From a virus: DNA of 50,740 nt. The position numbers were made by a program, and so were the translations under genes. Numbering within the stretch: the first letter of the stretch is position 1; the number at the start of each line of letters is the position of its first letter. The notes below the pieces were generated by a model. The model had not been told where the DNA came from. It worked only from the letters and a program-made list of their open reading frames with translations, and made no database searches. The stretch spans positions 1 to 50,740 of IMG/VR virus record IMGVR_UViG_3300032288_004529; one strand, given 5' to 3'. Of the stretch, positions 1-50,740 are shown in pieces.

Positions 1-44
1 GTTATGAGCAAACCATTCTCTGTTTTAAACTTAGTATTTGCCAT
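1..44 (-). CDS. Partial structural/fibre-like protein, N-terminus only
   Basis: An ATG at 44-42 on the minus strand opens a frame that stays open to the window edge, giving about 14 residues (MANTKFKTENGLL...). The start has an AGGG Shine-Dalgarno sequence a few bases upstream and follows the fibre-like gene after 9 nt. The 'KFKTENGLL' type of opening is common in fibre and virion proteins of marine T4-like phages, but too little is visible to name it. Confidence 0.55.
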   Translation of the reverse strand, partial: MANTKFKTENGLLI

Positions 45-53
45 AGATCCCTA

Positions 54-1274
54 CTATTTGATTAAAGTGGCTACTACTTTAGAAGCTGAAGTGATTGAGT
101 TTTGTTTAAACTTCAATTGTACATTATCACCACTTATATCAACGCTATAATCACCTGGGTCTGCAGTCAAAGGAGAAACTACGGTAGCATAAACTGTAAT
201 AAAGGCGTCTGTTGTATTGTGTGCTAGCACCATCTCAGAAGCCATGGTATTACCACTTAATGTTTTAATTTGTGAAGTGATCTTTGCGGATGAATATTCA
301 TTTTTGTTGAATGAAAAAATAGTTAAAGCAGTAGAAACATCTGAACCAAGATTTCCATTTGCAAATGAAGTAAACGTAGAATCAGTTCTTAAGTTTATCG
401 TGTTTGAAAAAGTTGCATTACCAGTGACACTTAATGTATTTGCAAATGTAACGTTCCCGGTGACTACTAATGAATTAGCAAATTTAACAGCGCCTGAAAC
501 ATTAGCTGTACCAACAATATGTAAGTTAGCATCCGGAGTTATTGTCCCAACTCCTACTTTGTTTCCAGTCGCATCCACGAATAGAGTAGAAGTATCAAAA
601 GCAACATTACCAGCAATCGTATGCACAGTTCCTGTGACATCTAAATTAGAGGTGATTTGAGTAAGATTACCACTTAACACCACGTTAGAAGTTGTACCGT
701 TTCCTGTTGCGCTAATCAGCGTGATCGTAGAATTAGCTTTTATGGATGTATTACCGGTGAATATCGATATACTATTTACGCTAGTATTAGTGGTTTGAAC
801 AAATACATCAGTTCCGTTGATTATAGTATTTGTGACGGATGAATTACCTAGAACATTAATAGCAACTATACTGGTATTGCCTTTTATAAAAGAATTACCA
901 GTGACAGTTATGATCTGCGCATTTACCTGCGTGTTTGCATTTTCAAACAACACATTTGCATAAGAATGGAAAAAAGATGAATTGCCTATAGTTGAATTGC
1001 CACCAATAGTCGTATTAGATGATATCGTCAATAAAGCCGAACCGGTGTCACCAACATTCCCACCTCTAAGATTGTTGGTTGCGACTAATGTGTTGGCACC
1101 GAATCTTCCATGGAGTTGAGCTCTTCTCGGCTCCGCTAATGTTCCTGTATTTGCCGTAGCATCATTTGCAGTTATGATCTCAGTAGATAAAGCTAATAAA
1201 AGATCATTGGTTCTATTGACCCATAGCTCAAACGTATCAGTTGAAACATCTATCTGTGTTACGGTTCTTGACAT
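54..1274 (-). CDS. Tail-fibre-like structural protein (406 aa)
   Basis: Probable virion protein of the tail-fibre type. The sequence is very rich in Asn, Thr, Ser, Val and Gly, with many short beta-strand-like repeats of the form 'xVTGNxxF' or 'GNSTIGNSS'. Near residues 240-255 there is a 'GNKVGVGTITPDANLHI' segment, a pattern typical of phage fibre shafts and of regions before fibre tips. The C-terminus ('SASKVVATLIK') looks compact. No catalytic motif or membrane segment is seen. Its ATG overlaps the stop of the upstream 70-residue gene (TAATG), so the two are probably translated together. It lies at the end of the baseplate block, where fibres are expected. Receptor binding is an inference from composition and position. 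Confidence 0.65.
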   Translation of the reverse strand: MSRTVTQIDVSTDTFELWVNRTNDLLLALSTEIITANDATANTGTLAEPRRAQLHGRFGANTLVATNNLRGGNVGDTGSALLTISSNTTIGGNSTIGNSSFFHSYANVLFENANTQVNAQIITVTGNSFIKGNTSIVAINVLGNSSVTNTIINGTDVFVQTTNTSVNSISIFTGNTSIKANSTITLISATGNGTTSNVVLSGNLTQITSNLDVTGTVHTIAGNVAFDTSTLFVDATGNKVGVGTITPDANLHIVGTANVSGAVKFANSLVVTGNVTFANTLSVTGNATFSNTINLRTDSTFTSFANGNLGSDVSTALTIFSFNKNEYSSAKITSQIKTLSGNTMASEMVLAHNTTDAFITVYATVVSPLTADPGDYSVDISGDNVQLKFKQNSITSASKVVATLIK

Positions 1275-1486
1275 TACTTGTTACCGTTGACTAATTGGAG
1301 TATGAGTTGCTTTAATTCGGTGAATTCATCTTTCAAAGAATCAATCTGTTGTTGGACAGTATGTATCTGTCTAGATTGCTTTCTTTTCTCTAAAACATAA
1401 TTGTATTCAGCTACGTTTGTATTTATAATCGCCTTGGTTGACATATCACGAACTAGACCAGCTTTTTCCGTTTTAACGAATGACAT
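1274..1486 (-). CDS. Small coiled-coil protein (70 aa)
   Basis: A 70-residue protein whose second half is a predicted coiled coil with heptad-like spacing ('IHTVQQQIDSLKDEFTELKQ'). The N-terminal half ends its basic part in 'EKRKQSRQ'. It overlaps both neighbours by one base, with the stop and start codons sharing an A. It therefore looks like a co-translated member of the structural operon. Small coiled-coil proteins at this place occur in other marine T4-like phages, possibly as fibre chaperones or oligomerisation factors. No direct evidence for a function is visible here. Confidence 0.6.
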   Translation of the reverse strand: MSFVKTEKAGLVRDMSTKAIINTNVAEYNYVLEKRKQSRQIHTVQQQIDSLKDEFTELKQLILQLVNGNK

Positions 1487-4400
1487 TACGCAGATACTCC
1501 TATAGCTCTAATATCGTTAACTCTTGGCACTATGTATGAATTATTTGATAGCATTACTATTTTAATTGCAAACGTATCGTATGTTGTAAATTCATTCAGG
1601 CTTGTACTGTAGTAAGTAGCAACGTTATCATTTTGAATATCGTTAAATACCATATATGGCTTATCAGTTTTTCCTATCTTTAAGGTAGCATCTTCCAAGC
1701 TTACATTCCCAAAAGCTTTATTGATCTCAAAAGCAGTAGCTGTAGGTGTATTTGCTACAACAGCAACACCGTATGTAGTGTTAGGGAATTGTTCATCGTA
1801 TAGAATAATCACGTCTCCATTAGCTAGTTCTGTATTAAACGAAGTTCCAACACCAGTTACTGTTGTATTTCCTGCTGCTGAATATACAAATGCATCACCA
1901 GTAATCGTTGATGAAATATCAGGATATCCTTTAAACCCATAAGTTAGCTCAATGTAGTCTTTCTTATTAGCCTTTGAGCTAAATAATCTTCCACCGAATG
2001 TTGCATCTGTGATCTCAAGCTCAGTCCAAGTCTTATCATCAAATGCATCTTCATCTTTTGAGTTATGGACTTTTGCATAAAGTTTTACATCAGTTTCAGG
2101 AGGTCTATAAGCTGTTATGATTACACGAATATCTTCAGCAAATCTATCTTTGTCAAAAGTTATTTTTTTCGTTATATGACGAGCAATAGCATTACCAAAA
2201 TTTGTATGTTCATTTGTTGCATCATTGTTGATTTCGTTGTTGAATGCAAAGATGGAAGTTAGTTCTTCATGAAGTTCTGGAGAATCATATCTATTATCTG
2301 TAGATAATGTAAACTTAATCAATGAGCTCTTTCCTTCAGAAGTACTTCTCACAAGTCTTTCACGGTTTATTATTTCTAACGATTTAGACAAAATGATTGC
2401 ATCAAATGTAGTTATATCAGTAGCCTGACCAGATATAACAGAAGTGAAGTTTTTATCAGTTAAATCGAATGTATTTGAAATTGCGTCAATAAAAGAGAAA
2501 TTAATACTTGTATTACTAATACTTCCACCTTTTAAATTAAAATCAATGTTTGGTATAAATGTATTAATTGGAAAAGACGCAACATTAACTATTTCAGCTT
2601 TAGATCCATAATATTCACCTAATATTTGACCACCGATTGTTACATCTATAGTAGCACCAGCTCCTGAACCACCTGCAACTTTATTTTGAGTATAGATTGT
2701 AGCACTAGGTGACGTAGTAAACCCATAGCCTGTGTTAACTATATTCAAAGACGCTATTGTACCGTTAGCATATGTTGTTATATCTGCTCTGCCATTTCTT
2801 TTAGCTGCTGTGCTTGAGAACACTACGTAGTCTGTATTTGCGTAGCCGGTTCCGCCAGTAAATGTTATATAATTAACGGCATTAGATACAAAAAACTTAT
2901 CTTCATATACATTAGATTCTATAAGCACCAAAGTGTCTGGGTTTATAAACCCTGTTTCCATTTTAGCTATAGGGGGTACTTTAAATTTTCCAGATGTTGA
3001 GCTGAATGTGCATGGACGATCGATAACCATGGTTGTATTGTTAACAATTTTACGAACAGTGCGCACACAAGTATTTGCTACGTAACCTAAACTATCTGAT
3101 GAAATCCCATCAGTTAACACTATCAATTCTTCAATATTCAAATCACGTGTAAAATTAGTACCCGTCCCATTTATGATTAAACTTTGTGGATATTTTTGAT
3201 TTTTGTTGATAGCTATTATTTTTTCATCATCTGGATATAATCCTCTACTTCCAGACGAAGGAACACTAATATTCAATGTTCCAGGTTTGTAATAAAATAC
3301 ATTAGCAGCAACATTACCAAAATTTTGATATACGTATTGTCTACTGCCAAAAGCTTCAAACATATTTACATAGCCAAATAGTGGGCTGTATGAATTATTA
3401 ATCTCTAAAAATTCATAATCATCATTGACTAATTCTATACTAGCACTTTGCGGCCTTCCTGCATCGTCTGTAAATTCAAGAGCTAATATGTCAAATTTTA
3501 AATCTGTAGAAGGAACAGCTTTTAGCACTTCGTCTTGAGTTTTTGGATCATTATCTATTTCTAAATAATTTGATGCTCTGAATAGTTTACCAAAATTGTA
3601 TGCACTATCGCATGTGGCTTCAGACCCAATTAGTTTTCTTCCTTGAGTGGCGGTCCATATAGAATACTGCGGATCTTCAAAATTAATAACAATTGCATAT
3701 GACTTGCCAGTTTTTAACGGCATTGGTGATTTAAATGAAAAATTAGTAAAATCAGTAGAATTCAATGATGCAAATATTTGATCATAACCACGTCTTACTA
3801 TAGATTCTTTTAAAGCTTTACGTAAATTTGGAACATCATTTTCTACTTCACAGATAAAAATATATACTCCGGGTTTAACAATACCTGATTGGTTATTGTT
3901 TGGATGAGGTTTTGATTTGAAATATAAATTTACACCTGTTAAAGTTACAAATTGACTTGCATCTAACTGAGAAGGATCTAAATAAAATGTTTGAGCATAG
4001 TCGAAATAAAGAGATACTTCAGATAATGGTACTTGCCCACCTGTTCCAAATTGCTTTGTAGTTTTAAGAACACCTAATTCACGTGATGTTGTGACTGTAT
4101 TGGAAGACACCGTTCTTTCTGTTACAGTATTAGCCGGAACTTCCGGTTTGGTGGTGTCCCAACCAACAGGAGGACTAGGAGGCCCTAGAGGTACAGGAGG
4201 TGTTGCTGATGGAGCTGTATTTACAGTGGTTTGTGGCGTTGGTGTTGAAGTTATCTCTGGATCTGTATAGCTTGATTCCCTCAAAGTAACATTCATTGAT
4301 GTTACAGGACTAGATGTCATGATGTTAGCAGATAAAAGAGTAACCATTGGAGAAAAAGAACCACCAGTAGGCTTGAGAGTAATATTTAAAGAAGAAGCTA

Positions 4401-4980
4401 TTAGATTAGTACCAGCGTCAGTAGTGCCTCCAGTTTGTTGTCTAAAACTTACAGTTCCATTTTCATTAACAACAATCATTGTAAGAAATGTATTATTTTT
4501 TTTATCAAAAACACTATAAAGTTGAATAGGAGCACTAGGAGCAGACACTTGAACTAGATTAAATTTGGTTCTTAAAACATCTAATGTTAAAGGTGTTGTT
4601 GTTGAATTTGAAGAATTACTAGCACTACCCTTTCCACCATCTTGAATCCATACACTCCCATCAAATTCAAAATTAATTCCGCCTTGATTGCTTGATTTTA
4701 AAGGAAGATCGGCTTTCGTTATGAATATACCATTATTTACAAGACCGGCTGCTTGTAAGTCTACATTTGTAGGAAGCTCAATATTTCTTATTCTTTTTAA
4801 ATATTTAGAATAAGGGTTTGTTTGTGTGGCTGTTTGTGTAGCACAATGATTAGATATAATATTTTCACATATGACATCGTAATATGTATTTGCTTTTAAT
4901 CCAGAAGCATTAAATGTAAAAACTTTCTGAAAGTCTGTAACTGAAGCTTTTACACCGTTAAAATTAGTTTCGAATGACAT
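1486..4980 (-). CDS. Large virion structural protein (1164 aa)
   Basis: Function not recognised; probably a baseplate or tail structural protein. The N-terminal part (about 1-250) is Ser/Thr/Asn-rich, followed by a Pro/Thr linker (about 250-285: 'TPTPQTTVNTAPSATPPVP') and a folded-looking region (about 300-560). Residues about 740-830 contain Gly-rich repeats of the 'GGTGYANTDYVVFSS' type also seen in gp7 and gp8 here. The C-terminal third ('NAIARHITKKITFDKDRFAE...') looks like a conserved domain of large virion proteins in marine T4-like phages. It lies between the DUF4815 protein and the fibre genes, where T4 has gp9-gp12, but I see no clear similarity to those. Start: ATG at 4980 with AGGAATT upstream. 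Confidence 0.6.
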   Translation of the reverse strand: MSFETNFNGVKASVTDFQKVFTFNASGLKANTYYDVICENIISNHCATQTATQTNPYSKYLKRIRNIELPTNVDLQAAGLVNNGIFITKADLPLKSSNQGGINFEFDGSVWIQDGGKGSASNSSNSTTTPLTLDVLRTKFNLVQVSAPSAPIQLYSVFDKKNNTFLTMIVVNENGTVSFRQQTGGTTDAGTNLIASSLNITLKPTGGSFSPMVTLLSANIMTSSPVTSMNVTLRESSYTDPEITSTPTPQTTVNTAPSATPPVPLGPPSPPVGWDTTKPEVPANTVTERTVSSNTVTTSRELGVLKTTKQFGTGGQVPLSEVSLYFDYAQTFYLDPSQLDASQFVTLTGVNLYFKSKPHPNNNQSGIVKPGVYIFICEVENDVPNLRKALKESIVRRGYDQIFASLNSTDFTNFSFKSPMPLKTGKSYAIVINFEDPQYSIWTATQGRKLIGSEATCDSAYNFGKLFRASNYLEIDNDPKTQDEVLKAVPSTDLKFDILALEFTDDAGRPQSASIELVNDDYEFLEINNSYSPLFGYVNMFEAFGSRQYVYQNFGNVAANVFYYKPGTLNISVPSSGSRGLYPDDEKIIAINKNQKYPQSLIINGTGTNFTRDLNIEELIVLTDGISSDSLGYVANTCVRTVRKIVNNTTMVIDRPCTFSSTSGKFKVPPIAKMETGFINPDTLVLIESNVYEDKFFVSNAVNYITFTGGTGYANTDYVVFSSTAAKRNGRADITTYANGTIASLNIVNTGYGFTTSPSATIYTQNKVAGGSGAGATIDVTIGGQILGEYYGSKAEIVNVASFPINTFIPNIDFNLKGGSISNTSINFSFIDAISNTFDLTDKNFTSVISGQATDITTFDAIILSKSLEIINRERLVRSTSEGKSSLIKFTLSTDNRYDSPELHEELTSIFAFNNEINNDATNEHTNFGNAIARHITKKITFDKDRFAEDIRVIITAYRPPETDVKLYAKVHNSKDEDAFDDKTWTELEITDATFGGRLFSSKANKKDYIELTYGFKGYPDISSTITGDAFVYSAAGNTTVTGVGTSFNTELANGDVIILYDEQFPNTTYGVAVVANTPTATAFEINKAFGNVSLEDATLKIGKTDKPYMVFNDIQNDNVATYYSTSLNEFTTYDTFAIKIVMLSNNSYIVPRVNDIRAIGVSA

Positions 4981-4994
4981 CGTGCAATTCCTAT

Positions 4995-7900
4995 TTAAGA
5001 ATTAATATCGTCTTGAATAAATGAAAGCAAATCAATAGTTGGTGAATTGATTTGCCCGGGCAAATTAAACAACTGATCCATTTGCATAAGCGCACTTGGT
5101 TTTGGATTAAATAAAGATTTAGTAATACTAGTTGTTTTTTCTTCAACAGTTGTATCAACTAATACCTCTTCTTTAGTTGTAGTATTAGTTGATTTATTTA
5201 CTTTAAATATAGTTTGTGCTTTAGGATCATAACGAGTTGTATCTTCTGTTACAGTAATTTCTTCTTCATAATTTTCAAGACTTGTTTGTTGGGTTGAAGT
5301 AGGATAAGTTAACGTTAGTTCGATACGATTATCTTTGTCTGTTCCAGTTGCATGTGTTATTTTAAATTGAGTTTGATTTGAAGCCACATATGAATAATTA
5401 ACAGGTTTACCAGAATTAAGATCATCTCGTACAGTGGTTATTTCTACCCAATTATCATTCTCATATCTATATAAACGTGCAAGCGCTCTACTATCTAATG
5501 ATTTATAAGGATCGGTTCTATGTATTATAATTGTTCCTCCCAATTTACTTGATGTAAATACATACGATAAAGGACCGTCACTTCGAGTGGCCGCTGTACC
5601 GTCATTAGCCCTACCATTTATATTTTCAATATAAACCTCTTCATTTGGTCCTTTAACGTCTTTTACAACTTCTCTTTGCTTTGTAACTTTTTTCTTAACT
5701 TGTTTCTTTTCACCAACTAATTCTTGATAATTTTGCTCTTTAGTTTTGAGTTCCCATTCCTCTACGGTTATTTCTGAAGTATTTGTTGTTGTATTAGTTA
5801 TCTCTGTTCCCGTTGTAGTAAATGTGGTTTCAGTAGTTGCGACCTTTATAGTAGTAGCTTGTGTGGCTTGCTTTTGATTAATCAATACTACTTCTCTGCT
5901 TGGAAGTACTACTTTTTTTCCACGAATACAATTTATTGTTTCTTGATCATTTGTATTAAAACTATATTCAATTTTAAATTGTTTTTTCTTTGGATTTAAT
6001 TCAAACCCAAAAATTTGAGCGTAGTAAGAACGATCTTTTATTTCAGCAAAATTAGAAGTTGTAAAATTATCAACAAAGAATCCAAACTTGAATCTGTTAG
6101 TGGTTGTATCGACAGAACTCGTTAATTGGAGATTATTAACTGAATCTTCGGTAAAACTTAAAGAAGTGTAGTATTCAAGGTCTGCAATTCTTCTTTCAAG
6201 CGATGCAATGTCTTCCATCGTATATACTTTACTTTGAAACGTTGGTAATCCATCAGGTGTTATTGGTGTAGAAATCGTATGATCTGTTTGTCTTTTCTTA
6301 ATAGCATTAATATTAATTACTTTTTTATCTAAGTATTCAAGTGTTGCTCTAGATAATATCTTTGGTAAAGAAGGATAAGGTGGAATGATTAAATGATTAA
6401 GCAAAAGTCCTTCTTTAGGCAATTTAGGAGCTTTAGGACTTTCATCAGGTGTTCCAGAAACAACTTTTATAGCGGTATTGCTTAAAATGATAACAGAATC
6501 GATTCTTGGTAAATATTTTTCCACTGTAATATCACATATAGAATCTGGAAGTGGAAATTTCTTATCGATCAGTAAATTAAATCTTGCAGTAGATGAAGGT
6601 TCAAGCGGGTTGATAGAAGCTTGATTTATCGTGGTTGATACCGCTACTGTATTAGATGAATAAGGTCTAAAATCTAATGAATCTCTTAAATCAAAATATT
6701 CACCATTATCATGTAATAATTCAGGTATTTCTAACGTGTGAATTCCAGAAGTGTTTAATTCTAAAGTCGTTGTATCATTAATCGGATAAGAAGATACGGT
6801 TTTTAATCCACTCTGTTCAGAAGTCATCATATCAAATTGTGCTAAAAGCAATTTGTTTGATGGAACTGCATATCGAGTATTTTTGTATAAGAATCCTACG
6901 TCATAATAATCTTTTCTTTGATTATGATCTATATAGTAATTTTGAGTTGCATTTACATCCGTGTTCGATACAGAAAGTAAATATTGTGTGGTATTAGTTC
7001 CAGTTGCAGTAATGTTTATAGCGGATCCGCCAGACGTTAAAGACAACTTAACACCAGTAGAGTTAGCCGATACTACATAATAAGATTGGTTGTTTGATAA
7101 ACCGGCAATATTTGTACTACCAGTTTCAGTTCTATAAATCACTACATCACCATCAGCAAGAAAATCATTGGTAAATTTTATGAACTCATTAGCTGAATCC
7201 ACAATTGTGGTATTACCATTAAATTGTGTTGTTCTTCCCTCATATACAGCTTTTAATCTAAAAATATCAGGATGTCCTAAGCACCATGGACCAGAAGATC
7301 CTCCTAAATTGGTGGTAGGATCAATTTTAACAAATACATTTCTTCTTACGGTTTTAGGAATGCTTTGTGTTGATTTTCTAACATTATATGATAAAGCTAC
7401 AGGCACCGATGTGCTTAATGTATTACCTACACTAATGTTTAAAGTTGTATTCGATTGAACGTTTGCAGTTCTACGGTTATCAGATGTTTCAAGAACGATT
7501 GGTGTATACCTTGGGAAGAATAATACAGCGTTTGCTGTTCCTAAATTATTAGAGAATGCACTGTCTACAGCAAGGTGAGTACCATTTGCTATTTTGATAA
7601 TTCTTTTTATTTCAAAATCACCACCGGAATTAGCAACTTTAATATAATCACCACTTCTAAAAGAAGTGTTAAACGTAGTACCAACACCGACTAAATTACC
7701 AATACCTGCTGCTGAAACAATAACTTGTCCTGGTGCATTTACAGTTGCTACAGTATTAGCTAAAGGAATAAGTGTTAATGTTCTTTTTTCATCTTGAGAA
7801 AGAGAATCGGAATAATCAAAATACTCGCCTGGATTTTGTGCAACTGAAACAGAAAGTCTACCATTAGTTCCAATACTTAAATTATCAGTAGTCGTTCTAT

Positions 7901-9971
7901 ACGTATAAGAAATAGAATTGATTGAACTTAATGATTGCAATCCACTTGGAAATATCAAAGAACTATTTTTTGCAGCATATATAGCTGCGCTTCCTCCATC
8001 TAAAGATATATCAGCAACACCATTATTATCGCCAGAACCATCATAAAATACACTTCTTACATCTTTGAAATTTTTACCAGTATTCATTCGTATATCAAAC
8101 AAATACAACTTATAAACAGTATCACTTGTGCCGTGAATACCTTGTTCAATTTGCATTGAACGTATTTTTGCAGTTCCTATTTCAGAACCAGCGGCGATTG
8201 GCACTGGAAATTGTGCAGTAGATTGACCAGCAGTAGATGAAGATAAGTAAGTACTAACTGTGTTTCTTAAAGAGATAATATCTCCTACTGAAAACTTAAA
8301 GAATCCTGCTACTTCTTTAACGCGAATAAAATTACCGTAGCTAATTGGCAAAGATGTTTGTCTACTAGTAGTAGATACAGATTTTACTGTGTCAGTTACA
8401 CTTGATGCTAACGTTTGAACCCTGTACCCATCAATATAAGCTGTTCCTGGATCAGTTTTGGTTCTGTAAACTAATGAATTTTGTGCTATGTCGTCAACAT
8501 CTTGAGTTGAAATCAAGAATTGATCTAAAATATAATTACCACTTTCCTCAAAAGTTCTTTGAGCAAGTTCTCTTGCGATAGAATTGAATTGTGTAGTTTT
8601 TCTTTGTCTAGCCGGCTTTCCTAGTGCATATTCGATTAGAGGTAAAAATATATTATTTGCTTCTGCTTGGGTTAAAGTCAAGCTTACTAGCTTTGGAGTT
8701 AGTTTTAAACGATCAGCGCCAGGAGCTCTTTCGTTTAAAGACCCACTTGCATTGTCTAATAAGTTTTGGTCTTGTCTAAACGTTACGATTTCTTCTATAG
8801 TATCAAACCCAACAACCCTATTGGTTTGAGCGTCATATTTGTCCACTACTATGAACTGATCGTTTACACGAACAAAGTGTCCTTTCTGATATATGATACC
8901 TTCGGAAACAGCTATGCCAGTACCAAATCCTATTGAAGTGGTTGAATCATTTACAGTAACATTGCATAGATAATTTTTAGAAGTAATTCGTAATGCATCA
9001 ATAACCGCGTTGGCTGTTGAGCTTGTATTTGGTGTTGAGTAAGCTACAGTAAGCCATGGCTCAACATAATATCCAGTACCACCATTTAATACTGCAACGC
9101 TTTTTACGCCACCAGTAGAATCTGTTACGATGGTTCCTAAAGCATCTTTACCAATATTGCGTGTCAGCACACCGGTTATAAGTGATTGAGAAGACGTAAT
9201 CTCATAATTTTCAGCAAAAAGCCAAGAAGCAACGTTACTAACTCTTAAATTTGAAGCTAGTGGACGAATCTTAAGTACTAATGTTTCTACGTTTGCGGTG
9301 GTGTTCACTTCACGAATTTCAGCTTGAGCTCCAGTAACAGCCTGTGTGATGATTTCACCGACTGTGAAAGTGCACGCTTGTCCCGATGCATTCACAAAGT
9401 TATCACCGCCAGTTGTGTTCGATACTTCAATCGCGCTAACTATGATTAAGTTATCTGCATTGCTAAACCCAGATGATTTAACTTCAACATCTGCTTCTGA
9501 AACTACAAGAGATGGATTGTATATAGTAAGAACATCACCGGGAGAAAATGCAGTAGCGTTTGATGAAGATCCAGAAGATACATACTTCAAGTGCAGTGTG
9601 TTTAGATTTGGACTTGTTGCTTCAAACCCAGAAGAAGTTTCTACGATCTGTGCAATTAAGTTAGTAGAATTTTTTGCAAAGAATCCTTTGAAAGAAGAAA
9701 CATTAACTGGCGCGCCATCGGTCTGTGTATCATTTATCTTTGCGAACGGAAGATTAGCATGGAATGTAAAGTTGCAACCATCAATGATGGTTCCTCTTTT
9801 ATATACATTATCGCCGAATCTTTCAATCTGATTCTGTAGAATCGTTTGTAATTGATTTAACTCTCGTACTTGTACTGCAACAGATGGCTTGAAAAGAATT
9901 CTATGATAGTTATCTTTTTCTTTATAGTCATCGTAATACGGAGCTCTTGTTAGGTCAGTTTGAATCGGCAT
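4995..9971 (-). CDS. DUF4815-type virion structural protein (1658 aa)
   Basis: Large baseplate-associated structural protein. The N-terminus ('LTRAPYYDDYKEKDNYHRIL', then 'VRELNQLQTILQNQIERFGD') is the hallmark of the DUF4815 family of T4-like marine phages. The middle is a long chain of beta-rich Asn/Ser/Thr segments, including a 'YYVVSANSTGVKLSLTSGG' module shared with gp7 of this phage. About residues 1290-1330 contain a stretch ending in 'SLERRIADLEYYTSL' that is probably helical. Residues about 1400-1480 are Lys/Thr/Glu-rich ('EKKQVKKKVTKQREVVKD'), probably extended or coiled. It sits directly downstream of gp8, where T4 encodes gp9/gp10. A wedge-periphery or fibre-attachment role is inferred from position only. 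Confidence 0.7.
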   Translation of the reverse strand: MPIQTDLTRAPYYDDYKEKDNYHRILFKPSVAVQVRELNQLQTILQNQIERFGDNVYKRGTIIDGCNFTFHANLPFAKINDTQTDGAPVNVSSFKGFFAKNSTNLIAQIVETSSGFEATSPNLNTLHLKYVSSGSSSNATAFSPGDVLTIYNPSLVVSEADVEVKSSGFSNADNLIIVSAIEVSNTTGGDNFVNASGQACTFTVGEIITQAVTGAQAEIREVNTTANVETLVLKIRPLASNLRVSNVASWLFAENYEITSSQSLITGVLTRNIGKDALGTIVTDSTGGVKSVAVLNGGTGYYVEPWLTVAYSTPNTSSTANAVIDALRITSKNYLCNVTVNDSTTSIGFGTGIAVSEGIIYQKGHFVRVNDQFIVVDKYDAQTNRVVGFDTIEEIVTFRQDQNLLDNASGSLNERAPGADRLKLTPKLVSLTLTQAEANNIFLPLIEYALGKPARQRKTTQFNSIARELAQRTFEESGNYILDQFLISTQDVDDIAQNSLVYRTKTDPGTAYIDGYRVQTLASSVTDTVKSVSTTSRQTSLPISYGNFIRVKEVAGFFKFSVGDIISLRNTVSTYLSSSTAGQSTAQFPVPIAAGSEIGTAKIRSMQIEQGIHGTSDTVYKLYLFDIRMNTGKNFKDVRSVFYDGSGDNNGVADISLDGGSAAIYAAKNSSLIFPSGLQSLSSINSISYTYRTTTDNLSIGTNGRLSVSVAQNPGEYFDYSDSLSQDEKRTLTLIPLANTVATVNAPGQVIVSAAGIGNLVGVGTTFNTSFRSGDYIKVANSGGDFEIKRIIKIANGTHLAVDSAFSNNLGTANAVLFFPRYTPIVLETSDNRRTANVQSNTTLNISVGNTLSTSVPVALSYNVRKSTQSIPKTVRRNVFVKIDPTTNLGGSSGPWCLGHPDIFRLKAVYEGRTTQFNGNTTIVDSANEFIKFTNDFLADGDVVIYRTETGSTNIAGLSNNQSYYVVSANSTGVKLSLTSGGSAINITATGTNTTQYLLSVSNTDVNATQNYYIDHNQRKDYYDVGFLYKNTRYAVPSNKLLLAQFDMMTSEQSGLKTVSSYPINDTTTLELNTSGIHTLEIPELLHDNGEYFDLRDSLDFRPYSSNTVAVSTTINQASINPLEPSSTARFNLLIDKKFPLPDSICDITVEKYLPRIDSVIILSNTAIKVVSGTPDESPKAPKLPKEGLLLNHLIIPPYPSLPKILSRATLEYLDKKVININAIKKRQTDHTISTPITPDGLPTFQSKVYTMEDIASLERRIADLEYYTSLSFTEDSVNNLQLTSSVDTTTNRFKFGFFVDNFTTSNFAEIKDRSYYAQIFGFELNPKKKQFKIEYSFNTNDQETINCIRGKKVVLPSREVVLINQKQATQATTIKVATTETTFTTTGTEITNTTTNTSEITVEEWELKTKEQNYQELVGEKKQVKKKVTKQREVVKDVKGPNEEVYIENINGRANDGTAATRSDGPLSYVFTSSKLGGTIIIHRTDPYKSLDSRALARLYRYENDNWVEITTVRDDLNSGKPVNYSYVASNQTQFKITHATGTDKDNRIELTLTYPTSTQQTSLENYEEEITVTEDTTRYDPKAQTIFKVNKSTNTTTKEEVLVDTTVEEKTTSITKSLFNPKPSALMQMDQLFNLPGQINSPTIDLLSFIQDDINS

Positions 9972-9975
9972 TTAG

Positions 9976-12900
9976 CTAAAACTCCAAGATTAGCTTGATT
10001 GTTTCGGACTGTGTATTTGATCTAGAGATAGGTTCTATATTTTCTATATATATTATGTCGCCAGAACCTCTTATCAAATCACCTTCATATTTATATGTAC
10101 TACCGCTGTCGAGAACAACAGACGTCCCTGAATCGTCACCAATAATCGTATTGCCAGCAAAGAATACACTTGAAGGCCTAACTACTTTGAAAGCAGTAGA
10201 GTTTGCTGAATGGATGTAAGCATATGATCCTTCATCGTCTCTTACTATTTCATCTTCTATAAAGTTAGCTGGGTTACCAGAACTTACATAATATGTGAAT
10301 AATTGATCAACGTTTGTTCCAGTTTTCACTACATCGTTGTATGATATTTGTAAAACATTAGCGTATGACCTAGATGATACGCCTATGATGTTGTTGCTGT
10401 TGACGAAGAATCCAGACGCATTAGTAACTTGCACGTAATTGGCACCGCGTTCTTTGACGTTTCCTCTTGCATTCACTTTAGCAACTGATATAGCAGTTGC
10501 TGTATTGGTAAACGCAGGAAATTCTGTTACAGATAAGTATGTTGAATTGACAACTTCTTGAACAGTAAGTACTTGTGATTCAGTAGTCGTCTGAAGGTAT
10601 ATTTGATCTCCGGCCGATATGGAGCTATCAAACGTAGTACGATTATCACTTAGAATGATTGATAAGTTAGCTGCTTGTGTAGTAGTAAAGAATAAGTTAG
10701 CGCTGTCAGCCACTACAACTTCAAGAATAGCAGGCGTAGATAAAGTAACTATTTCATTAGTCGTTCCAATTGTAGGAGCATACACCAAATTTGCAACTAA
10801 TGTTGGAGCTGCTTTAACTGTTAACGTTAAGTCTGCAAATTGTCCTATGGAAGGATTACCATTTGCATTATATACTCTTAAAGTTGTTGATTTAGTGATC
10901 TTTGCTACTATATTTGCGCTAGTTCCGTTTGCTGTTCCGCCAGTAGTGTTAGCTATTTCAACACTCGGCGCACAATCGTAATTTTCACCACCGGTAACAA
11001 CATACGTTCTTACTATTCCACCGGTTGAATTTGTTAGAAGTATCGCGTTGGCGCCGGTGCCCCCGCCTCCACAAAACTCAATTGTATCGGCGTTTGAATA
11101 ACCAGTTCCACCTGAGATGATTTCTAATTCAGACACATACCATGGAATGATTCCACGCCCACGATCAGATAGTTTAGTTGACACTATCGAGCCAGCTACT
11201 GTGGTTTCAATGTTTGCTCTAGCTACACTTCCGCCTGGAGAAGAGATTATTACATAGTCTGTGTTGCTGTATCCTGTTCCGCCGTCAGATATTCCGACGG
11301 AGCTTACTACGTTTGTATTAAAGTATCTAACATCACCGCCAGTGGAATTCACTGCATACATATTTAAAGAAGAAGTATTTACGAATCCCTGGCCACTTAC
11401 ATTTAAATTAATCGACTGAAGATACGCAGTAGAATTCGTTACAGCATTGCCTACAGCATTTATGTTTCCGTTAGTTACATAGATAACATCTGTATTTGTA
11501 AACGCATTAGCAACACCAGAACCACTTGAAACAGTTATTTCTTTAACGATGGTTCCATTAAAAAATCTAGTATTTCCTCCACTGGAATTTGCTATTTGTA
11601 TTTTTAGACTAGCTGTATCGAATCCTTTCCCCGAATCAGTAATAACAGCTGAATACGTTGGCATTGCTGTGTATTCAAACACTTTATCTCCTACATCGCC
11701 AACTACCCACAGCTTATTCTGATCTTGGTTTACATACAAGCCGCGCGGAGCTGATTCTTGCAAATGTATAATTTGATATGAATTTCCAGAAGCGTTTACT
11801 GTGCTAATATTCCAAGCTTCAGTCAAAGGAGCAGTTATGACCATGTCATAAACTGGTTCAACACCATATACTAATAATCCATCAGATGATATTTGAATAG
11901 ATGAAACGTTTATAGTGCCACTACCAAAAGGATTAAACCCAGCAGAATCATATGTTGCATTTGCTGCATAAGTAGCAGTCGTAATGTCCCAAGCAGAAGA
12001 TAAATTGTATTCTGTTATTGCTCTTGGGTCCCATCCCGAAATAAACATCTTAGTTCCATCTGGTTTAAAAGTTAACCCAGTTGGGCGCCTTTGTCTACCA
12101 GTTCCTTCTACAACAACGTTAGCTACATAAGACATAGTCTCAACGTTCCACGCTTGAGACATATCAAACCGTATTACTGAATTTCCAGCTGCGGCTCCAC
12201 CTCCTCCTACTGTGTATACAGTAGTTCCATTTGATGTAAAATAAAGGTCTAATGGGAATGCTTGTCTCAATAATCCAGTAGTGGTGTTAGCAATAAAAGA
12301 AGCAGTTGCAACATTCCAGGCAGAAGATAAATCGTATTGATTTATTTCATCTCCACCAGTACCACTGATAAACATTCTTGTTCCATCTGATTTAAAGAAT
12401 ACCCCTGAAGCAGCAGTTTCTTCAGCACTAGTATCAAACGACGTTCCAGTGTAATATATCTGCGCAGCACTTAGCATAGAACTATTAGCTACAACATTAG
12501 CATAGCCGTTAGCTGTTCCTCCAGAAAATTCTATAATATCTTGATTAGAAAAATTATTAGCACCACCCAGTAAAGAAACTCTAAATGTTGCTCCTGATCC
12601 TATAGGATCAGATACACTTAGTGTTGGTTCAGTTAAATAATTAAATCCTCCATTAGCAATAACAACTGAACTTACAGGAATTGCACCAGATGCATTATTT
12701 GTGAAGTAAAGAACTGCGCTATAGCCACCAGTTGTACTTGTTACTGTTATTGAATTGGCCAATACGGCTGTAAGATTTGCACCAATTCCATTTGCTTGAG
12801 GATTTACAGTTATTGTAGGCGCAGATGAATATCCATTTCCATAATCAGTCATCGTAACTGATAAAATTTTACCAGAAGAATCATTTGAAAAATAAGCGTT

Positions 12901-15414
12901 TGCTGTTGTTACGCTACCGGCTGAAAACACAATAATGTTATTAGCAGTCGAATCATATCCAATGCCTCCGTCTACAACATTAACACTAAGAACCCTAGTT
13001 GAGTTGTAACCACTTCCAGTAGTGTTTACAAAAACACCGCTTATCTGATAAGCAGGAGATGAATTTGTAATTTGTGCACTCGTTACGATTTTGGATTCAA
13101 ATCTACGCTTGAACCCACCAGCAGAGTTTGCAACGAAATAGTCAAGATTAGTATTACCAATGTTAAATCCAAAATTATTTCCAGCGTTTACATTAGCAAA
13201 GTTTAATGACCCATCTGTATTCGTAACTATATTTGCTACTGCGTTACCATTTACATCTGAAGCACTGATGATTGTTAACGTGTCTGTGTTTGCATATAGA
13301 TCAATATCACCATTTGCATTAGTTATAGTTCTTATGATTTTAGCACCGTTTGAATAACCGCCGGTGCTGTTAGCAATTTTAACGCTCAAGCCGTTCGCTT
13401 GAAGCACAGGTGTAATGACTGCTGAAACTGTAGGAGAATATGAAGGAGTAACAGGCGTAACTGTGGGAAGAGAAGTATACCCAATACCTCTACTTACAAT
13501 TGATATGCTGGTTATATTTCCTGTAGCATTGTTTACGAATGTAGCTACTGCTCCAGTACCGCCACCTCCGGTGAATGCAAGTTGATTATTGGCTGTTGAG
13601 TTATACCCTCTACCGGCATCGGTGATTGTCAGATAAGCAATTTCATTACTAGCAAACCCCTTTCCGCTGTTGGTTATAGTAACTGCTGCTATGCCACCAG
13701 TTGCATTCGTTGAAAAGACGGCAATGGCGTTTACTACAGCGGAAGTGCTAGATATTTCGATGATGTCATTGTTGCGGTACGCTAATCCATTTGCAGACGC
13801 TGTTAACCCAGTAATGATTTTAGAATTGAAGTAACGAACGTTTCCTCCGGTTGCATTAGCAACCGTTATGACAGGAGAAGCTGTATCACTTATACCATAC
13901 CCAGCAGAAGTTAATGGAACACTTTGAACATACCCAGTAGAGTTTGAAACCACGCCTGCAGTTGCGTTGATGACAACGTTTGATACAGTAACTATATCAG
14001 TGTTGGAGTAAGTAGTATTTCCTGCAGAAGTTACTTGAATCGTAGTTAAAGTTCCTATGCTAAAGATATTTTTACTGGCTGAATCTACACCGACCGTGCC
14101 ATTGATTCTATTCAACTTTGCTTGTATGATTTCTTCATTGTCCGAAAAGCCAGCACCCGCTAAAGCATCGTATGTTAGTTTGACGTCTTTGAATTTTGGA
14201 TCTTTCAATAAACCTACAGTTCTAAAATCATTATCCGTGGATATTTCTCCGTTTTCATTATTGGAAAACTTAACACTTATACCCATATTTGTTGCAAACA
14301 GCTCTGATTCAGCATCATAACCATGGCCGCCTTTTGGAGAGTAAATTACTCTTAACTGAGCTTGGTTGATTGAATTTGATAGCTTAGCTACAGGATTAGC
14401 GTATGCGTTTGCAGTAGCAAGGAAGTAGTCTTTGCCTTTATTTAAAATTTCGATTTTATAGATTGTGTTTGAAGCGACAGCATTAATCAAGGCTCTAGCT
14501 TCTGCGTTTACAGTTTGTCTTCCATCACCAACGATTATAACTTCAGGTGAAATTTCAAAATTACTTGTTGTAGGTGTCGTTAAGAATGGTTCATTTATAG
14601 TGACAACATAATATCCTTCTATTTGATCATATGACACGATCTTTCTATATTGCCCTATACCATCACCGGAAATTATTTTGAGAATACATCCTTCATAAAA
14701 ATCAGTGTTGGAAGCCGCGTTTGGAGAAGTGATTCTATACTGTGTTGAAACACCACTAAATCTTACATCTGAAGCTGTAAAAGATCCTTCTAAATGATTA
14801 TTATAATCTTTTCCAGCAGATACAATCTTTATAACATCTATTTCGCCGCTGACCGCATTTGATGATACATTTGCATCTGGAATTACAGGGATATAGTCAA
14901 TTGTAGAAAATTTATTGAAAGTAGTCTCATCTATTTGATACATGTATTTCCAGATATATCCGTCCGCGGTTTCATAATATACATCATCTGCAGATGTTGC
15001 GCTGAAAATAGGTTGACTGGTTGAATTTGCACCCTCTTTATTGTAAAGACATTTGAATACATAATAATTACCGCCTTCTTTTGAGACAACAAAGAAAGCT
15101 TTGTCTTTTAAGCTTTTATCCAAGCTATCGTACATGTCATACACTGTACCAGTCGTCCAGTCATGCCTAGATATTAATGACTTAACATCATTAGATGTAA
15201 CTCTTTTAGCCAATACCATTTCATCATAAACGCGAGTTGTTAACGATTCTATATCTGTGTTCGGAGCATCTATAACATTATCACCTAATAGATATTGAGT
15301 AGGCTTTCCTACAAACGCGTAGTAAATCGTATTAGCCGGCTCAGTGATTGACTCAATGAACTGACGAATATGATGAAGTTTGAATTCTGGTGTTACTAAT
15401 TTATTACTAGCCAT
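9976..15414 (-). CDS. 8: Baseplate wedge protein gp8 with a giant internal insertion (1812 aa)
   Basis: Homologue of T4 gp8, a baseplate wedge protein. The N-terminal part matches T4 gp8 landmarks in order: 'SRHDW' (T4 RRDW), 'YYVFKCLY' (T4 LVYRCLD), 'ADGYIWKYMYQI' (T4 GDGYVWEYLFEI) and a 'FRTVGLLKDPK' segment near residue 400. The C-terminus, 'GSGDIIYIENI' to 'ETIKLILEF' (about 1785-1812), matches the T4 end 'GEMIYMENR...EEINILFTF'. T4 gp8 is only about 334 residues. Here some 1370 residues are inserted between these two parts, made of Gly/Asn/Thr-rich beta repeats ('GGGGTGAVATFVNN' type) and a propeller-like block (about 1004-1251). Order gp8-gp7-gp6 fits T4. SD is AGAG, 8 nt before the ATG. 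Confidence 0.88.
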   Translation of the reverse strand: MASNKLVTPEFKLHHIRQFIESITEPANTIYYAFVGKPTQYLLGDNVIDAPNTDIESLTTRVYDEMVLAKRVTSNDVKSLISRHDWTTGTVYDMYDSLDKSLKDKAFFVVSKEGGNYYVFKCLYNKEGANSTSQPIFSATSADDVYYETADGYIWKYMYQIDETTFNKFSTIDYIPVIPDANVSSNAVSGEIDVIKIVSAGKDYNNHLEGSFTASDVRFSGVSTQYRITSPNAASNTDFYEGCILKIISGDGIGQYRKIVSYDQIEGYYVVTINEPFLTTPTTSNFEISPEVIIVGDGRQTVNAEARALINAVASNTIYKIEILNKGKDYFLATANAYANPVAKLSNSINQAQLRVIYSPKGGHGYDAESELFATNMGISVKFSNNENGEISTDNDFRTVGLLKDPKFKDVKLTYDALAGAGFSDNEEIIQAKLNRINGTVGVDSASKNIFSIGTLTTIQVTSAGNTTYSNTDIVTVSNVVINATAGVVSNSTGYVQSVPLTSAGYGISDTASPVITVANATGGNVRYFNSKIITGLTASANGLAYRNNDIIEISSTSAVVNAIAVFSTNATGGIAAVTITNSGKGFASNEIAYLTITDAGRGYNSTANNQLAFTGGGGTGAVATFVNNATGNITSISIVSRGIGYTSLPTVTPVTPSYSPTVSAVITPVLQANGLSVKIANSTGGYSNGAKIIRTITNANGDIDLYANTDTLTIISASDVNGNAVANIVTNTDGSLNFANVNAGNNFGFNIGNTNLDYFVANSAGGFKRRFESKIVTSAQITNSSPAYQISGVFVNTTGSGYNSTRVLSVNVVDGGIGYDSTANNIIVFSAGSVTTANAYFSNDSSGKILSVTMTDYGNGYSSAPTITVNPQANGIGANLTAVLANSITVTSTTGGYSAVLYFTNNASGAIPVSSVVIANGGFNYLTEPTLSVSDPIGSGATFRVSLLGGANNFSNQDIIEFSGGTANGYANVVANSSMLSAAQIYYTGTSFDTSAEETAASGVFFKSDGTRMFISGTGGDEINQYDLSSAWNVATASFIANTTTGLLRQAFPLDLYFTSNGTTVYTVGGGGAAAGNSVIRFDMSQAWNVETMSYVANVVVEGTGRQRRPTGLTFKPDGTKMFISGWDPRAITEYNLSSAWDITTATYAANATYDSAGFNPFGSGTINVSSIQISSDGLLVYGVEPVYDMVITAPLTEAWNISTVNASGNSYQIIHLQESAPRGLYVNQDQNKLWVVGDVGDKVFEYTAMPTYSAVITDSGKGFDTASLKIQIANSSGGNTRFFNGTIVKEITVSSGSGVANAFTNTDVIYVTNGNINAVGNAVTNSTAYLQSINLNVSGQGFVNTSSLNMYAVNSTGGDVRYFNTNVVSSVGISDGGTGYSNTDYVIISSPGGSVARANIETTVAGSIVSTKLSDRGRGIIPWYVSELEIISGGTGYSNADTIEFCGGGGTGANAILLTNSTGGIVRTYVVTGGENYDCAPSVEIANTTGGTANGTSANIVAKITKSTTLRVYNANGNPSIGQFADLTLTVKAAPTLVANLVYAPTIGTTNEIVTLSTPAILEVVVADSANLFFTTTQAANLSIILSDNRTTFDSSISAGDQIYLQTTTESQVLTVQEVVNSTYLSVTEFPAFTNTATAISVAKVNARGNVKERGANYVQVTNASGFFVNSNNIIGVSSRSYANVLQISYNDVVKTGTNVDQLFTYYVSSGNPANFIEDEIVRDDEGSYAYIHSANSTAFKVVRPSSVFFAGNTIIGDDSGTSVVLDSGSTYKYEGDLIRGSGDIIYIENIEPISRSNTQSETIKLILEF
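11662..12406 (-). repeat. Five-fold beta-propeller-like repeat inside gp8
   Basis: Codons about 1004-1251 of gp8 encode five related units of roughly 45-50 residues. The clearest are 'FFKSDGTRMFISG...' and 'TFKPDGTKMFISG...', each followed by '(I)(N/T)(Q/E)Y(D/N)LSSAW(N/D)(V/I)(A/T)TA(S/T)(F/Y)'. Units 2 ('FTSNGTTVYTVGG', 'FDMSQAWNVETMSY'), 4 and 5 are more diverged. The pattern of a 'DGT' turn, two strands and an 'AW(D/N)' strand resembles YVTN/WD-type propeller blades. The fold is inferred from repeat pattern only. Confidence 0.7.
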
Positions 15415-15425
15415 TTCGTTCTCTT

Positions 15426-18400
15426 TTAGATCGTGTTATGTATACCATGTCCGACTTCATTCGGTAATGGGCTTTCTAAATTAACAATAGTTCCATTTGA
15501 ATAAGATAACTTAAATCCAGTACTGTTTGCAAATCGTATGGAATATGTTTCGTTATTAGCTAAGTTAATCATAATGGTATTACCGGTATCTACGCTATAT
15601 GCAACCAAATCATTATTAGCATATGAATGATTTAACCGTATAAAATTCTGATCTATGTCTACATTACTTGTTGGATTAAATGTAGTTCTAATGTCTATTT
15701 TTCTAGACGCATTAATTACAGATTCGTTTTTACTTTCTATTTCTATTGCAGGAAACATCCTAGTACCAGATACATGTAAAACTTTCTTCAACATGTTTGA
15801 GTAGCGTTCAAAGGGAACTCTACTTATGATCTGATAAGAATAGTCTTGATAGAAATCACTATCATGTAAGTATTTATCTCGGCTTAAGAAACCTTTTGTG
15901 TTTTGATAAAAACCACTTCCAATGCCTTGTTTAATATTTGAGCCTTTAGCCAATCCTATTGTTGCTTCTGGATCATCTTCGTTCTGAAAAGACATGACAT
16001 CAGCTTGTTCATATGCAAATCCAGAATCAACAATTTTTAGTGTCTTAACAACTCCATTAGCTGTTATAACGTTAGCTTCAACTATGCTGTTTAACCCAGA
16101 ATAAGTTTCATCATTTTCTGAATCAATAAGACGTGTAACGTACTGAGAAGTTTCACCTTTTAAGTATGTTTCTGAATTAGGATCAGCTTCATTAATGAAA
16201 GTTAATCTTCTAACTTTTATAGTGTTTGAATTTATGATTTCTTTCAATAAACCAAATTTCTCGTAGTTTCCTGAATCAATGTAATGAAATGAAGTAGACG
16301 GTGTGGCTGTGAGTATTATCTTTGAACCACCTTTGGTTAAGCTTAAACCGAACGAGTTAAAAGTTCCTAGAGCTACAGTGAAAGTTCCAGTGCTAGATGG
16401 TGAACCGGGAAGAGATATAGAAGGAGCTGAGGTGTATCCGACTCCTCCGCTTTGTATGTCTATGCTAATCACATTACCATATTCATTTGTGACTGCATTG
16501 GCAACTGCGCCTGTTCCTCCACCTCCAGAAAACACTATGGGACCGTTTGCGTATCCTAATCCACCATTTGTAATTTTTATGTCTATAACGGAACTTGTAG
16601 CTACTATATAGTACGTAGTGTTGTTAGCCAATCCACCAACTACTCCACTTCCTGTTTCTGTAGTATATACTACTTGCTGATTAGCAAAAAATTTATGGTT
16701 ACTCATGTATATAAACGAAGAAATTACGTTTGCGGATGAACCATCAAAAGCTTTTCTAGTAGAAACGAGAATATTTTCATTTCTTGTCATACTAGCGGTG
16801 TCACCATCGATCGTCATGATTTGATCGTATTTTCTATAACCAGCTACGACCGGCTCAATGATTGTAACAAAAGGATCCAGAGTGTAATCGTCGCCTGGGT
16901 TTACTGTTCCTAAAGCGCTGATAGTTCCTATCGTAAATAGCTCTCTTGTTAGAATGGTATCTATAGAAAAATTAATTAAATTACCAGATGGCTTTCCTGG
17001 AAATCCATATGAATTGGAACCTGATAGCGCGCTATTAGAACTGCCATTGAGAACTATGTTTAAGTATGGAGCACCATAGATATTAAATCCACCGATAAAA
17101 TCAGTGTTTAACCTAAGTGTTTCTTCATCATCTAAACTTGAAATACGAATATCAGCTAATGATCCTTCACCAGCTAAATCTATATTCGCTTCGGTATAAG
17201 CGGCAAAGGAGTGACCGTTTTCATTTACTCCAGGAGTTATTGGAATGATGGTTCCGTTAGAATAAGCTATGTCTATGCCAGTAGAATTTGCAACACCAAC
17301 ATAATAGACTGAATTATTACTTAATAGATCGAGGTTTGTTCGGCCGCTGCCGACTCTATAAACTAATGCTTGTCCATTAACAAATGGATGTGTATTCAAT
17401 GATATGAAATGATTGGTAGCGTTTACATCATTACTGGCGTTGAACGATACTAGATTAGAACCTACACTATAAACATAAAGTTTATTATCATAGTCAAATG
17501 GAGAACCTAAAACAGAATTACCTGAAAAATTACTGCCGGAAGACACTGCGGCTGTGAAAGAATGACCATTTTCAGTTAGTCCTTTAGACAATTGAATAAC
17601 ATTACCAGACGGACTTTCTGATAATTGTATTCCTCTATTATTAGCAAGTCTTGCGTAGTATACGAAACCGGACACCAAACCAGTCAGGGGTGTATTTCCT
17701 GTATTTGATGTGTACCTAATTGCTTGTGCGTTGATGAAACCATTGTTTGGAATACTAATAAAATCTAAAACAGGATCAACATCGGTATTAGAATTAAAAT
17801 AAACAGGAGAAGCGGTGTTAACTATTCTAACAGTTGGCGATTCTATATAACCACTTCCACCATTTAAAATGTTAATACTTGAAACACTACTATTTGCGTA
17901 TGTAACAACTAAACCAACGGCACCAAACCCATCTTCAGATTCAAATGTAACTAGTTCACCATTTGAATACCCCTGTCCTTCATTAACAACATTTACTGAT
18001 ATGACGGATGTTTCTGACGGGTTAAAGATGCCAATAGTAGTCGAATATGATGAAAGGTTTGAATTAGAACCAGAAGCTCTACCTCTTATTCTTTGTGACG
18101 ATATGAAAGAACCAACAGTATTTGTGACATAGATTAAATTCTTTCCGCCTTCTTGTCTGACCAAATCTACAGTAGCAGTTACCCACTCTCCTATAGATGA
18201 ATTTTGTTGAAATATCTGTTCACCTTTTTTCGGCAATAAACCACCTTCAACGTCATCTATCAATAGTATATTGTTACTCGACACACCCATTATATTTGCA
18301 GTCGATGTCTTATCAACTTTTAATGTAATATTAGCAGACGATACATTTCCATCATTATAAAGCACATTACCTACACCTGGTAATGTACCAGATACGACAG

Positions 18401-19502
18401 ACAAATACATGTTGCCAATACCGCCTGTGTTTGATGATATCGTTATGATCTTTGATATACTTGTAACATTACCACTTTCATATGAAAATAGAAGATTGTT
18501 TGCCGCTAAAGTTCCAGTGAGAGTATCAAAATTAATGTTGGCTTTAGGTTGAACTAAAGTACTAAACAGCTTAAAAGGTTTGCTTAAACTTCCGCTCGAA
18601 GCGATTACGTTGTTGACCAATAGCGCTTTTTCTGAGATGATTATTTTTGGAGAAGTTGTATATCCCCACCCGCCATCAATCAATGTAAATTCAACTTGAC
18701 CAGTCGTGTTAGCAATAGATGTAACCAATGCTTTACCATTAAACCCCGTGTTTGAAATGAGGTTTACTATGTCGCCTACTACATAATCTGATGCACCAGT
18801 TATAACTTGAAGCTCAGATAGAGAACCAATCATCTTTGGAGCTTTTCTTGGGTCTTCAGTACCAGAATGAACTACTGTTTCACCAAATTCAAAATTGCCA
18901 CGAACATTCGTTATGTAGAATACATGAATATCTTTTGATATTTTAACTTCGTTTCCTTCTGCATCAACTTGGTTGTTGATTTTTTTCTTGATAGCGTAAT
19001 TTTCTACGAAAGCAGTTGCACCACTCCTAATCCCTGTAATTTGTTTTCCTTCAAAGTCTGGGTTATAGACAGTATTAGTTACTTCTAGGTATTCAGGTAT
19101 TTTCCATGTGTTATCGGAGAGTTTAAAAACGTCATCACCGGGATAGTAAACTTTTGCAGGTTGCGCATAGACTAATTTGAAAAACAAATCAACTGAACGG
19201 GCTGTTCCTTTGGATCTATAAAAATCCAATGCGTTTTTTGCTAGAAGCCTTTTATTTGTTGCTACATCAAACTGTATATTTTTAAGAGTTTCTTCTTTGA
19301 AATACACGATAAAATCATCGACAGTCTGATCTATATCTCGATATTCTAAGAGTCTTCTAGCATGATACAACGCATTATTAGATTGTTCTAACCACTCATA
19401 ATAGGATTTAATCAGTGTTATGAACTGAGGACCTTCTTCTCTATAAAAAGAAGGAAACTGCGATTCTACTAATGGAGAAATAAATGAAGTTATATCTTTC
19501 AC
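15426..19502 (-). CDS. 7: Baseplate wedge protein gp7-like, rearranged (1358 aa)
   Basis: Homologue of the C-terminal third of T4 gp7, the wedge protein that joins gp10, gp8 and gp6. Residues about 20-150 match T4 gp7: 'FITLIKSYYEWLEQ' aligns with 'FCEAYIQYLSDGY', and 'NALDFYRSKGTARSVDLFFK' with 'RSYDFYSTKGIEASYKFLFK'. Near residues 1220-1260, 'YQDYSYQIISRVPFERYSNM' matches T4 'INRSRSYYVMKIKSNLPSSR'. The T4 N-terminal two thirds are absent. About 1000 residues of beta-rich repeats ('YYVGVANSTGIDIAYSNG', 'FSGGGGTGAVANAV') lie between the conserved parts. It sits between gp6 and gp8 as in T4, with a short gap on each side. Confidence 0.82.
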   Translation of the reverse strand: MKDITSFISPLVESQFPSFYREEGPQFITLIKSYYEWLEQSNNALYHARRLLEYRDIDQTVDDFIVYFKEETLKNIQFDVATNKRLLAKNALDFYRSKGTARSVDLFFKLVYAQPAKVYYPGDDVFKLSDNTWKIPEYLEVTNTVYNPDFEGKQITGIRSGATAFVENYAIKKKINNQVDAEGNEVKISKDIHVFYITNVRGNFEFGETVVHSGTEDPRKAPKMIGSLSELQVITGASDYVVGDIVNLISNTGFNGKALVTSIANTTGQVEFTLIDGGWGYTTSPKIIISEKALLVNNVIASSGSLSKPFKLFSTLVQPKANINFDTLTGTLAANNLLFSYESGNVTSISKIITISSNTGGIGNMYLSVVSGTLPGVGNVLYNDGNVSSANITLKVDKTSTANIMGVSSNNILLIDDVEGGLLPKKGEQIFQQNSSIGEWVTATVDLVRQEGGKNLIYVTNTVGSFISSQRIRGRASGSNSNLSSYSTTIGIFNPSETSVISVNVVNEGQGYSNGELVTFESEDGFGAVGLVVTYANSSVSSINILNGGSGYIESPTVRIVNTASPVYFNSNTDVDPVLDFISIPNNGFINAQAIRYTSNTGNTPLTGLVSGFVYYARLANNRGIQLSESPSGNVIQLSKGLTENGHSFTAAVSSGSNFSGNSVLGSPFDYDNKLYVYSVGSNLVSFNASNDVNATNHFISLNTHPFVNGQALVYRVGSGRTNLDLLSNNSVYYVGVANSTGIDIAYSNGTIIPITPGVNENGHSFAAYTEANIDLAGEGSLADIRISSLDDEETLRLNTDFIGGFNIYGAPYLNIVLNGSSNSALSGSNSYGFPGKPSGNLINFSIDTILTRELFTIGTISALGTVNPGDDYTLDPFVTIIEPVVAGYRKYDQIMTIDGDTASMTRNENILVSTRKAFDGSSANVISSFIYMSNHKFFANQQVVYTTETGSGVVGGLANNTTYYIVATSSVIDIKITNGGLGYANGPIVFSGGGGTGAVANAVTNEYGNVISIDIQSGGVGYTSAPSISLPGSPSSTGTFTVALGTFNSFGLSLTKGGSKIILTATPSTSFHYIDSGNYEKFGLLKEIINSNTIKVRRLTFINEADPNSETYLKGETSQYVTRLIDSENDETYSGLNSIVEANVITANGVVKTLKIVDSGFAYEQADVMSFQNEDDPEATIGLAKGSNIKQGIGSGFYQNTKGFLSRDKYLHDSDFYQDYSYQIISRVPFERYSNMLKKVLHVSGTRMFPAIEIESKNESVINASRKIDIRTTFNPTSNVDIDQNFIRLNHSYANNDLVAYSVDTGNTIMINLANNETYSIRFANSTGFKLSYSNGTIVNLESPLPNEVGHGIHNTI

Positions 19503-19506
19503 TAAA

Positions 19507-21345
19507 TTACTCTCTTTCAGGAATGACAGTTATTCTAATGTCTTGATCTCTAATTGAAAGAATAGTTCTTAATTCAGATAGAATATCTTTGGATCTAGTT
19601 CTTCCATATATTTTAATTGAATTTCCAGTATAAGAATCTATTTTTAACTTGTTCAATATGACTCTTCCAGTTTCATAGTCCACACTTCCAATGTCTAAAA
19701 TATCAGTATGTTCTATACCAGAGTCCGATTTTAACTTAATAGTGCCTAATCCATCGTCTTCTAATATGACTATTTTACCAGAAGATATGAACTGAGAAGA
19801 ACTGATAGCACTCAAATAATTTGCAGGATGTGTTTTTTGCAGATCAGCAAAATCATCTTCCAATGCTTGCTGAAAATCTATTGTATAGTCAGTTTCAATT
19901 CCAAGTTGTGGAATTAAAGAACGTATTGCTTTGACAGTTGTATCATTGCTGATAATGCTTCTATCAGTATTATCAATTGCCGTAACTAAATTACTGTATC
20001 TAAATTTAACATTAAAATCATCTATATTAGTTGAATTGAAAGTTCTAATTGTATTCAACACCAAATCTTTAATAGTTTCTTGGCTTGAAGATGTTAAATT
20101 GATATTGTATCTAACCATTGTTTCTATATCCAGATGCATAAAGTCTGGATCGATAAAGACTGGGTCTATGGACAATGAAGCACGTGGTTTGATAAAATTG
20201 TAATACTGTTCTTTTCTAATGTCCGGAACACCGTCTACATTTTTTAAGTCAACTGCAATGAAAACTTTACCAAATTGTGGAGGATCTATTTCTTCGCCGC
20301 CGAACACAGATACTGCATTTATTTCTGGGAAATTGATTTTCAATAGATTTTCATAATCTTCAGCTGTAACTGCTCTTTCTTGGGAAGTAAAATATCTAGG
20401 AGCGTTAAATTTTATTGATTCTAAAGATTCATTAATTGAACCCTGTGAAGCAACATATAACGTATTCACAGCTACGTTTGAAAATGTACCTATTGGGCCA
20501 TCTGCCTTAAAGGTATTACACCCATTGGGTAATTCACCTTTAGTAGCACGGTACTCACAGACTATTACTGCATTATCTGCTGGTTTTCTACCAATTACAC
20601 CATCGCCAAATAATACTTCGTATTTTTCACCTTCACAACCCTGTACGAAATATATCTGTGAGTTAGCTCCTTTTCCAAACAAAGACGTTGCGCGTAAGTA
20701 GTTATATACGTCTGCTCCATTGTTCTCAAGAACAATTACACTTAATGAATCCGTGTCTATAGTTGGATTAGATAAAACGAATCTTTGTGTTGGATCTGAA
20801 TAATTCACATTGAACGTATCAGTTACATATTGCCCTTCATAGATAGTAATTTCACCGGTTGAATAATCATACCTCGTGTTTGCATTACCTACAGGTGTGC
20901 TTTTTAATGAAGTAGTAAGAATGGTTTTATCTATAGTAAACGTGAATGTGTTCGAACCAACTCTTGATGTAAACGAAGTACCTTTAGGTATCGAAATGAA
21001 TGTAACAGGCGCAGTATCTTCACTTGAAGTCAAAGCAGAGATTATTACTTCAACATTCGCACGAGCCGACTTGAAAGACCTTGGAACGTAGTTAAGCTCC
21101 TTAGCTCTGGAAATTACGCTTTCTCTCAACTGAGCGCTGTCTAAAAACATCTCATTTCCGACCATATTCAAATAGAAAGAATTCATGTATGTATTATAAG
21201 CTAATATTTCAAGAAGAACATTGATGTTACTTCCTTCGAAATCGTAGTCTTTGAAAGCAGACTGTGCTTTCAAATAGTTCTTAAAATTATCTTTTATAGA
21301 ACTAAAATCTAAATTTACTAAATTGATGTTTGTTGTATTTGCCAT
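19507..21345 (-). CDS. 6: Baseplate wedge protein gp6 (612 aa)
   Basis: Homologue of T4 gp6 (660 residues), which forms the inner wedge ring of the baseplate. The N-terminus is strongly diagnostic: 'FKDYDFEGSNINVLLEILAY' matches T4 'FLDYDFEGSRLNVLCDLLAY', followed by 'LRESVISRAKELNYVPRSFK' matching 'LRSSVVQAAQDNGYLPTSKS'. The segment 'ERAVTAEDYENLLKINFPEI' (about 325-345) is the usual gp6/gpJ-family motif. Length is normal and no insertion is evident, unlike gp7 and gp8. Its ATG overlaps the stop of gp25 by one base, which suggests translational coupling. Confidence 0.95.
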   Translation of the reverse strand: MANTTNINLVNLDFSSIKDNFKNYLKAQSAFKDYDFEGSNINVLLEILAYNTYMNSFYLNMVGNEMFLDSAQLRESVISRAKELNYVPRSFKSARANVEVIISALTSSEDTAPVTFISIPKGTSFTSRVGSNTFTFTIDKTILTTSLKSTPVGNANTRYDYSTGEITIYEGQYVTDTFNVNYSDPTQRFVLSNPTIDTDSLSVIVLENNGADVYNYLRATSLFGKGANSQIYFVQGCEGEKYEVLFGDGVIGRKPADNAVIVCEYRATKGELPNGCNTFKADGPIGTFSNVAVNTLYVASQGSINESLESIKFNAPRYFTSQERAVTAEDYENLLKINFPEINAVSVFGGEEIDPPQFGKVFIAVDLKNVDGVPDIRKEQYYNFIKPRASLSIDPVFIDPDFMHLDIETMVRYNINLTSSSQETIKDLVLNTIRTFNSTNIDDFNVKFRYSNLVTAIDNTDRSIISNDTTVKAIRSLIPQLGIETDYTIDFQQALEDDFADLQKTHPANYLSAISSSQFISSGKIVILEDDGLGTIKLKSDSGIEHTDILDIGSVDYETGRVILNKLKIDSYTGNSIKIYGRTRSKDILSELRTILSIRDQDIRITVIPERE

Positions 21346-21776
21346 TATCTTACTCTATAAAGAGGTACGTTGATGGTTATAACGTTCTCTATGGTCGTAG
21401 CGTAAAAAGTTATAGTAACCATATACGCGTTTTGATCTGGGTAACCGCTCGCAATAACATCTATCAACTTTGCTCTAGGTTCATAGTTCTCAATCGTTTC
21501 TCTTATCTGATTTACAATACTAACTTCTGTTTGTGGGCTTATAGGCTCAAACAGAAGTTTTTGAAGATTGGAACCTAAATCGGGTTGAAATAATCTTTCA
21601 TATTTATTTGTAAAAAGTAAGTTCTTTATCGATCCAATGATGGCATCTTCATTTCTATTGGTTACAACTTGACCATTATCTGGATGAGCGTTTAGATTCA
21701 CCAAAAAATCAGAATAAAGATCTTCGCTTTTTGGCCTTTGCGCTGTGTATCGATCTGCTACTCTTGGTAATGCCAT
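21345..21776 (-). CDS. 25: Baseplate wedge protein gp25, gpW/gp25 family (143 aa)
   Basis: Homologue of T4 gp25 (132 residues), the conserved wedge protein that contacts the sheath and is essential for sheath assembly in contractile systems. The gp25 core is visible: 'NEDAIIGSIKNLLFTNKYER' then 'PDLGSNLQKLLFEP' and 'IRETIENYEPRAKLIDV', the usual helix pair and EPR motif of the family. The length is typical. It is followed immediately by gp6, as in many contractile-tail operons. A GATAAATA late-promoter-like box lies 25 bases upstream of its ATG. I see no strong Shine-Dalgarno sequence. Confidence 0.95.
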   Translation of the reverse strand: MALPRVADRYTAQRPKSEDLYSDFLVNLNAHPDNGQVVTNRNEDAIIGSIKNLLFTNKYERLFQPDLGSNLQKLLFEPISPQTEVSIVNQIRETIENYEPRAKLIDVIASGYPDQNAYMVTITFYATTIENVITINVPLYRVR

Positions 21777-21801
21777 GTTTGCTACTTATGTTTATTTTGT
21801 T

Positions 21802-21809
21802 TATTTATC
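21802..21809 (-). promoter_or_regulatory. Candidate T4-type late promoter upstream of gp25
   Basis: On the minus strand the box reads GATAAATA, 7 of 8 matches to the T4 late consensus TATAAATA. A start about 6 nt downstream would give a leader of about 20 nt before the gp25 ATG. It overlaps the stop codon of the PAAR gene. AT-rich DNA yields such boxes by chance, so confidence is modest. Confidence 0.4.
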
Positions 21810-22098
21810 CGCCCACATTAACATTACCACTTCCACTCGATGATTTAGGATTACAGTGATCTCCTCCAGCAGTTGGGCACAAAGAATCCGCACTAGCTGA
21901 ATTTCCGACTATAACAACCATCTTACTATTTACATATACTTCATTGCATTTTGCGGTTAGTGCTCCTGCCCCATGACTGTTAGGATCTGCATCTACTGAA
22001 ACCAATTTACTATTTGCAAAAACTGTTCCTTGACCGGCTACAATTGTAGCAGCACCACATGTTCTTGAATCACCATTTCTATGAATAGGTATTGCCAT
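21805..22098 (-). CDS. 5.4: PAAR-type tail spike tip protein, gp5.4-like (97 aa)
   Basis: PAAR-family protein, expected to cap the gp5 beta-helix needle and form the sharp tip of the membrane-piercing spike. The sequence shows the PAAR pattern of repeated short beta turns: 'PIHRNGDSRTCGA', 'VFANSKLVSVDADPNSHGAG' and 'VYVNSKMVVIVGNSASADSL', with His and Cys residues suitable for metal binding near the C-terminus ('CPTAGGDHCNP'). The length equals that of T4 gp5.4 (97 residues). The stop of gp5 overlaps its start, so spike and tip are co-translated. The C-terminal 'SSSGSGNVNVGG' tail looks flexible. Confidence 0.9.
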   Translation of the reverse strand: MAIPIHRNGDSRTCGAATIVAGQGTVFANSKLVSVDADPNSHGAGALTAKCNEVYVNSKMVVIVGNSASADSLCPTAGGDHCNPKSSSGSGNVNVGG

Positions 22099-22859
22099 TA
22101 TGGATTTAGATCTATCGTAGAACCTATGAGTGTCATTGGACCACCCGATTGTATCTTACATGTTCCACCTACTTGCATTTCAAAGTTCTTATCAACTTCC
22201 ATCAACACATTTCCAACCACATGTATGTGGACGTTTCCTTGCACGTGTATTTCATCGTTCTGAGCATGAATCACGAAGTTATTTCCAGTGACTTTAGTTA
22301 CAGTTCTTCCATCCGCACTTATCTCTACATACGTTCCTGATTTATGGTATATGTGTATTCTTTCAGCGTCTTTAGTATCATCGATTTCAATGACATGACC
22401 TGAGATGGTTCTAGTCACCTTGTTTTGTGGGTATATGGCTGCGTACGTAGAAGGAGGCTCTGGGCCCATTAGAGGCTTATTCTCCCACTGGTTTACTTCC
22501 CTTGCAAGGGGCGAAACATCGTGTAACTTTGGATCGTTTTGTTTTATCGTTGGCATCGTACCGAGCAAAACAGGAACTTTAGCAGCCGGCCCGTCGGCAA
22601 AAAACCCATAAACGAAGCTTCCAACTAAAATGCCAGTAGGTGACACACCAACTTCACCAAATTCTGGTTGTTGATAGCTTGCACTAGTTATTGGGAGAAT
22701 TGGCGCCGCCCAAGGTAAATCTTTATTTTCAAAGTCGTCGTGAAAACCTTTTATTCTTATTCGAACTTGTCCGAGCATATCGGGATCCATTACATCGACA
22801 ACTTCTGCAAAAAACCAACAATAAGGTATATCACCTGTAAATCTATTATTATTCATCAA
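22098..22859 (-). CDS. 5: Baseplate central spike gp5 without a lysozyme domain (253 aa)
   Basis: Spike protein of the gp5/VgrG type. The N-terminal OB-fold is recognisable by 'VVDVMDPDMLGQVRIRIKGF' (about 17-36) and 'PWAAPILPITS'. The C-terminal 90 residues show the short-period strand pattern of a triple beta-helix ('IHVQGNVHIHVVGNVLMEVD', then 'MQVGGTCKIQSGG'). T4 gp5 is 575 residues and has a T4-lysozyme domain between these parts; here only a linker of about 50 residues is present, so the spike has no murein hydrolase. It overlaps gp27 by 4 bases (ATGA) and precedes the PAAR tip gene. A GH19 protein on the plus strand may provide the missing activity. Confidence 0.9.
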   Translation of the reverse strand: MMNNNRFTGDIPYCWFFAEVVDVMDPDMLGQVRIRIKGFHDDFENKDLPWAAPILPITSASYQQPEFGEVGVSPTGILVGSFVYGFFADGPAAKVPVLLGTMPTIKQNDPKLHDVSPLAREVNQWENKPLMGPEPPSTYAAIYPQNKVTRTISGHVIEIDDTKDAERIHIYHKSGTYVEISADGRTVTKVTGNNFVIHAQNDEIHVQGNVHIHVVGNVLMEVDKNFEMQVGGTCKIQSGGPMTLIGSTIDLNP

Positions 22860-24148
22860 CCACCTCTAGTCGTTTCACCATAAGTTCCTTTTATTAATTC
22901 CATCGAATTAAAGTACCTATGTTTATTTTGCAACTTATGAAACATGTGTCTTATAGAAGATATTAAGTATTCACCGGATACGAAACGTGAAGTATCATTG
23001 ATTTTTTTACCTTTTTGCTTAGTCTGCCCGTCTATCGCAGGTACTTGACATTGTATTCTATAGCCAGCTGATAAGTAACTATCACCCCACGTGTATATTC
23101 TTAATATGTTCTGTGTCAACAATTCAACAAACGCTTTATTGAATCCTATCTTGTCTACGAGATAGTCATCTGGGTTTTTAGAAGTATTAACTAAAAAGTT
23201 AGTAACAGCTGGTAGTTTGCCATATTCATTTTCAAAACTAGAAGTATTTAGATTAGATGTTTTTCCTGGAAACTTAAAGTTAGGAAATTCTTTCTGCAAA
23301 TCAAATGTATTGACTTGATATGTTCTCGTTCTAAGATCTAAATTGGTAGTTACATTTTTAAGAGCACCTTCTTGAACCATCTTTGCAGTCGACTGCTGAG
23401 TTATGTGATTGAATGCTAAGATGTTTCTAAAAGAAACGTTTTTAACGTTCTGCTTCACGTCTGAATCAAAGAAGAATTCAGCATCTTTGATTCTACCTTC
23501 TTTTCTTTCAAAAAGATATTCAACAGGCGCAAATATAAATCCTGTCTTATTTTCAAAAAAAGAATAAGCTGAAGACTTATATTTAACTGATACAGCCCGG
23601 CGACGTAGATAGTCTATGCTTTGAAAAGGCTTCATCTGAATCAAGTCTAAGTCTTGAACACCTTTGGTTCCAGCCGGATCCATCATTATAGCTTTGTTTG
23701 TTCCAATTATATTTGTTAATATGTACTTGATATATTCATCGATCTTTTTTTGTCTCATAGCAGTCGTAAATAACTGCTTAGAGTTGTCTAGAATTTCTTT
23801 TGAGCAAAGAACCAATTGATACTTAGCGTATTGCGCGTTTGGTTCCGGAGATACATTCTTCACTTCCGTTATAAGAAGATCGAATGTTCTCGATGGTACG
23901 TCAGGATGGTTTCTAAACTTTAAAACAATTTTACATTTATCTTCAAGAATTGGATAAGTTTCTCGTAGATTTATACCATCTGTGATGTCAATGACGCCAG
24001 TTATGATAGGGCATTTTATGGATTCATATATGTTGATTGTTTCAAATTGTTCAAACAAACTGTATGGCTTTTTATTTCCTTTTATATCAACCAGATCAAA
24101 CTGTTCAATTATTACATCTCCTGGCTCATAACTCGATTTAGACGCCAT
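22856..24148 (-). CDS. 27: Baseplate hub gp27-like (430 aa)
   Basis: Probable hub protein that forms the trimeric ring holding gp5, corresponding to T4 gp27 (391 residues). The N-terminus, with 'EQFETINIYESIKCPIITGV' then 'LRETYPILEDKCKIVLKF', has the pattern of the first hub barrel in gp27/gp44/VgrG-like proteins. 'FFDSDVKQNVKNVSFRNI' and 'YRIQCQVPAIDGQTKQKGK' near the C-terminus fit the later barrels ('V.G...KKG' turns). It is directly upstream of gp5 with an ATGA overlap, which matches the hub-spike pairing. The assignment rests on position and fold pattern more than on long identity. Confidence 0.82.
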   Translation of the reverse strand: MASKSSYEPGDVIIEQFDLVDIKGNKKPYSLFEQFETINIYESIKCPIITGVIDITDGINLRETYPILEDKCKIVLKFRNHPDVPSRTFDLLITEVKNVSPEPNAQYAKYQLVLCSKEILDNSKQLFTTAMRQKKIDEYIKYILTNIIGTNKAIMMDPAGTKGVQDLDLIQMKPFQSIDYLRRRAVSVKYKSSAYSFFENKTGFIFAPVEYLFERKEGRIKDAEFFFDSDVKQNVKNVSFRNILAFNHITQQSTAKMVQEGALKNVTTNLDLRTRTYQVNTFDLQKEFPNFKFPGKTSNLNTSSFENEYGKLPAVTNFLVNTSKNPDDYLVDKIGFNKAFVELLTQNILRIYTWGDSYLSAGYRIQCQVPAIDGQTKQKGKKINDTSRFVSGEYLISSIRHMFHKLQNKHRYFNSMELIKGTYGETTRGG

Positions 24149-25033
24149 TTAGAATATCTCTTTTATGGCTGCATGAATATCAGGAACAAATCTTCTATCA
24201 AGTATTTTCATGTTCTTTTTCTGTTCATTTATCTCAGTTTCAAAATCATATGCGGTTACTTGGGAAAAATATATCTCTTCATTTGGAGACATACCGCCAG
24301 TAGTTCCGCCAAAAGCGTTGAATATTAAATTAGCTGATGTAATTTCAGCGTTGGCTGAAGACTGATCACCTAAAATATATCCAGATTGAATTACGTTTCC
24401 ATTTATATCAATAAAACTTTGAATATGTTGAAGAGTTATGACTGATGAATTACTGAAAGTGACAAACCCAGATGAATCACCCTGAGTAACTTTTTCTCCC
24501 ACTGTAAACTGTGTGTTTCCAACCAATGAAATTTCGAATGTTATTATTCGATTCGTTGCTACAGTTGTATTTTCTTTTATTCTTTCATAGCCAAGAACTT
24601 TATTGTCAAAGTTTACAGTGGCCGACCAATATTTTTTAGAGTCTTCTGGTAATGCTCTATATCCGCTTTCATTCAAGATTGAATCGTCTTGATCATAGTT
24701 GTTTCTGTAGAAAAGTATCTTTTGATACGCATTTCTTACTGAACCGTATTTCTTCGTGATATAGTTATCAAAATCTTCTTGTGACAAAGCAACATCATAA
24801 TATGGGTCTATTACTTCATTGAAAAGATGAAGTATCCACACATCATCTGAATCATCGTAATAATCATATGCTATATTTTCATATCTCATAGATCCAGATG
24901 ATTGTCTTTGAACATACGGATAAAATGATGTTGCGTTTTGTTTATATTCATCACCAAATTTAATTCTAGTCAAGATGTTTCTAACGTAGTTGTTTGAATA
25001 CGTTATTATTGGTAGATTTGTAAAATATTTCAT
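24149..25033 (-). CDS. 53: Baseplate wedge protein gp53-like (294 aa)
   Basis: Homologue of T4 gp53 (196 residues), the wedge component that clamps wedges to the hub. The diagnostic part is 'DVWILHLFNEVIDPYYDVAL' followed by 'FDNYITKKYGS' (about 65-95), matching T4 'YWVLLMCNDNYDPYYGWI' and the helix after it. The C-terminus 'KNMKILDRRFVPDIHAAIKE' matches the T4 end 'QIKIIAKSDINSFMNDLIRI'. Between them about 80 extra residues contain a 'FTVGEKVTQGDSSGFVTF' beta module, also present in the DUF4815 protein ('FTVGEIITQAVTG'). This explains the excess length. It lies between gp48 and gp27. Confidence 0.85.
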   Translation of the reverse strand: MKYFTNLPIITYSNNYVRNILTRIKFGDEYKQNATSFYPYVQRQSSGSMRYENIAYDYYDDSDDVWILHLFNEVIDPYYDVALSQEDFDNYITKKYGSVRNAYQKILFYRNNYDQDDSILNESGYRALPEDSKKYWSATVNFDNKVLGYERIKENTTVATNRIITFEISLVGNTQFTVGEKVTQGDSSGFVTFSNSSVITLQHIQSFIDINGNVIQSGYILGDQSSANAEITSANLIFNAFGGTTGGMSPNEEIYFSQVTAYDFETEINEQKKNMKILDRRFVPDIHAAIKEIF

Positions 25034-25048
25034 GTAGAATATTTACCT

Positions 25049-26197
25049 TTAACCACTGGTTCCACCAGGGACTCCTAGATTCGATAATGCTTGTGAAACG
25101 CCAGATGAAATTTTAGACCCCAAATCTTTTAGTCTTTGAGCACTATTTGTTGCTCCTGCGCCATAATCATTAGCAGTAATAATTTCTATTTCTTGAAATA
25201 GAAAGCTAAATACTATAAACGTCGGTGCGTTAGTTCCTTTGAAAAATGATGGTCCGTTAGGTGTATAGTTAATGTTTATAGCTGTTATTAAACCTCTTTT
25301 ATACAATGGTGTAGTATCCTCATCAAGACCATGTATATCAATTTTAACCATATGAGGATAATCCATCACATTACCATTTCCCTGTGAAAGCGTTGGAAGA
25401 ACCAATGATTTAATTTGTTTTAACATATCTTTCAATACATTACTATCTTCTGGGGACTTAGGGGTAAATACCCAACTAAATTCAATAGCTGGTCTTAAGT
25501 CTACACCATTAAAGAATATTGATATGTGTGGATTAGGAATAGCGCCGGCGTATTGACCAACGATGCCTCCTATGGTTTCGCCAGTATAGCCCACACCAGC
25601 AGAATAACCAAACCCAATAGCGTCTTCAATATAGTCATTTCTTGTAGCGCGCCCTTCACCCGTGGCTTCACCTAAAAGGTTCTCTACTATGGGTATAGCA
25701 GCGCCTATAGTTTTTAAATTAGTAGGAGCAACATCAATAGTATGCTGCTCTGTTAAAATTCTAGGAACAGGTAAGTGCACTTGAAGAACTGATGAAAATG
25801 CACCTTTATCGAAATTACTTGGTCTTTTATATTTTGCAAAATCTATAGTTAAGAATTCTGTTCTAAGATTATCAGTTGGGTATTGAATCGGTGCTGACCA
25901 AATAGATTGTTGTGCTAAGACAGCCGCTGGATCATTAGAAGTATTAAAGTTTTCGGATCTTGATGCAAATAAGTTTAATCCAGCACGATTAAATTGTTCG
26001 CCTAAAGGAGAAGAAATAGAGTCGGTTTTCGATGTAATTATGTTTTTTATGCCATCGAGTGATAATCCTTTGTTTGCTAATGCGCTGCTCAATGCGCCCG
26101 CACCCTGACTGCCTAGCGAACTTGCGCCGGTGGCAAGAGACCCAACGCTCTTTCCAACATCGCTCGTGAAATTGAGTGAATCAAACGCTGCAGACAT
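25049..26197 (-). CDS. 48: Baseplate tail-tube cap gp48-like (382 aa)
   Basis: Homologue of T4 gp48 (364 residues), the tube-fold ring between hub and tail tube. 'FSWVFTPKSPEDSNVLKDML' (about 235-255) aligns with T4 'FTWDLTPRSTEDLMAIINIY'; 'LITAININYTPNGPSFFKGT' (about 310-330) with 'QIQSIRFDKTPNGNFNGLAI'; 'FLFQEIEIITANDYGAG' with 'ITMREIITLNRASLYAG'. The N-terminal 60 residues are Gly/Ser/Ala-rich and probably flexible. It is the first gene of the minus-strand baseplate operon, with a leader of about 14 nt from the late promoter at 26217-26224 and an AGGGG Shine-Dalgarno sequence 6 nt before the ATG. Confidence 0.88.
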   Translation of the reverse strand: MSAAFDSLNFTSDVGKSVGSLATGASSLGSQGAGALSSALANKGLSLDGIKNIITSKTDSISSPLGEQFNRAGLNLFASRSENFNTSNDPAAVLAQQSIWSAPIQYPTDNLRTEFLTIDFAKYKRPSNFDKGAFSSVLQVHLPVPRILTEQHTIDVAPTNLKTIGAAIPIVENLLGEATGEGRATRNDYIEDAIGFGYSAGVGYTGETIGGIVGQYAGAIPNPHISIFFNGVDLRPAIEFSWVFTPKSPEDSNVLKDMLKQIKSLVLPTLSQGNGNVMDYPHMVKIDIHGLDEDTTPLYKRGLITAININYTPNGPSFFKGTNAPTFIVFSFLFQEIEIITANDYGAGATNSAQRLKDLGSKISSGVSQALSNLGVPGGTSG

Positions 26198-26216
26198 CTA
26201 TAACCCCTTTTAAAAG

Positions 26217-26224
26217 TATTTATA
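26217..26224 (-). promoter_or_regulatory. T4-type late promoter for gp48 and the minus-strand baseplate operon
   Basis: A perfect TATAAATA on the minus strand. The box conventionally lies at -13 to -6, so the start would be near 26211, giving a 14-nt leader that contains AGGGG before the gp48 ATG. It overlaps the plus-strand box by four bases, forming the palindrome TATTTATAAATA. Confidence 0.75.
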
Positions 26225-26228
26225 AATA
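26221..26228 (+). promoter_or_regulatory. T4-type late promoter for gp4 and the plus-strand operon
   Basis: A perfect TATAAATA on the plus strand, in a 37-bp divergent gap. The predicted start is about 26234, one base before the gp4 ATG at 26235. No Shine-Dalgarno sequence precedes that ATG. The mRNA would be leaderless or nearly so. Confidence 0.75.
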
Positions 26229-26234
26229 GTTTTT

Positions 26235-26675
26235 ATGAGTTATAAAGGCTTTTTTAAACCTAAACACCCTAAAAAATACAAAGGAAATCCTACTAATATT
26301 ATTTATAGGTCTTTGTATGAACTTAAGTTGATGACGTATTTGGATAAAAATTCAAACGTCTTAGAGTGGGCAAGTGAAGAGTTCTTTATTCCTTACATGT
26401 CTCCTATAGACGGAAAAGTTCATAGATATTTTCCTGATTTTTGGATCAAAAAAATAAATAAGGAAGGCTTAATAGAAGTCTTAGTGATTGAAGTTAAGCC
26501 ACAGAAGCAAACTGTACCACCAGTTCCTCAGAAAACAATAACCAAAAGTTATTTATATGAAGTACAAACATGGGGCGTCAATCAAGCAAAATGGGAAGCT
26601 GCAAACAGATATTGTTCTAATAAAAACTGGAAGTTCTTGATAGCAACAGAAAAAGAATTAGGAATAATCGTATAA
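26235..26675 (+). CDS. 4: Head completion protein gp4, PD-(D/E)XK-like (146 aa)
   Basis: Homologue of T4 gp4 (150 residues), needed to finish DNA-filled heads before tail joining. Matches to T4: 'FKPKHPKKYKGNPTNIIYRS' with 'FKPIHPEKYEGDYTNIIMRS', 'WASEEFFIPY' with 'WSSEETVIPY', and 'RYFPDFWIK' with 'RYFMDFKVK'. A nuclease-like signature is visible: Asp in 'YFPDF', then 'VIEVKP' (E-x-K). The conserved N-terminal block fixes the start at 26235, because the next ATG lies inside the fold. There is no Shine-Dalgarno sequence in front of it and a late promoter sits 7-14 bases upstream. The next gene overlaps by one base (TAATG). Confidence 0.93.
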   Translation: MSYKGFFKPKHPKKYKGNPTNIIYRSLYELKLMTYLDKNSNVLEWASEEFFIPYMSPIDGKVHRYFPDFWIKKINKEGLIEVLVIEVKPQKQTVPPVPQKTITKSYLYEVQTWGVNQAKWEAANRYCSNKNWKFLIATEKELGIIV

Positions 26676-27292
26676 TGGCTGTAAAAGACGTCTATAAAGA
26701 GCTTTTAGAACAAAGTAGAATCAAGCCGTCAGATTCTATTGAGAAGTCTAGAGAATGGTTCAGAGATAAATCTCAAAACATCAATAAGAATATATTGTCA
26801 CCCGTCAGAACTATCGATGATAGGAAGCATGTAGCAGGAATACGAAGCATCCGCGAGATAGGAAGCTTATTTCTGTTCAACTATAGCCCAAAAACAAAAG
26901 AATCACTTCCGTACTACGATACCTTTCCAATTGTCTTTCCGTTCAACGTAACAAAGACAGGGTTCTTAGGGTTAAATCTTCATTATCTTCCTCCGCCTTA
27001 CAGAGCTGTGCTGATGGATAATCTTTATGTACTAGCAAGCTCCAGTGATTTTTCTAAAGATTCTACTAGGTTGGCTAAATTGACATACAACTATCTCAAC
27101 TCGCAGAGAAATCTTAGAGCGTTTGCACCTTGTGTTAAATCATACTTAAACACTCATATTCGCTCAAAGATAGCATTCATTCCTCCAAGTGAGTGGGAGT
27201 TAGCTTTGTTCTTACCATTACAAAGATTCCAGAAACAATCAGAAACACAAGTCTGGAAAGACAGCATAAAAGCAATAACGAAAAGGAAATAA
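26675..27292 (+). CDS. Conserved T4-like virion-module protein, function unknown (205 aa)
   Basis: Not assigned to a T4 gene with confidence. The middle carries a striking motif, 'LPYYDTFPIVFPFNVTKTGF' followed by 'LNLHYLPPPYRAVLMDNL', a combination I associate with a conserved family in marine T4-like phages. The N-terminal 60 residues are polar and probably helical; the C-terminus is basic ('KAITKRK'). There is no signal peptide or membrane segment. It sits between gp4 and gp54, overlaps gp4 by one base and ends 3 bases before gp54. A head or tail completion role is plausible from position. DNA-end-protector gp2 is an alternative I cannot support by sequence. Confidence 0.6.
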   Translation: MAVKDVYKELLEQSRIKPSDSIEKSREWFRDKSQNINKNILSPVRTIDDRKHVAGIRSIREIGSLFLFNYSPKTKESLPYYDTFPIVFPFNVTKTGFLGLNLHYLPPPYRAVLMDNLYVLASSSDFSKDSTRLAKLTYNYLNSQRNLRAFAPCVKSYLNTHIRSKIAFIPPSEWELALFLPLQRFQKQSETQVWKDSIKAITKRK

Positions 27293-27295
27293 GTA

Positions 27296-28135
27296 ATGGC
27301 TACCATTTTAGATACTTTAACCGGTAAGTTAGGATCAGTTATAGGTCTTAATGGAACTATGCCTACTAGAAAGAGTAGTGGGTTTTCTATAGAAGAATTC
27401 AAGTCTACTTTGAGTCAATATGATGGAGTGCTTCCCACCAATCTGTTCATCGTCACTCTATATCCAAAGATATCATCAGGTTCTTTTGGTTCATATTTCA
27501 TTTCTTCACAGGGCCCAAGAACACTTTCTTTTTTTACTCTTAAAGCAGACCTTCCGGGAATAGACATAGCAGTTGACTCGAATATTCCAAACGGAATAGG
27601 TGCTTTGGAGCAGTTTCCTCACTCCGCCGTACACGGCGACATTGAACTTGTGTTCATAGGCGATGGTGCTGGCGCGGTGATGAGAATATTTCATACCTGG
27701 CTTTCTTCAGTCGTAGAGTTTCAAACGAATACGGACGGTGCACCTCCAGGAACTGATTTTTTTAAAGTCGGTTATCGTGATCAGTATACATGCTCCATGG
27801 AGATTTCAGTATATAATACGTTATCAGACAAGATATTGTTTTATAAACTAACAGACGCCTTTCCGTTTAGAATATCGCAAGTACCATTGAACTGGGCCAA
27901 TAACAATGACTTCATGACGATAGGAGTCAATTTTTATTACAAGTCATGGGTAGCCCAACAGCTACCGGCTGGAGAAGGTGTAACAACTGGTCTTTCGTTT
28001 GTGCAGAAAGTCATTAAAGCTGGAACGATCGCACAGACACTAGCAACTCTCAAAAAACCACAAAGCGTGGGAGATGCTATAAACTTAGTAAACAACGCAA
28101 ATATAATAAGCACTGGATTGGGTGCCTTTAGATAA
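27296..28135 (+). CDS. 54: Baseplate tail-tube initiator gp54-like (279 aa)
   Basis: Tube-fold protein, most likely the T4 gp54 homologue (320 residues) that starts tail-tube polymerisation on the baseplate. 'FSIEEFKSTLSQYDGVLPTN' followed by 'LFIVTLYP' resembles the T4 gp54 start 'YSLEEFNNQAINADFQRNNM' followed by 'FSCVFATTP'. Later, 'TLKADLPGIDI' and 'IELVFIGDGAGAVMRIFHTW' have the gp19/gp54 tube-protein pattern, and 'GVNFYYKSWVAQQ' fits the last strand. The tail-tube protein gp19 is the main alternative, but gp19 is shorter and lies elsewhere in T4. SD is AAGGA. gp26 follows after 17 bases. Confidence 0.68.
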   Translation: MATILDTLTGKLGSVIGLNGTMPTRKSSGFSIEEFKSTLSQYDGVLPTNLFIVTLYPKISSGSFGSYFISSQGPRTLSFFTLKADLPGIDIAVDSNIPNGIGALEQFPHSAVHGDIELVFIGDGAGAVMRIFHTWLSSVVEFQTNTDGAPPGTDFFKVGYRDQYTCSMEISVYNTLSDKILFYKLTDAFPFRISQVPLNWANNNDFMTIGVNFYYKSWVAQQLPAGEGVTTGLSFVQKVIKAGTIAQTLATLKKPQSVGDAINLVNNANIISTGLGAFR

Positions 28136-28152
28136 TATAGGAGTTATATAGA

Positions 28153-28851
28153 ATGGCTTTACCAAAAATTCAAACACCAATGTTCTTTATAAAGATTCCG
28201 TCTTCACAAAAAGAACTTAAGTTTCGTCCTTTTCTCGTAAAAGAAGAAAAGCTACTGCTGATGGCGCAGCAATCTAATGACAATGAAGAGATATTGGCGC
28301 TATCACAGATCATCAACAACTGCTGTTTGGACACGATAGATGTTGATAAGCTTACTACGTTTGATGTTGAATACATTTTCTTAAAACTTAGAGCCAGATC
28401 AGTAAACAACATAGTTAAATTACGATATAGAGACATCGAAGATGACCAAGTCTATGATTTTGAATTAAATATAGATGACATTGAAGTGATTACTGATGAA
28501 TCCCACACAAACAAGATTCAAATAAACGATGAAGTGGGAATCATATTAAAGTACCCAAGCTTAAAAGTAAGTGAGAATGTATCGAAAGCAAATGATGAAA
28601 ACGATATGTTGAATAAAATTCTTATAAGCTGTATAGACGTTATTTATGATAAAGAAAAAGTCTATCCAGCTAAAGATAGCACTGAACAAGAGCTGATAGA
28701 TTTTATAGAAAACTTAGACACAAAAACATTTAAAAAGATAGAGCAGTTCTTTACGACGATGCCTAAGTTGTATCATGAAATTAAATATAAGAACTCATTA
28801 GGTCATGACCGCACTATTAAGTTGAGCACTTTAAAAGATTTTTTTACGTAG
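28153..28851 (+). CDS. 26: Baseplate hub/tail assembly chaperone gp26-like, zero-frame product (232 aa)
   Basis: Homologue of the T4 gp26-type baseplate protein family (PF12322-type). The opening is typical: a short 'LPKIQTPMFFIKIPSSQKEL' beta segment, then 'KFRPFLVKEEKLLLMAQQSN' and 'QIINNCCLDTID', the pattern shared by gp26 and by tail assembly chaperones of other myophages. Cys-Cys near residue 57 is usual in these families. AGGAG lies 9 nt before the ATG. The frame ends in 'LKDFFT' at a T7 run that carries a frameshift signal, so a longer product (see the entry ending at 29024) is also expected. It is located between gp54 and the probable tape-measure gene. Confidence 0.82.
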   Translation: MALPKIQTPMFFIKIPSSQKELKFRPFLVKEEKLLLMAQQSNDNEEILALSQIINNCCLDTIDVDKLTTFDVEYIFLKLRARSVNNIVKLRYRDIEDDQVYDFELNIDDIEVITDESHTNKIQINDEVGIILKYPSLKVSENVSKANDENDMLNKILISCIDVIYDKEKVYPAKDSTEQELIDFIENLDTKTFKKIEQFFTTMPKLYHEIKYKNSLGHDRTIKLSTLKDFFT

Positions 28852-29024
28852 GGCTGAGCCATAACAATCTCAAAAACTACTATACAACAGTTTTTGCATT
28901 GGCTCAGCACCATAAGTATTCTATGACGGAAATTGATGAACTTATACCATTTGAAAGGGACATATATGTTGAGATGCTTTTACAGTACCTTAAAGAAGAA
29001 AAAGAGAGAAGAGAGAAACCATAA
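28153..29024 (+). CDS. gp26 -1 frameshift fusion product (about 290 aa), tail-assembly-chaperone type
   Basis: Slippage by -1 on the T run at 28839-28845 continues translation for 59 more codons (28845-29021), ending in TAA at 29022-29024. The added part reads '...YYTTVFALAQHHKYSMTEID' and then 'ELIPFERDIYVEMLLQYLKE', a compact helical domain resembling the C-terminal domain of frameshifted tail assembly chaperones and gp51-type proteins. The -1 frame is blocked by TAA at 28818-28820 and has no ATG until 28923, so it cannot be an ordinary separate gene of this length. Its TAA overlaps the ATG of the next gene (TAATG), which fits a real translated frame. Fusion: residues 1-231 from gp26 plus 59. 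Confidence 0.85.
28839..28908 (+). promoter_or_regulatory. -1 programmed frameshift signal (slippery site plus stem)
   Basis: The slippery heptamer T TTT TTT occupies 28839-28845 in the zero frame (GAT TTT TTT ACG TAG). After a 7-nt spacer, GCTGAGCCA (28853-28861) pairs perfectly with TGGCTCAGC (28900-28908), a 9-bp GC-containing stem with a 38-nt loop. The geometry matches established -1 frameshift sites. The zero-frame stop lies in the spacer. Confidence 0.85.
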
Positions 29025-29293
29025 TGTCAAACCAAGACACTATCGACATAGATGGCGATGGGAGAGTGACTAAAATGGAAGAAAAAATAACAGAAGATAA
29101 ATTCAAAAACAGAAGAAGAATGGCATGGGTTGCTATGGTTTGTTTAGTGATTTATACCGCTATTCTTTTTACACCTTTGGTTGATTCAGGAAGAATCAAA
29201 TCTTTAGAAAACATTCTCGATATGTTCTATATAGCTATGGCTTCTATTGTAGGCGCTTATATGGGATTTGCAACTTGGGCTAGCAAGAAGTAA
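29024..29293 (+). CDS. Small two-helix membrane protein with an EF-hand loop (89 aa)
   Basis: Not recognised as a named family. Residues 8-19 form a complete EF-hand calcium loop: D8, D10, D12, R14 (backbone position), T16 and E19, with Gly at 13. Two hydrophobic stretches follow at about 33-52 and 64-86, separated by a short loop with 'VDSGRIKSLEN'. A basic cluster (KNRRR, 28-32) precedes the first helix, which favours a cytoplasmic N-terminus. The gene starts on the stop codon of the frameshift extension (TAATG) and is followed by the probable tape-measure gene. Two helices and small size would fit a holin, but the EF-hand loop is unusual for one; a tail or ejection role is equally possible. 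Confidence 0.65.
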   Translation: MSNQDTIDIDGDGRVTKMEEKITEDKFKNRRRMAWVAMVCLVIYTAILFTPLVDSGRIKSLENILDMFYIAMASIVGAYMGFATWASKK

Positions 29294-29297
29294 TCTT

Positions 29298-31139
29298 ATG
29301 TTTAAGCTATCAGAAAAAGCTACAGAGCTACTAAAAAAGAAATTAAGTCTAAACTATAAAGAAGAAGAAACTCTTAAAAAAGATTTCTTTGAGTTTGATG
29401 AAGATGCTTTTAAAGTAGATGAATCTGGTAAAGAAACGACTTCGTCTGATAGTAATTTTTTTGGAATGCTGAAAAACGTTTTCAGTTCAAACAAAGAAGA
29501 AAAAGCAATACTTAATGATATATTATCTAGCTTTGTATCAATAAATCAATCGTTTGATAATGTAGTTGATCTTTTAATGGGTAATGTATTGATCGCAGCA
29601 TCTCCTGAAGGAGAAGTGCCAAGCGAAGTTATAGCTCAACCTGGTTCAAAAAGAAAAAGAAAGAAAGAAAAAAGTTCTTTTCTAAGTAACATTATGAAGA
29701 TAGCTGGTCTAGCAGCTTTTGCTTTCTCACCAGCAATTCTTGATTTCTTGAAAGAAGATCCTGAAAAAATTAAAGAAAGTTTAACTAAAGCTTTTGATTG
29801 GATAACAACTGATCTTCCTAGTTTTTTCAAAAATGATTTAGGGCCTATAATCAGTAACTTCCTAGACACAGAGATTATAGGAAGTATTACCGGGATGGAT
29901 ATTCTAAAATCAGCTGGAATAGCTACTGCATTATATGCTGGTAAGGGAGTTATATTAAATCTTTTAACTAAAGCTCTCTTAAGCACTACAGGATGGTTCT
30001 TAAAATCTTTCTTTGGTTTTTTAGTATCACCAGCTGGACTTGCAATATTAGCTGCAGGATTTGTTGGAACCGGATTGGCGTATGTGGTTGGAAAAATTGG
30101 TGATTATGCAGATGAAAAAAGAAAAACAGAAGCCGAAGAAGCAGAAGCTGTAAGAGTCGCCGAGGAAGCTGCTCCAAATGTAGAAAAAAATCGGGTTGTA
30201 AAAGAAATACTTGGTGCTGCTCCGGCGTATATAAAACAAAATGAAAACGGAGCAAGAAGCGTTATATCTGGAAAAGTTGATAAAATTTTAGGAGATGGAA
30301 AATCCAAAGAAGCTAAACAATTTAAAAAGTTATCTCCAGAAGAAAAATGGAAAAAGATCGATAAAACTTTAACGCCAGATGAAAGAAGATCTATAAAAGG
30401 AGAAAAGAAAACAGCTCGTGAGTTATTAGATGAAACGAAATCCGAAACCCCTTCACTTGATGCTAAAGTTGCTCAGATGTTTCCTGATGCAACCATGGTT
30501 CTCCAAGCCGATTATAAAACACAAGCGTTTGGAACATCAGAACAAAGACAAGCTGCTAGAGACGCTTTAGCTAAAGAAGGCGTAAACGCAGAAAAAGATC
30601 CAACTATCGTCAGTGCAAAGGAAGCAGAGCTTCAAGCACAACCAGAGTTACCAAGAAAACCAGCTGCGAATGCAATTCCAATTGTAGATATGACTGCTCA
30701 AAATGGAGGAGATAAAACTACAGGAGAAGGACAAGCACTTAGTTTCATGGGCAGTGATCAGCAGACAAGTGTTGACGCTGAATCTGTTGCAGTTACACCT
30801 CCAACTTTAGCTATGGCGCAAATGCCATCGACTACAGAACAGTCTTCTCAAGTAGAAAGTTCTGGATCTTCTATCGAAAGTTTTATCAATAACTATATTA
30901 ATGCTGCAAAACCTATAGGCAATCAGATAGGTGAAGCGAGTGCAGAAGTTTCTGCTCCTCGTAAACCAAAACCGATAGTGATTCCTCCTCCCCGTCAAAC
31001 ACAAAAAGGTAAAATGATGATAAAGCCAGGAGAATCATGGAATATCAATGATGTTCCAGATCCTACTCCAAAATTAGGAAATCTTTTATCTCAATTATTT
31101 GTGCCTGAAACTAATTTTTCAGGAGCAATTAGCATATGA
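29298..31139 (+). CDS. Probable tape-measure or tail-interior protein with membrane segments (613 aa)
   Basis: Likely tape-measure (gp29 position) protein. It follows the frameshifting chaperone gene, the usual place of tape-measure genes in tailed phages, and at 613 residues is close to T4 gp29 (590). The N-terminal 110 residues are charged and helical; about 145-165 and 215-285 are hydrophobic ('AGLAAFAFSPAILDFL', 'LAILAAGFVGTGLAYVVGKI'), like membrane-inserting parts of tape measures. The second half is polar with Ala/Glu/Lys helices, then a Pro/Ser-rich region. I chose ATG at 29298 (SD AAGAAG) rather than the longer frame from 29268, which would overlap the previous gene. No similarity to gp29 itself is evident. 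Confidence 0.55.
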   Translation: MFKLSEKATELLKKKLSLNYKEEETLKKDFFEFDEDAFKVDESGKETTSSDSNFFGMLKNVFSSNKEEKAILNDILSSFVSINQSFDNVVDLLMGNVLIAASPEGEVPSEVIAQPGSKRKRKKEKSSFLSNIMKIAGLAAFAFSPAILDFLKEDPEKIKESLTKAFDWITTDLPSFFKNDLGPIISNFLDTEIIGSITGMDILKSAGIATALYAGKGVILNLLTKALLSTTGWFLKSFFGFLVSPAGLAILAAGFVGTGLAYVVGKIGDYADEKRKTEAEEAEAVRVAEEAAPNVEKNRVVKEILGAAPAYIKQNENGARSVISGKVDKILGDGKSKEAKQFKKLSPEEKWKKIDKTLTPDERRSIKGEKKTARELLDETKSETPSLDAKVAQMFPDATMVLQADYKTQAFGTSEQRQAARDALAKEGVNAEKDPTIVSAKEAELQAQPELPRKPAANAIPIVDMTAQNGGDKTTGEGQALSFMGSDQQTSVDAESVAVTPPTLAMAQMPSTTEQSSQVESSGSSIESFINNYINAAKPIGNQIGEASAEVSAPRKPKPIVIPPPRQTQKGKMMIKPGESWNINDVPDPTPKLGNLLSQLFVPETNFSGAISI

Positions 31140-33100
31140 TCAAAGAACTTATAGCTAAATTAAAAACTTCTAAATCAGAACAAAAAGAGAATGCTGATGA
31201 AAGTGATAAGCAAGAAAATCTAAATGAAAATGATTCACAGTTAGAAGTTAAAGAAACAAAGACAGTAATATTAACTAAACTATTATTAGAAGTTACTTTC
31301 TTTGCTAGAAAAATAAAGAACTTAGAAACACAGCTTTATAAAAGAGAACAGATAACAGAAGCAGCACAAGCTGAAGCTGTTTTAGAATCTGGTGGAGATA
31401 AAAAACAAGTGATACAAATAGGAGATGATGGTGAAGAAATAAAAGAAAAAGATGAAGAAGATGATGATAAAAAACCATCTGCTTTCTTCAAAATAATAAA
31501 AAATGCTTTAGGAATAATATTAACATTATTGCCCGTTATATTCGCTGGGTTTGATGGCATTAAAAAAATGTTTGGTGAATTACCAGACATCATGAATGGA
31601 TCATTTAAAGATATAGTGCTTTCATTGTTTGGAAAACTACAAAGCTCCATAAACCAATATGTGTTTAGTCCAATAGCAGAATATCTTAAAACGACTATAA
31701 CAGATCTTTGGAGATCATTAGTTTTATCGGTTGAAGAAACATTCGTTAATGTAGTTGGTTCTTTACCGACGTTTTTAAAAGATAATCTACCAGATGTCAT
31801 TAAAGGCATGGTTGAGTCTGCTACAGAAGATGTAGCGCAAGGAAAAACACCAGGAAAACAACCTGAAGTACAACCTACAGTAGGAAGCACAGGTTCATTT
31901 GGTGTAACTCAAGGCGCAGAATTTGGAGGAGAATATAAAACATTAGAATATGGTACTCCTGCCCCAGCTGCTCCTCCTCCTGCAACATCAGCGACCACTC
32001 CTGTTGCTCAAAGTGTTTCTACTGCACCTTCATCTGTGTCTTCTTCTTCGGTTATAATGTCAGAAACAACAGAAGCAACATCAACACCGTCACAGTCTAC
32101 TGATGCATCACGGGTTTTACCAGCTCCTAAAATGCCTGATGCAGTTTCAGCAATGCCTGAAATATCTCAGGATGTAGATAAAAATTTTGGTTTAATAGAA
32201 ACCGCATTAAAAAATCTTGGAATAGACGATCCGAAGTATGTTAGAGCCGTTAAAGCTAATGTAATGAAAGAAAGTCAAGGAAAAGCGATTGAAGAAAATT
32301 TAAGATATGGTGGAACTTCAAATGAAAGAATTAGGTCTATATTTGGCGAGCGCGCTAGAAGATTCACAGATGAACAATTAAATCAAATTAAGAAAGATCC
32401 AGTTCAAATGGGAGAATTGATGTATGGCGCCGAAACAAAAATAGGACGAGGTATGGGTAATACAGATCCCGGCGATGGATATAAGTTTAGAGGCCGAGGA
32501 TTTATTCAATTAACTGGTAAAAATAATTACACAAATGCTTCAAAAGATCTATTTAAAGATGATCGTTTAGCACAAAATCCAGATTTAGTTTTAGATCCAA
32601 CTATTGCTGCTTTAGTGACTGCGTGGTATATGAAAAAAGGAAAATCATCGATGGCCAAACGTCTTGGCATAGATGAAAACAATATGACTCAAGAAGAAGC
32701 TAATCTGTTAGCTACTAGCCAAATAGCAGGAAGTGATGTAAGAAAATGGAAAGGCGGCTATGGACAAGAATTGTTAGCTAAAGTTGGTTCATACTCTAAT
32801 CAGCTTGCCCCCTCAGGTACTTCAGAATCGATACAAGTAGCTTCTGCTCCTACTAATATTATGCCTGCTCCCGTTACTAAAGGAGTAGAAATCGGAACAA
32901 CTACACAAGCAGTAAAAGATGCAACTGAAAAGAAAGAAGATAAAGAACAAGCGGTTGTAATTCAAACTGCTATGGCTGCACAACAACCACAAATAGATGT
33001 AGAGAATCCTAAAAGAGTTGCCGGTGCTAGCGTTGGTTCAGCCAAAACACCGACAACTACTATACAAAGAAGCTACGCTAGCTATTTTGCTGTAGCTTAA
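31136..33100 (+). CDS. Structural protein with GH19-type murein hydrolase domain (654 aa)
   Basis: Probable tail-associated lysozyme. Residues about 345-555 form a GH19/chitinase-like (COG3179-type) domain: 'VMKESQGKA' with Glu379 and 'EENLRYGG' with Glu387 as candidate catalytic acids, then 'MGNTDPGDGYKFRGRGFIQL' and 'TGKNNY', the signature of this family in phage endolysins. The N-terminal 100 residues are acidic and coiled, residues about 110-200 contain a hydrophobic segment ('ALGIILTLLPVIFAGF'), and 230-340 is a Pro/Ser/Thr/Ala linker. There is no signal peptide. The ATG overlaps the previous stop (ATGA). Being in the tail operon, it probably opens the cell wall at infection in place of the lysozyme missing from gp5. 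Confidence 0.8.
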   Translation: MIKELIAKLKTSKSEQKENADESDKQENLNENDSQLEVKETKTVILTKLLLEVTFFARKIKNLETQLYKREQITEAAQAEAVLESGGDKKQVIQIGDDGEEIKEKDEEDDDKKPSAFFKIIKNALGIILTLLPVIFAGFDGIKKMFGELPDIMNGSFKDIVLSLFGKLQSSINQYVFSPIAEYLKTTITDLWRSLVLSVEETFVNVVGSLPTFLKDNLPDVIKGMVESATEDVAQGKTPGKQPEVQPTVGSTGSFGVTQGAEFGGEYKTLEYGTPAPAAPPPATSATTPVAQSVSTAPSSVSSSSVIMSETTEATSTPSQSTDASRVLPAPKMPDAVSAMPEISQDVDKNFGLIETALKNLGIDDPKYVRAVKANVMKESQGKAIEENLRYGGTSNERIRSIFGERARRFTDEQLNQIKKDPVQMGELMYGAETKIGRGMGNTDPGDGYKFRGRGFIQLTGKNNYTNASKDLFKDDRLAQNPDLVLDPTIAALVTAWYMKKGKSSMAKRLGIDENNMTQEEANLLATSQIAGSDVRKWKGGYGQELLAKVGSYSNQLAPSGTSESIQVASAPTNIMPAPVTKGVEIGTTTQAVKDATEKKEDKEQAVVIQTAMAAQQPQIDVENPKRVAGASVGSAKTPTTTIQRSYASYFAVA

Positions 33101-34008
33101 TCCTCTTCAGCCAATTTCTTAAAGAAGTCCAAGCCCTCTTCATCATCATCCCAGTTGGTTTCTTCACTAGACTCAGCCTTAGCGGTCTTTGCCTTAAAGC
33201 TTGGTGCTTCTGCCTGAAGACTCACAGACTCAGCTGAATCACTAACCTTGGCTCGCTCTTCAAACTGATTTGCGTTCCAACCAAGAACTCGATGCATTCG
33301 AGACTTGAGTTCATCATAAGACTTAAAGTTTGAAGGCTCAAGAAAAACCTTGAGTGAATGCTGCTGCTTCCAGATATTTTCAAGCAATTCATCATCATCA
33401 TCCAAAGGTGACTTGGAATCAAATTCTGACTTATCATAATTCCGATAACCTTCAACCTGACGAATCTTTAGCTTGAAGTTGGCGCCTTCCCAGAAATCAA
33501 AAGGATTCACCGGTTCCTCGTCCTGAAACTGAGGAGTCATCACATCATTGAGCTTATCAAAGATCTTCTTACCATACTGATAAAGAAAGACCTTTCCTTC
33601 GTTCTGAGGATTCGCCGGGTCCTTGATTACATAGATGTTGCTGATGTAGTGAAGTCGACGCTTCTGCTTACGTACAGTATCTTTGTTTTCCTCAACTCCG
33701 GAATTCCAAAGCTGAGTGTTGTACTCAGATACAGGATCCTTCTGTCCCAATGTGGTTAGTGACTTTTCGATGTACCAACCACCAGGGCCTTGAAACCCAT
33801 GATCCCAGATACGCACGAACGGAGTGTCTTCGTTCTGAGGAGCGGGAAGAAACCTAATTACCGCATAACCATTTCCAGCCTTATCAGTTTCCGGCTTCCA
33901 AAACCGAGTGTCATCCTTGGACTCATAAGCTCCCTTGTTGATTTCACTAGCTAGCTTCTGAAATTGTGACTGGCGATTTGTTTTAAGTTGTGCAAAAGAT
34001 GTTGTCAT
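33097..34008 (-). CDS. 32: Single-stranded DNA-binding protein gp32, cysteine-free (303 aa)
   Basis: Homologue of T4 gp32 (301 residues), which coats ssDNA in replication, recombination and repair. Clear matches: 'DHGFQGPGGWYIE' with T4 'KHGFKKNGKWYIE', 'VIKDPANPQNEGKVFLYQYG' with '[20 protein letters not shown]', and 'FWEGANFKLKIRQVEGYRNY' with '[20 protein letters not shown]'. The acidic tail ('NWDDDEEGLDFF') is present. The protein contains no cysteine at all, so the Zn site of T4 gp32 (Cys77, 87, 90) is lost, though the His of 'DHG' remains. GAGGT lies 7 nt before the ATG. Its stop overlaps that of the convergent GH19 gene (TTAA). Confidence 0.95.
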   Translation of the reverse strand: MTTSFAQLKTNRQSQFQKLASEINKGAYESKDDTRFWKPETDKAGNGYAVIRFLPAPQNEDTPFVRIWDHGFQGPGGWYIEKSLTTLGQKDPVSEYNTQLWNSGVEENKDTVRKQKRRLHYISNIYVIKDPANPQNEGKVFLYQYGKKIFDKLNDVMTPQFQDEEPVNPFDFWEGANFKLKIRQVEGYRNYDKSEFDSKSPLDDDDELLENIWKQQHSLKVFLEPSNFKSYDELKSRMHRVLGWNANQFEERAKVSDSAESVSLQAEAPSFKAKTAKAESSEETNWDDDEEGLDFFKKLAEED

Positions 34009-34096
34009 TTGTATTACCTCGTATTACAGTGTATTAACAGCGTGTCCACATTATCATGGTATAGACTTATTTATTCTATCACGCATAGAATAATAA
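34009..34096 (-). promoter_or_regulatory. gp32 leader with late-promoter box, hairpin and possible pseudoknot
   Basis: The 88-bp gap before gp32 contains a perfect 9-bp inverted repeat at 34071-34079/34085-34093 with a 5-nt loop (34080-34084). The loop, GCGTG on the minus strand, is complementary to CACGC at 34044-34040 downstream, which would allow an H-type pseudoknot. The AATAAATA box (34075-34068) overlaps the 3' arm. T4 gp32 represses its own mRNA through a leader pseudoknot, so an operator here is plausible. The hairpin could also act as a weak end signal for gp59. Confidence 0.45.
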
Positions 34097-34678
34097 TTAC
34101 ATAGAGAATCTGCTTTTGAGCAAATTCACATACGTCTTCTTCTCAATCTTAAGAAAAGATTGGTACTTTAAACATTTCCTATAGATGTCAGGCCACATAA
34201 CTGTGTCTTGAATAGACTTGTTCCAATGTTTGAATATTTCAATGGCTTTATCGATGATGATGAGTGTTTCCAAACATATTTCTTTTCTAAGATAGAGAAG
34301 TAGTGCTAAAGGATATTCGCCATTAATTGATTTAAAGTTAACGTTCATATCATCATCTAACTTTGAAATATCGTTCTCAAACACATAAGATAGTGATTCT
34401 TGTCGCTTCAACCAATTGATGTATATCTGTTCTGACTCTGATGATAATAAATCACCTATCCAAGTCTTACCATCGTTTAACATATTTGCTATCAAGTAAC
34501 CTTCTACATCTTTCTTTTTGGAAAGCTTATAGAACATGTACTTATCTTTTCTAACGTCGAATGATGTGCTCTTCACATTCACTTTACCATTATACTTAAA
34601 GTAATCATAGCTATCACTTGTAAAATGGTGTTTCAAAGCAAGGTATTTCTTATAAGCGTCAAAGGGTTCCATAATCAT
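34097..34678 (-). CDS. 59: gp41 helicase loader gp59 (193 aa)
   Basis: Homologue of T4 gp59 (217 residues), which binds fork DNA and gp32 and loads the gp41 helicase. Landmarks: 'YDYFKYNGKVNVKSTSFDVR' with 'KDKYMFYKLSKK' matches T4 'YDVIKYNWCMRV...RRDKYFFQKLSEK'; 'LIANMLNDGKTWIGDLLSSE' matches 'FISNLVANQDAWIGDISDAD'; 'ALLLYLRKEICLETLIIIDK' matches 'KLLQSNIISFETFILLDS'. The start overlaps the gp33 stop by 4 bases. An alternative ATG two codons downstream is possible. The gp33-gp59-gp32 order is that of T4. Confidence 0.92.
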   Translation of the reverse strand: MIMEPFDAYKKYLALKHHFTSDSYDYFKYNGKVNVKSTSFDVRKDKYMFYKLSKKKDVEGYLIANMLNDGKTWIGDLLSSESEQIYINWLKRQESLSYVFENDISKLDDDMNVNFKSINGEYPLALLLYLRKEICLETLIIIDKAIEIFKHWNKSIQDTVMWPDIYRKCLKYQSFLKIEKKTYVNLLKSRFSM

Positions 34679-34917
34679 ATAGGCAGCTTAGCACTCTTCA
34701 TCATGTAGTTTTTCTCTTCTGCTGCTAGTTGAACTTTTGCTTTGATCTTACTTGAACTTTTAACGAGAGAAGCAGCAGTTTCTATTTCAATATTATTTTT
34801 TTCGCAATAATAAACTACTGCATCTATATAGTCAAGATGATGTGTTTCAACCAAAGAGTCTATATCTTTGATGAAATCTTGAACTGATTTTACCGAATTG
34901 ATTTTGATTTTTTTCAT
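34675..34917 (-). CDS. 33: Late transcription co-activator gp33-like (80 aa)
   Basis: Probable homologue of T4 gp33 (112 residues), which binds RNA polymerase beta flap and links it to the sliding clamp for late transcription. 'HLDYIDAVVYYCEKNNIEIE' followed by 'TAASLVKSSSKIKAKVQ' and 'LAAEEKNYM' matches T4 'GMSYLEATTAFLEENSIPET' and 'FAKFIPSGIIEKIQSEAIDE'. The T4 C-terminal clamp-binding motif (LDFLL) is not present; the protein ends in 'KSAKLPI'. Location next to gp59 and gp32 strongly supports the call. It overlaps both neighbours by 4 bases. Confidence 0.8.
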   Translation of the reverse strand: MKKIKINSVKSVQDFIKDIDSLVETHHLDYIDAVVYYCEKNNIEIETAASLVKSSSKIKAKVQLAAEEKNYMMKSAKLPI

Positions 34918-35444
34918 AGTCTGTAGAATATATGCTTTCCTATCGATGCCGTTCTTTCGACACCGATTCTTGAAAAAGGATTATGTAGTCTTTTATGGTG
35001 AAAGAAAGTAGCTCCTTTTGTATTGTCATCAATAACTTCATAGTTCATAATGACATACTCTGCTATCTTCTTGCTTTCATTATAAGTAGACCAGTAATTG
35101 ATCTTCTTTGACTTTGTACATACCCAAGTGAACTGGCATTTCCATTTTGTTCTTTGATATACCACATCGCAGATTGTATCTGGAAAATATTCATGGTTTA
35201 AACGATTCAACGTAACAAGTGCTACTGCTATCTTTGCTTCTTCCGCTTCATTACCTGCTTCAAAATATACATTATCCGTAAGGCACTTCAATTGCTTCTT
35301 ATCTAGCAGTTTATTATATGGGCGATAACCTACCATTTCTACTTGCTTTGAAAACAAGTTAGGAGTATACATTAGCATCAACGTTTCATTATGAGCACTG
35401 ATGGGTAGGCATAATAGTATGCCTATAAGGTATCTTTTTAACAT
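34914..35444 (-). CDS. SleB-type cell wall hydrolase with signal peptide, probable endolysin (176 aa)
   Basis: Member of the Hydrolase_2 (SleB/CwlJ) family, a lytic-transglycosylase-like murein hydrolase. The core motif is 'CLTDNVYFEAGNEAEEAKIA' (Glu in 'YFEAGNE' is the catalytic acid of the family), followed by 'VALVTLNRLNHEYFPDTICD', 'CQFTWVC' and 'GATFFHH'. Residues 1-18 ('MLKRYLIGILLCLPISA') form a signal peptide with a plausible cleavage after Ala17, so export by the host Sec system is likely and a holin may not be strictly needed. SD AAGGAG precedes the ATG. It overlaps gp33 by 4 bases, so endolysin and late regulator share a transcript. Confidence 0.85.
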   Translation of the reverse strand: MLKRYLIGILLCLPISAHNETLMLMYTPNLFSKQVEMVGYRPYNKLLDKKQLKCLTDNVYFEAGNEAEEAKIAVALVTLNRLNHEYFPDTICDVVYQRTKWKCQFTWVCTKSKKINYWSTYNESKKIAEYVIMNYEVIDDNTKGATFFHHKRLHNPFSRIGVERTASIGKHIFYRL

Positions 35445-35474
35445 TTTTATCTCCTTATTTAAGGGAGAAGAGTG

Positions 35475-36158
35475 TTAATCGGGTTCTGACTGCTCTAAGA
35501 TCTCATAGAAATAGTCGTCAGAATCACCTACTCTCCATTTAGGCTTATCTTCCACTGACCAAACATGAGTACTAACTTTAAAGTCAGGTTTCTTTAGCCG
35601 GGAAGGTGTGTGGCTGGGCTCAAACCATATCATTCTGTTATTTGGCTGAGCAGCGAATTGACCATTGTCAAGCTTAATGAAATTAAAGCTTTTATGTTCT
35701 GACGGAATCTGAGTAAAAGTAACATCCATCATATTAGGGTCACTTACAACATTATCAATGGTGAACATATAGTTGCCGTAGTTCCATTCACCTAGTTTGT
35801 CTTTGTACTTTACTTTTAGTCCTCTTAGATTATTTTTTTCTATTATCGCCAACTCATAACTAAAACAATCCCAACACTGCAACATGTCCAACTCTTTTAA
35901 ATCATCTATATCAACATCAGTCTTCCAAACATATGCATGCAAAGGAAGTTTATCATATAGACCACCATACTGGGTGATCAAACTTTCAATATACCAAGCG
36001 CGCCCCTTTATAGATTTAGCCGTCATCCATACGCAGGGTTCATACTCCCCCGCCCCACGATACCCATACTGATTGGTACTATCTTTTTCCAAATCGTATA
36101 AAAATTCTTTTCTAATAAAACATTCAATTGGAGGCAGGTTTACAACTAAGAATGACAT
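35475..36158 (-). CDS. Conserved phage protein of unknown function (227 aa)
   Basis: Not assignable to a characterised family. The sequence opens with 'VVNLPPIECFIRKEFLYDLE' and contains 'WMTAKSIKGRAWYIESLITQ' followed by 'YGGLYDKLPLHAYVW', a combination I know from hypothetical proteins of many T4-like and marine phages. It is soluble, rich in aromatic residues (many Trp, Tyr, Phe), with no signal or membrane segment. The C-terminus is acidic. SD AAAGGA sits just before the ATG. It stands between the endolysin and tRNA-Thr. A role in altering host metabolism is possible but not supported by any visible motif. Confidence 0.65.
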   Translation of the reverse strand: MSFLVVNLPPIECFIRKEFLYDLEKDSTNQYGYRGAGEYEPCVWMTAKSIKGRAWYIESLITQYGGLYDKLPLHAYVWKTDVDIDDLKELDMLQCWDCFSYELAIIEKNNLRGLKVKYKDKLGEWNYGNYMFTIDNVVSDPNMMDVTFTQIPSEHKSFNFIKLDNGQFAAQPNNRMIWFEPSHTPSRLKKPDFKVSTHVWSVEDKPKWRVGDSDDYFYEILEQSEPD

Positions 36159-36179
36159 ATGATCCTTTCATAATATATT

Positions 36180-36255
36180 TGGTGCTGGCGGAGGGAATCG
36201 AACCCCCGACCGCCTGATTACAAATCAGGAACTCTACCTGCTGAGCTACACCAGC
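36180..36255 (-). tRNA. tRNA-Thr (anticodon TGT)
   Basis: A full cloverleaf on the minus strand: 7-bp acceptor stem (GCTGGTG with CGCCAGC, one G-U pair), loop with anticodon TGT, T-arm GGGTTCGATTCCC. Discriminator A is followed by an encoded CCA. It reads ACA and stands alone, about 8.6 kb from the other tRNA genes. Confidence 0.95.
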
Positions 36256-36284
36256 ATTTTAATAATTGTATACTATATATCCAT

Positions 36285-36734
36285 TCATGTACACAGTTTT
36301 TGATATAGCTTTTCGCTTATTGCGTATGCTTGTTTTTCCCAAGGAGTATTGATGTATTCATAATAACTTTCAGTATCTTCATATATCTTCTTCTTCCACT
36401 TAACGTTACCATTATGACAATCTTTCAATTCATCCATTATATATTGCTTGATATGTACTAATTCGTGTAATAGTGTTTTTCTAAAGAATTTTTTAGAAAC
36501 TTTATCATTCAGGGTTATACGAAAACGCTTCGGCTTATGCATTTGATCTGTCCATGAACATAACCCATAAGCTTTCTCCTTTTTAGTTTCTTCATTATCT
36601 ATTATGATTGTAACGTATACTTTATTCAGTAGTTTCATTTTATTTTTAAACATCAATTCAAGTGCTTGAGATGATAAACTTCGTATTTCATTTCTTAACT
36701 CTTCATCTAAACACTTATAAACTTTGATGTTCAT
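36285..36734 (-). CDS. Zinc metallopeptidase-like protein, HELVH motif (149 aa)
   Basis: A small gluzincin-like protein. The zinc motif H90-E-L-V-H94 lies in 'LLHELVHIKQYI', and 'EYINTPWEKQAY' downstream could supply the third ligand (a Glu), an arrangement common in SprT-like and phage metallopeptidase-like proteins. The N-terminal half is a helical, charged region followed by a strand ('KVYVTIIID'). Length fits small phage metalloprotease families. There is no signal peptide, so it acts in the cytoplasm. It follows the exonuclease gene in the minus-strand operon. The substrate is unknown; it might process a phage or host protein. Confidence 0.75.
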   Translation of the reverse strand: MNIKVYKCLDEELRNEIRSLSSQALELMFKNKMKLLNKVYVTIIIDNEETKKEKAYGLCSWTDQMHKPKRFRITLNDKVSKKFFRKTLLHELVHIKQYIMDELKDCHNGNVKWKKKIYEDTESYYEYINTPWEKQAYAISEKLYQKLCT

Positions 36735-36743
36735 TAATGTTAC

Positions 36744-37373
36744 CTACCTATAAGATTTAAATATGCTTCTTACTTTATCTTTATACTGTGATGTAGATTT
36801 TATAAAATATTGAGGTTTATCACCTTCAACTGCTATAAGGACAATGATCTTTGGAACTTCTATCTGTTTCAGTTCTTCTATCATCAGTCCATAAGTCGTA
36901 GCTTGAAGAAAGTAGCTCTCGATGTCTTTTTCACTTTTATGGCGGCTTGATGTTTTAAAGTCAAGTATTACATTCTTTCCACCAACCTGACAAAATAAGT
37001 CTGTTCTACCTGCGGTTCTAAGTTCATGAGAATATAATGGTATTTCATTGCCATAAACGATTTCAACCATATCTATATATTTTTGTATAGATTTAAACAT
37101 CTCAATAGTCAATGGCATCTGCTTTTCAGCAAAAGATTCATCGTTCAACATGTATTTTTCACACATGGTATGAAGTCTAGTACCACGAGTAGCGGCATGA
37201 TTTGATATTTTATTGGCTCGGTCTTCTCCTACTTTCTTTCTCCACTCATACAACCATCTTTTATCTGAAGCGCTTCCAAGAACAGTTGTGACTGATGGAT
37301 ATTTTTCTCCAGTGGGAGTAAGATAAAATCTTTTGTTATCCTCCATAACAGATTCCAGCTCGAGGAATTCCAT
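36744..37373 (-). CDS. PD-(D/E)XK exonuclease, RecB/Cas4-like (209 aa)
   Basis: Nuclease of the PD-(D/E)XK superfamily. The active site is visible as Asp in 'TAGRTDLF', then 'VILDFKTSSRHK' (D-x-K) and 'QATTYGLMIEE' (the Q-x3-Y motif of RecB-type nucleases). 'PSVTTVLG' and 'ATRGTRLHTMCEKYM' are the usual N-terminal motifs, the latter with the conserved His. I start it at the ATG at 37373 preceded by GAGAGG; the longer frame begins with TTG at 37424 and would overlap PhoH. A shorter start at 'MEDNK' is also possible. A role in DNA degradation or recombination is inferred from family and position. Confidence 0.85.
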   Translation of the reverse strand: MEFLELESVMEDNKRFYLTPTGEKYPSVTTVLGSASDKRWLYEWRKKVGEDRANKISNHAATRGTRLHTMCEKYMLNDESFAEKQMPLTIEMFKSIQKYIDMVEIVYGNEIPLYSHELRTAGRTDLFCQVGGKNVILDFKTSSRHKSEKDIESYFLQATTYGLMIEELKQIEVPKIIVLIAVEGDKPQYFIKSTSQYKDKVRSIFKSYR

Positions 37374-37395
37374 TTCCTCTCGCTGAAAAACTTTA

Positions 37396-38178
37396 TTACG
37401 TAATGCCGTGCTTATGTTTTGCAATGATATATTCCTTAACTAACCCAGATCTTACTATGTCTTCAATCTCAAATTCTACGTGGAAGAACCCTTTCATATC
37501 ATCTAAAATTTTTATGAAAGACATCAACCCACCTTTTTCATGATAAGTTAAGTCTGATTGTCTGTAGTCTCCGCACATCATCATTCTACAATTCTCGCCT
37601 AATCGTGTGATCACCGAGTCTAGTTCATGGAAACTCATGTTATTGACTTCGTCAACTATGACTATAGTATCATAGAATGTATTACCACGAATAAATGAAG
37701 TAGTAGTAAAATCAATTATTCGTTTCGTTTTAAGCAATTCGTACGCATCCCCTCTTCCAAACAGGTCTGAGCAAATGGTTTGGTAAGGCATCTCATACAC
37801 TTTAGTTTTATCTTTTACTGAACCTGGAAGAAAACCGATGTCTCTCGTTGGAACAGCACTTCTAACGATTACAATGTGTTTATATTGACTATTATTTTCT
37901 AGTATTTCCCTAAGAGCTAGGTATAAAGAAATGTAAGATTTTCCAGTTCCCGCTAATCCATGTAGTAATAGATTATAACCAGAATTCCATGATTTAAATG
38001 CTTTTCTTTGATTTTCAGTAAGAGGATTTATTCGTTTTAAGTTGAGATGATTTCTATTGATCTCTTCTTGTTTTGCTTGTTGTTTATTTCTTTTTTTATT
38101 TATTTTTTTCTCAAAACGTATTAATTGTGCTTCTTCGGTGTGCCCGTTTAATATCTTTGAGTTTGTCTCTAAAAGCAT
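37396..38178 (-). CDS. phoH: PhoH-like P-loop ATPase (260 aa)
   Basis: PhoH family ATPase, very common in marine phages. Walker A is GLAGTGKS (residues 74-81), Walker B is IVIVDE (172-177) followed by 'VNNMSFHELDSVITRLGE', and 'MMMCGDYRQSDL' is the conserved sensor segment of the family. 'PLTENQRKAF' before Walker A resembles a Q-motif-like helicase N-terminus. The first 50 residues are basic. The start ATG at 38178 lies 68 bases inside the end of the upstream 79-residue gene; no later ATG precedes Walker A, so this overlap seems real. Function in phages is unproven; a link to phosphate stress or RNA metabolism has been proposed for the family. Confidence 0.92.
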   Translation of the reverse strand: MLLETNSKILNGHTEEAQLIRFEKKINKKRNKQQAKQEEINRNHLNLKRINPLTENQRKAFKSWNSGYNLLLHGLAGTGKSYISLYLALREILENNSQYKHIVIVRSAVPTRDIGFLPGSVKDKTKVYEMPYQTICSDLFGRGDAYELLKTKRIIDFTTTSFIRGNTFYDTIVIVDEVNNMSFHELDSVITRLGENCRMMMCGDYRQSDLTYHEKGGLMSFIKILDDMKGFFHVEFEIEDIVRSGLVKEYIIAKHKHGIT

Positions 38179-38350
38179 CGTCCGGTTTCCTTAAACCTAT
38201 TCTTATCGGATCTACCACTCCGATAGAACTGGTATGTACTTGTTGAAGATTTGGATTTTGCTCAAGGTATTCATCCTTTAAAGTGCTGTTTTTAAAGAAT
38301 TTGTCGAACACCTCCTGAGTTTCTTTATCTTGGAACGAGTAAGTTGGCAT
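38111..38350 (-). CDS. Small conserved T4-like phage protein (79 aa)
   Basis: A short soluble protein of a family frequent in marine T4-like phages: it opens with 'MPTYSFQDKETQEVFDKFFK' and ends with 'FRDKLKDIKRAHRRSTINTF', both ends being typical. The middle ('LEQNPNLQQVHTSSIGVVDP') is conserved too. The FmdB zinc-ribbon family has a similar opening, but the Cys pairs are absent here, so zinc binding is unlikely. Its 3' end overlaps the start of PhoH by 68 bases, and its start follows the 55-residue gene after 1 base. Function unknown. Confidence 0.72.
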   Translation of the reverse strand: MPTYSFQDKETQEVFDKFFKNSTLKDEYLEQNPNLQQVHTSSIGVVDPIRIGLRKPDDAFRDKLKDIKRAHRRSTINTF

Positions 38351-38351
38351 G

Positions 38352-38519
38352 CTATTCTTCCTCAGAATATTTAATGAGATCCATCAAGTTCTTAGATCTC
38401 AAAGCGTTATGTAGAAACTTTTCTTTACGATTTTTGTTTACCTTATAAGCGTTCTTTGCTTTTCTTTCAACTAGATCTTGATCTTTATTGTGCCTTTGTT
38501 CTTTATAAGACTTACTCAT
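38352..38519 (-). CDS. Small basic protein (55 aa)
   Basis: A 55-residue frame starting at ATG 38519 with GAGG five bases upstream, ending one base before the next gene. The composition is strongly charged: 'MSKSYKEQRHNKDQDLVERK' and 'NKNRKEKFLHNAL', finishing with an acidic 'YSEEE'. It is probably all helical. The good Shine-Dalgarno sequence and tight packing between two other genes argue that it is translated. The basic surface suggests nucleic acid binding, but no motif is visible. Confidence 0.6.
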   Translation of the reverse strand: MSKSYKEQRHNKDQDLVERKAKNAYKVNKNRKEKFLHNALRSKNLMDLIKYSEEE

Positions 38520-38529
38520 CTTGTCCTCT

Positions 38530-38946
38530 TCAAATGTTCAAATCAGGAAACGCTTGTCTAACAACGGTTTTGTTTATTCCACTAAACGCGCTTTTCTTAT
38601 CTTTCATGGCAAGTAAAAGTTTAGCGTCGTTTGGATCAATTGATTCCAACATCTGAATAAACAACGTTTCTCTTCTGAGACTAGAAAGATTTGGATTACC
38701 GCCTTCAACGAACAGATAAAGTTTTCTTAAGTCGGCTAAGAATCTTCCTTCTATATCTAGAAATTCACATGGCTTGTAAGGCGGATTACCTTCTGGTAGA
38801 AGCCATTTGATACTCGGGTCATAGATATATTTGAAAATAACTTTAAGAGCTTCGGCATACTTGTTGGTAGATAACGCCTGTGCTTTTTCTTTATTTGTTG
38901 ATAGTTCTGAAATTTCTTTTAGAACATTGTATAAACATTTATTCAT
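38530..38946 (-). CDS. Conserved T4-like phage protein, DUF6433-like (138 aa)
   Basis: Conserved protein of unknown function. 'DPSIKWLLPEGNPPYKP', 'RKLYLFVEGGNPNLSSLRRE', 'LFIQMLESIDPNDAKLLLAM' and 'VVRQAFPDL' are landmarks of a family widespread in T4-like phages (I recall it as DUF6433, name not checked). It appears helical, soluble and without membrane segments. It follows RNase H after a 12-base gap in the minus-strand replication block, suggesting an early or middle function. No catalytic motif is apparent. Confidence 0.68.
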   Translation of the reverse strand: MNKCLYNVLKEISELSTNKEKAQALSTNKYAEALKVIFKYIYDPSIKWLLPEGNPPYKPCEFLDIEGRFLADLRKLYLFVEGGNPNLSSLRRETLFIQMLESIDPNDAKLLLAMKDKKSAFSGINKTVVRQAFPDLNI

Positions 38947-38958
38947 TCGCGCTAAGCC

Positions 38959-39834
38959 TCAAAAATCATTAATTGATTCCATCAACACTTTCAACTTATT
39001 CTTTATAAAATAATTGAAAAGTTTTGACTTGTCTTTTCCAGACTGATTCTCAAATTCATCTATGATCTTATCTTTAATTGATTGTGGTGTCATTGTTAAA
39101 TCTATTAGAACTTCATTTCTCTTATAGTTACGGAGCATTTCTTCGTTACAGAATTCTTCTGGTTTCTTTTGTAACCATTCAGTTAAGTTCTTTTTGCTAA
39201 CTGGTCTTTGTCTGATTGAATCTACAAAGCTATTATCTGGAGATAGAAAGTTAGGTACGCCATCTCCAACATCGCCCTTTAAGATATGTTCTTTCATGAA
39301 CATCCTTGGGTTTTCATTCATTATATACTTCTTATTTATGGGATCGAATTGCTTTACAGTGATAGAAGTATTGTAAGATTGTAATTGTATAAAGTCTTTG
39401 TCACCAGACAATATTAATATATTTTCTTTTTTAGGTAAAATCCTATTTGAGAATTCAAATACGATAGTTCCGATGATATCATCAGCTTCTGCGTGATCTA
39501 TGTGAATGACTCTGTAAGGAAAGATTTCTTTCAGTTCTTCACGAACAGTATTCAAGTTATTGAATATAAGACCCCAATCAATATCAGATGTTTCTCTACT
39601 CTTTTTACGATTAGCTTTATAGTGTGGAAAAACATCTTTTCTCCAACTACGCTTTCCATCTGTTGCTATAACTAACTCACCATATTCCGCACTAAATTTT
39701 TTATACAAAGATCTAATCGTATTTAGAGTAGTGGAACGAAACAAGTCCAATTCTATTGGGGTCTTTCCTAAATGCTTTCCATAGAGGGCCATTATGTTAG
39801 CGATCATGACTTGATTTAAGTCAAGAATAATCAT
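38959..39834 (-). CDS. rnh: RNase H, T4 Rnh type 5' nuclease (291 aa)
   Basis: Homologue of T4 RNase H (305 residues), a flap-endonuclease-family 5' nuclease that removes RNA primers from lagging strands. The FEN signature is complete: 'ILDLNQV' (Asp4), 'FPHYKANRKKSR', 'HIDHAEADDIIGTI' (acidic cluster), 'ILSGDKDFIQL' (second acidic cluster) and 'ILKGDVGDGVPNFLS' (helix-hairpin-helix region). The C-terminus 'FNYFIKNKLKVLMESINDF' is helical. The start is at ATG 39834. It acts with gp32, which binds it in T4, and with gp59 in the same replication system. Confidence 0.93.
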   Translation of the reverse strand: MIILDLNQVMIANIMALYGKHLGKTPIELDLFRSTTLNTIRSLYKKFSAEYGELVIATDGKRSWRKDVFPHYKANRKKSRETSDIDWGLIFNNLNTVREELKEIFPYRVIHIDHAEADDIIGTIVFEFSNRILPKKENILILSGDKDFIQLQSYNTSITVKQFDPINKKYIMNENPRMFMKEHILKGDVGDGVPNFLSPDNSFVDSIRQRPVSKKNLTEWLQKKPEEFCNEEMLRNYKRNEVLIDLTMTPQSIKDKIIDEFENQSGKDKSKLFNYFIKNKLKVLMESINDF

Positions 39835-39849
39835 TATATATCTCCAATA

Positions 39850-40191
39850 TTAGTCTTCAAATATTTCTTCGTCTTCTTCGTCAACAAATAACATGTTATC
39901 GTCTATTATATTTTGAATAGGGTATTCTATTTGATCATATCTTAATAAGATTGATTTTATAGTCGTCAACAAAAATGCAATATCTTTTGTATGATTTATA
40001 TGATAACCATTATCCATCATTATTCTAACGTTTTCTTTTGTCATCTCTTCTGCTAGAAGAGTTGCAATTTCCATCCTAGACACTGCGATTTTTTGTTTCA
40101 ACTCTTCAACCGTTTGAGGAGGAACATCATATTTCGCTTTAGGAAAAACAATGACGTTATCTTTTATTTTTCCTTCTTTTGCTTTTGACAT
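39850..40191 (-). CDS. Conserved hypothetical protein with acidic tail (113 aa)
   Basis: Not recognised. The N-terminus contains 'DNVIVFPKAKYDVPPQTVEE', the middle is a helical bundle ('LKQKIAVSRMEIATLLAEEM' and 'DIAFLLTTIKSILLRYDQ'), and the C-terminus is very acidic ('VDEEDEEIFED'). This pattern occurs in small uncharacterised proteins of marine T4-like phages next to RNase H. It is soluble, with no catalytic motif. The gaps are 8 bases to the upstream 371-residue gene and 15 bases to RNase H. The acidic tail could bind a basic partner such as a DNA-binding protein; this is speculative. Confidence 0.6.
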   Translation of the reverse strand: MSKAKEGKIKDNVIVFPKAKYDVPPQTVEELKQKIAVSRMEIATLLAEEMTKENVRIMMDNGYHINHTKDIAFLLTTIKSILLRYDQIEYPIQNIIDDNMLFVDEEDEEIFED

Positions 40192-40199
40192 GAAAGCTC

Positions 40200-41315
40200 C
40201 TATCTTATTGTTCTTAGAAGTACAGTATCATCATTGATTCTTCCGTTCACCTCAACTGGTTTTGTTGTTAAGTCTGACATCAACTTCTTTAGTACTATCT
40301 TTCCTCCGTCTAGAACTTTTGGAATGATTTCATTTGGTTTGCGTATCTTTTTCTTGATGGAACTATCCGGATCATAGTTCTGGATAGTTGTTCCTTTGAT
40401 ACTAAATCCTGCCGGTCCAAGAGAGTTAAACATAGTCAATTGGTTGAGCTTTGTATTGAACACCCAAAGTTGTTGTGCTCCAACAATCATTTGAGGATCA
40501 ATAGACTTGATCTTTAAGCTATTGAATTCTTTCTGATACTTTAAGCTATTTATCTGTTTTGTGATCGATATTGGTTTCTTTTTCTTTGGCTTTCTGGGCT
40601 TAGACGTCTTAACGTTTCCAATATATCTTTCAAGATCTTCTGTAAGATTAGTCAACCCTTGATGTATTTGCTTCTTACGTTGCTTGCTTAGATATGCATA
40701 ACCTTCATTCAAGCATTCATCATTTCCTTCCAACATTTCTTCAAATTCATCTAGGTAACTTCTTTTGATCATCGCCAAAATTTGATTGCACACATATGGA
40801 TTCAGTTGTTCTTTTTGAACATAGTTATACAGTGAGAATTCTATTTTGGATGTCTTATCAAAATACCATGAATCAACCATTTCTTCCAAAATCATCATGT
40901 GCTTCTGAGCTATTGCACGTATACGATCTTGAATAGAGATAACATTATCATTTGTTTTCACTTCTGGCTTATCGATAATGTTTTTTTGCAACAGAGAATG
41001 AATTTTGTCATTTAACGCATTAGCCATTTCACCAGAAAAAGAAGTTCCGTTTGACCACATTCTACAAAGAGCTGAAGTGGTTTTCTTTACAGAATTGTAT
41101 GAAGACGAAAGAACATGATTTATATGTTCTTTACTGTAGTTGTTTTTCTTCATGTAATCAGTAATCCACTTGTTAGTGTCTTTTTCGTCTGACATGTAAG
41201 AATACCAATTTAGACATGCAATGAGATCTCCATCGGTCTTAGATGATATGTCTTTCTTAAGAAGAGGCTCAAGGCCTATCATCTTCTCAGCAATAATTTT
41301 TTCGTCGTTTTTCAT
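40200..41315 (-). CDS. Conserved hypothetical protein (371 aa)
   Basis: Not recognised, although similar long proteins occur at this place in marine T4-like phages. The first part (about 1-215) is helical, with 'DLIACLNWYSYMSDEKDTNK' and 'CRMWSNGTSFS' as notable segments. A basic Lys/Pro linker (about 240-250: 'KTSKPRKPKKKKP') joins it to a C-terminal part with 'MIVGAQQLWVFNTKLNQLTM' and a strand-rich end. It overlaps the glycosyltransferase stop by one base (TAATG), so it is in the same operon. The basic linker could contact nucleic acid. No function is proposed. Confidence 0.62.
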   Translation of the reverse strand: MKNDEKIIAEKMIGLEPLLKKDISSKTDGDLIACLNWYSYMSDEKDTNKWITDYMKKNNYSKEHINHVLSSSYNSVKKTTSALCRMWSNGTSFSGEMANALNDKIHSLLQKNIIDKPEVKTNDNVISIQDRIRAIAQKHMMILEEMVDSWYFDKTSKIEFSLYNYVQKEQLNPYVCNQILAMIKRSYLDEFEEMLEGNDECLNEGYAYLSKQRKKQIHQGLTNLTEDLERYIGNVKTSKPRKPKKKKPISITKQINSLKYQKEFNSLKIKSIDPQMIVGAQQLWVFNTKLNQLTMFNSLGPAGFSIKGTTIQNYDPDSSIKKKIRKPNEIIPKVLDGGKIVLKKLMSDLTTKPVEVNGRINDDTVLLRTIR

Positions 41316-42256
41316 TAGATTAGCTTTTTCTTTCTAAGAACAGAAGCCAAAAACATTTCCCACTCATGCACGCGTCTGTCCCAGTTGTACATGGCGTCTA
41401 CAAATGACTTTGTTGAATCAAGTGATCTGACCAAATGATCGTTCTGAATATTAGAAATCGTACGATCAAGTTCATTGTAGAGTGTAAGCATATGATCTCT
41501 TGAATCTTCTTGGTATTGATACATCCAAGTTAAGTTTGCACCGGTTTCATATAGAGCACCGTAGTTTGGATGGACGCAGATACACTTTGCACTCATCGCT
41601 TCAATCAAAGCGATGCAAGAAGTTTCCAACCAAATAGATGGATAAGCAAAGATATGAGCTTCTTGTAATGCTTTACGCACTACTTCGTTTGGCTGAAACC
41701 CGTGATAATTGATCTGCGGATGTTCTCTGCAGAGATCAAACACAGCTTTGTATGGTTCATCTCGTTGCTCCCAACCGTAAATTTTGAAACTGGAAAATAC
41801 ATCTAGTTCGATGTTATTATACTTCTCTGCTAATTTTATGAACACCGGAACTAACAACTGCAACCCACGATGAGGAGTTGTATGATAGATAAGTTTAATC
41901 TTATCATAAGACTTTTCAACTGCAGGAACAGGGTCTATTGCATTTTGCATCACAAGACACTTGTACCACGGTATCTTATAGTGATTGATGTAAGCTTGCA
42001 TTTGCCAATTAGATACAAACACAAGACGTTCAAACTTAGTATAACCGCCGGCCGACAGATGATCTGACTCTGGATCTCCGGGAAGATCATGCAACCAATA
42101 GATAGGAATGAGATTAGGATCTATGTCTCTAACACGAGAACATATGATTTGAAACTTATCTAGGATTTCTGGGTTGAGTTTTTCACCAAGAGTGAATTTC
42201 ATTCTCTCAGTACCACCCAACGCATTCTTTGAAACTTCATCTATTGCGATTGGCAT
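41315..42256 (-). CDS. GT4-like glycosyltransferase (313 aa)
   Basis: GT-B fold glycosyltransferase. Motifs: Gly-Gly-Thr in 'NALGGTERMKF' at the N-terminus, 'LIYHTTPHRGLQLLVPVF' at the start of the C-terminal Rossmann domain, and the E-x7-E motif in 'WLETSCIALIEAMSAKC' (Glu, seven residues, Glu), typical for GT4. It is short for the family (313 residues), with a compact N-terminal domain. The acceptor is not known; phage DNA bases, host surface or virion proteins are possible. AAGGA lies about 10 bases before the ATG. It is downstream of the HTH unit, separated by a terminator, so it probably has its own promoter, which I could not define. Confidence 0.82.
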   Translation of the reverse strand: MPIAIDEVSKNALGGTERMKFTLGEKLNPEILDKFQIICSRVRDIDPNLIPIYWLHDLPGDPESDHLSAGGYTKFERLVFVSNWQMQAYINHYKIPWYKCLVMQNAIDPVPAVEKSYDKIKLIYHTTPHRGLQLLVPVFIKLAEKYNNIELDVFSSFKIYGWEQRDEPYKAVFDLCREHPQINYHGFQPNEVVRKALQEAHIFAYPSIWLETSCIALIEAMSAKCICVHPNYGALYETGANLTWMYQYQEDSRDHMLTLYNELDRTISNIQNDHLVRSLDSTKSFVDAMYNWDRRVHEWEMFLASVLRKKKLI

Positions 42257-42278
42257 ATACTTTATTTCCTTGAAAAGG

Positions 42279-42300
42279 AAGAGGGGCCGAAGCCCCTCTT
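42279..42300 (-). terminator. Intrinsic terminator after the HTH gene
   Basis: On the minus strand a 9-bp stem, AAGAGGGGC with GCCCCTCTT, is closed by a TTCG tetraloop and followed by CCTTTTC. It is the strongest GC hairpin in the window. It lies directly after the HTH gene and before the glycosyltransferase. Confidence 0.85.
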
Positions 42301-42309
42301 CTCATCACA

Positions 42310-42546
42310 TTAGACGTGATTTGCTAGGGCTCGATAACCTGCTGCAATCAGCTCACGAGTGGGCCTACCCATCTTGTAGTACGATTCCTTCGTCTTGCGA
42401 CGATTGAAGAAGATGGAATAGCCATCCTGGCGTAGAGCCGTAATTGCTGCAGTAGGGTTCTTAAGCCCATAGCGCGAAGCAATCTGTCGGCTGGTCAAAC
42501 GAGCACCACTCTCAAGAGCATTGAGAAGCTTTTCAGTCTTAGTCAT
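42310..42546 (-). CDS. Small helix-turn-helix protein (78 aa)
   Basis: Winged-helix/HTH-type DNA-binding protein. 'LTSRQIASRYGLKNPTAAIT' followed by 'ALRQDGYSIFFNRR' is an HTH with a following wing-like strand pair. The C-terminus 'GRPTRELIAAGYRALANHV' is a family mark seen in many small marine-phage HTH proteins. The base composition is richer in G and C than neighbours, suggesting high expression or a different origin. GGAG stands 8 bases before the ATG. The gene forms its own unit: two dyads and a TATAAT upstream, and a strong terminator downstream. A role as an autoregulated transcription factor is inferred. Confidence 0.8.
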   Translation of the reverse strand: MTKTEKLLNALESGARLTSRQIASRYGLKNPTAAITALRQDGYSIFFNRRKTKESYYKMGRPTRELIAAGYRALANHV

Positions 42547-42570
42547 AAAATAATCTCCAACAACATAAAT

Positions 42571-42587
42571 CTAGTGATGGTCACTAG
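42571..42587. promoter_or_regulatory. Operator-like dyad upstream of the HTH gene
   Basis: CTAGTGATGGTCACTAG is a perfect 7-bp inverted repeat around a 3-bp centre, 25 bases before the HTH start codon. This size and symmetry are typical of binding sites for small dimeric HTH proteins. Confidence 0.5.
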
Positions 42588-42598
42588 CACCCTTTAAC

Positions 42599-42622
42599 TA
42601 TGCTATAGTATTATATAGCATA
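42599..42622 (-). promoter_or_regulatory. Dyad overlapping a TATAAT -10 box
   Basis: A 9-bp inverted repeat (TATGCTATA and TATAGCATA, 6-nt centre) contains TATAAT on the minus strand at 42615-42610. No convincing -35 was found at the normal spacing. The transcript would lead into the HTH gene. It may be a promoter with an operator, or an RNA hairpin marking the end of the upstream gene. Confidence 0.45.
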
Positions 42623-42633
42623 AAATAAGTACA

Positions 42634-43041
42634 CTACATTCGACGATTGCGTGTTCCAATTGTCTTTACGTCAATGTCATCTGTAATGTACTGATACCCA
42701 CCTTTATTGTACATCTGAGCTATTCTTTTGCTCTTAGCAACGATAGCTTCTCGTACATGTTCTGGCTCGCGATTCAAGTTAATCGGGTCCATGATTGAAT
42801 TGCGCCCGCATACCGCTTTGCTGTCTGATTCTACTGACTTGATGTGCTGAGTAGTTCTATAATCAGAAGACTTTGGCTTGTATTCAAGAAAGCCGCGGCT
42901 ATAAGTCTTAGCTTTCAACGAGCTTACTTTTGACATGTTATTCTTTGATCGCCACTCGTTGTATTCATTCAATGCAGCTTTCTGCACCTTAGTCATCTTA
43001 TTTTTCTTAGGAGAACTGTTCATATATATCTGAATCATCAT
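42634..43041 (-). CDS. Conserved T4-like phage protein (135 aa)
   Basis: Conserved hypothetical. The N-terminal 'MTKVQKAALNEYNEWRSKNN' and 'GFLEYKP' and the C-terminal 'DIDVKTIGTRNRRM' follow the layout of a family common in T4-like phages in which an N-terminal basic helix is followed by an extended Ser/Thr-rich part. It is strongly basic, so contact with DNA or RNA is possible. GAGGAAG lies 5 bases before the ATG at 43041; the stop of the HAD gene overlaps this start. An internal ATG at codon 7 is an alternative. Confidence 0.65.
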   Translation of the reverse strand: MMIQIYMNSSPKKNKMTKVQKAALNEYNEWRSKNNMSKVSSLKAKTYSRGFLEYKPKSSDYRTTQHIKSVESDSKAVCGRNSIMDPINLNREPEHVREAIVAKSKRIAQMYNKGGYQYITDDIDVKTIGTRNRRM

Positions 43042-43751
43042 GGTAGCTTCCTCAAATAATCAAATGTTTCTTGCCAGTTCTTTACTGTTTGTACAATATA
43101 TCTTTTTTTACTATTGTTGTACATAGCCTGCGCCAGTGGCTTATCATTACCTAGAGCGTGTGTTTCATTGGCGATGAAGATAAGTTGTTCATCTTGATTG
43201 AAATACTTTAATACCTGTGACTTATCAGATCCTTTTTCACATATGTCTATGCTTGTTTCACCAGACATGAACGCTGACAACGATGGAAAAGATTGATTGA
43301 TCTTTTCTACAATCTTTCTTCTCTCTTTAGAAGTTTTATCCCAAGATATGTATCTTAACCTATCTTCTTTTGTTGCGTTCTTTCCGACTACTGAAAAACT
43401 AATCAATCCAACACGATATTCAATATTGGGTCCAGATCTTATCTTAAATTCGCTCTCTTTTAATGCATCGGAAAGAAAAGTCATAAGATCAGAAGGAGGT
43501 TTCCAGTTACTGGTCTTTGCTTCTTTTCCGTTCATCCAGATTGAACATCCTCCAGAAGTGAACAAAGCTTTACACCCAGACAGCAACCTATTACCAAGCC
43601 TAGGCAGAATATTTTGGTATGTGTTATTGGTGCAAAGATATACATCTCTCTTGAGAACCCAATGCTCTAACCAATGCATGAAGTGGGAGTCTATTGGCTC
43701 GTTGGGAGGAGCCAATGTCCCATCGACATCAAATATGTATACGGTTTTCAT
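43038..43751 (-). CDS. HAD-superfamily phosphatase, phosphomannomutase-like (237 aa)
   Basis: HAD hydrolase. Motif I is 'IFDVDGTLAPP' (Asp8 and Asp10), motif II fits 'VYLCTNNT', and the C-terminal 'LIFIANETHALGND' carries acidic residues. 'EYRVGLISFSVVGKNATKED' and 'LRYISWDKTSKERRKIVEKI', then 'GETSIDICEKGSDKSQVLKY', resemble the cap and core of eukaryotic-type phosphomannomutase ('FRNGMLNISPIGR', 'ISFDVFPEGWDKRYCL'). Phosphatase or mutase activity on a sugar phosphate is therefore likely, which would suit the nearby glycosyltransferase. It overlaps the 58-residue gene by 4 bases (ATGA). Confidence 0.82.
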   Translation of the reverse strand: MKTVYIFDVDGTLAPPNEPIDSHFMHWLEHWVLKRDVYLCTNNTYQNILPRLGNRLLSGCKALFTSGGCSIWMNGKEAKTSNWKPPSDLMTFLSDALKESEFKIRSGPNIEYRVGLISFSVVGKNATKEDRLRYISWDKTSKERRKIVEKINQSFPSLSAFMSGETSIDICEKGSDKSQVLKYFNQDEQLIFIANETHALGNDKPLAQAMYNNSKKRYIVQTVKNWQETFDYLRKLP

Positions 43752-43924
43752 TTTAGATCATCATAATATAATGTAGATACATATCGCCCATCTAGATTAT
43801 AGCCGCACTGTTTAAGAAACAGTGTAAAAGATTCGAAAACTTGTTCTAGTTTAGAGTTAGCCGAGATAACAAATTCAATAGTTTCAGCATCATCCTTAGA
43901 ATCTTTCAGGATAAAGCTCTTCAT
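43748..43924 (-). CDS. Small protein, paralogue of the next gene upstream (58 aa)
   Basis: A 58-residue frame (ATG 43924, TGA 43750-43748), with GGAG 7 bases before the ATG. It begins 'MKSFILKDSKDDAETIEFVI' and contains 'FESFTLFLKQCGYNLDG'. The neighbouring protein has 'MKEFIIKDYPDTFNTINDYE' and 'LESFERFLQACGYVLSG', so the two are tandem paralogues. Both ends overlap neighbours by 4 bases (ATGA), a sign of coupled translation. Function unknown; homologous small proteins are found in T4-like marine phages. Confidence 0.75.
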   Translation of the reverse strand: MKSFILKDSKDDAETIEFVISANSKLEQVFESFTLFLKQCGYNLDGRYVSTLYYDDLK

Positions 43925-44145
43925 TCATCTTCTCCAAGATCATCTTCATTGTCTAAACTCTGACATTCAAATTCTGGAACAATTTCCAAGTGACCACTCA
44001 AAACGTACCCACACGCCTGCAAAAATCTTTCAAATGATTCCAATACATCACTCAAATTAGATTGTGGGTCAATTTTTACGATGACCTCATAATCATTAAT
44101 TGTATTGAAAGTATCAGGGTAATCTTTAATAATAAATTCTTTCAT
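43921..44145 (-). CDS. Small protein with acidic tail, tandem paralogue (74 aa)
   Basis: A 74-residue protein whose real start is ATG 44145: GAGGAA precedes it by 7 bases, and the paralogue's start aligns there. The longer frame from 44199 adds 18 residues that overlap the upstream gene and look unlike the family. Body: 'IIKDYPDTFNTINDYEVIVK', then 'SDVLESFERFLQACGYVLSG', then a Glu/Asp-rich end ('LDNEDDLGEDE') missing from the shorter copy. It is predicted to be a small alpha/beta fold. Function unknown. Confidence 0.72.
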   Translation of the reverse strand: MKEFIIKDYPDTFNTINDYEVIVKIDPQSNLSDVLESFERFLQACGYVLSGHLEIVPEFECQSLDNEDDLGEDE

Positions 44146-44158
44146 TGTGTATTCCTCA

Positions 44159-44866
44159 TTAATCCCATAGGTTTCTATAGTATTTACCAAACAAATCAAA
44201 TCCTTCTTGCATACGTTTCATGTGCTTGGCTGCACCTTCATGATCATACTTATATGTATGCAAAGGACCATGCTTCATTTCGCTGTAATTAGTATGTCCA
44301 AGCTTAGCTGCCCAACCAGGCTGATCAGTTCCTTCGATCTTTTCAAAGTAGAAATCACTTTTTCCAGATTGAAACTGTTCTTCCCAGTTTATGTTAACTT
44401 GTTCAAAAGACCAAATCATCTTATCAAGCATTTCTTCCCACTGTTTGTGCCCTTGATCCCATGCTTCTTGATCACCTTCTGCATAGAAAGGAAAACAATA
44501 TTGAGATGAACCGTTTGATGTTTGCTCATGCTGATGCAACATTGGAGAACCATGAGTAGTCGCTTTTAGTTGCTTAAGCATTGGAACGATAATCAATGCA
44601 AGAGTAGTATCCATATTCCAAGTATCATACTGATGAATATGAATCTTAACTGTACGTTCTCTTTTCTCATGAATCCATTGGCATAACTTAGATAGCCATG
44701 AATCATCATTTTTACCGCTTAAAAACTTACTAATCTTATTATTTAGTTTGTAATCCCAGCGGTCTAAAATATCATCGCCCCTGTATCGATTTTGCCAAAA
44801 GAATATTTTGTCAACAATCGCGTATGGACTTATATAATCTTTGTAAGGACCAATATAAATTTTCAT
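44159..44866 (-). CDS. Conserved phage protein of unknown function (235 aa)
   Basis: Conserved protein seen in many T4-like phages, function not known. It begins 'MKIYIGPYKDYISPYAIVDK' and contains 'ILDRWDYKLNNKISKFL', 'VKIHIHQYDTWNMDTTLALI' and 'PMLKQLKATTHGSP', followed by 'EEMLDKMIWSFEQ'; these blocks are typical of the family. Many Trp, His and Tyr residues suggest a compact enzyme-like fold. The start is ATG 44866; an upstream extension to 44995 runs through two tRNA genes and cannot be coding. No signal or membrane segment is seen. It lies just downstream of the tRNA cluster. Confidence 0.72.
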   Translation of the reverse strand: MKIYIGPYKDYISPYAIVDKIFFWQNRYRGDDILDRWDYKLNNKISKFLSGKNDDSWLSKLCQWIHEKRERTVKIHIHQYDTWNMDTTLALIIVPMLKQLKATTHGSPMLHQHEQTSNGSSQYCFPFYAEGDQEAWDQGHKQWEEMLDKMIWSFEQVNINWEEQFQSGKSDFYFEKIEGTDQPGWAAKLGHTNYSEMKHGPLHTYKYDHEGAAKHMKRMQEGFDLFGKYYRNLWD

Positions 44867-44883
44867 ATCAACACCTAATAATG

Positions 44884-44957
44884 TGGCAGGGATACAAGGA
44901 CTCGAACCTCGGCTAACAGAGTCAAAGTCTGCTGTGCTACCATTACACCATATCCCT
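44884..44957 (-). tRNA. tRNA-Gln (anticodon TTG)
   Basis: Minus-strand cloverleaf: acceptor AGGGATA with TATCCCT, anticodon loop CTTTGAC (anticodon TTG), T-arm with GGTTCGAGTCC. Discriminator G is followed by an encoded CCA. It reads CAA. Confidence 0.93.
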
Positions 44958-44961
44958 AATT

Positions 44962-45037
44962 TGGTACGCCGTACAGGGGTCGAACCTGTGACCAATAGAT
45001 TAAAAGTCTACTGCTCTACCAACTGAGCTAACGGCGC
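44962..45037 (-). tRNA. tRNA-Lys (anticodon TTT)
   Basis: Minus-strand cloverleaf with 7-bp acceptor stem (one G-U at the end pair), anticodon loop CTTTTAA (anticodon TTT), T-arm AGGTTCGACCCCT. The CCA end is encoded. It lies 4 bases from tRNA-Gln. It reads AAA. Confidence 0.95.
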
Positions 45038-45045
45038 ATCGTCTT

Positions 45046-45122
45046 TGGTGGGCCCTGAGGGACTTGAACCCCCAACCAAGTGATTATGAGTCACCTGCTC
45101 TAACCAATTGAGCTAAAGGCCC
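45046..45122 (-). tRNA. tRNA with CAT anticodon, probably tRNA-Ile2 (AUA-reading)
   Basis: Minus-strand cloverleaf with anticodon loop CTCATAA and encoded CCA. Anticodon CAT would be Met or lysidine-modified Ile. The stem-loop and acceptor resemble E. coli ileX, and C4-G69 and C5-G68, known TilS determinants, are both present. I favour Ile2, but elongator Met is not excluded. Confidence 0.85.
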
Positions 45123-45128
45123 ATTGTT

Positions 45129-45204
45129 TGGTGCTCCTGGATGGATTTGAACCACCGACCAACCGGATATAAGCCGGACACTCTCACCACTGAGTTACAG
45201 GAGC
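45129..45204 (-). tRNA. tRNA-Ile (anticodon TAT)
   Basis: Minus-strand cloverleaf: perfect 7-bp acceptor GCTCCTG with CAGGAGC, anticodon loop CTTATAT (anticodon TAT), D-arm GTAACTCAGTGG, T-loop TTCAAAT, encoded CCA. The first anticodon-stem pair is a T-T mismatch. Anticodon UAU reads AUA directly and is rare in bacteria. Confidence 0.88.
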
Positions 45205-45213
45205 GTTATTGTT

Positions 45214-45298
45214 TGGTGCGGCTGGTGGGATTCGAACCCACATGACTATTGTCGCAGAATTTTAAGTTCTGTGCGTAAACCAGTTCCGCCACAGCCGC
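45214..45298 (-). tRNA. tRNA-Leu (anticodon TAA)
   Basis: Minus-strand type II tRNA with a long variable arm: acceptor GCGGCTG with CAGCCGC, anticodon loop CTTAAAA (anticodon TAA), T-arm GGGTTCGAATCCC and encoded CCA. It reads UUA. Confidence 0.94.
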
Positions 45299-45304
45299 TT
45301 TGTT

Positions 45305-45380
45305 TGGCCTGCCCAGAGGGACTCGAACCCCCGACCAACAGCTTAGAAGGCTGTTGCTCTATCCGCTGAGCTATGGGCAG
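45305..45380 (-). tRNA. tRNA-Arg (anticodon TCT)
   Basis: Minus-strand cloverleaf: acceptor CTGCCCA with TGGGCAG, anticodon loop CTTCTAA (anticodon TCT), T-arm GGGTTCGAGTCCC, discriminator G and encoded CCA. It reads AGA. It is the first tRNA of the cluster in transcription order. Confidence 0.95.
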
Positions 45381-45387
45381 TATTTTC

Positions 45388-45415
45388 ATTATAAAGTAAT
45401 TATATCAATTATTAA
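45388..45415 (-). promoter_or_regulatory. Weak sigma70-like promoter candidate for the tRNA cluster
   Basis: On the minus strand TATAAT lies at 45393-45388 and TTAATA (4 of 6 to TTGACA) 16 bases upstream at 45415-45410. The start would fall near the first base of tRNA-Arg. The DNA is AT-rich, so chance matches are likely. Confidence 0.3.
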
Positions 45416-45860
45416 AAAATATGTATATGGTTGATACGTATTCTTCTATTACACCAATGATAAATGGAGAAAAAGAGAACAAAGTAAACCAAAATAAAGT
45501 TTTAAAAGAAATGGATACTGCTCTTCCTCTACGACCTCTTGTATTTCTTGTCCTGTATGGTTTAGCCCATTTAGTTTTTATTGGTTTAAATTGCTTGTAA
45601 TTAGACTTACCATATTTTATTGTTGTAGGTAATTTATACCTAATTGGTTTTTGTTTCTTATTAGCAACATGCTTTTCTACTTTAGTGTAACCACCTTGTT
45701 TAGTGGTTTTAGTGACAGTGGTTTTTCCACCACGATGCGTATATGTTGTGCGGGTAGATCCGTCTTTATATGACTGAGACCAAGTAGTTGGCTTACTGCC
45801 ATCTTGGTAAGTGGTATATGTAGTACCTCCTCTTTTGGTTCTCTTATACCACTTAGCCAC
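45405..45860 (-). CDS. Basic Thr/Tyr-rich protein with C-terminal membrane helix (151 aa)
   Basis: Not recognised. The first 60 residues are loose repeats of basic, Thr-rich strands ('RGGTTYTTYQDGSKPTTWSQ', 'DGSTRTTYTHRGGKTTVTKT'). A lysine/arginine-rich middle follows ('NKKQKPIRYKLP', 'RTRNTRGRRGRA'), then a hydrophobic helix (about 118-140, 'LFWFTLFSFSPFIIGVI') and a short C-terminal end. The net charge is strongly positive. The positive-inside rule puts the basic part in the cytoplasm. It could be a membrane-tethered nucleic acid binder, but no motif supports a function. It lies between the tRNA cluster and the methyltransferase gene. Confidence 0.6.
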   Translation of the reverse strand: MAKWYKRTKRGGTTYTTYQDGSKPTTWSQSYKDGSTRTTYTHRGGKTTVTKTTKQGGYTKVEKHVANKKQKPIRYKLPTTIKYGKSNYKQFKPIKTKWAKPYRTRNTRGRRGRAVSISFKTLFWFTLFSFSPFIIGVIEEYVSTIYIFFNN

Positions 45861-45863
45861 GTT

Positions 45864-46745
45864 TTATTCTTCTAGTAGACCATGTCTAATGACGTATTTT
45901 TTTAGTCCGTCACCTAATTCAATTTGTTCAAAGTCTTTAAATCTGCCATCATCTTTTTCTTTATGAATACAGATCATATTTGATTCATAGAATTTTGGTA
46001 TGTTTTCTTGGTTACACTTTATGTGAGAATAGACCCAAATATTTTCATTATGTTTGTTATGATTGTTAGTATTGAACTTAGGATAAACATGCCAATAACA
46101 ATTATAGTCTAAATCTTTAATGGCTTTTAAAACTAAATCGTTTCCTTCTATTCCATTGAATTCAATGTACATGTGTGGTTTGTCTCTTGTAAGCAGTTGT
46201 TTACCTGATTCTATAACTTGTACTTCAGTTCCTTCGCAGTCCATCTTGATAAAGTCAATTGTTTTCCCAAGAAAATCAACATCATCTAACCGCATGATTT
46301 GAGTGCTAAGATTAGACGTTTCATCAACGCTATTGATATTGAATTCACCATAGTTGAATTTTTCATAATTAGGAGTATGAATAACTGTTTTAATGAAATC
46401 ATTTCTATCAGCTACAAATGATCTTATTGGTACTATATTAAAGCAGTTGTTCATTACAATATTGCTGTTCAGTAGCAGAAAGATGTAAAATTGTGGTTCA
46501 AATGAAAATATAAAATTCTTATTACATCGCTGTGCTAACCAAACGGTGTGTGTTCCTACATTTGCACCTAAATCAATACAGCACGATTCTTCCGTTACTA
46601 GTTTGTCTATGACATCAAATTCTTGATCGGCCCATTCTCCATATAAGTGCAGGCATGTTCCAATAGGATCATCTCCTTTAAATACATTTATTAAACCATA
46701 TTTTGTATTGAGACTTGCTACTTTTGGAGTATCAATAACTATCAT
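45864..46745 (-). CDS. FkbM-family SAM methyltransferase (293 aa)
   Basis: Class I SAM-dependent methyltransferase of the FkbM type. Motif I is 'CIDLGANVGTHTVWLAQ' (about 55-71), post-I acidic residue in 'FSFEPQFY', and 'TIDFIKMDCEGTEVQVIESG' (about 165-185) is the characteristic FkbM motif. FkbM enzymes O-methylate sugars and small molecules; in phages the substrate is unknown, and capsular or lipopolysaccharide sugars are possible. The last 60 residues contain Asn/His-rich and acidic segments of unclear role. It overlaps the GIY-YIG-like gene by 4 bases (ATGA) and is followed by the basic membrane protein after a 3-base gap. Confidence 0.88.
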   Translation of the reverse strand: MIVIDTPKVASLNTKYGLINVFKGDDPIGTCLHLYGEWADQEFDVIDKLVTEESCCIDLGANVGTHTVWLAQRCNKNFIFSFEPQFYIFLLLNSNIVMNNCFNIVPIRSFVADRNDFIKTVIHTPNYEKFNYGEFNINSVDETSNLSTQIMRLDDVDFLGKTIDFIKMDCEGTEVQVIESGKQLLTRDKPHMYIEFNGIEGNDLVLKAIKDLDYNCYWHVYPKFNTNNHNKHNENIWVYSHIKCNQENIPKFYESNMICIHKEKDDGRFKDFEQIELGDGLKKYVIRHGLLEE

Positions 46746-47143
46746 TTTTTAATTCCAATATTATTGCGTGTAAATTTCATCATTATATTATCATTGTAGT
46801 AATCGTCAGTTTCCAATACGTTATGTATGAATTGAAGCTTGGCTTCCCAGTAATTACATTCACCTCTTGTTTTACACAGTCGCAAGATCGATCGTTTGAA
46901 TTTATCTTGGCCTTCTTTTCCAATGTCTAAAAGTAAACGTGAAGAAGAGCCCCAGTAGTCTTTCCAATCAGACTCCTTGCGGCACCTTTTTCTTTTACCT
47001 TTAATTTGTTTGGATGAAGCTTTGGTGAAGTACTTACGGCCGATGTATCGTTTACCTGTTTCGATATTTTCTATCAGATAAACGAACCCATAGTATTCAT
47101 TCACAAGTTCATAGTCTATTTCTTTTTCTTCGTAGAGCCACAT
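46742..47143 (-). CDS. GIY-YIG-like nuclease (133 aa)
   Basis: Small putative GIY-YIG endonuclease. 'GFVYLIENIETGKRYIGRKY' carries the GIY-like and YIG elements, 'DWKDYWGSSSRLLLDIGKEG' matches the following 'DYYGSS' region of phage enzymes, and 'NYWEAKLQFIHNVL' supplies the catalytic Glu (the 'WE' position). A strongly basic segment ('KQIKGKRKRCRKE') lies between. It has no separate DNA-binding domain, so it may be a free-standing Seg-like or repair-type nuclease. Its Shine-Dalgarno sequence (AGAGG) sits in the loop of a 9-bp hairpin, with a late promoter positioned to start inside it. It is located just downstream of nrdB. Confidence 0.78.
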   Translation of the reverse strand: MWLYEEKEIDYELVNEYYGFVYLIENIETGKRYIGRKYFTKASSKQIKGKRKRCRKESDWKDYWGSSSRLLLDIGKEGQDKFKRSILRLCKTRGECNYWEAKLQFIHNVLETDDYYNDNIMMKFTRNNIGIKK

Positions 47144-47174
47144 AATATCATCCTCTTAGATGATATTATTTATT
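47144..47174 (-). promoter_or_regulatory. RBS-sequestering hairpin with internal late promoter
   Basis: On the minus strand AATATCATC (47167-47159) pairs perfectly with GATGATATT (47152-47144), loop TAAGAG. AGAGG, the Shine-Dalgarno sequence, lies in the loop and first stem base, and the ATG follows the hairpin directly. AATAAATA (47174-47167, 7 of 8 to TATAAATA) would start transcription near 47161, inside the 5' arm, so late mRNA could not form the stem. Long transcripts from nrdB would. Confidence 0.65.
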
Positions 47175-47273
47175 TCATTTTATACGATTTAAAAGATATG
47201 CAAAAGCTAAGACAGTTACACACAATATATAATAACTGTATTCTGCTATTAATTGTGTAACTAAGCTGCCCAT
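47175..47273 (-). CDS. Possible 32-residue membrane peptide
   Basis: A 32-codon frame starts at ATG 47273, overlaps the last 13 bases of nrdB and ends at TGA 47177-47175. Sequence 'MGSLVTQLIAEYSYYILCVT' continues with 'VLAFAYLLNRIK': one hydrophobic helix with a basic end. GGGA lies 6 bases before the ATG. It fills the 117-base gap between nrdB and the GIY-YIG-like gene. Without homologues to compare, chance cannot be excluded. Confidence 0.38.
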   Translation of the reverse strand: MGSLVTQLIAEYSYYILCVTVLAFAYLLNRIK

Positions 47274-48247
47274 ACTTCTTCCCATGATCCTGATAAGGCG
47301 CCTTTTGCGTAATCGGTTGCACGATTCTCAAAGAAGTTTGTATGAATAGGTGCATTGATCATCGTCTCAACCCAAGGCAAAGGATTCTTTTTAACTTTAA
47401 ATATTCCTTTCAATCCTAAAGAAATGAGGCGACGGTCAGCAATATAGCGAATATAATGCTTGACATCAGCAGCAGTGAGATTTTCCATATCACCAATTGA
47501 GAATGCAAGGTCGATGAATCGATCTTCGAGCTCAACCATCTTTTCAGCGATTTTATAAATTTCAGACTTGAGACTATCATTCCATATCTCTCTGTTTTCT
47601 TCAATAAAAGTTCTAAAAAGTTTGATCATCGATTCTGCATGCATTGTTTCATCAACGATAGACCATGTAATGATCTGACCCATTCCTTTCATCTTTCCAT
47701 GGCGAGGAAAGTTAAGTAGCATAATGAAAGATGAGAACAGCTGCATACCTTCAGTAAACGCGGAGAATGCAGCGATCTGTTGCGCAATTGTGTTAGCATC
47801 TTGACCTGCAATCTGTGTAAAGAAATCATGCTTAGCTCTCATCTCTTCATACTGCATGAACTCATTGTATGTTGTTTCAGGCATGCCTAATGTTTCAATC
47901 AGATGTGAATATGCAGCAACATGCAATGCTTCACGAGCAGCAAACCCACACAGCATCATCCTTACTTCAGGTTGAGGAAAATAAGGGAGGTAATTATGAA
48001 CGTAGCCGCCAGCAACGTCAATATCTCCTTGTGTAAAAAATCTAAAAATATTTGTAAGAAACTTCTTTTCTTCATGGGTTAACCTCTTCTTCCAGTCTTT
48101 GACGTCTTCCATCATTGGGACTTCAGTATGAATCCAATGAGACTGCTCATGCTTAAGCCAAGCATCATAAAAAAAAGGATATTTGAATGGCTTAAAATAA
48201 GATCGTTCATCAGTTAGCTTCAATTCTTTGAATTGTTTTGATTTCAT
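47261..48247 (-). CDS. nrdB: Class Ia ribonucleotide reductase small subunit NrdB (328 aa)
   Basis: Beta subunit that houses the tyrosyl radical and di-iron centre of ribonucleotide reductase. Metal ligands and radical residue are in place: Asp in 'FTQGDIDVAGG', Glu, His and Tyr spaced E-x2-H-x3-Y in 'REALHVAAYSHL', Glu in 'AFTEGMQL', Glu and His in 'IVDETMHAESM'. The C-terminal 'ALSGSWEEVWAA' is a typical tail that binds NrdA. I start it at ATG 48247 (AAGG 8 bases before), since earlier codons belong to the homing endonuclease frame. The length of 328 residues fits the short NrdB group found in marine phages and bacteria. It overlaps the endonuclease gene by 38 bases. Confidence 0.95.
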   Translation of the reverse strand: MKSKQFKELKLTDERSYFKPFKYPFFYDAWLKHEQSHWIHTEVPMMEDVKDWKKRLTHEEKKFLTNIFRFFTQGDIDVAGGYVHNYLPYFPQPEVRMMLCGFAAREALHVAAYSHLIETLGMPETTYNEFMQYEEMRAKHDFFTQIAGQDANTIAQQIAAFSAFTEGMQLFSSFIMLLNFPRHGKMKGMGQIITWSIVDETMHAESMIKLFRTFIEENREIWNDSLKSEIYKIAEKMVELEDRFIDLAFSIGDMENLTAADVKHYIRYIADRRLISLGLKGIFKVKKNPLPWVETMINAPIHTNFFENRATDYAKGALSGSWEEVWAA

Positions 48248-48926
48248 TTGTTTTACCTTTTTTATTTGCTCCAGTTCCACCCTGATAACCATCCATTTTA
48301 CCTCTTATCCAACCATCTAGCTGCTGGCCTTCAAAAAAATATGCATGTTTTTTACCATTATTGTATATCTTACGCCCTTTAGTATTATTTCCATTATTTT
48401 TACTTCCTATCAATATATCACCAATTTTACCATTTTGTATTCTTCCGTGTTTCCATCCATCAATCAAACTCTTAACACGGCGATTCTCAACACCATTGTT
48501 CACCCAAAATGTATCTTTTGTAATGTTTCTACATCTTTTGGATCTTTCGTCATGGGGCTCTTTAATGATATATTTTGTTTTTGGAAATGATTTACCTATT
48601 AATGACTTGCTTATTTTTTGTTTAACTGAATCAGAAATTTTATTTCCTTGTGGTGCACCATCTAATCCATTTTCATTTATTAAATTTGCCCATCTATTTG
48701 ATTCTATTATATTATGGTTTAAAGAAAACTCAACTGCAAAAGATGAACATTCTTTTTCTGTTGAGAAAGTTTTAATGATTTCAGTGGTAAAATTATTGCC
48801 ATGTTTTTTTAAATGGGTTTTCCAATATTTACCTGAACCTGTGTAAGTAACAGGATCTTTTCTTGTTGTTTTACCAAAATATTTTAGACCGGTAACGTTA
48901 TGTGTCTTTATATAAAGATAAATCAT
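48210..48926 (-). CDS. GIY-YIG homing endonuclease between nrdA and nrdB (238 aa)
   Basis: Free-standing homing endonuclease of the Seg/GIY-YIG type. Catalytic domain: 'MIYLYIKTHNVTGLKYFGKT' (degenerate GIY and 'YFG'), 'YTGSGKYWKTHLKKHG' and 'FAVEFSLNHNII' with the catalytic Glu. Downstream, 'SVKQKISKSLIGKS' is a NUMOD3-like DNA-binding motif, and two copies of a motif follow: 'WVNNGVENRRVKSLIDGWKH' and 'IYNNGKKHAYFFEGQQLDGW', each with 'G(R/K)' endings. The 3' end overlaps nrdB by 38 bases. No Shine-Dalgarno sequence precedes the ATG, suggesting low expression. It is a selfish element that would cut and copy itself into the nrd locus of related phages. Confidence 0.9.
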   Translation of the reverse strand: MIYLYIKTHNVTGLKYFGKTTRKDPVTYTGSGKYWKTHLKKHGNNFTTEIIKTFSTEKECSSFAVEFSLNHNIIESNRWANLINENGLDGAPQGNKISDSVKQKISKSLIGKSFPKTKYIIKEPHDERSKRCRNITKDTFWVNNGVENRRVKSLIDGWKHGRIQNGKIGDILIGSKNNGNNTKGRKIYNNGKKHAYFFEGQQLDGWIRGKMDGYQGGTGANKKGKTNEIKTIQRIEAN

Positions 48927-48955
48927 ATGGGTTTTTACATATATTTACGAGTTTT

Positions 48956-49159
48956 TTAATCATTTGTTTTATGTCCGATCATATGTATCTTTTCACGTTC
49001 GATCATGTCGATGATGAAAGTTGTTATCTGTATCTCTTTGTTAAGAAAGAATAACTTAGTCTCAAGTTCTTTGAGCTTTTGTTCATAGAACGCAAGTTCT
49101 TTTTGCTTTTCCTCGCGCATCCTATAAACATCTGCCAATAAGACTATTTTATTGTCCAT
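48956..49159 (-). CDS. Small coiled-coil protein downstream of nrdA (67 aa)
   Basis: A small helical protein starting at ATG 49159 (or the ATG one codon earlier), overlapping the nrdA stop. 'REEKQKELAFYEQKLKELET' and 'LFFLNKEIQITTFIIDMIER' give an almost unbroken coiled coil. GAGGG lies 4 bases before the chosen ATG. I have seen small coiled-coil genes beside nrd genes in marine T4-like phages, but their role is not known. A longer frame from 49171 runs back into nrdA and is not needed. Confidence 0.68.
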   Translation of the reverse strand: MDNKIVLLADVYRMREEKQKELAFYEQKLKELETKLFFLNKEIQITTFIIDMIEREKIHMIGHKTND

Positions 49160-50740
49160 CATCCCTCGCAAGCTAGACAGGCTTCTCCTTCGGTTAACTG
49201 CTTCATATCAATTTCTTCAATGATGTGTCTTTCGATCTTCCTTGCTACTTTATCCGCTTTTCCAATTTTCTCAGAGCGGCAATAATACAACGTCTTTAAG
49301 CCGCGCTTCCAAGCAAGAAAATGAACGGCATGAAGATATATGATATTTATATTCGGTCTAAAGAAAAGATTGACGGACTGTGCTTGATCGATGAACTCTT
49401 GACGATCGGCCGCATGTTCGATCACCCAACGTTGATCGATTTCCATTGATGTCTTAAACACGTCCTTCTCCCAATCAGAGAGAAATTCTAGATGTTGAAC
49501 TGACCCGTCGTTTGCAATGATCGAAGACCAAATCTCATCATATTGCAATTTCTCATCTTCTTTACATTTTTCTACAATGAGCTTATCCAAGAATCTATTC
49601 TTGTAGAATGAAGCACCACTTAACGTATCTTGACGATATGCGTTTGCGCGATATGGCTCAATAGATGGAGAAGTGTTACCCATGATGATTGAACTCGATG
49701 CATTTGGTGCTATGGCCATAAGGTGGCTGAATCGTAGCCCAGTTCCTTTAGCGTCAGGAGCTTCACCTCTCATAGATCCAAGTTGCTTGTTGGATTCATC
49801 AAGCTGTGTACGAACGTGTTTGAAGATCTTCCTGTTCAATCCTACTGCCATAGCGGATTCCCATGGAATGGATTTTTTCTGTAAATATGCATGAAACCCA
49901 AGAGCACCAACACCAATGCTTCTTTCACGGAGAGCTGAGAACTTTGCTCTCTTGATGCTGTTTGGCGCGTGATTTATAAAATACTCCAAAACATTATCAA
50001 GCATTTCAGCTATGTCGCGGAGGAACATCTTGTCGTTCTTCCATTCGTCGTAGTATTCTATATTCACCGATGAAAGACAACAGACTGCTGTTCTGTTCTT
50101 ATCAGTCGGCAAGACGATCTCAGAGCATAAGTTGGATTGCTTAATTGAAAGGCCTAACTTCTTTTGCCATTCAGGCAAGTGCTTGTTTGATGTATCTATA
50201 AAGTGGATGTAGGGTTCACCAGTCAACATCCTTGTCTCAAGTATCTTCTGCCAAAGTTCCTTAGCGGAGACCGTTTCCTTCACCTCTTTGTTGTGTGGGT
50301 CGACTAGGTTCCATGAGTCATCGGCCTCTGGGTCCAACATACACTTCTCGATAAGTTGCATGAAGTCATCGGTGATGTTGACGCCGTGATGAAGGTTGAG
50401 TGTTCTCATGTTGGGGTCGCCAGTAGGCTTTCTCATATCGAGAAACATCACGATGTCTGGGTGAGAAACGTCTAGGTAAGCTGCATAAGAGCCGCGGCGC
50501 GTCTTACCTTGGCGATAAGCTAGAGAAGATGCATCATAGATCTTAAGGTGTGGCATAACACCGGTAGACTTTTCATCAGAAGAGCGAATGCCAACACCAA
50601 TACCAATGCCGCCACCAAGCATCGACAGCCAGTTGACTTCTGACAAGCAATCCACAAGTCCTTCAGCGGTATCATGAAGATACGGTAGAAAGCATGAAAT
50701 AGGTAGTCCATGCTTACTACTACCGAATGAAAGAATAGGA
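49159..50740 (-). CDS. nrdA: Class Ia ribonucleotide reductase large subunit NrdA, 5' part outside the window (at least 526 aa)
   Basis: Alpha subunit that reduces ribonucleotides to deoxyribonucleotides. The frame is open to the window edge: 'PILSFGSSKHGLPISCF' near 50700 holds the first active-site Cys of the family. 'QSNLCSEIVLP' supplies Asn, Cys and Glu of the radical site, and 'AVCCLSSVN' the second redox Cys. The C-terminal 'EGEACLACEG' is the CxxC that re-reduces the enzyme. The ATP-cone, if any, lies outside. The base composition is less AT-rich than in the baseplate genes. It is transcribed with the coiled-coil gene, endonuclease and nrdB. Confidence 0.96.
   Translation of the reverse strand, partial: PILSFGSSKHGLPISCFLPYLHDTAEGLVDCLSEVNWLSMLGGGIGIGVGIRSSDEKSTGVMPHLKIYDASSLAYRQGKTRRGSYAAYLDVSHPDIVMFLDMRKPTGDPNMRTLNLHHGVNITDDFMQLIEKCMLDPEADDSWNLVDPHNKEVKETVSAKELWQKILETRMLTGEPYIHFIDTSNKHLPEWQKKLGLSIKQSNLCSEIVLPTDKNRTAVCCLSSVNIEYYDEWKNDKMFLRDIAEMLDNVLEYFINHAPNSIKRAKFSALRERSIGVGALGFHAYLQKKSIPWESAMAVGLNRKIFKHVRTQLDESNKQLGSMRGEAPDAKGTGLRFSHLMAIAPNASSSIIMGNTSPSIEPYRANAYRQDTLSGASFYKNRFLDKLIVEKCKEDEKLQYDEIWSSIIANDGSVQHLEFLSDWEKDVFKTSMEIDQRWVIEHAADRQEFIDQAQSVNLFFRPNINIIYLHAVHFLAWKRGLKTLYYCRSEKIGKADKVARKIERHIIEEIDMKQLTEGEACLACEG

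Follow-up and report, generated by a model that had tools for sequence, protein, structure and literature searches.

The stretch of viral DNA analysed here, which we call the window, is the 50,740-nt IMG/VR record IMGVR_UViG_3300032288_004529, from a T4-like phage of water. It carries a homologue of T4 gene 26 that stops just after a run of seven Ts, while a second reading frame continues past the stop in the -1 register. Is this second frame a separate gene, a sign of a base lost in sequencing, or the end of a longer, frameshifted form of the first protein? A first-pass annotation, made from the letters alone, had read it as a programmed -1 frameshift. Each of the comparative tests described below agrees with that reading: a fixed frame, an invariant heptamer, synonymous constraint, a conserved stem and selection on the -1 frame ahead of any start codon. 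Judged from sequence, it is very probable that the gene 26 homologue yields both a short gp26 and, by -1 frameshifting, a long form, in the manner of lambda gpG/gpGT.

Anatomy of the gene 26 locus and identity of its products

The zero frame of the gene 26 homologue ends ..AAA GAT TTT TTT ACG TAG, and the T run, the stop codon, the spacer and the stem lie, to the base, where the first-pass annotation had placed them (Table 1). The two arms of the stem pair perfectly over 9 bp, and the helix is lengthened by pairing of 28851-28852 with 28910-28911. As had also been described, no stop interrupts the -1 frame from 28821 (a TAA occupies 28818-28820) until the TAA at 29022-29024, which overlaps the ATG of the next gene (29024-29026) in the sequence TAATG. 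An early ATG had been reported as lacking from this frame; the earliest ATG, GTG or TTG is the TTG at 28899, and the earliest ATG is at 28923. The extension adds 59 residues past the second Phe, giving a predicted fusion with gp26 of 290 aa.

Table 1 Features of the gene 26 locus in the window
Feature	Coordinates	Strand	Basis
Zero-frame gene 26 homologue (232 aa)	28153..28851	+	PF12322, E 9e-57; phrog_150 (baseplate hub), E 7e-63
Slip heptamer T TTT TTT (zero-frame codon phase)	28839..28845	+	Sequence; invariant as T TTT TTT/C in 74/74 relatives
Spacer of 7 nt from heptamer to stem, including the zero-frame stop TAG (28849-28851)	28846..28852	+	Sequence
5' arm of 9-bp putative stimulatory stem, GCTGAGCCA	28853..28861	+	Fold; pairing in 46 relatives
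3' arm of putative stimulatory stem, TGGCTCAGC	28900..28908	+	Fold; pairing in 46 relatives
Inner 8-bp A/U-rich hairpin within the stem loop (28871-28878 with 28889-28896)	28871..28896	+	Fold of window sequence
-1 frame extension, gp51 C-terminal-like domain	28842..29024	+	phrog_634 (baseplate hub assembly catalyst), E 4e-25; -1 frame in every locus
Following gene, for a holin-like membrane protein of 89 aa	29024..29293	+	phrog_27150, E 1e-11
Downstream 613-aa gene, candidate tape measure	29298..31139	+	Position only

Both parts of the fusion have recognizable relatives. In a profile search, residues 12-231 of the zero-frame protein matched positions 5-218 of the 219 in PF12322; the protein is of the T4 gp26 type, a putative short, G-like tail assembly chaperone. 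The earlier description of the extension as a gp51-like domain is borne out by phrog_634, which matches both the extension and residues 147-246 of T4 gp51 (E 1e-23). Taken alone, the tblastn alignment of the extension to the C terminus of Aes012 gp51 is weak (E 4). Across 50,697 phage records, tblastn found relatives of gp26 in 855 and of the extension in 600, chiefly in cyanophages and in Vibrio and Aeromonas phages.

AlphaFold2 models of gp26 and of a T4-type gp51 were both confident (pLDDT 84.8 and 83.7), and the C-terminal end of the gp51 model, the counterpart of the extension, consists of three helices (206-248). A Foldseek search of the PDB with the gp26 model returned no match at E < 0.001; the HK97 chaperone 2ob9_B stood at rank 5 (E 0.95, probability 0.30, TM (target) 0.40), so a likeness of fold to this tail assembly chaperone is suggestive only. 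The fold search of the PDB with the gp51 model gave nothing significant, sequence searches of the PDB with gp26 and gp51 profiles gave no match, and NCBIfam contained no model covering these proteins. Fold searches of viral models returned gp26-family proteins.

In many tailed phages, frameshifting chaperone genes precede the tape-measure gene. In the window the tape measure is a candidate by position only: the 89-aa gene lies between, and a search of the phage collection gave no relative of the 613-aa product. The 89-aa holin-like gene, which separates the chaperone cassette from the next large tail gene, also has a weak, below-cut-off match to GTA_holin_3TM. Further along, at 31136-33100, a 654-aa protein contains a stretch (448-499) resembling glycoside hydrolase 19 (chitinase/lysozyme-like), just below the Pfam cut-off, and is probably a tail-associated cell-wall enzyme. 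Elsewhere in the window, a SegE-type GIY-YIG endonuclease (46742-47143, minus strand; PF19835, E 3e-37) lies near the ribonucleotide reductase genes nrdB (47261-48292) and nrdA (49159-50655).

Slip site, frame and selection in relatives

Using gp26 or the extension as queries, we gathered 160 loci from IMG/VR, which after removal of near-duplicates left 74 non-redundant loci (viral contigs); 73 loci entered a codon-level alignment of the fusion. The scans were pattern-based and biased toward aquatic T4-like phages, and the sequences share kinship, so that the counts that follow are not counts of independent events. At every IMG/VR locus in which both parts could be placed, the extension is in the -1 frame. 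Every locus found through gp26 also has the extension; the result is therefore not a product of the extension query.

A slip heptamer is present within three codons of the gp26 stop in all 74 loci, as T TTT TTT in 49 and T TTT TTC in 25, and no locus departs from this; in other parts of these genes, the frequency of in-frame X XXY YYZ heptamers is 0.0045 per codon. Conservation of the slip site, about which the first-pass annotation had asked, is complete in this set. Synonymous identity tells the same story: among 171 informative codon columns (73 loci), the slip codons F230 (1.00) and D229 (0.985) are the top two, compared with about 0.5 elsewhere for the same sequence pairs. Homopolymers are prone to sequencing and assembly errors, and loss of one T would split a single gene in just this way. 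However, the arrangement recurs in 74 of 74 non-redundant contigs and in named isolates that many groups have sequenced, and such a heptamer in every relative, set against 0.0045 per codon elsewhere, means that the T run is not a sequencing error. The missing eighth T, which the first-pass annotation had itself raised against its reading, is refuted by this conservation and retains a negligible probability.

Named phages extend the pattern. Within the overlap of the two frames, 14 of 18 that we examined have T TTT TTN: S-ShM2, P-RSM1, S-MbCM25, P-HM1, S-CREM2, Melnitz, Cr30, phiM7, phiM9, Rhizobium phage I1_18 (in which the site lies nine codons upstream of the stop), Vibrio phage D481, Aeh1, Aeromonas phage P19 and Acidovorax phage ACP17. 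Their hosts include Synechococcus, Prochlorococcus, Caulobacter, Vibrio, Aeromonas, Acidovorax and Sinorhizobium, and in Cr30 and I1_18 an annotated tape measure gene lies nearby downstream. The remaining four of the 18, all Ackermannviridae with a -1 extension, lack the tandem slip heptamer. The slip site is shared by nearly all sampled T4-like relatives outside T4's own group. The arrangement had been presented as that of one T4-type phage; it is present here, yet it is not peculiar to this phage and is general outside the T4/Tulanevirus type.

The Ackermannviridae loci (L168 3229-3402, L175 2151-2351, L176 2226-2402 and L177, from Kuttervirus, Taipeivirus and a Vibrio phage) have gp26 ends reading ..ATT TTC ATT TAA.., followed in the -1 frame by a gp51-like extension, which is unannotated in the records of three with enteric hosts (SJ2, K5lambda5 and rabagast). 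In none of the phage records that we inspected are the two ORFs joined; the extension is given as a gene of its own, truncated, missing or unannotated. In Melnitz EXVC044M (L173 3001-3204) it is annotated from an internal ATG, at the cost of its conserved N-terminal third, and this start is likely a mis-annotation.

The extension could instead be a short gp51 in its own right, begun from its own start codon by termination-reinitiation just past the gp26 stop. In 17 of the 73 contigs an ATG does precede the conserved block in the -1 frame, often 5 nt past the gp26 stop, and a separate start is the annotation in most cyanophage records (for example, S-ShM2 and P-HM1). Yet in 46 of the 73 loci, the window included, there is no ATG, GTG or TTG before the conserved block, that is, upstream of H237, a residue that with F248, H254 and others is conserved in 72-73 of 73 loci, and the block is still under protein-level selection. 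Loci that do have such an ATG show no departure from the slip heptamer, and in this group the ATG sits in a hairpin just 3' of the slip site.

Selection ahead of any start codon bears most directly on this alternative. In the window clade, the -1 frame before the first possible start has a pN/pS of 0.20, with 281 of 456 differences in the same stretch falling at the third -1-frame position. Among the 31 loci with no start before F248, pN/pS in that region is 0.36, compared with 0.47 in the gp26 body. These substitution patterns show protein-level selection acting on the -1 frame before any start codon is reached, and we regard selection on residues out of reach of a local start as the strongest sequence evidence for frameshifting over a separate gp51 gene. 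For the window clade we reject a separate start, given the lack of a start codon and the pre-start selection, and it is improbable overall.

Putative stimulators around the slip site

In the window, a 75-nt region containing the stem has a folding energy of -23.2 kcal/mol (z = -4.7; 0 of 200 shuffles as good), and in its 181-nt context the fold is weaker (z = -2.1). Because RNAalifold predicted no consensus structure on either alignment, we tested the stem against a named structure. Among 46 relatives of the T TTT TTT type, ranging from close to middling, 95.1% of cells were paired, compared with 24-37% when the structure was slid along the alignment. Four stem cells had changed on both sides, compared with 1.0 expected (1 of 500 shuffles), and the covariation score was 0.136, compared with 0.125 (10 of 500 shuffles). 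Much of the stem's conservation is therefore invariance and its covariation is modest: of the two points that the first-pass annotation had asked about, conservation of the stem is well borne out and compensatory change only modestly.

Folds downstream of the slip site in relatives have a mean z of -2.97, compared with -0.33 in gene-body control windows. Some members of the T TTT TTT group have no good stem (for example, L145, L114 and L123), the inner A/U-rich hairpin varies among relatives and is not general, and an Rfam search of 28700-29100 gave sub-threshold chance matches only. Phages of the cyanophage type, with T TTT TTC, have a short hairpin instead, with 65.8% of cells paired and a covariation score of 0.190, compared with 0.083 (reached by 0 of 500 shuffles); its 5' arm contains the ATG commonly annotated as the gp51 start. 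This type (for example, L043, L040 and L046) also has a Shine-Dalgarno-like GGAGG or GAGGG, usually 10 nt upstream of the Ts, with a mean anti-Shine-Dalgarno duplex energy of -8.0 kcal/mol, compared with -3.0 in controls. The same kind of upstream signal was sought in the window clade and was absent. By analogy with known bacterial frameshift cassettes, the stem, the hairpin and the Shine-Dalgarno-like element may each act as a stimulator.

A -1 product could also arise by transcriptional slippage, in which RNA polymerase adds or drops a U on the T run to give mixed mRNAs, and seven Ts are at the edge of slippable length. But 25 of the 74 relatives have six Ts and a C (TTTTTTC), a good ribosomal and a poor transcriptional site, and a stem spaced by 7 nt and a cyanophage GGAGG placed 10 nt upstream have the character of ribosomal frameshift stimulators. 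We consider slippage by the polymerase very improbable, more so than a separate gp51 start.

Around the observed anatomy, conservation, constraint and homology, we infer a ribosomal mechanism, from the slippage and its efficiency to the role of the stem and a function in assembly. Most ribosomes would read GAT TTT TTT ACG TAG and stop, releasing the 232-aa gp26 as the short chaperone. In a fraction, both Phe tRNAs would slip back one base at T TTT TTT, with the stem 7 nt downstream of the heptamer as a roadblock; these ribosomes would bypass the stop in the -1 frame and append the extension, giving the 290-aa long chaperone. From the analogy with lambda gpG/gpGT and the genetics of T4 genes 26 and 51, the short and long chaperones would each coat or fold the tape measure/hub complex while the tail is being built; the extension would serve tail assembly or hub recruitment.

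A more tentative proposal, which we hold with rather less than even confidence, is that T4-like phages evolved differing stimulators around one invariant slip site. The window clade would use a far-reaching stem and no Shine-Dalgarno-like element, and cyanophages an upstream GGAGG with a short hairpin in which a spurious start codon is hidden; Ackermannviridae would reach their -1 extension without a recognizable tandem slip site, by an undescribed route.

Relation to T4 genes 26 and 51 and to known chaperones

The frameshift in the lambda gpG/gpGT tail assembly chaperones was reportedly described by Xu, Hendrix and Duda in 2004. Like lambda, the window phage has a short form and a predicted -1 long form, whose end lies shortly before the candidate tail-length gene region; unlike in lambda, the slip site is T TTT TTT, and no sequence similarity was found between the window proteins and gpG/gpGT. 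The window also resembles T4 26/51 in combining the gp26 family (PF12322) with an extension domain found at the C terminus of gp51, whereas T4 has two adjacent, divergently transcribed paralogous genes and no slippery site, its gp26 ending GAG TTC TTT GAG.

The first-pass annotation had contrasted the joined arrangement with separate genes 26 and 51 in T4. There are indeed two genes, but gp51 is more than the extension: residues 1-201 of the T4 protein cover the whole of the PF12322 profile (E 4e-52), and its whole length matches phrog_150 and its C terminus phrog_634. Profile-profile comparison of the gp26 and gp51 families (hhalign) gave a probability of 97.4 (E 1e-11). By these matches T4 gp51 is a gp26-like domain plus the extension, and the short (26) and long (51) chaperone forms of T4 come from two genes that, given the PF12322 match of residues 1-201, are paralogous and not unrelated. 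A tree of 27 sequences, whose root is not established, places T4-type gp26 and T4-type gp51 in clades of their own (100/99), separate from the gp26s that carry the frameshift. Because Aeh1 and P19, which like T4 belong to the family Straboviridae, carry the slip site, a frameshifting ancestor with a later duplication would be the simpler history. T4 gp26 and gp51 have been termed hub assembly chaperones, and gp51, though needed for assembly, is not part of the virion (PMC3004832), as would suit a chaperone.

The frameshift chaperone arrangement is largely of a known kind, and the window phage, an uncultured virus record, is a well-supported new member. Vladimirov, Gautam and Davidson (Virology 2022, 566:9-15) are said to have established which proteins of T4-like phages are the tail assembly chaperones; these belong to the same protein families as those of the window. 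A passage in PMC10885494 attributes to Vladimirov et al. 2022 the finding that some T4-like phages have a short and a fused long chaperone gene, and one in PMC12846349 attributes to the same work poly-T slip sites in TAC-N genes of T4-like phages. In Vandenendeviridae/Andersonviridae (phage Adele), TAC-N ends in an invariant slip motif, GTTTTT, and has a -1 extension (PMC12846349); the phage families differ from that of the window, and the likeness noted here is one of arrangement. A 2016 review leaves T4 out of the conserved G-T frameshift (PMC5009743).

Sullivan et al. 2010 reported that cyanophage and marine vibriophage gp51 has no counterpart of the N-terminal ~200 residues of T4 gp51 and that Aeh1 has no gp51 (PMC3037559); frameshifting would explain both the short cyanophage gp51 and its apparent absence from Aeh1. 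About 600 phage records hold the extension, and those inspected split, shorten or omit it in their annotation. The chaperone frameshift thus appears to be standard in nearly all of the T4-like relatives sampled, and in T4's own group it would have been replaced by two paralogous genes.

Follow-up and report, generated by a model that had tools for sequence, protein, structure and literature searches.

The gene for a 133-amino-acid GIY-YIG nuclease in an environmental T4-type phage appears to possess a translation start that is used only late in infection: RNA entering from upstream would fold over the start, and a late promoter box at the base of the hairpin would give rise to a shorter RNA from which most of the hairpin is missing. 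We put the probability of this reading at about 0.85. The gene lies in a stretch of 50,740 nt (the window), which comprises the whole of IMG/VR record IMGVR_UViG_3300032288_004529, itself a fragment. The features around the nuclease start are the following:

45864..46745, minus strand: downstream gene, FkbM-type methyltransferase (PF05050, E 7.9e-12), whose ATG overlaps the nuclease stop
46742..47143, minus strand: GIY-YIG nuclease gene, 133 aa, SegE-like (PF19835, phrog_447)
47142..47153, minus strand: 3' arm of the hairpin, from the fold, whose last two bases are the AU of the start codon
47152..47157, minus strand: Shine-Dalgarno-like AAGAGG, from direct reading and the fold, with AAGA in the loop and GG paired
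47158..47169, minus strand: 5' arm of the hairpin, from the 12-pair RNA fold, its outer three bases being the end of the box
47161, minus strand: predicted late RNA start inside the 5' arm, placed by position from the box and a 5-nt spacer
47167..47174, minus strand: T4-type late promoter box AATAAATA, from direct reading
47261..48292, minus strand: nrdB, the upstream gene on the same strand (PF00268, E 1.9e-75)

Read directly from 47174 to 47141, the minus strand runs AATAAATA, ATATCATC, TAAGAG, GATGATATT and ATG. The original prediction had described a perfect 9-bp stem (AATATCATC and GATGATATT), which is indeed present and which RNA folding lengthens to 12 pairs (47169-47158 with 47153-47142), 11 of them Watson-Crick and one a G-U at the loop. 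The predicted minimum free energy is -12.4 kcal/mol against a mean of -4.3 for shuffled sequences (z -3.8), and one in 200 shuffles folds as well. In the fold the final ATA of the promoter box supplies one side of the three outer pairs, and the bases running through to the U of the AUG supply the other; the 3' arm, which had been said to touch the ATG, thus makes that contact and goes further, with the A and the U of the start codon themselves paired. The placement of AGAGG in the loop was right for one part of the motif, since the predicted loop is AAGA and the AAGAGG is exposed in its AAGA portion and paired in its GG. The two strands of the window together contain 1964 ATG trinucleotides; 49 of them carry a stem of -6 kcal/mol or better at this position and four carry one as strong. 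Among the scanned window ORFs of at least 40 codons, an exact box adjoins a stem at the start of the nuclease gene only. An Rfam search of 46000-48500 returned no match at E up to 1.

The nuclease belongs to the PF19835 family (SegE_GIY-YIG; E 2.8e-37, 128.1 bits against a curated cut-off of 25) and matches phrog_447 with an E of 5e-43. Genes of phrog_447 bear the name 'NAD synthetase' in many public records, a name that looks wrong, and some of them (L084, L086) set the annotated start upstream of the conserved one. Both near relatives with an identified upstream gene (L252, L287) likewise have the 133-aa nuclease gene behind nrdB, so that no empty site is seen for it. The upstream nrdB is a possible source of RNA that reads through into the hairpin, and a search of the minus strand from 46600 to 49300 found no terminator-like site. 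The methyltransferase probably shares the late RNA of the nuclease.

The box core NATAAATA has been reported as the late promoter of cyanophage S-PM2, close to the TATAAATA of T4 (PMC2984593). The window has 17 copies of it, of which 15 are on the minus strand, and the box alone is therefore not rare. The same 7-base core stands ahead of late genes: TATAAATA is found 26-27 nt ahead of the start of a gp48-like tail tube cap (baseplate) gene (25049-26197) and GATAAATA 32-33 nt ahead of that of a gp25-like wedge gene (21345-21776). At 26197-26235, between the divergent gp48-like and head-closure (phrog_218) genes, TATAAATA is present on both strands, forming two late promoters back to back. Across the window and four long related records, an exact ATAAATA stands at -55 to -18 of 108 of the 830 gene starts, and several of these genes look structural from their sequences. 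The late-transcription protein gp55 (phrog_234) was found in eight of the 11 records searched, including all four scanned relatives; it was not found in the window record, which is a fragment.

In T4 the spacing between box and RNA start is 5 nt. From the position of the box and this spacing, late initiation is predicted at 47161, inside the 5' arm; sitting at the base of the stem, the box would be placed so as to yield RNA without that arm. We envisage that RNA running in from nrdB carries the whole hairpin and that on this long RNA pairing takes up the 3' end of the Shine-Dalgarno sequence, the spacer and the AU of the start codon; with the loading region paired, 30S subunits could therefore not load. 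A phage late RNA polymerase of the gp55 type would initiate at AATAAATA and place the RNA 5' end inside the 5' arm, whereby the late RNA would lose about eight of the 12 pairs and, once freed, would be translated into the GIY-YIG nuclease and the overlapping methyltransferase. The start point, the read-through, the repression and the late timing are what we infer from the arrangement. Folding of the two transcripts agrees with the scheme for the long RNA, with its stem of -12.4 kcal/mol, and less fully for the late one, as a short stem of -3.7 kcal/mol can remain on RNA starting at 47162.

Homologues of the nuclease were gathered by five protein searches of viral contigs, to which 14 phage records and the window were added, giving 397 sequences. 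The start was taken as the last in-frame ATG (else GTG or TTG) at or before a conserved Trp codon; 395 sequences had a usable match, 389 a start codon (365 ATG, 24 GTG or TTG) and 387 at least 60 nt upstream, and merging identical upstreams, many loci being the same contig retrieved by several queries, left 185 distinct upstream regions. A contiguous stem was accepted if its 3' end fell between -6 and +2 relative to the start and its energy was -6 kcal/mol or better. Such a stem occurs at the start codon in 89 of the 185 homologue upstreams and in 18 of 885 other gene starts of the same loci. Where an exact box is present, 62 of 85 homologues possess a stem, compared with 3 of 25 boxed controls. 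Imperfect stems escape the strict test: of the 23 exact-box homologues that failed it, several have visible interrupted stems. Box (with at most one mismatch) and stem together, hereafter the device, are found in 84 of the 185 and not both in the other 101, a share that is biased upwards because all five gathering queries carry the device; the sampling favours device-bearing clades and such fractions are not those of the whole family. Among named isolate phages, none of the 13 counted has the device (14 records were read; L084 had no start under the start rule and was dropped).

The register of the elements recurs. In 35 of the 62 exact-box cases with a stem, the stem base lies three bases inside the box (offset -3), as it does in the window, and in 30 of the 62 the stem ends at the U of the AUG; with the T4 spacing, eight pairs would be lost in 44 of the 84 device cases. 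Computed removal of the 5' arm raises the opening of -14 to +2 from a median of 0.30 to 0.51 (0.30 to 0.66 in the window), with a rise in 83 of 84 cases that arm removal must give. The exposure of the Shine-Dalgarno core is nearly flat under the same operation (median 0.53 to 0.56; window 0.62 to 0.49) and was rejected as a sign of a switch by itself. As this core lies largely in the loop, occlusion must act via the spacer and the start codon.

The stems vary far more than their pairing. The 84 device cases fall into 26 sequence-unrelated stem groups, sharing less than about 75% over the segment from box to ATG. Own arms pair at 1.0, which holds by definition of a stem, and when 3' arms are swapped between groups the paired fraction is 0.45, or 0.42 for inner pairs without box and start codon. 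In the clade of the window (76 to 87% protein identity to it) all 72 cells are paired, two pairs have changed on both sides and none is broken; sliding the partner arm lowers the pairing to 31-73%. With six distinct rows behind it, this clade test is small on its own. In the inner stems, counting one member for each of the 26 groups, G-U outnumbers A-C by 14:2 compared with 27:15 in shuffles (binomial P 0.04), an excess that points to pairing in the sense RNA. The original prediction had proposed comparison with related phages, in which arms varying without compensation would speak against it: the arms proved highly variable with their pairing kept, and uncompensated variation was not seen. 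Its interpretation, that the nuclease stays silent on nrd transcripts and is made only late, is well supported by these comparisons.

These comparisons also bear on the possibility that the inverted repeat acts at the DNA level, as an operator covering the late promoter and bound for instance by the nuclease itself, and that the RNA fold is incidental. There is precedent, as I-TevI binds an operator overlapping its own late promoter (PMC2988022), and the repeat in the window does overlap the promoter box. However, stem sequences differ completely among relatives while the pairing stays, the sense strand shows a preference for G-U over A-C and the 3' arm lies on the start codon, all of which makes an operator unlikely as the explanation, though the repeat may have a second role as one.

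A somewhat less probable alternative retains the RNA hairpin and attributes its release to ribosomes terminating on the upstream frame instead of to a new late RNA, the box then serving mainly to supply a stop codon. A terminating ribosome would cover the 5' arm, and of the 72 device cases that have an upstream frame of at least 40 codons, 27 (for example L177, L302, L316) do have the stop of that frame inside the box. In the window, though, the nrdB stop precedes the nuclease ATG by 118 nt, and of the 84 device cases, 20 have their nearest frame of such length ending at a distance of more than 45 nt upstream and 12 have none. Direct stop-start overlap with the upstream frame is found in 36 of the 101 homologues without the device versus none of the 84 with it (P 2e-11, kinship not corrected), as if the two were alternatives.

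It is very improbable that a host sigma-70 type promoter, and not a late one, yields the short RNA. Weak matches do overlap the box (TTTAAA-17-AATAAT at 47193-47165, and another at 47204-47177), but 20 such matches in the stretch compare with 10.8 expected by chance, and what relatives conserve is the ATAAATA core in a fixed place at the stem base. The chance meeting of a palindrome and a box-like word in AT-rich DNA, to which 2.5% of window ATGs with a stem of -6 or better and 17 copies of the box core might lend themselves, can be practically discounted, given that shuffling the box-to-ATG segment with box and ATG kept yields a stem in 4.6 of 85 homologues on average (at most 11) versus the 62 observed, that the arms covary, that the device recurs in 26 unrelated forms, and that the conserved Trp codon adjoining the ATG speaks against misplaced starts in relatives.

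The device is concentrated on GIY-YIG genes. In the window and the four long records, 10 of 13 boxed GIY-YIG genes have a stem versus 3 of 95 other boxed genes (Fisher P 2e-9); when the four genes that guided the selection of the records are set aside, 6 of 9 GIY-YIG genes have one (P 4e-6). The GIY-YIG calls were made by Pfam, PHROG or similarity, and a regular expression alone flagged 6 of the 10. The 13 boxed starts with a stem thus comprise the 10 GIY-YIG genes, two homologous tail-tube genes (one phrog_45) and one unassigned gene, and the 95 without a stem include three GIY-YIG genes and several that by motif look like HNH nucleases. The tail-tube genes, at G003:152960 and G004:194168, have the same box-plus-stem start on a late structural gene. 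At one GIY-YIG gene (G003:C1:38508, minus strand, in L416) the loop of a 19-bp stem contains a TATAAATA box, and the 3' arm of this stem the Shine-Dalgarno sequence; this variant would work alike, since its late RNA would begin past the 5' arm. Relatives of the nuclease at G002:116296 comprised 17 loci, mostly partial or distant, and those inspected were its source (L437) and L438. A PF01541 census of 26 further records pointed to 14 places, with the start recovered by motif search in four loci, and gave no count.

A second GIY-YIG gene of the window (48210-48926, minus strand, 238 aa) forms an insert of about 0.72 kb between a small ORF (48956-49171) and nrdB. Three relatives (L252, L287, L244) align on both sides of it with few or no bases between, an empty site at the nrdB start, and the N-terminus of nrdB reads MKSKQFKELKLTDER in the window and MIKKLTLKLTDER in L252, as if the insert had supplied a new nrdB start. 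The device was considered for this gene and rejected, the candidate consisting of a near-box CGTAAATA and a weak fold of -4.0. Its relatives were found at 18 loci, of which 15 were processed and one was too short; none of the 14 readable has a box and a strong stem. Two of them (L464, L465) show a hairpin at the start codon but no late box, perhaps reflecting another promoter or another control, and a more distant relative, at G003:43409, has the device. Since the 238-aa gene and its readable relatives are without it, not every GIY-YIG gene carries the device.

On a protein tree of the homologues (128 rows less than 88% alike, 140 columns, 57 of 125 inner branches open), the device label changes 21 times, 11 of these changes being forced by well-supported branches; the tree does not tell gain from loss. 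We lean towards a broader view, in which the GIY-YIG nuclease genes of environmental T4-type phages, as a class, make use of a self-contained start module of about 32 nt that pairs the end of a late box with the AU of the start codon. Such a module would often be lost, regained or rebuilt, its stems would turn over faster than the protein, it would be exchanged for stop-start overlap, and it would include the box-in-loop variant with the 19-bp stem at G003:38508.

Late-start hairpins of T4 have so far been case studies on a few genes. The 26 unrelated stems in one nuclease family, all keeping the register of box, stem and start codon, add evolutionary evidence that the pairing is selected, and they lead to the prediction for phages known only from metagenomes that these make their GIY-YIG nucleases late. 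Within the same genomes, the preference for GIY-YIG genes above other late genes turns the question of why these nucleases must not appear early into a directly testable one.

Counterparts of the arrangement are known. The hairpin control of I-TevI is described together with similar arrangements for I-TevII, I-TevIII, segB and Aeh1 mobE (PMC2988022), and structures hiding the ribosome-binding site are named for e, soc, 49 and I-TevI (PMC3014915). Our stem test recovered box and stem in T4 at soc (-7.0), 49 (-12.4), e (-12.3) and I-TevI (-10.5); it missed I-TevII and segB despite good free energies (-17.4 and -19.4), found nothing at I-TevIII, a truncated gene annotated as deleted, and at ten other T4 starts detected no stem that reached -6. 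The likeness to I-TevI, e and soc asserted in the original prediction is therefore correct, both by these accounts and by the T4 sequences, which give the same geometry. I-TevI is the closest counterpart: like the gene of the window it encodes a GIY-YIG nuclease, has a 12-pair stem ending at the U of the AUG and an exact ATAAATA box at -30, and sits among genes of nucleotide metabolism (PMC2988022). In contrast, I-TevI is encoded in the td intron, whereas the window gene is free-standing behind nrdB and matches PF19835. T4 segB and Aeh1 mobE are, like it, free-standing phage endonucleases with the same reported control (same source), and the claim that the device is here 'on a different gene' consequently holds in a narrow sense only. 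They differ in that the stem of segB is bulged and T4 mobE is annotated as H-N-H, and their sequences are unrelated to that of the window (Aeh1 by description only). T4 e, soc and 49 share the hidden ribosome-binding site (PMC3014915) but are not GIY-YIG genes. T4 denA (endonuclease II) is likewise a nuclease gene directly after nrdB, but it belongs to phrog_1111 and lacks both an exact box and a stem of -6 or better. The kind of control is hence already known, since T4 I-TevI has this mechanism in an almost identical geometry. The open-licence literature yielded no report of the device on a nuclease family of the PF19835 type or of its covariation, and within that literature, as far as searched, what is new is the recurrence across the family, the turnover of the stems, the GIY-YIG bias and the alternative of stop-start overlap.
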